A stretch of 14,347 bases of DNA from Rhodoferax sp. (GTDB taxonomy: Bacteria > Pseudomonadota > Gammaproteobacteria > Burkholderiales > Burkholderiaceae_C): positions 1 to 14,347 of the forward strand of contig JAQSDS010000421.1 of assembly GCA_029946045.1 (NCBI GenBank). Reading direction: 5' to 3'. Shown here piece after piece: positions 1-14,347 of the stretch. Both the position numbers and the translations under genes were made by a program. Positions within the stretch are counted from its first letter, which is position 1; each line of letters begins with the position of its first letter. The notes beneath the pieces are model-generated. The model made no database searches, was not told the origin of the DNA, and saw nothing but the letters and a program-made list of their open reading frames with translations.

Positions 1-2112
1 GTGGTGTGGCTGTTCTTGCGCAATGTGCGCGCCACCTTTGTCTCGGCCGTGGCCTTGCCGCTGTCGGTCATTCCGGCCTTTATCGGCATGGCCTACCTCG
101 GGTTTTCCATCAACACCGTCACGCTGCTGGCGCTCTCGCTGGTGATCGGGGTACTGGTGGACGACGCCATTGTGGAAGTGGAAAACATTGAACGCCACCT
201 GAACATGGGCAAAACACCCTACCAGGCTGCCATGGAAGCCACCAACGAAATTGGTCTGGCGGTGGTGGCCACCACCTTCACGCTGATTGCGGTGTTTTTG
301 CCGACCGCCTTCATGGCAGGCATTCCGGGCAAATTCTTCAAGCAATTTGGCTGGACCGCCGCACTTGCCGTGTTTGCGTCCTTGGTGGTGGCGCGGGTGC
401 TGACGCCCATGATGGCCGCGTACCTCATGAAGCGCAGCCCGCGTCCGCACAAAGACCCGTTCTGGATGCCGGCCTACCTGCGCACCAGCCGCTGGGCTTT
501 GAGCCACCGTTGGCTCACGCTGGGCGCTGCGGCGGTGTTTTTTGTCGGCTCGATTGCACTCATTCCACTGCTGCCCAAGGGCTTCATCCCGCCCGACGAC
601 AACTCACAAACCCAGGTCTACCTGGAGCTGCCACCAGGCGCCACGCTGACCCAGACACGCGAAGCGGCAGAAGCCGCGCGCCAATTGCTGACCCGGGTTG
701 ACCACATCAAAAGCGTCTACACCACCGTGGGTGGCGGCTCGGCCGGGTCTGACCCGTTTGCACCTGCGGGCACCACCGAAGTGCGTAAGGCCACCCTGAC
801 CGTGCTGCTGACCGAGCGCGGCCAGCGGCCCCGCAAACAAGGCATCGAGAGCGCGATCCGGGTTGCCATGGCCGAGTTGCCGGGCGTGCGCAGCAAGGTG
901 GGCCTCGGTGGCTCCGGCGAAAAATACCAGTTGGTGCTGACCGGTGAAGACCCGCAGGCGCTGGCCACCGCCGCCGCCGCGGTCGAGAAAGATTTGCGCA
1001 CCATCCCCGGCTTGGGCAGCATCACCTCAAGTGCCAGCTTGATCCGCTCCGAGATTGCCGTGCGGCCTGACTTTGCCCGTGCCGCGGACCTGGGCGTGAC
1101 CAGCAGCGCCATTGGCGAGACCCTGCGCATTGCCACTGTGGGGGATTACGACACGGCCTTGGCCAAGCTCAACCTGAGCCAGCGTCAGGTGCCGATCGTG
1201 GTCAAACTCGACAGCAACGCCCGTCAAGACCTTGAGCTCTTGGGGCGGCTGGCGGTGCCTGGCGTCAAAGGCCCGGTGATGCTGAGCCAGGTGGCTACGC
1301 TCGAAGTGACCGGCGGCCCGGCCGTGATTGACCGCCTGAACCGTTCACGCAACATCAACTTTGAGGTGGAACTGTCCGGCGCCCCCCTGGGCGACGTGAC
1401 AGCCGCCGTGGCCAAACTGCCCAGCCTGCAAAACCTGCCCGCCGGGGTCAAGCAGCTCACGCTGGGCGACGCCGAAATCATGGACGAGCTGTTTGCCAGT
1501 TTTGGCCTGGCCATGCTGACCGGTGTGTTGTGCATCTACATCGTGCTGGTGCTGTTGTTCAAGGACTTTTTGCACCCCTTCACGATTCTGGCGGCACTGC
1601 CGCTGTCACTGGGCGGCGCGTTTGTCGGGCTGCTGCTGGCGGACAAGAGTTTCTCGATGCCCTCGCTCATTGGCCTGATCATGCTGATGGGCATTGCCAC
1701 CAAAAATTCGATTTTGCTGGTGGAGTACGCCATCGTGGCGCGCCGTGGTCACGACGGGCGCGATGGCCACCCCGTGGTCGCCGGCATGAACCGGTTTGAC
1801 GCCCTGCTGGACGCTTGCCACAAACGCGCGCGTCCGATTGTCATGACGACGCTAGCCATGGGTGCCGGCATGGTGCCACTGGCGGTAGGCTGGGGCGCCG
1901 CCGACAGCAGTTTTCGCAGCCCGATGGCGGTGGCCGTGATTGGCGGCCTGATCACCTCAACCGTGCTGAGCCTGCTGGTGATTCCGTCGGTGTTCACCGT
2001 GATGGACGACTTTGAGCACTTTTTAGGCCGGGCCAAGCGCTGGGTGTGGCGTGAGAAATCCGCAGCGGTCGACCCAAAAAATCAAACTATGCTCGACTCT
2101 GACTGCTTGTAA
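1..2112 (+). CDS. RND multidrug efflux transporter, HAE1/AcrB type (5'-truncated by window)
   Basis: Inner-membrane, proton-driven pump subunit of a tripartite RND efflux system; the substrate cannot be read from sequence. The reading frame is open from base 1, and the first codon (GTG) is internal. By alignment in mind to AcrB, roughly 350 N-terminal residues (TM1, first half of the porter domain) lie outside the window. The 703 visible residues include the TM4 proton-relay motif GVLVDDAIVEVENIERH, with paired aspartates at visible residues 54-55. The TM10 lysine is in GIATKNSILLVEYA (K568). A second porter/docking domain lies at about 200-490 and a C-terminal TM bundle at about 495-675. The paired Asp plus Lys point to the hydrophobe/amphiphile class rather than the heavy-metal class. 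The adaptor and outer-membrane genes are not in view. The gene ends 15 bp from the convergent ATPase gene, and I see no clear terminator between them. Confidence 0.93.
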   Translation: MVWLFLRNVRATFVSAVALPLSVIPAFIGMAYLGFSINTVTLLALSLVIGVLVDDAIVEVENIERHLNMGKTPYQAAMEATNEIGLAVVATTFTLIAVFLPTAFMAGIPGKFFKQFGWTAALAVFASLVVARVLTPMMAAYLMKRSPRPHKDPFWMPAYLRTSRWALSHRWLTLGAAAVFFVGSIALIPLLPKGFIPPDDNSQTQVYLELPPGATLTQTREAAEAARQLLTRVDHIKSVYTTVGGGSAGSDPFAPAGTTEVRKATLTVLLTERGQRPRKQGIESAIRVAMAELPGVRSKVGLGGSGEKYQLVLTGEDPQALATAAAAVEKDLRTIPGLGSITSSASLIRSEIAVRPDFARAADLGVTSSAIGETLRIATVGDYDTALAKLNLSQRQVPIVVKLDSNARQDLELLGRLAVPGVKGPVMLSQVATLEVTGGPAVIDRLNRSRNINFEVELSGAPLGDVTAAVAKLPSLQNLPAGVKQLTLGDAEIMDELFASFGLAMLTGVLCIYIVLVLLFKDFLHPFTILAALPLSLGGAFVGLLLADKSFSMPSLIGLIMLMGIATKNSILLVEYAIVARRGHDGRDGHPVVAGMNRFDALLDACHKRARPIVMTTLAMGAGMVPLAVGWGAADSSFRSPMAVAVIGGLITSTVLSLLVIPSVFTVMDDFEHFLGRAKRWVWREKSAAVDPKNQTMLDSDCL

Positions 2113-2127
2113 AGCTCAGCTTGCGGG

Positions 2128-3174
2128 TTACAGCGCTGCCACCACCGACACGCCGTGGTCGGCCAGCGTCAAGCCGACCTCATTGCCAATCGCCAGCACA
2201 TCGGTCAGATCAGGCGACACGACAAAAATCGGGCCCAGCGCGGTGTCAAAGGTGTACTCAAAAAAGCTGCCCAGGTAAGCCAGCTTGCGCAGGCTGGCCG
2301 CCAAACCAGTGCCGTCGCGGTGAATATGCCAGGCTTCCGGGCGCACCGCCACCTTGACCGGCCCGACCGCCACGGCCTGGCGTGAGCTAATGGACAGCGG
2401 CCCCAGCTGCACCACGCCCGCCGCGTCGGCAACGCCCGGGAACAACATGGCCTCGCCCATGAAACCGGCCACGAATTCACTGCCCGGGCGCTCGTACATG
2501 TCTTGCGGTGTGCCACGCTGCGCAATCAGGCCCTCGTTCATGACGATGATCTGGTCGCTCACGGCCAGCGCCTCGCTTTGGTCGTGGGTGACATAGGCCA
2601 CGGTCAGGTGCAGGCGCTGCTGCAGGCTGCGAATTTCCTCGCGCATGTCGCGGCGCAGACGCGCGTCAAGGTTGCTCAGGGGTTCGTCAAACAGCAGCAC
2701 GCCAGGCTCCAGCACCAAGGCCCGCGCCAGCGCGACCCGCTGTTGCTGTCCCCCCGAGAGTTCACTGGGCAAGCGCTCGTCGTAATGGACCAGGCCCACG
2801 TTGCCCAGGGTCTCAACAGCGCGCCTTGCGGCCTCGGTCTTTTCGATACCCGACATCTTCAGGCCGTACATGACGTTTTCCAGCACGTTCATGTGTGGGA
2901 ACAGCGCATAGCTCTGAAACATCATGCTGACATTGCGGTCGGCCGGACCCAGCGTGGTCACGTCTTTGCCGTCCATGAGGATCTGGCCGCTGGTGGGCGT
3001 TTCCAGCCCGGCAATCATGCGCAGCACCGTGGTTTTGCCACAGCCCGAGGGCCCCAGGATGGTGGTGAGCGAGCCTTTTTCAATCTCGAAATCGACCCCC
3101 TGAATGACGAGCGGAGCGCTGGTGTCGATACCATAGCGCTTGGTGATATTTTTGAATTCAACGCCGTGGTTCAT
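2128..3174 (-). CDS. ABC importer ATP-binding subunit (AfuC/FbpC/PotA-like)
   Basis: Cytoplasmic ATPase that powers the importer encoded by the two genes upstream of it on the same strand. The 348 residues contain a full set of nucleotide-binding motifs: Walker A GPSGCGKTT (41-49), Q-loop MMFQ (Q87), signature LSGGQQQR (139-146), Walker B VLLFDEP (159-165), D-loop SNLD (167-170) and H-loop histidine H197. The C-terminal part (about 240-348) looks like a TOBE_2 domain, with the usual VAVRPEAW stretch. This is typical of the ferric/polyamine/phosphonate/sugar-phosphate importer branch, so the ATPase alone does not set the substrate. The start is 17 nt after the permease stop, with only a weak AAGAG-type ribosome binding site, so translation may be coupled. 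It is the last gene of the transporter operon. Confidence 0.93.
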   Translation of the reverse strand: MNHGVEFKNITKRYGIDTSAPLVIQGVDFEIEKGSLTTILGPSGCGKTTVLRMIAGLETPTSGQILMDGKDVTTLGPADRNVSMMFQSYALFPHMNVLENVMYGLKMSGIEKTEAARRAVETLGNVGLVHYDERLPSELSGGQQQRVALARALVLEPGVLLFDEPLSNLDARLRRDMREEIRSLQQRLHLTVAYVTHDQSEALAVSDQIIVMNEGLIAQRGTPQDMYERPGSEFVAGFMGEAMLFPGVADAAGVVQLGPLSISSRQAVAVGPVKVAVRPEAWHIHRDGTGLAASLRKLAYLGSFFEYTFDTALGPIFVVSPDLTDVLAIGNEVGLTLADHGVSVVAAL

Positions 3175-3191
3175 GGTTTTCTCTTGTGTGT

Positions 3192-5402
3192 TCAGTGCGC
3201 CGCCAGGGGCTTGATGACGATGCCGGTCTTGCGCCTCCCCAGTTTGCGCTCACCGACCAGAAACTGGATCAGCGCAATCGACAGGGACATCAGGATGATC
3301 AGCACCGTGCAATAGGCCAGCGCCACGCCATAGTCGCCATTGCCCACCCGCCCGATGATGTAGGTGGTGGCCAGCTCGTTCTCGGCGGTCACCAGAAAGA
3401 TCACCGCGCTCACCGTGGTCATGGCGCGCACAAAGCTGTACACCAGCGCCGCCACCAGCGCGGGCTTGAGCAGCGGCAGCACCACATATCGCAGCGTCTG
3501 GAAAGTGGAGGCGCGCAGCATCAGCGAGGCCTCGTCGAGCGACTTGTCGAGCTGTTTGAAGGCCGCCGTGCCAGCGCGCACGCCCACCGGCAAATTGCGG
3601 AACATGAAGCACAGCACGATGATCAGGCCGGTGCCCGTGAGTTCCACCGGCGGCACGTTGAACGCCAGGATGTAGCTCACCCCGAGCACCGTGCCGGGAA
3701 TGGCAAAAGCCAGCAGCGCGATGAACTCGAACCAGCCCTGGCCGCGAAATTCGGTGCGCGCCAGCAAGTAAGCGATCAGCAAACCTACGGTGGCCGTCAT
3801 GGGCGCCGCCAGGCCGGCCAGTTTGACCGTGGTGAACAGCGAGTTCCAGGCGGTGCCCGCCCACACCATGCCGAACTCACCCCACTCCAGCCCGAACGCG
3901 GTCCGGAAGTGCGCCAGGGTCAGCGTGTAGTCACGGCCCCAGGTTTGCACAAAACCGCCGGCAAAGGCAAACAGGTAAACAATCACGGTGAAGGCCAGCC
4001 ACGGGTAGACCACAAAATTGAGCACCCGGCGCACGCCGTCGGGCAGCGCCATCGGAATGCCCGCGTCGCCCTTGCCGCTCACCGTGGTGTAGTTCTGCTT
4101 GCCCAGCAAGGCGCGCTGCAGGGCAAAGACAAGCAGCGCAAACAGCGTCAGGATCCAGGCCAGCGAGGCCGCCCGCCCCTGGTCGTATTGGGCCCCGACA
4201 ATGGCAAAGAAGATGTCGGTGGACAGCACTGAATACTGCCCGCCCACCACCACCGGGTTGCCGAAGTCGGCAATACTTTCGATGAATCCCACCAGAAAGG
4301 CGTTGGCCAGACCTGGCTTGAGCAACGGCAGGGTGACGGTAAAAAACGTCTGGCTGCGGCTCGCGCGCAAGGTCTGCGCGGCTTCTTCCATGCTGGGGGC
4401 CACGCCCTGCACCACGCCACGCATGATCATGAAGGCAATCGGCGTGAACGCAAACAACTGGGCGATCCAGATGCCAAACAGGCCGTAGAACCAGCGCGTG
4501 GGCTGGATGCCAAACGCGTATTCAAGAAACTGGTTCACCACGCCGGCGCGGCCAAACAGCAGGATCAGGCCCAGACCCACCACGAACGGCGGCGTGATGA
4601 TGGGCAGCAGGGCCACCACGCGCAGGGGCGTCTGCACGCGCGGCCCGGCGCTGCGCTCGGCCAGCAGCGCCATCATGGTGCCCATGATCACGGTGCCAGT
4701 GGCAGTGAGAAGCGCCAGGAACAAGGTGTTCCAGGCCACGCCGCAGCGCACGCCACCCGCCAGACAATTCAGGCCCCAGACACGTTCATGGCCAATACGC
4801 TCAAAAATGGCTGACACCGCCCAGTGTCCCTCTTCATTCAAGAAAGCCCCATACAAGGCTTTGGTGACCGGGAACGCAATGAACAGCAGCAGCAGCACCG
4901 AGCAACTCACCACCGCCGAAGCGATGAACAGGTCGCCCTTGAAATAACCCCGCCGCGCCACGCCGAAAGCGGTGATCATGACCAGCGCCAGCAGGGCCAT
5001 GAAGGCGCCGATACCGATGCCAAACTGGTTGACCTCCAACTCACCAAACTGAGCGTTCAAGACGTCAAACGACCAGCCTTTGGCACCCACCATGAAGCCG
5101 CTCATCAGCAAGCCCAAAAACCCCAGCAGGCCTCCCGCCAACAGCCAGGTGCCTTGCGATTTCCCCGGCGCAACGATCAGGCCGATGGCGGCAAGGCCCA
5201 GCCCGGCGAGGCCCAAAGCCAGCCAGACCCGTCCATAAAGGAGCGTCTGAAGTAAACCATTGGCGGTCTCGGTGCCGCCAAAGATCTGTGGCAGCACGCT
5301 GTACCAGGCGGTGTCCTGAATGGCATACCAGGGCAGTACCAGATAGGCCAACAGACCCGTGATGAGCCAGAGGCGTATGGCCAGATTGGGGTTTTTGTTC
5401 AT
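3192..5402 (-). CDS. ABC importer permease, two fused transmembrane domains (AfuB/FbpB-like)
   Basis: Inner-membrane channel subunit. One 736-residue chain carries two BPD_transp_1 domains, each ending in a cytoplasmic EAA loop that docks on the ATPase. Loop 1 is around residues 337-364 (EEAAQTLRASR then LPLLKPG), and loop 2 around 622-647 (DEASLMLRAST then LPLLKP). Residues 1 to about 190 add an N-terminal region with four or five extra hydrophobic segments. The frame is open upstream to an ATG at 5489, but those 29 extra residues (LLWERRPRRDGP...) are a translation of a REP-like repeat. The ATG at 5402, giving MNKNPNLAIRLW..., is therefore preferred. No Shine-Dalgarno lies directly before it; a perfect-armed palindrome does. 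The fused architecture matches AfuB and FbpB-type permeases. Substrate is inferred from the binding protein and from zwf nearby. Confidence 0.9.
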   Translation of the reverse strand: MNKNPNLAIRLWLITGLLAYLVLPWYAIQDTAWYSVLPQIFGGTETANGLLQTLLYGRVWLALGLAGLGLAAIGLIVAPGKSQGTWLLAGGLLGFLGLLMSGFMVGAKGWSFDVLNAQFGELEVNQFGIGIGAFMALLALVMITAFGVARRGYFKGDLFIASAVVSCSVLLLLFIAFPVTKALYGAFLNEEGHWAVSAIFERIGHERVWGLNCLAGGVRCGVAWNTLFLALLTATGTVIMGTMMALLAERSAGPRVQTPLRVVALLPIITPPFVVGLGLILLFGRAGVVNQFLEYAFGIQPTRWFYGLFGIWIAQLFAFTPIAFMIMRGVVQGVAPSMEEAAQTLRASRSQTFFTVTLPLLKPGLANAFLVGFIESIADFGNPVVVGGQYSVLSTDIFFAIVGAQYDQGRAASLAWILTLFALLVFALQRALLGKQNYTTVSGKGDAGIPMALPDGVRRVLNFVVYPWLAFTVIVYLFAFAGGFVQTWGRDYTLTLAHFRTAFGLEWGEFGMVWAGTAWNSLFTTVKLAGLAAPMTATVGLLIAYLLARTEFRGQGWFEFIALLAFAIPGTVLGVSYILAFNVPPVELTGTGLIIVLCFMFRNLPVGVRAGTAAFKQLDKSLDEASLMLRASTFQTLRYVVLPLLKPALVAALVYSFVRAMTTVSAVIFLVTAENELATTYIIGRVGNGDYGVALAYCTVLIILMSLSIALIQFLVGERKLGRRKTGIVIKPLAAH

Positions 5403-5404
5403 GG

Positions 5405-5422
5405 GCAATAACTTGTTATTGC
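5405..5422. promoter_or_regulatory. 18-bp inverted repeat abutting the permease start codon
   Basis: GCAATAACTTGTTATTGC has perfect 8-bp arms around a TT centre and ends 2 nt before the permease ATG (minus strand). It is AT-rich, unlike the GC-rich surroundings. It could be an operator or an mRNA hairpin at the translation start. The symmetry is seen directly; the function is inferred. Confidence 0.5.
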
Positions 5423-5428
5423 GACCTA

Positions 5429-5462
5429 GGGGGCCATCGCGGCGAGGGCGCCGCTCCCACAG
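5429..5462 (-). repeat. REP-like element, copy 1
   Basis: Read on the minus strand, this begins with GTGGGAG (5454-5460 on plus), followed by a GC-rich hairpin with arms GCGGCG/CGCCGC. A 26-bp core (5437-5462) is identical to 9037-9062. A short head carrying GGAG followed by a palindrome is typical of bacterial REP sequences that are spread by RAYT transposases; no RAYT gene is in the window. It lies in the 102-bp gap between binding protein and permease genes. Confidence 0.8.
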
Positions 5463-5471
5463 AAGCTGTCG

Positions 5472-5477
5472 CTCCTT
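5472..5477 (-). promoter_or_regulatory. Orphan Shine-Dalgarno (AAGGAG) upstream of the REP element
   Basis: A perfect AAGGAG (minus strand) follows the binding-protein stop by about 27 nt, but it is about 69 nt from the preferred permease ATG. The REP element and the palindrome fill the space between. This looks like the original permease ribosome binding site, separated from its start by REP insertion. Alternatively it serves an unusual start codon inside the repeat. Confidence 0.4.
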
Positions 5478-5504
5478 TCCATGAACCATTCCGATAGATG
5501 GAAA

Positions 5505-6515
5505 TCACCGTGGCAAAGAGTTGACTTCTTTTTCCCACTTGGCGATCAGGCGCTTGCGTTCGCTTGATGCGCCGTACTTAGCATAGTCGTAGTTGATGAA
5601 CTTGATTTTCTTGAAGTCGGGCACGTTCTTGTCAACCTTGGCCGCCTTGTTGGAAGGCACCTGGAACTGCTTGGCCGCAGCGGCCATCTCTTGTGCCGAG
5701 GGTGTCAGCGCCCATTCATAGAACTTCTTGGCGGCTTCCAGGTTGCGCGCGCCCTTGATGATGCTCATGGAGCCAATTTCAGCGCCAGTGCCATCGGTTG
5801 GCGTGATGGCCTCGACCGGGAACCCGTTGAGTTTCTCACCTGGCGCGTCATGCACAAAGCTGATCGAGACCGTGGTTTCGCCACGGGCTGCCGCCTTGAT
5901 CGGGCCGGTGCCACTGCGGGTGTACTGGCTGATGTTCTTGTGCAGCTTCTTCATGTACTCAAACGCCTGGTCTTCGCCCATCATCTGCACCAGCGTGGCC
6001 ACCATGGTGTAGGCGGTGCCACTGGAAGCCGGATTGGCCACCTGAATTTCGCCCTTGAGGGCGGGGTTCAACAGGTCGTTCCAGGTCTTTGGAATCGGGA
6101 TTTTTTTCTTGGCCAACAACTCGGTGTTGTAGCCAAAGCCCAGCGGACCCGAATAAATGCCCACGGTACGGAACTTGGACTGCTCGGCCTGCTGCTGCGC
6201 CCAGCCCTGCAACTGCGGCAAGGCCGGTGACTTGTATTCAAGCGACAGGCCCTGCTCGGCCGCCTGCAGGTGCGGGTCCCCGGTGCCGCCAAACCAGATG
6301 TCGGTCTTGGGGTTGTCCTTTTCAGCGATCAACTGGGCCAGCGCCTCGCCCGAACCCTTCATGGAAATATTGATCTTGGTGCCGGTGGTGCGCGCATAGA
6401 CCGTACCGATCATGTTGCACCACTCAGCCTGCACCGAACAAATCACGTTGACGGTTTGCGCCTGAGCCAAACCTGCGGTCAAACCCAACAAGGACACCAG
6501 CAACAACTTCTTCAT
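5505..6515 (-). CDS. ABC importer periplasmic substrate-binding protein, AfuA-like (candidate sugar-phosphate binder)
   Basis: Periplasmic receptor of the importer, 336 residues. It has a Sec signal peptide (MKKLLLVSLLGLTAGLAQAQ, likely cleaved after AQA) and no lipobox. Family landmarks are a Cys pair C26/C33 near the mature N-terminus, DIWFGGTGDPHLQAAEQG (72-89), PASSGTAYT (162-170), FVHDAPGEKLNGFPVE (220-235) and DGTGAEIGSMSIIKGA (241-256). General annotation would call this COG1840 'Fe3+ ABC transporter' protein. However, no tandem Tyr-Tyr, as found in FbpA, is present. H222, D223 and E246 instead match, at identical spacing, the residues I recall as ligands of glucose-6-phosphate in Actinobacillus AfuA (H205, D206, E229). 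AGGAG at 6521-6525 sets the start. It is the first gene of the operon, divergent from zwf. The family call is firm; the ligand is inferred. Confidence 0.88.
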   Translation of the reverse strand: MKKLLLVSLLGLTAGLAQAQTVNVICSVQAEWCNMIGTVYARTTGTKINISMKGSGEALAQLIAEKDNPKTDIWFGGTGDPHLQAAEQGLSLEYKSPALPQLQGWAQQQAEQSKFRTVGIYSGPLGFGYNTELLAKKKIPIPKTWNDLLNPALKGEIQVANPASSGTAYTMVATLVQMMGEDQAFEYMKKLHKNISQYTRSGTGPIKAAARGETTVSISFVHDAPGEKLNGFPVEAITPTDGTGAEIGSMSIIKGARNLEAAKKFYEWALTPSAQEMAAAAKQFQVPSNKAAKVDKNVPDFKKIKFINYDYAKYGASSERKRLIAKWEKEVNSLPR

Positions 6516-6520
6516 GACGA

Positions 6521-6525
6521 CTCCT
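6521..6525 (-). promoter_or_regulatory. Ribosome binding site of the binding-protein gene
   Basis: AGGAG on the minus strand lies 5 nt before the ATG at 6515. It fixes that start and is the best ribosome binding site in the transporter operon. Confidence 0.75.
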
Positions 6526-6530
6526 GAGAT

Positions 6531-6553
6531 GCCCCGAAAAACCTATTCGGGAC
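6531..6553 (-). promoter_or_regulatory. Leader hairpin in front of the binding-protein ribosome binding site
   Basis: Plus-strand CCCGAA (6533-6538) pairs with TTCGGG (6546-6551) across a 7-nt loop. In the minus-strand RNA the stem extends to 8 pairs with one G-U (6531-6538 with 6546-6553). It ends 5 nt upstream of the AGGAG, so it could modulate translation or mRNA stability, or be a protein-binding operator in DNA. No poly-U follows, so it does not look like a terminator. Confidence 0.45.
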
Positions 6554-6641
6554 GATTGATAAAGCAGCTGGCAGCTTACCCCTTTTTGCCTCGACCCCGA
6601 TCTGGGGAAAACGCTAGGGTGACGTGCCTTCAACACGGCGG

Positions 6642-6657
6642 TTACCAAATTTTGTAA
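6642..6657. promoter_or_regulatory. Candidate operator palindrome, possible HexR site
   Basis: TTACCAAATTTTGTAA is symmetric except for one pair (TTAC.AAA / TTT.GTAA). It overlaps the proposed zwf -35 box, which suits a repressor. TTAC/GTAA are the half-sites seen in the gammaproteobacterial HexR consensus (TGTAAT...ATTACA), though in the opposite order here. The assignment to HexR is inferred from the adjacent hexR gene. Confidence 0.4.
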
Positions 6658-6680
6658 AAATCGTGAAACTAAGTTACATT
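6652..6680 (+). promoter_or_regulatory. Predicted sigma-70 promoter of zwf
   Basis: TTGTAA (6652-6657, 4/6 to TTGACA) and TACATT (6675-6680, 4/6 to TATAAT) are separated by exactly 17 bp. Transcription would start near 6687, about 41 nt before the zwf ATG. The match is moderate and unproven. Confidence 0.4.
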
Positions 6681-6727
6681 ACGAATTCTTTTTGACCCAT
6701 CCCTTTCATTCCAAGCTGATTTTTCAC

Positions 6728-8182
6728 ATGAGTTTTGACCTTGTTCTCTTTGGCGGCACCGGCGACCTGTCCTGGCGCAAACTGATGCCCGCGCTGTTTC
6801 AGGCCTTCAAACACGGCACCCTGCCCGACGGGGCGCGCATCATCGGCGTGGGCCGCGACGAGCTCAGCGACGAGCGTTACCGCGCCTTGATCCTCAGCCG
6901 CTTTGACCAGGTGGATCTGGCCAAACGCCCGAGCCCCGAGGAGTTCGAACGTTTTTCAGGCCTGCTCGAATTCGTCAGCATGGACCTGTCCAAGCCCGAG
7001 CATTACGCCTACCTGGGCGACAAGCTGGCACAGCGCCAGGCCGACACCGTGGTGATGTACCTGGCCACCGCGCCGACACTGTTCACCACCATCGTCGAGC
7101 AACTGGCGGCAGCCGGCCTGAACACGCCGCAGACCCGCGTGGTGCTGGAAAAACCGCTGGGCCACGACCTGGCCAGCAACCGCGCCATCAACCACAGCGT
7201 AGGCCAGGTGTTCAGCGAAAAACAGGTGTTTCGCATTGACCACTACCTGGGCAAGCCAGCCGTGCAAAACCTGTTTGCGCTGCGTTTTGGCAACGCCCTG
7301 TTTGAGCCGCTGTGGCGGCGTGAGCACATTGCCAACATTCAAATCACCATCGCCGAAGAACTGGGCGTGGAAAAGCGTGGTGCCTTTTACGAGACCACCG
7401 GCGCACTGCGCGACATGGTGCAAAACCACGCGCTGCAACTGCTGTGCGCGATTGGCATGGAGCCACCCATCAACTCCCACGCCGATGCCATTCGCGACGA
7501 AAAACTCAAGGTACTGCGTTCGCTGAAACCCTGGACGCCTGAGACCCTGGCGCAGGATGTGATTCGCGGCCAGTACGGTGCGGGTGCCATTGGCGGTACG
7601 GCGGTCGCGGCCTACCGCGACGAACTGGGCGTGAACCCGGCCAGCCAGACTGAGACCTTTGTCGCGCTGCGCACCGAGATTTCCAACTGGCGCTGGGCCG
7701 GCGTACCGTTTTACATTCGCACCGGCAAACGCCTGGCCGGGCGCGATGCGCGCATTGTGGTCAATTTCAGGCCGACACCGCACGCGATTTTCAACTCGCA
7801 AATCGGTATGGCCAACCGGCTGGTGATCAACCTGCAGCCCAAGGACGGGCTGGAGCTGCACCTGCTGGCCCAAGGCCAGGACAACCGCAAGACCTCGCAC
7901 ACGCTGGCGCCGGTGCAACTCGACCTGGACTTTGACAAGCGTTTTGGCGGCGAGCGCGTGGGCGCCTACGAGCGCTTGTTGCTCGATGTGATCGACGGCC
8001 GCCTGAACCTGTTTGTGCGCAGCGACGAGCAGGAAGAAGCCTGGCGCTGGGTCGAACCCATGCTGACCCACTGGCAGGCCGACACCCAGGGCCCGCGCCC
8101 CTATGCCGCAGGCACCTGGGGCCCCAGTGCCACCAGCGCCATGATTGCCCGCGACGGCTTTTGCTGGGCCGAAGAATGCTAG
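6728..8182 (+). CDS. zwf: Glucose-6-phosphate 1-dehydrogenase
   Basis: Cytoplasmic enzyme that oxidises glucose 6-phosphate to 6-phosphogluconolactone with NAD(P)+, opening the pentose phosphate and Entner-Doudoroff routes. The 484 residues are a normal length. The nucleotide-binding loop is FGGTGDLSWRKLMPAL (8-23), in place of the common GASGDLA.RKL. EKPLGHDL (141-148), the substrate-binding signature RIDHYLGKP (169-177) and the catalytic histidine in MVQNHALQ (H234) are all present. The frame is open back to a TTG at 6692. The ATG at 6728 is chosen because MSFDLVLFGGTGD is the usual start of the family; neither start has a good Shine-Dalgarno. The stop overlaps hexR by 7 bp. pgl, edd and eda are not in the window. 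Probably controlled by HexR. Confidence 0.96.
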   Translation: MSFDLVLFGGTGDLSWRKLMPALFQAFKHGTLPDGARIIGVGRDELSDERYRALILSRFDQVDLAKRPSPEEFERFSGLLEFVSMDLSKPEHYAYLGDKLAQRQADTVVMYLATAPTLFTTIVEQLAAAGLNTPQTRVVLEKPLGHDLASNRAINHSVGQVFSEKQVFRIDHYLGKPAVQNLFALRFGNALFEPLWRREHIANIQITIAEELGVEKRGAFYETTGALRDMVQNHALQLLCAIGMEPPINSHADAIRDEKLKVLRSLKPWTPETLAQDVIRGQYGAGAIGGTAVAAYRDELGVNPASQTETFVALRTEISNWRWAGVPFYIRTGKRLAGRDARIVVNFRPTPHAIFNSQIGMANRLVINLQPKDGLELHLLAQGQDNRKTSHTLAPVQLDLDFDKRFGGERVGAYERLLLDVIDGRLNLFVRSDEQEEAWRWVEPMLTHWQADTQGPRPYAAGTWGPSATSAMIARDGFCWAEEC

Positions 8183-9024
8183 ACCGCATCAAAGCCTCGC
8201 TGCCCTCGCTGGCCCCAGCAGAACAACGCGTGGCCAAGTTGGTGCTGAGCGACCCGCGCAGTTTTGCCCTGCTGCCGGTGAGCGAACTGGCCGACCGCGC
8301 CCATGTGAGCAAGCCCACGGTGGTGCGCTTTTGCCGCAGCGTGGGCTATGACGGCCTGAGCGACTTCAAGCGCAAGCTGGCGGGCAGCGTGAGCGAGGGC
8401 GTGCCATTTATCCACCGCAGTGTCGATGTCGACGACAAGACCAGCGACATCATGGTCAAGGTGATTGACAACACTGTCGCGGCCTTTTTGAAATACCGCA
8501 ACGACGCCTCAAGCAGCGCCATCGACAAGGCGGTCGGCGCCCTGCTCAAGGCCTACCATGCCGGTCGCCGCATCGAATTTTTCGGGGTCGGCAACTCGGG
8601 CGTGGTGGCACAGGACGCGCAGCACAAATTTTTCCGGCTCGGCATCAACGGTGTGGCCTACAGTGACGGCCACATGCAGGTCATGAGTGCCTCGCTGCTG
8701 CAGCCCGGCGACTGTGTGCTGGTGATCTCCAACTCGGGGCGCACGCGCGACCTGATGGACGCCTGCGACATTGCGCGCAAAAACGGTGCCACCACCATCG
8801 TTATCACTGCCAGTGGCTCGCCACTGGCCTCGGCAGGCGACATCCACGTGGCCGCCGACCACCCTGAAGGCTATGACCGCTACAGCCCCATGGTGTCACG
8901 GCTGCTGCACCTGATGATCATCGACATCCTGGCGACCTGCATGGCGCTGCGCATCGGCAGTGACAAGCTGCAACCGCTGCTGCGCGAAATGAAAAACAAC
9001 CTGCGCAGCAAGCGCTACGCCTGA
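8176..9024 (+). CDS. hexR: RpiR-family transcriptional regulator HexR
   Basis: DNA-binding regulator of central sugar catabolism. In Pseudomonas and Shewanella, HexR controls zwf/edd genes and releases DNA when it binds KDPG. The 282 residues comprise an N-terminal HTH_6 domain (about 1-75, recognition region VSKPTVVRFCRSVGYDG at 44-60) and a SIS sugar-phosphate domain (about 120-260). The SIS domain contains FFGVGNSGVVAQDAQHKFFRLG (135-156) and VISNSGRT (183-190). S141 and S185 fall within one position of Ser140 and Ser184, which I recall as KDPG contacts in P. putida HexR. The ATG at 8176 overlaps the zwf stop, which implies translational coupling; a TTG at 8161 is open but adds only five residues. 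The zwf-then-hexR order differs from the divergent hexR/zwf of pseudomonads. Confidence 0.92.
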   Translation: MLDRIKASLPSLAPAEQRVAKLVLSDPRSFALLPVSELADRAHVSKPTVVRFCRSVGYDGLSDFKRKLAGSVSEGVPFIHRSVDVDDKTSDIMVKVIDNTVAAFLKYRNDASSSAIDKAVGALLKAYHAGRRIEFFGVGNSGVVAQDAQHKFFRLGINGVAYSDGHMQVMSASLLQPGDCVLVISNSGRTRDLMDACDIARKNGATTIVITASGSPLASAGDIHVAADHPEGYDRYSPMVSRLLHLMIIDILATCMALRIGSDKLQPLLREMKNNLRSKRYA

Positions 9025-9028
9025 GATT

Positions 9029-9107
9029 GGGGTCCTTCGCGGCGAGGGCGCCGCTCCCACAGGGCGCCGCTCCCACAAGGTACCCCCCTCTCCCACAAGG
9101 CTCCCAC
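9029..9107 (-). repeat. REP-like element, copy 2, with extra tandem heads
   Basis: The plus-strand core 9037-9062 is identical over 26 bp to 5437-5462. CTCCCAC (reverse of the GTGGGAG head) occurs four times, at 9054-9060, 9070-9076, 9090-9096 and 9101-9107. A 16-bp unit AGGGCGCCGCTCCCAC is perfectly duplicated at 9045-9060 and 9061-9076. The other two heads are truncated. It lies just after hexR and may help end or protect its transcript. The 9025-9165 gap holds nothing else I can support as a gene. Confidence 0.8.
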
Positions 9108-9165
9108 TAGATGCCCGTTAATATCGGGGCCTGCGAAGGAGTCATAACGGCTCCGGCAATCCATC

Positions 9166-10089
9166 ATGAGCAAGCTCAAACAACTCGAAACCTTTGTCGC
9201 GGTGGCCACGCGCGGCGGCCTGACGGCTGCGGCCAAGGCCGAGGGCGTGGCGCCGGCCATCATTGGGCGGCGCCTGGATGCACTGGAAGAACGACTCGGG
9301 GTCAAGCTGCTGGTGCGTACCACCCGGCGCGTCAGCCTGACGCATGAGGGCAGTGCCTTTCTGGAAGACTGCCAGCGCCTGCTGGCCGACCTGGCCAATG
9401 CCGAGGCCAGCGTCTCGGCGGGCGGCATCAAAGCCGACGGCCATTTGAGCCTGACGGCGCCGGCAGGGTTTGGCCGCAGACACGTGGCCCCCCTGGTACC
9501 CCATTTTCGGGAATTGCACCCGGAGGTGGCCATTTCCTTGAACCTGAGCGACCGCGTGGTGGACCTGGCAGGGGAAGGCTTTGACTGTGCCGTGCGCGTG
9601 GGCGAGATGCCCGACTCGTCGCTGGTGAGCGTGCGCCTGGCCGACAACCGCCGCCTGTGCGTGGCCACACCCGGCTACCTCAAGCGCCATGGCACACCGC
9701 AACACCCGCATGACCTGACCCGCTTTGACTGCCTGACCCTGTCCAGCGAAGCCTCGCAGAACCGGGGCTGGGCCTTTTCTGTGCCACAAAAAAGTGGCCT
9801 GGAGGTGGTTCATCTCAAACCCGGTGGCCCGTTGAGTTGCTCCGATGGCGATGTGTTGTTTGACTGGTGCCTGGCGGGCTATGGCATTGCCTGGCGCAGC
9901 ACCTGGGAGGTGCAGGCCGAAATTGCTTCGGGCGCGCTGATTGCGGTGCTGGAAGACTTTGCGGCCCCGCCCAACGGTATTTATGCCGTGTTTCCGCAGC
10001 GCAAGCATCTGCCGCTGAGGGTGCGGCTGTGGGTGGACTACCTGAAAGAACAGTACGCCCGACCCGGCTTCTGGCTGTCGCATGCGTGA
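9166..10089 (+). CDS. LysR-family transcriptional regulator
   Basis: Cytoplasmic DNA-binding regulator of 307 residues, a normal LTTR length. The N-terminal winged HTH spans about 1-60 (LKQLETFVAVATRGGLTAAAKAEGVAPAIIGRRLDALEERLGVKLL, with the usual LxxF and R-LE-LGxxLL pattern). A linker helix leads to a two-lobed effector domain (about 90-300), where GFDCAVRVGEMPDSSLVSVRLA is typical of the DmlR/AaeR-like branch. The effector is unknown. The ATG at 9166 is the only in-frame start before a TAA at 9145. AAGGAG at 9136-9141 is too far away to serve it, so initiation is weak or unusual. Its stop overlaps the deacetylase ATG by 8 bp, so it leads a three-gene unit and may regulate envelope-modification genes. 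LysR proteins more often sit divergent from their targets. Confidence 0.93.
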   Translation: MSKLKQLETFVAVATRGGLTAAAKAEGVAPAIIGRRLDALEERLGVKLLVRTTRRVSLTHEGSAFLEDCQRLLADLANAEASVSAGGIKADGHLSLTAPAGFGRRHVAPLVPHFRELHPEVAISLNLSDRVVDLAGEGFDCAVRVGEMPDSSLVSVRLADNRRLCVATPGYLKRHGTPQHPHDLTRFDCLTLSSEASQNRGWAFSVPQKSGLEVVHLKPGGPLSCSDGDVLFDWCLAGYGIAWRSTWEVQAEIASGALIAVLEDFAAPPNGIYAVFPQRKHLPLRVRLWVDYLKEQYARPGFWLSHA

Positions 10090-10936
10090 ACCCGGACCGG
10101 TCAGTTCAAAAGCTGTCATCGTTTGCGCCGACGACTTTGCCATTCACGCCAGCGCCTCCATGGGCATCGCCAAACTGGCAAGGATGGGACGCCTCAGCGC
10201 CACCAGTGCCATGGTGCTGTCACCGCGCTGGCCCCAGGATGCAGCGCTGTTGCAAGAACTGCGTGGTCAGCTGGACGTCGGCTTGCATCTGGACTGGACC
10301 AGTGACTTTGCCATGGCCACCGGTCACGGCCTGCCACTGGCGGGCGCGATGCGCCGCGCGCTGCTGGGCGGATTCGATCGACCCCAGACGCATGCAGTGA
10401 TTGAGCGTCAACTTGATCTGTTCGAGCAACATTGGCAGGGCCCGCCCGACTTTGTGGACGGACACCAGCATGTGCAGCAATTTGCGGGCATCCGCGAAGC
10501 TTTGGTCGCGGTGCTGGTGCGTCGTTACGGCGCCTTGGCTGCCAAACCTTACCTGCGCATATCACGCGCGCCGCCTGGCTTGGCAGACCTGAAGAGCCGG
10601 GTCATTGGCTGGATGGGCGCCCATGCCCTGGCCTCCCTCGCCGAGGCTGGCCATGTGCCCAGGGCCGGAGGTCTTGTTGGCATCTATGACTTTGGCGGTG
10701 GACCACAGCGTTACGCGGACCTGATGACACGCTGGCTGGCACAGGCACCCGCAGGGTCCATCCTGATGTGTCACCCGGCGCAGGCGGCCGAGCCCGGCGA
10801 CACCATTGGCATCGCCCGCGCGCAGGAATTTTCGTACCTGGCCAGCCCTGACTTTGCCGCCGCCCTACAGCAGGCGCAGGTGCACGTGGTGCGCGGCTGT
10901 GAGGTGCTTGCGCCGCTAAAATCCGGCGATGCTTAA
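10082..10936 (+). CDS. ChbG/YdjC-family deacetylase, NaxD-like
   Basis: Metal-dependent carbohydrate deacetylase of 284 residues. In Francisella and Bordetella, NaxD of this superfamily removes the acetyl group from undecaprenyl-phosphate-N-acetylhexosamine before the amino sugar is added to lipid A. Visible family motifs are VCADDFAIH (14-22, metal-ligand Asp), VGLHLDWTS (66-74, H69), DFVDGHQHVQQF (123-134, H128/H130) and, near the end, SILMCHPAQAAEPGD. There is no signal peptide or TM segment, so action at the cytoplasmic face is likely. The start overlaps the LysR stop by 8 bp and the end overlaps the ArnT-like gene by 8 bp. The alternatives in the same superfamily are ChbG (chitooligosaccharide) and HpnK (hopanoid). 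The ArnT and GT2 neighbours favour the lipid A role, which is inferred. Confidence 0.87.
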   Translation: MREPGPVSSKAVIVCADDFAIHASASMGIAKLARMGRLSATSAMVLSPRWPQDAALLQELRGQLDVGLHLDWTSDFAMATGHGLPLAGAMRRALLGGFDRPQTHAVIERQLDLFEQHWQGPPDFVDGHQHVQQFAGIREALVAVLVRRYGALAAKPYLRISRAPPGLADLKSRVIGWMGAHALASLAEAGHVPRAGGLVGIYDFGGGPQRYADLMTRWLAQAPAGSILMCHPAQAAEPGDTIGIARAQEFSYLASPDFAAALQQAQVHVVRGCEVLAPLKSGDA

Positions 10937-12515
10937 GACCCTGACCGAACGACAAAAATCCTGGCTGATCCTCATCAGCTTATGGCTGGTGACGCTGATT
11001 CTGGCCACCCTCAGACCCATTGCGGTTCCCGACGAGGGCCGGTATGGCGAAGTGGGCCGCTGGATGCTGGTCAGCGGCGACTGGCTGACCCCGCGCTTGA
11101 ACGGCATTCCTTTCTTCCATAAGCCACCCCTGCTGTATTGGCTGGAGGCCATCAGTCTGGCAAGTTTTGGCGTCAACGAATTTGCCCTGCGGCTGGTGCC
11201 TGCCCTGCATGCGGGTCTGATGCTGTTGGCGCTGTACCTGGCGGCGCGCACCATCAGCACGGAGACCATTGCACGCCGTGCCAGCGTCATGTTGGGTACC
11301 AGCCTGACGCTTCTGGTGGGGGGACAGTACATCAACCACGACATGATGGTGGCCACCTGGATCGGGCTGGCCATCTGGTGTTTTGCCTTTGCCTTCATGG
11401 CGTGCGACAAGCCGCATCGGTGGCTGGCGCGACTGGGGTTTGTGGCCTGTGCCCTGGGCATGCTGAGCAAAGGCTTGATTGGCATTGCGCTGCCGGGCCT
11501 GGTGATTCTGGTCTGGCTGATCTGGACGCGGCAGTTGAAAAAAGTGTTGTACCTGCCCTGGCTGAGTGGTTTGCTGCTGTTTGCCCTGATTGCGCTGCCC
11601 TGGTTTGTGCTGGCGCAGCAGACCTACCCCGAGTTTTTCAATTACATGTTTGTCGGCCAGCAGTTCAATCGCTACACCGCAGCCGTCTACAACAACCCGC
11701 AACCCTGGTGGTTTTACCTGCTGGCGCTGGCCTTGTTGTTTTTTCCCTGGCTATTTTTTGCACTGGGTCAGCTGCGCCGGGTCACCGCCACGACATTGGC
11801 CCGCGATGGGGTGCTGGCCGAACCCTGGTGGAAGTTGTGCTGGGTTTGGCTGCTGGCCATTCTGGTCTTTTTCTCGGTGCCCAATTCAAAGTTGGTGGGC
11901 TACATCCTGCCAGTGGTGCCACCTCTGGCGCTGTTGGCGGCACTGGGCTGGGAACGCGTGATGGCGCACCGCGCATCGGAGCGAAAGGTGTTCATCACTG
12001 TGATCGTGATCAACATCGGCATCGCGCTGGGCATTGTGCTGAACGTGGGCCATGTGACCCGTAAAACGCGCACGCAGGATCTGGCGCAGGTCTTTGCCTG
12101 TGCCGCCAACCCTGCCGATACCCTGTACGTCGCCGACGGTTATCCCTATGATTTGCCCTTTTATGCGCAGACGCGCAAGGCGATGGTGGTGTTGGGCGAC
12201 TGGCCTGAGTTACGCAAGCGGGTAGGTGACGGTTGGCAGCGCGAGCTGTTTGAAGGCGCTGATTTTGATGCCCAAGCCGGGCAAGCCTTGCAATCCGAGG
12301 CGGTGCTTGCCAAAGTGGCGCAAACGCCGGGGCATTGGTTCGTGGCGCGAAAGAGCAACCGCATGACCGCAGGTTTGCCAGGCTGGACGCTGTTTTACCA
12401 GGGTGCCGGTTGGGATTTGTACCGCTCTGGCGGCGTCGCCAGTGACGGATCAGCGGCGAAAGGCCCAGAAGCGGCTCAGCACAAAGGTTTGCCCGGCTGC
12501 AAACAACAGCGCTAA
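10929..12515 (+). CDS. ArnT-like (GT83/PMT superfamily) lipid glycosyltransferase
   Basis: Polytopic inner-membrane enzyme expected to move a sugar from undecaprenyl phosphate to lipid A on the periplasmic face, like ArnT, FlmK or LgmB. It has 528 residues with about 11-13 hydrophobic helices up to about residue 380, then a soluble C-terminal part. The catalytic first-loop motif VPDEGRYGEV (D35, E36) and PFFHKPPLLYW (K65) are present. Their 30-residue spacing matches what I recall for D55/K85 of Cupriavidus ArnT. Other landmarks are SKGLIGIALPG, ALPWFVLAQQTYPEFF and SVPNSKLVGYILPVVPPLA. The sugar is probably a hexosamine if the overlapping deacetylase acts before it, rather than L-Ara4N, since no arnA/B genes are visible. 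The last 27 or so residues (after LYRSG) are low-complexity and antisense to the end of gtrA, so they are probably a non-essential tail. Confidence 0.88.
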   Translation: MLKTLTERQKSWLILISLWLVTLILATLRPIAVPDEGRYGEVGRWMLVSGDWLTPRLNGIPFFHKPPLLYWLEAISLASFGVNEFALRLVPALHAGLMLLALYLAARTISTETIARRASVMLGTSLTLLVGGQYINHDMMVATWIGLAIWCFAFAFMACDKPHRWLARLGFVACALGMLSKGLIGIALPGLVILVWLIWTRQLKKVLYLPWLSGLLLFALIALPWFVLAQQTYPEFFNYMFVGQQFNRYTAAVYNNPQPWWFYLLALALLFFPWLFFALGQLRRVTATTLARDGVLAEPWWKLCWVWLLAILVFFSVPNSKLVGYILPVVPPLALLAALGWERVMAHRASERKVFITVIVINIGIALGIVLNVGHVTRKTRTQDLAQVFACAANPADTLYVADGYPYDLPFYAQTRKAMVVLGDWPELRKRVGDGWQRELFEGADFDAQAGQALQSEAVLAKVAQTPGHWFVARKSNRMTAGLPGWTLFYQGAGWDLYRSGGVASDGSAAKGPEAAQHKGLPGCKQQR

Positions 12516-12818
12516 AAAGAGCGCCAGCAGGCTGGGCAGTTCCAGGCTGCGCAGCAGCAACACAAACACCCCTTCGTTGCTGGCAAAGCCGGCCAATGCG
12601 GTGATGCCGAAACGCTTGAGGCTGGTGCCCACGCTGGTGCTGGCATCTTTGAAACTCAGCCGCCGGTGCCCGGCAAAACTGACAAAAAACGCAATGACAA
12701 AACCCAAGGCGTTAGCCAATTCGGGCCACATGTGCGCCTGCACCAAAGCAAACACAGCCATGTGGGTGGCAGCAGCAGCACCGCCCACGGCCAGAAACCA
12801 GAAGGTGGACGCACTCAC
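12450..12818 (-). CDS. GtrA-like small membrane protein (putative polyprenyl-phosphate-sugar flippase)
   Basis: A 122-residue inner-membrane protein with four predicted TM helices (about 5-25, 33-52, 70-88, 95-115). The spacing and the closing SRFWAFRR are typical of the GtrA/DPMS-flippase family, as is GHRRLSFKD in the middle loop. GtrA proteins are thought to flip undecaprenyl-phosphate-linked sugars made by a partner GT2. The start is a GTG at 12818 overlapping the GT2 stop by 4 bp (GTGA), so the pair is translationally coupled. The 3' end overlaps the convergent ArnT-like gene by 66 bp. In this locus it would carry the lipid-linked sugar to the periplasmic side for the ArnT-like enzyme (inferred). 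Confidence 0.87.
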   Translation of the reverse strand: MSASTFWFLAVGGAAAATHMAVFALVQAHMWPELANALGFVIAFFVSFAGHRRLSFKDASTSVGTSLKRFGITALAGFASNEGVFVLLLRSLELPSLLALFLALLFAAGQTFVLSRFWAFRR

Positions 12819-13846
12819 ACGTGTGTGGGCCGGGATGACTCAGATGCGCTTGGGGCTGGCTGGCCGAGTGCCGCTTGCAGTGGCAGGCCCTGGCCCAGAC
12901 GCTGGCTTACCAGGTAGTTGGGGCGCTGCTTGACTTCTTCATAGATGCGGCCCACATACTCGGCCAAAACGCCAATCGACAGCAGCTGGATGCCACTGAA
13001 AAACATCATGCCCACCACAATGGTGGCGTAGCCGGGCACATCACTGCCAAAAATGAAGTGTTCAGCCGTCACGAACAGTCCGTAGCCAAGCGCAATCACC
13101 GAAAGCGTGAAGCCAAGGAGGGTCAACGCCCGCAACGGCGCAATGGAAAACGCCAGAATACCGGTCAAGGCCAAAGACAGGGAACCCATCAAACCAAAAT
13201 TGCTTTTGCCGTCAGCGCGGGGTAAGGGCTGGTAATCGATGGCGGTGCTATTGAATCCAACCCAGGCATACAGCCCCTTCATAAACCGGTTGCGTTCACT
13301 CAGGCGTTTCAGGGCCTCCACCACTTGGCGATCCATCAAACGAAAATCACCGGCATTGGCCGGAATCTTCACCCGGCTGCCTAAATTGACAAATTTGTAA
13401 AACCAGGCGGTCAGCCTGATCTGCAGGTTTGACTGGTCGTCGCGACTCCGACGCACGGCATACACCACGTCGGAGCCTTCGCGCCATTTGGTAAGCATCT
13501 CGGGCAGCAACGAGGCCGGGTGCTGGCCATCACCATCCATCAGGATCACCACGTCGCCCTGCGCCGCATCAATACCCGCCGTCAACGCCGGTTCCTTGCC
13601 AAAATTGCGCGACAGCTTGAGGTACATCACCTGCGGAAACTGCACGCACAAAGCATGCATGACCGCCATCGTGTCATCGCGGCTACCGTCATCCACGATG
13701 ACCAGCTCAACCTGCGGGCTCAAACGCGCCAGAGCCGTCAAAATGGCAGGCACCAGGGTGCTCAGGTTGCGTGCTTCGTTGTACGCAGGAATCACACAGG
13801 AAATGGAGGGAGTCAGGGTCTGGCGATTCAACATAGTCTGCATCAT
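12815..13846 (-). CDS. GT2 polyprenyl-phosphate glycosyltransferase (DPM1/GtrB/ArnC-like)
   Basis: Transfers a sugar from a nucleotide donor to undecaprenyl phosphate at the cytoplasmic face of the inner membrane. Of 343 residues, a GT-A domain takes up about 1-205: SCVIPAYNEARN (16-27), VDDGS (51-55), metal-binding MDGDGQHP (103-110) and GDFRLMDR (166-173). Two C-terminal TM helices follow (about 215-250 and 258-290), with YVGRIYEEVKQRPNY at the end of the conserved part. About 25 further residues form a Pro/Ser-rich tail. Start choice is uncertain: ATGs at 13846, 13843 and 13834 all lack a Shine-Dalgarno. The gene follows within 9 bp of a strong terminator and is coupled to the GtrA gene. 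Relatives FlmF2 and LgmA use N-acetylhexosamine donors for lipid A decoration; the donor here is inferred. Confidence 0.9.
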   Translation of the reverse strand: MMQTMLNRQTLTPSISCVIPAYNEARNLSTLVPAILTALARLSPQVELVIVDDGSRDDTMAVMHALCVQFPQVMYLKLSRNFGKEPALTAGIDAAQGDVVILMDGDGQHPASLLPEMLTKWREGSDVVYAVRRSRDDQSNLQIRLTAWFYKFVNLGSRVKIPANAGDFRLMDRQVVEALKRLSERNRFMKGLYAWVGFNSTAIDYQPLPRADGKSNFGLMGSLSLALTGILAFSIAPLRALTLLGFTLSVIALGYGLFVTAEHFIFGSDVPGYATIVVGMMFFSGIQLLSIGVLAEYVGRIYEEVKQRPNYLVSQRLGQGLPLQAALGQPAPSASESSRPTHV

Positions 13847-13854
13847 GCCAAAAG

Positions 13855-13886
13855 AAAACCCCGCTTAGCAAATATGGCGGGGTTTT
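13855..13886 (-). terminator. Strong intrinsic terminator after psiF-like gene
   Basis: Perfect 10-bp stem AAAACCCCGC (13855-13864) / GCGGGGTTTT (13877-13886) around a 12-nt loop. On the minus strand it is followed by T-rich TTTTCTTTT, and on the plus strand by TTTTT, so it could work in both directions. It ends transcripts of the PsiF-repeat gene and lies immediately before the GT2 start. Confidence 0.8.
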
Positions 13887-13910
13887 TGGCAGCTATTTTT
13901 TAAAAAAGGC

Positions 13911-14321
13911 TCAGGCTTTGTTGCTCAGGCAAGTCTTCATGAAGGCTTTGCGCTCGTCGCCCTTGAGCTTTTTGTCACCCGCCTCCTTGTTGCAGCTTGC
14001 CATTTTGTTCTGCTGCGTTGTCTTGCCACCGGCCTCGGCTGCTACGGCCGGTTTGGCGCTCAGGCAAGACTTCATGAAGGCCTTGCGCTCATCACCCTTT
14101 TTGTCGGCGGCTTCCTTGTTGCAGCTTGCCATCTTGTTCTGCTGGGCGCCTTTTGCGTCAGGGGCCGCAGGAGTAGCCGGGGTAGCCGGTGTCGCGGCTG
14201 ATGCCGCCATGGCTGGTTTGGCCACTGCGGCCGACTTAGCGGGTGCAGCAGCGTCAGCGGCATAAGCAGCGCCAAAAGACATCGACAGGCCCAGACTCAA
14301 TAGTGTTAAAAATTTCTTCAC
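13911..14321 (-). CDS. Secreted PsiF-repeat protein
   Basis: A 136-residue exported protein. A signal peptide (MKKFLTLLSLGLSMSFGAAYA, cleaved after AYA) is followed by an Ala/Pro-rich low-complexity linker (about 23-57). Two PsiF repeats follow, at about 60-88 and 102-134. Each reads QQNKMASCNKEA...KGDERKAFMK.CLS and holds two cysteines that may pair. Escherichia coli PsiF is phosphate-starvation-inducible, but its molecular role is unknown, and I cannot see a Pho box because the window ends 26 bp upstream. The start is GTG at 14321, supported by AAGGA at 14328-14332. The two repeats are near-identical at DNA level, which suggests a recent internal duplication. The gene is separated from the GT2 gene by a terminator. 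Confidence 0.88.
   Translation of the reverse strand: MKKFLTLLSLGLSMSFGAAYAADAAAPAKSAAVAKPAMAASAATPATPATPAAPDAKGAQQNKMASCNKEAADKKGDERKAFMKSCLSAKPAVAAEAGGKTTQQNKMASCNKEAGDKKLKGDERKAFMKTCLSNKA
13923..14109 (-). repeat. Direct repeat encoding the two PsiF units
   Basis: GCTCAGGCAAG.CTTCATGAAGG recurs at about 13923 and 14057, with matching downstream stretches (TTGTTGCAGCTTGCCAT.TTGTTCTGCTG at about 13987 and 14117). The offset is 130-134 bp. The units differ by a few substitutions and a short indel (KKLKGDER versus KKGDER). Confidence 0.7.
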
Positions 14322-14327
14322 GGAAAA

Positions 14328-14332
14328 TCCTT
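14328..14332 (-). promoter_or_regulatory. Ribosome binding site of the PsiF-repeat gene
   Basis: AAGGA on the minus strand, 6 nt before the GTG at 14321, supports this non-ATG start. Confidence 0.65.
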
Positions 14333-14347
14333 TAAAAAAATGAAATA

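Follow-up and report, generated by a model that had tools for sequence, protein, structure and literature searches.

What does an ABC importer of a type easily mistaken for an iron transporter bring into a Rhodoferax cell, and why does it stand back to back with the gene for glucose-6-phosphate dehydrogenase? The question is raised by a 14,347-nucleotide stretch of contig JAQSDS010000421.1 (hereafter the window), in which an initial annotation had placed an AfuABC-like importer opposite zwf and hexR, the two units sharing a single control region of 212 bp. All genes lie at the positions and on the strands then given, and the measured length of the shared region is indeed 212 bp (Table 1). The reading that we consider likely is that of an AfuABC-type importer for cyclic hexose and heptose 6(7)-phosphates, embedded in a HexR-controlled pentose-phosphate/Entner-Doudoroff module. 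Its substrates would probably be G6P, F6P and S7P.

Table 1. Features of the hexR-zwf/importer locus (window coordinates).
Feature	Position	Strand	Basis
AfuC-like ABC ATPase	2128..3174	-	Pfam ABC_tran + TOBE_2
AfuB-like fused permease	3192..5402	-	two BPD_transp_1 domains (Pfam); probable start
AfuA-like periplasmic binding protein	5505..6515	-	PDB 4r72 E 3.4e-86; 8x1a E 7.2e-87
Shared divergent control region, 212 bp	6516..6727		between binding protein and zwf
HexR-like operator (predicted)	6664..6678		TGTAACTTAGTTTCA in importer-ward reading
zwf, glucose-6-phosphate dehydrogenase	6728..8182	+	TIGR00871 542.9 bits (cut-off 400.6); probable start
hexR-like RpiR-family regulator	8176..9024	+	HTH_6 + SIS; overlaps zwf end; probable start

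The permease and ATPase genes form one run with the binding-protein gene. The permease open reading frame spans 3192-5489, and its start is probably the ATG at 5402 rather than the end of the frame at 5489; this choice is favoured because the resulting length of 736 aa was also picked in several relatives. Likewise, the ATG at 8176 is the probable start of the regulator frame listed as 8161-9024 (+), as is the ATG at 6728 for zwf. The best NCBIfam matches of the ATPase are ferric, 2-AEP and UgpC models, every one under its cut-off. The regulator carries the N-terminal HTH_6 and C-terminal SIS domains (Pfam) that are a feature of HexR; it scores 252.7 bits with the NCBIfam HexR model PRK11302, under the cut-off of 296 bits, and is therefore called HexR-like.

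The identity of the ligand is best approached through the binding protein (336 aa), which is identical to AfuA (4r72) at 147 of 307 positions (48%) and at 17 of the 19 pocket positions taken from two papers. The sugar-binding residues H205, D206 and E229 of AfuA, which the discoverers of AfuA used as their criterion for homologues (PMC4546632), correspond to H222, D223 and E246, and the phosphate-binding residues S37 and T150 to S55 and T167, so that all five mutagenised ligand residues are present. The AfuABC-like assignment is thereby upheld, essential sugar-binding residues included. Two pocket positions differ (T11 to Q, I186 to T), and a pocket neighbour, Y228, is replaced by Ala. In an alignment of 124 rows at 60% identity or more, in which some loci are counted twice, both the Gln and this Ala occur in every row; H205 is conserved in 120 rows, D206 in 118, with Glu instead in 4, and E229 throughout. 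Seven rows of distant paralogues retain these residues in 3, 1 and 5 cases, respectively. An AlphaFold2 model of the binding protein, built from 8 close sequences, reached a mean pLDDT of 36 and was left aside.

Some database entries of relatives are named as ferric iron importers, PDB entries 8x1a and 4r72 bear iron names, and a distant similarity to FbpA-type iron-binding proteins (E 8e-8 to 1e-4) can be found. Adjacent tyrosines are typical of FbpA. No such YY pair occurs in the 336 residues of the window protein, which instead retains the phosphate and sugar residues, and AfuA, to which it is closest, was demonstrated not to be an iron transporter (PMC4546632); an iron importer is thus scarcely credible here. 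Another phosphorylated ligand, such as 6-phosphogluconate, pyridoxal 5-phosphate or 2-aminoethylphosphonate (2-AEP), is also distinctly unlikely, albeit less so. The substitutions T11Q, I186T and Y228A, which lie in or by the pocket, speak for it, as does the precedent of P5PA, an AfuA paralogue (54% identity) that binds PLP and not G6P (PMC8427247). However, P5PA has Ala at the sites of D206 and E229, where the window protein has Asp and Glu, and relatives have zwf, tal and pgi next to the importer. NCBIfam models also show a remote resemblance to proteins that bind 2-AEP, but the equivalogs PhnS2, PhnT2 and PhnU2 score 209 of 393 (the binding protein), 344 of 458 and 267 of 593 bits, all 2-AEP models thus falling well short of cut-off, and no phosphonate enzyme was found among the scanned window proteins. 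A 2-AEP importer is not supported. Judged by its sequence, the importer very probably brings in ready-phosphorylated sugars.

Which sugars these may be is suggested by the genes that accompany the importer in relatives, where neighbours were chosen with a codon-score gene picker. AfuA binds F6P, G6P, S7P and M6P with Kd values of 8, 23, 57 and 960 nM, and does not bind G1P, R5P, FBP or phosphate (PMC4546632). Behind the ATPase, the importer operon runs on into tal (transaldolase) and pgi in most loci that are long enough: of the 56 of 80 loci with at least 5.5 kb of sequence there, 41 have tal within 5 kb and 47 have pgi within 6 kb. The layout in many relatives is hence hexR-zwf facing afuABC-tal-pgi. 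All 20 importer-less genomes that were checked have zwf facing tal-pgi, so that the importer appears as the front of a tal-pgi operon opposite zwf-hexR. G6P, F6P and S7P are substrates of Zwf, Pgi and Tal, and the match of three measured AfuA ligands to three neighbouring enzymes makes for a sharp and cheaply testable prediction. The initial annotation had inferred that a phosphorylated sugar is taken up and fed to Zwf; the coupling to zwf holds, and tal and pgi in relatives, which the window itself does not show, widen the likely substrates from glucose-6-P to G6P, F6P and S7P.

The arrangement is not peculiar to this genome, as the survey of neighbourhoods shows. A genome scan found zwf directly divergent from the binding-protein gene, with a gap of less than 500 bp, in 58 of 80 loci; of the remaining 22, 4 have zwf 1.3-7.5 kb away, 13 have it nowhere upstream in the locus and 5 are cut by a contig end. 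Such recurrence is far beyond chance. The binding protein and Zwf also co-diverge (Mantel r 0.83, against at most 0.31 in 500 permutations). Of the 42 family genomes with the binding protein, 40 were examined, and in 9 of them the importer is linked to none of zwf, hexR, tal and pgi in the stretch covered. A rapid tree built from 101 binding proteins failed to separate the neighbourhood classes cleanly and was set aside. In some relatives a two-component system adjoins the importer in place of HexR, and others keep the order with neither. The open literature searched gave no description of the importer/zwf coupling, which the initial annotation did not know for betaproteobacteria either; these genes may already have been assigned to a HexR regulon elsewhere.

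The predicted operator, whose link to HexR had been anticipated, matches 12 of 15 positions of the palindromic TGTAAT-type consensus TGTAATWWWATTACA. An exact TGWAACTNAGTTWCA occurs once in the 3.3-Mb draft genome, namely here. One further site with a single mismatch (C15:4457) was rejected as a second HexR site: going by its letters, it resembles an unrelated protein-coding stretch. A HexR-type motif trained elsewhere, on importer-less genomes and edd promoters, matched 26 of 26 shared regions with hexR, the window among them, and 0 of 30 without it. Eighteen of these 30 regions reach 11 of 15 consensus positions through a different near-palindrome, and a search of 13 of the 30 genomes turned up no close hexR. 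Just upstream of edd, a HexR-type box was present at all six relatives' loci inspected. Scans of the 212-bp region found neither a sigma-70-like promoter nor a terminator; it holds no Pho-box match either, and a single weak Pho-box hit outside it, also in the window, is at chance level.

HexR might nevertheless govern zwf-hexR only, the importer promoter being constitutive or otherwise regulated and the adjacency an inherited gene order. The only box in the window lies 49 bp before the zwf ATG and 148 bp before that of the importer. Variovorax mostly retains the gene order without hexR or a HexR-like box, so that HexR is not essential to the importer/zwf coupling. Moreover, tal-pgi of the window genome sits on a separate contig, and no HexR-type box was found beside this relocated copy. 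On the other hand, both start codons flank the box within 212 bp, in many relatives with hexR a second box, which the window lacks, immediately precedes the importer, and in three loci (L037, which is also L171; L172; and L189) hexR still runs divergently from the importer with zwf absent. We therefore regard control of zwf-hexR alone as rather unlikely.

Gene order, conserved pocket, box and co-occurrence of box and hexR are sequence-level results; ligand, transport, repression by HexR and induction by KDPG are what we infer for a HexR-controlled sugar-phosphate importer. The binding protein would capture a sugar phosphate in the periplasm, and the fused permease and ATPase would admit it unchanged for direct use by Zwf, Pgi and Tal. 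Imported G6P would pass through Zwf and Edd to KDPG, which would then lift HexR repression at zwf, edd and probably the importer. Feeding of Zwf free of a kinase step holds only if the ligand is read correctly. Neither edd nor a PF02685 glucokinase was found in the 87%-complete draft genome. The latter occurs in 4 of 24 genus genomes, three of which have both glucokinase and importer (G012, G017, G018), and ROK-type proteins, some possibly sugar kinases, in 19 of 24, the window genome included; the absence of glucokinase as proof of a need for G6P import is thereby ruled out. More tentatively, it is possible that an old, lineage-wide Comamonadaceae module supplies three sugar phosphates of central metabolism to three adjacent enzymes, induced from inside through KDPG and HexR with no outside sensor, so that importer, zwf and edd would rise together.

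Work on AfuABC has concerned its part in the nutrition of gut and lung pathogens, and importers of the kind described here are wired into the pentose-phosphate genes of environmental Rhodoferax, Variovorax, Polaromonas, Ramlibacter and Caenimonas. If the proposal is true, extracellular sugar phosphates would be an ordinary carbon source in host-free environments, a function would be given to a transporter that is readily taken for an iron importer, and an example would be at hand of an importer sensed internally rather than externally.

AfuABC of Actinobacillus pleuropneumoniae and Citrobacter rodentium is, like the window importer, a three-part ABC importer; its C. rodentium and EHEC loci lie close to a two-component system that senses fucose (PMC4546632), whereas the window importer differs in its place within hexR-zwf/tal-pgi with a HexR-type box, and in T11Q, I186T and Y228A. 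P5PA, the B6-phosphate importer of Pasteurellaceae, shares the fold family, the phosphate-holding residues and Gln at the T11 site, but not the Asp and Glu needed for sugar, both found in the window protein (PMC8427247). HexR regulons of Pseudomonas (PMC5489143) and other Proteobacteria (PMC5343134) similarly place an RpiR-type regulator by zwf, with boxes before zwf and edd; in Pseudomonas, the known effector is KDPG and glucose is the sugar taken up through co-regulated genes (PMC5489143), whereas sugar phosphates are predicted here. UhpABCT of E. coli also takes up external hexose phosphates, but as an antiporter induced via a periplasmic sugar-phosphate sensor (as described in PMC4546632), whereas the window system is a predicted ATP-driven importer apparently linked to an internal metabolite sensor.

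The five genes of the importer and of zwf-hexR were found where the initial annotation had placed them, with the start codons of zwf and of the binding-protein gene 212 bp apart. The window is contig C421 of a 3.3-Mb draft genome (87% complete) in which tal-pgi is located elsewhere, on contig C79, and a convergent RND pump gene lies behind the ATPase gene. Farther along, positions 10082-13846 hold YdjC-like, PMT-type glycosyltransferase, GtrA-like and family-2 glycosyltransferase genes, probably for modification of a cell-surface glycan, and positions 13911-14321 code for one protein with two PsiF repeats, a name that evokes phosphate starvation.

Importer, zwf-hexR and the putative operator in the window
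Feature	Position	Strand	Remark
ATPase	2128-3174	minus	
Fused permease	3192-5489	minus	probable ATG 5402
Binding protein	5505-6515	minus	
Putative HexR box	6664-6678		TGTAACTTAGTTTCA
zwf	start 6728	plus	
hexR	end 9024	plus	

In the genome scan, the closest named relatives of the binding protein are mostly Rhodoferax. Its top relatives of solved structure are 8x1a and the Actinobacillus sugar-phosphate binding protein AfuA (4r72-4r75), followed by the PLP-binding AfuA paralogue P5PA. It is identical to AfuA at 147 of 307 positions and keeps 17 of the 19 pocket residues named in two papers, including H205, D206, E229, S37 and T150 (AfuA numbering); the departures are T11 to Gln and I186 to Thr, and Y228, the neighbour of E229 in AfuA, is Ala. 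According to these papers, each single Ala change at H205, D206 or E229 of AfuA abolishes G6P binding (PMC4546632), and the phosphate is held by S37 and T150 (PMC4546632, PMC8427247). Among 124 aligned rows of at least 60% identity, with some loci represented twice, E229 is present in 124, H205 in 120 and D206 in 118 (Glu in 4); seven rows of remoter paralogues keep these residues in five, three and one cases, respectively. Five relative loci (L026, L027, L035, L038, L045) carry a tandem pair of binding proteins ahead of the permease, the extra copy being 66-69% identical to that of the window.

The initial annotation had proposed a neighbourhood survey, and the adjacency to zwf does recur. 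A genome scan with an eight-sequence alignment confirmed 336 relatives; in the best 80 of these, zwf is directly divergent from the importer in 58 loci, lies 1.3-7.5 kb off in 4 and is not found upstream in 13, and 5 loci are cut by a contig end. The 58 divergent loci (by record title, 30 Variovorax, 7 Rhodoferax, 4 Ramlibacter, 2 Caenimonas, 1 Polaromonas and 14 with no genus assigned) do not represent 58 independent events, because many belong to one genus. In a second survey of 200 family genomes, overlapping in genomes with the first, the binding protein was found at 63% identity or more in 42 listed genomes (the window's own included), with zwf directly divergent in 20 by hand comparison of coordinates with the zwf search. 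Among 20 of the other 22 genomes, whose loci were compared, zwf is divergent in 2 more, at least one of hexR, tal, pgi and zwf lies nearby in 9, and none of these four is close to the importer in the remaining 9, of which 4 have a response regulator and a histidine kinase next to it. Loci with an OmpR-type response regulator and a histidine kinase next to the binding protein, and without zwf, tal or pgi (L042, the same as L173; L072; L177-L179), are a second regulatory class. Across 56 loci, the divergence of the binding protein follows that of Zwf (Mantel r 0.83; maximum of 500 permutations, 0.31), and this divergence in step points to a long shared inheritance of the two proteins. The nearest named relative, Rhodoferax S03.Bin061 (L024:1244-2458), lacks the permease and ATPase residues 1-285, so that the binding protein is directly followed by the ATPase tail, through either deletion or assembly collapse. 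The region beyond zwf in a Variovorax locus (L047:432-7382) codes for an Opp/Dpp-type ABC importer and an M20 peptidase.

Two genes behind the transporter of a Variovorax locus code for transaldolase and phosphoglucose isomerase (Pfam). Sequence extends 5.5 kb or more behind the ATPase match in 56 of the 80 loci; 41 of these have tal within 5 kb, and 47 have pgi within 6 kb. In 18 of the 80 loci, the ATPase match ends only 32-73 bp from the tal match. Twenty importer-less family genomes with a good zwf, hand-picked among the leading entries of the zwf search, all have zwf divergent from tal-pgi, with a gap below 500 bp in 18 and an intervening lipocalin-like match in 2. Ten Rhodoferax-genus genomes have no binding protein at 60% or more; in the nine regions compared (G001, negative in the pgi search, was left out), zwf faces tal-pgi or pgi in seven, exbB-exbD-tonB-like genes intervene in one, and one has tal-pgi on a contig without zwf. 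From these comparisons, hexR-zwf opposite tal-pgi is the usual arrangement, and the importer takes the front position of the tal-pgi operon. At L143:2700-5300, exbB-exbD-exbD-tonB-like genes (recognized by eye), preceded by a HexR-like box, sit between zwf and tal in the slot held elsewhere by the importer. AfuA has Kd values of 8 nM for F6P, 23 nM for G6P and 57 nM for S7P, and shows no binding of G1P, R5P, FBP or phosphate (PMC4546632); the three ligands are substrates of Pgi, Zwf and Tal.

The regulator of the window has HTH_6 and SIS domains and scores below the cut-off of the NCBIfam HexR model. TGWAACTNAGTTWCA occurs in exact form only once in the draft genome, at the putative box, and 0.03 matches are expected in the window by chance with up to two mismatches. 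In hexR-bearing relatives the box is a conserved block amid an otherwise divergent alignment, and many of them have a second box directly before the importer, which the window lacks. Of 29 regions in which hexR is present or cut off, 22 match TGTAATWWWATTACA at 12/15 or better, versus 2.8% of shuffles; none of 30 regions without hexR does so, and 18 of these 30 attain 11/15 via a different near-palindrome. Many hexR-less genomes (Variovorax, e.g., L055 and L068) show the near-palindrome TGTACTAAAGCTACG in the zwf-importer gap. A motif was also trained on 21 zwf-tal/pgi boxes from importer-less genomes and six boxes before edd; from the 29 regions offered, four with no usable gap below 500 bp, two hexR-bearing ones scoring only 8/15 and two showing no hexR (one perhaps cut by a contig end) were left out. 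It reaches at least 8 bits in 26/26 zwf-importer regions with hexR, window included (median 25.9; shuffles, median 2.2, with 9% at 8 bits or more), in 3/3 with hexR cut off and in 0/30 without hexR. A genome-wide search gave a best HexR match of no more than 35% identity, or none, in all 15 genomes examined that lack hexR at the locus (13 of them from the 30), and of 84-90% identity in 5/5 hexR-bearing genomes. All these counts are less independent than they appear because the genomes are related. Control of zwf by HexR, whose effector in Pseudomonas is described as KDPG (PMC5489143), is likely, and control of the importer is probable in the window's genome on the basis of the single shared box.

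Of 24 genus genomes searched, 23 gave pgi, 19 gave edd, 19 gave ROK proteins and four gave PF02685 glucokinase. The window's incomplete genome (87%) yielded pgi and two ROK matches; edd and PF02685 glucokinase were not found in it. The absence of glucokinase fits an importer of phosphorylated sugars and is no proof of a need for one. The reading of the window's transporter as a sugar-phosphate importer rests on residues backed by AfuA mutants and on a gene neighbourhood in which each ligand has its counterpart. Since Sit and colleagues had already counted 121 AfuA homologues in alpha- and betaproteobacteria (PMC4546632), the transporter type is already known, and the novelty is its coupling with the zwf module.
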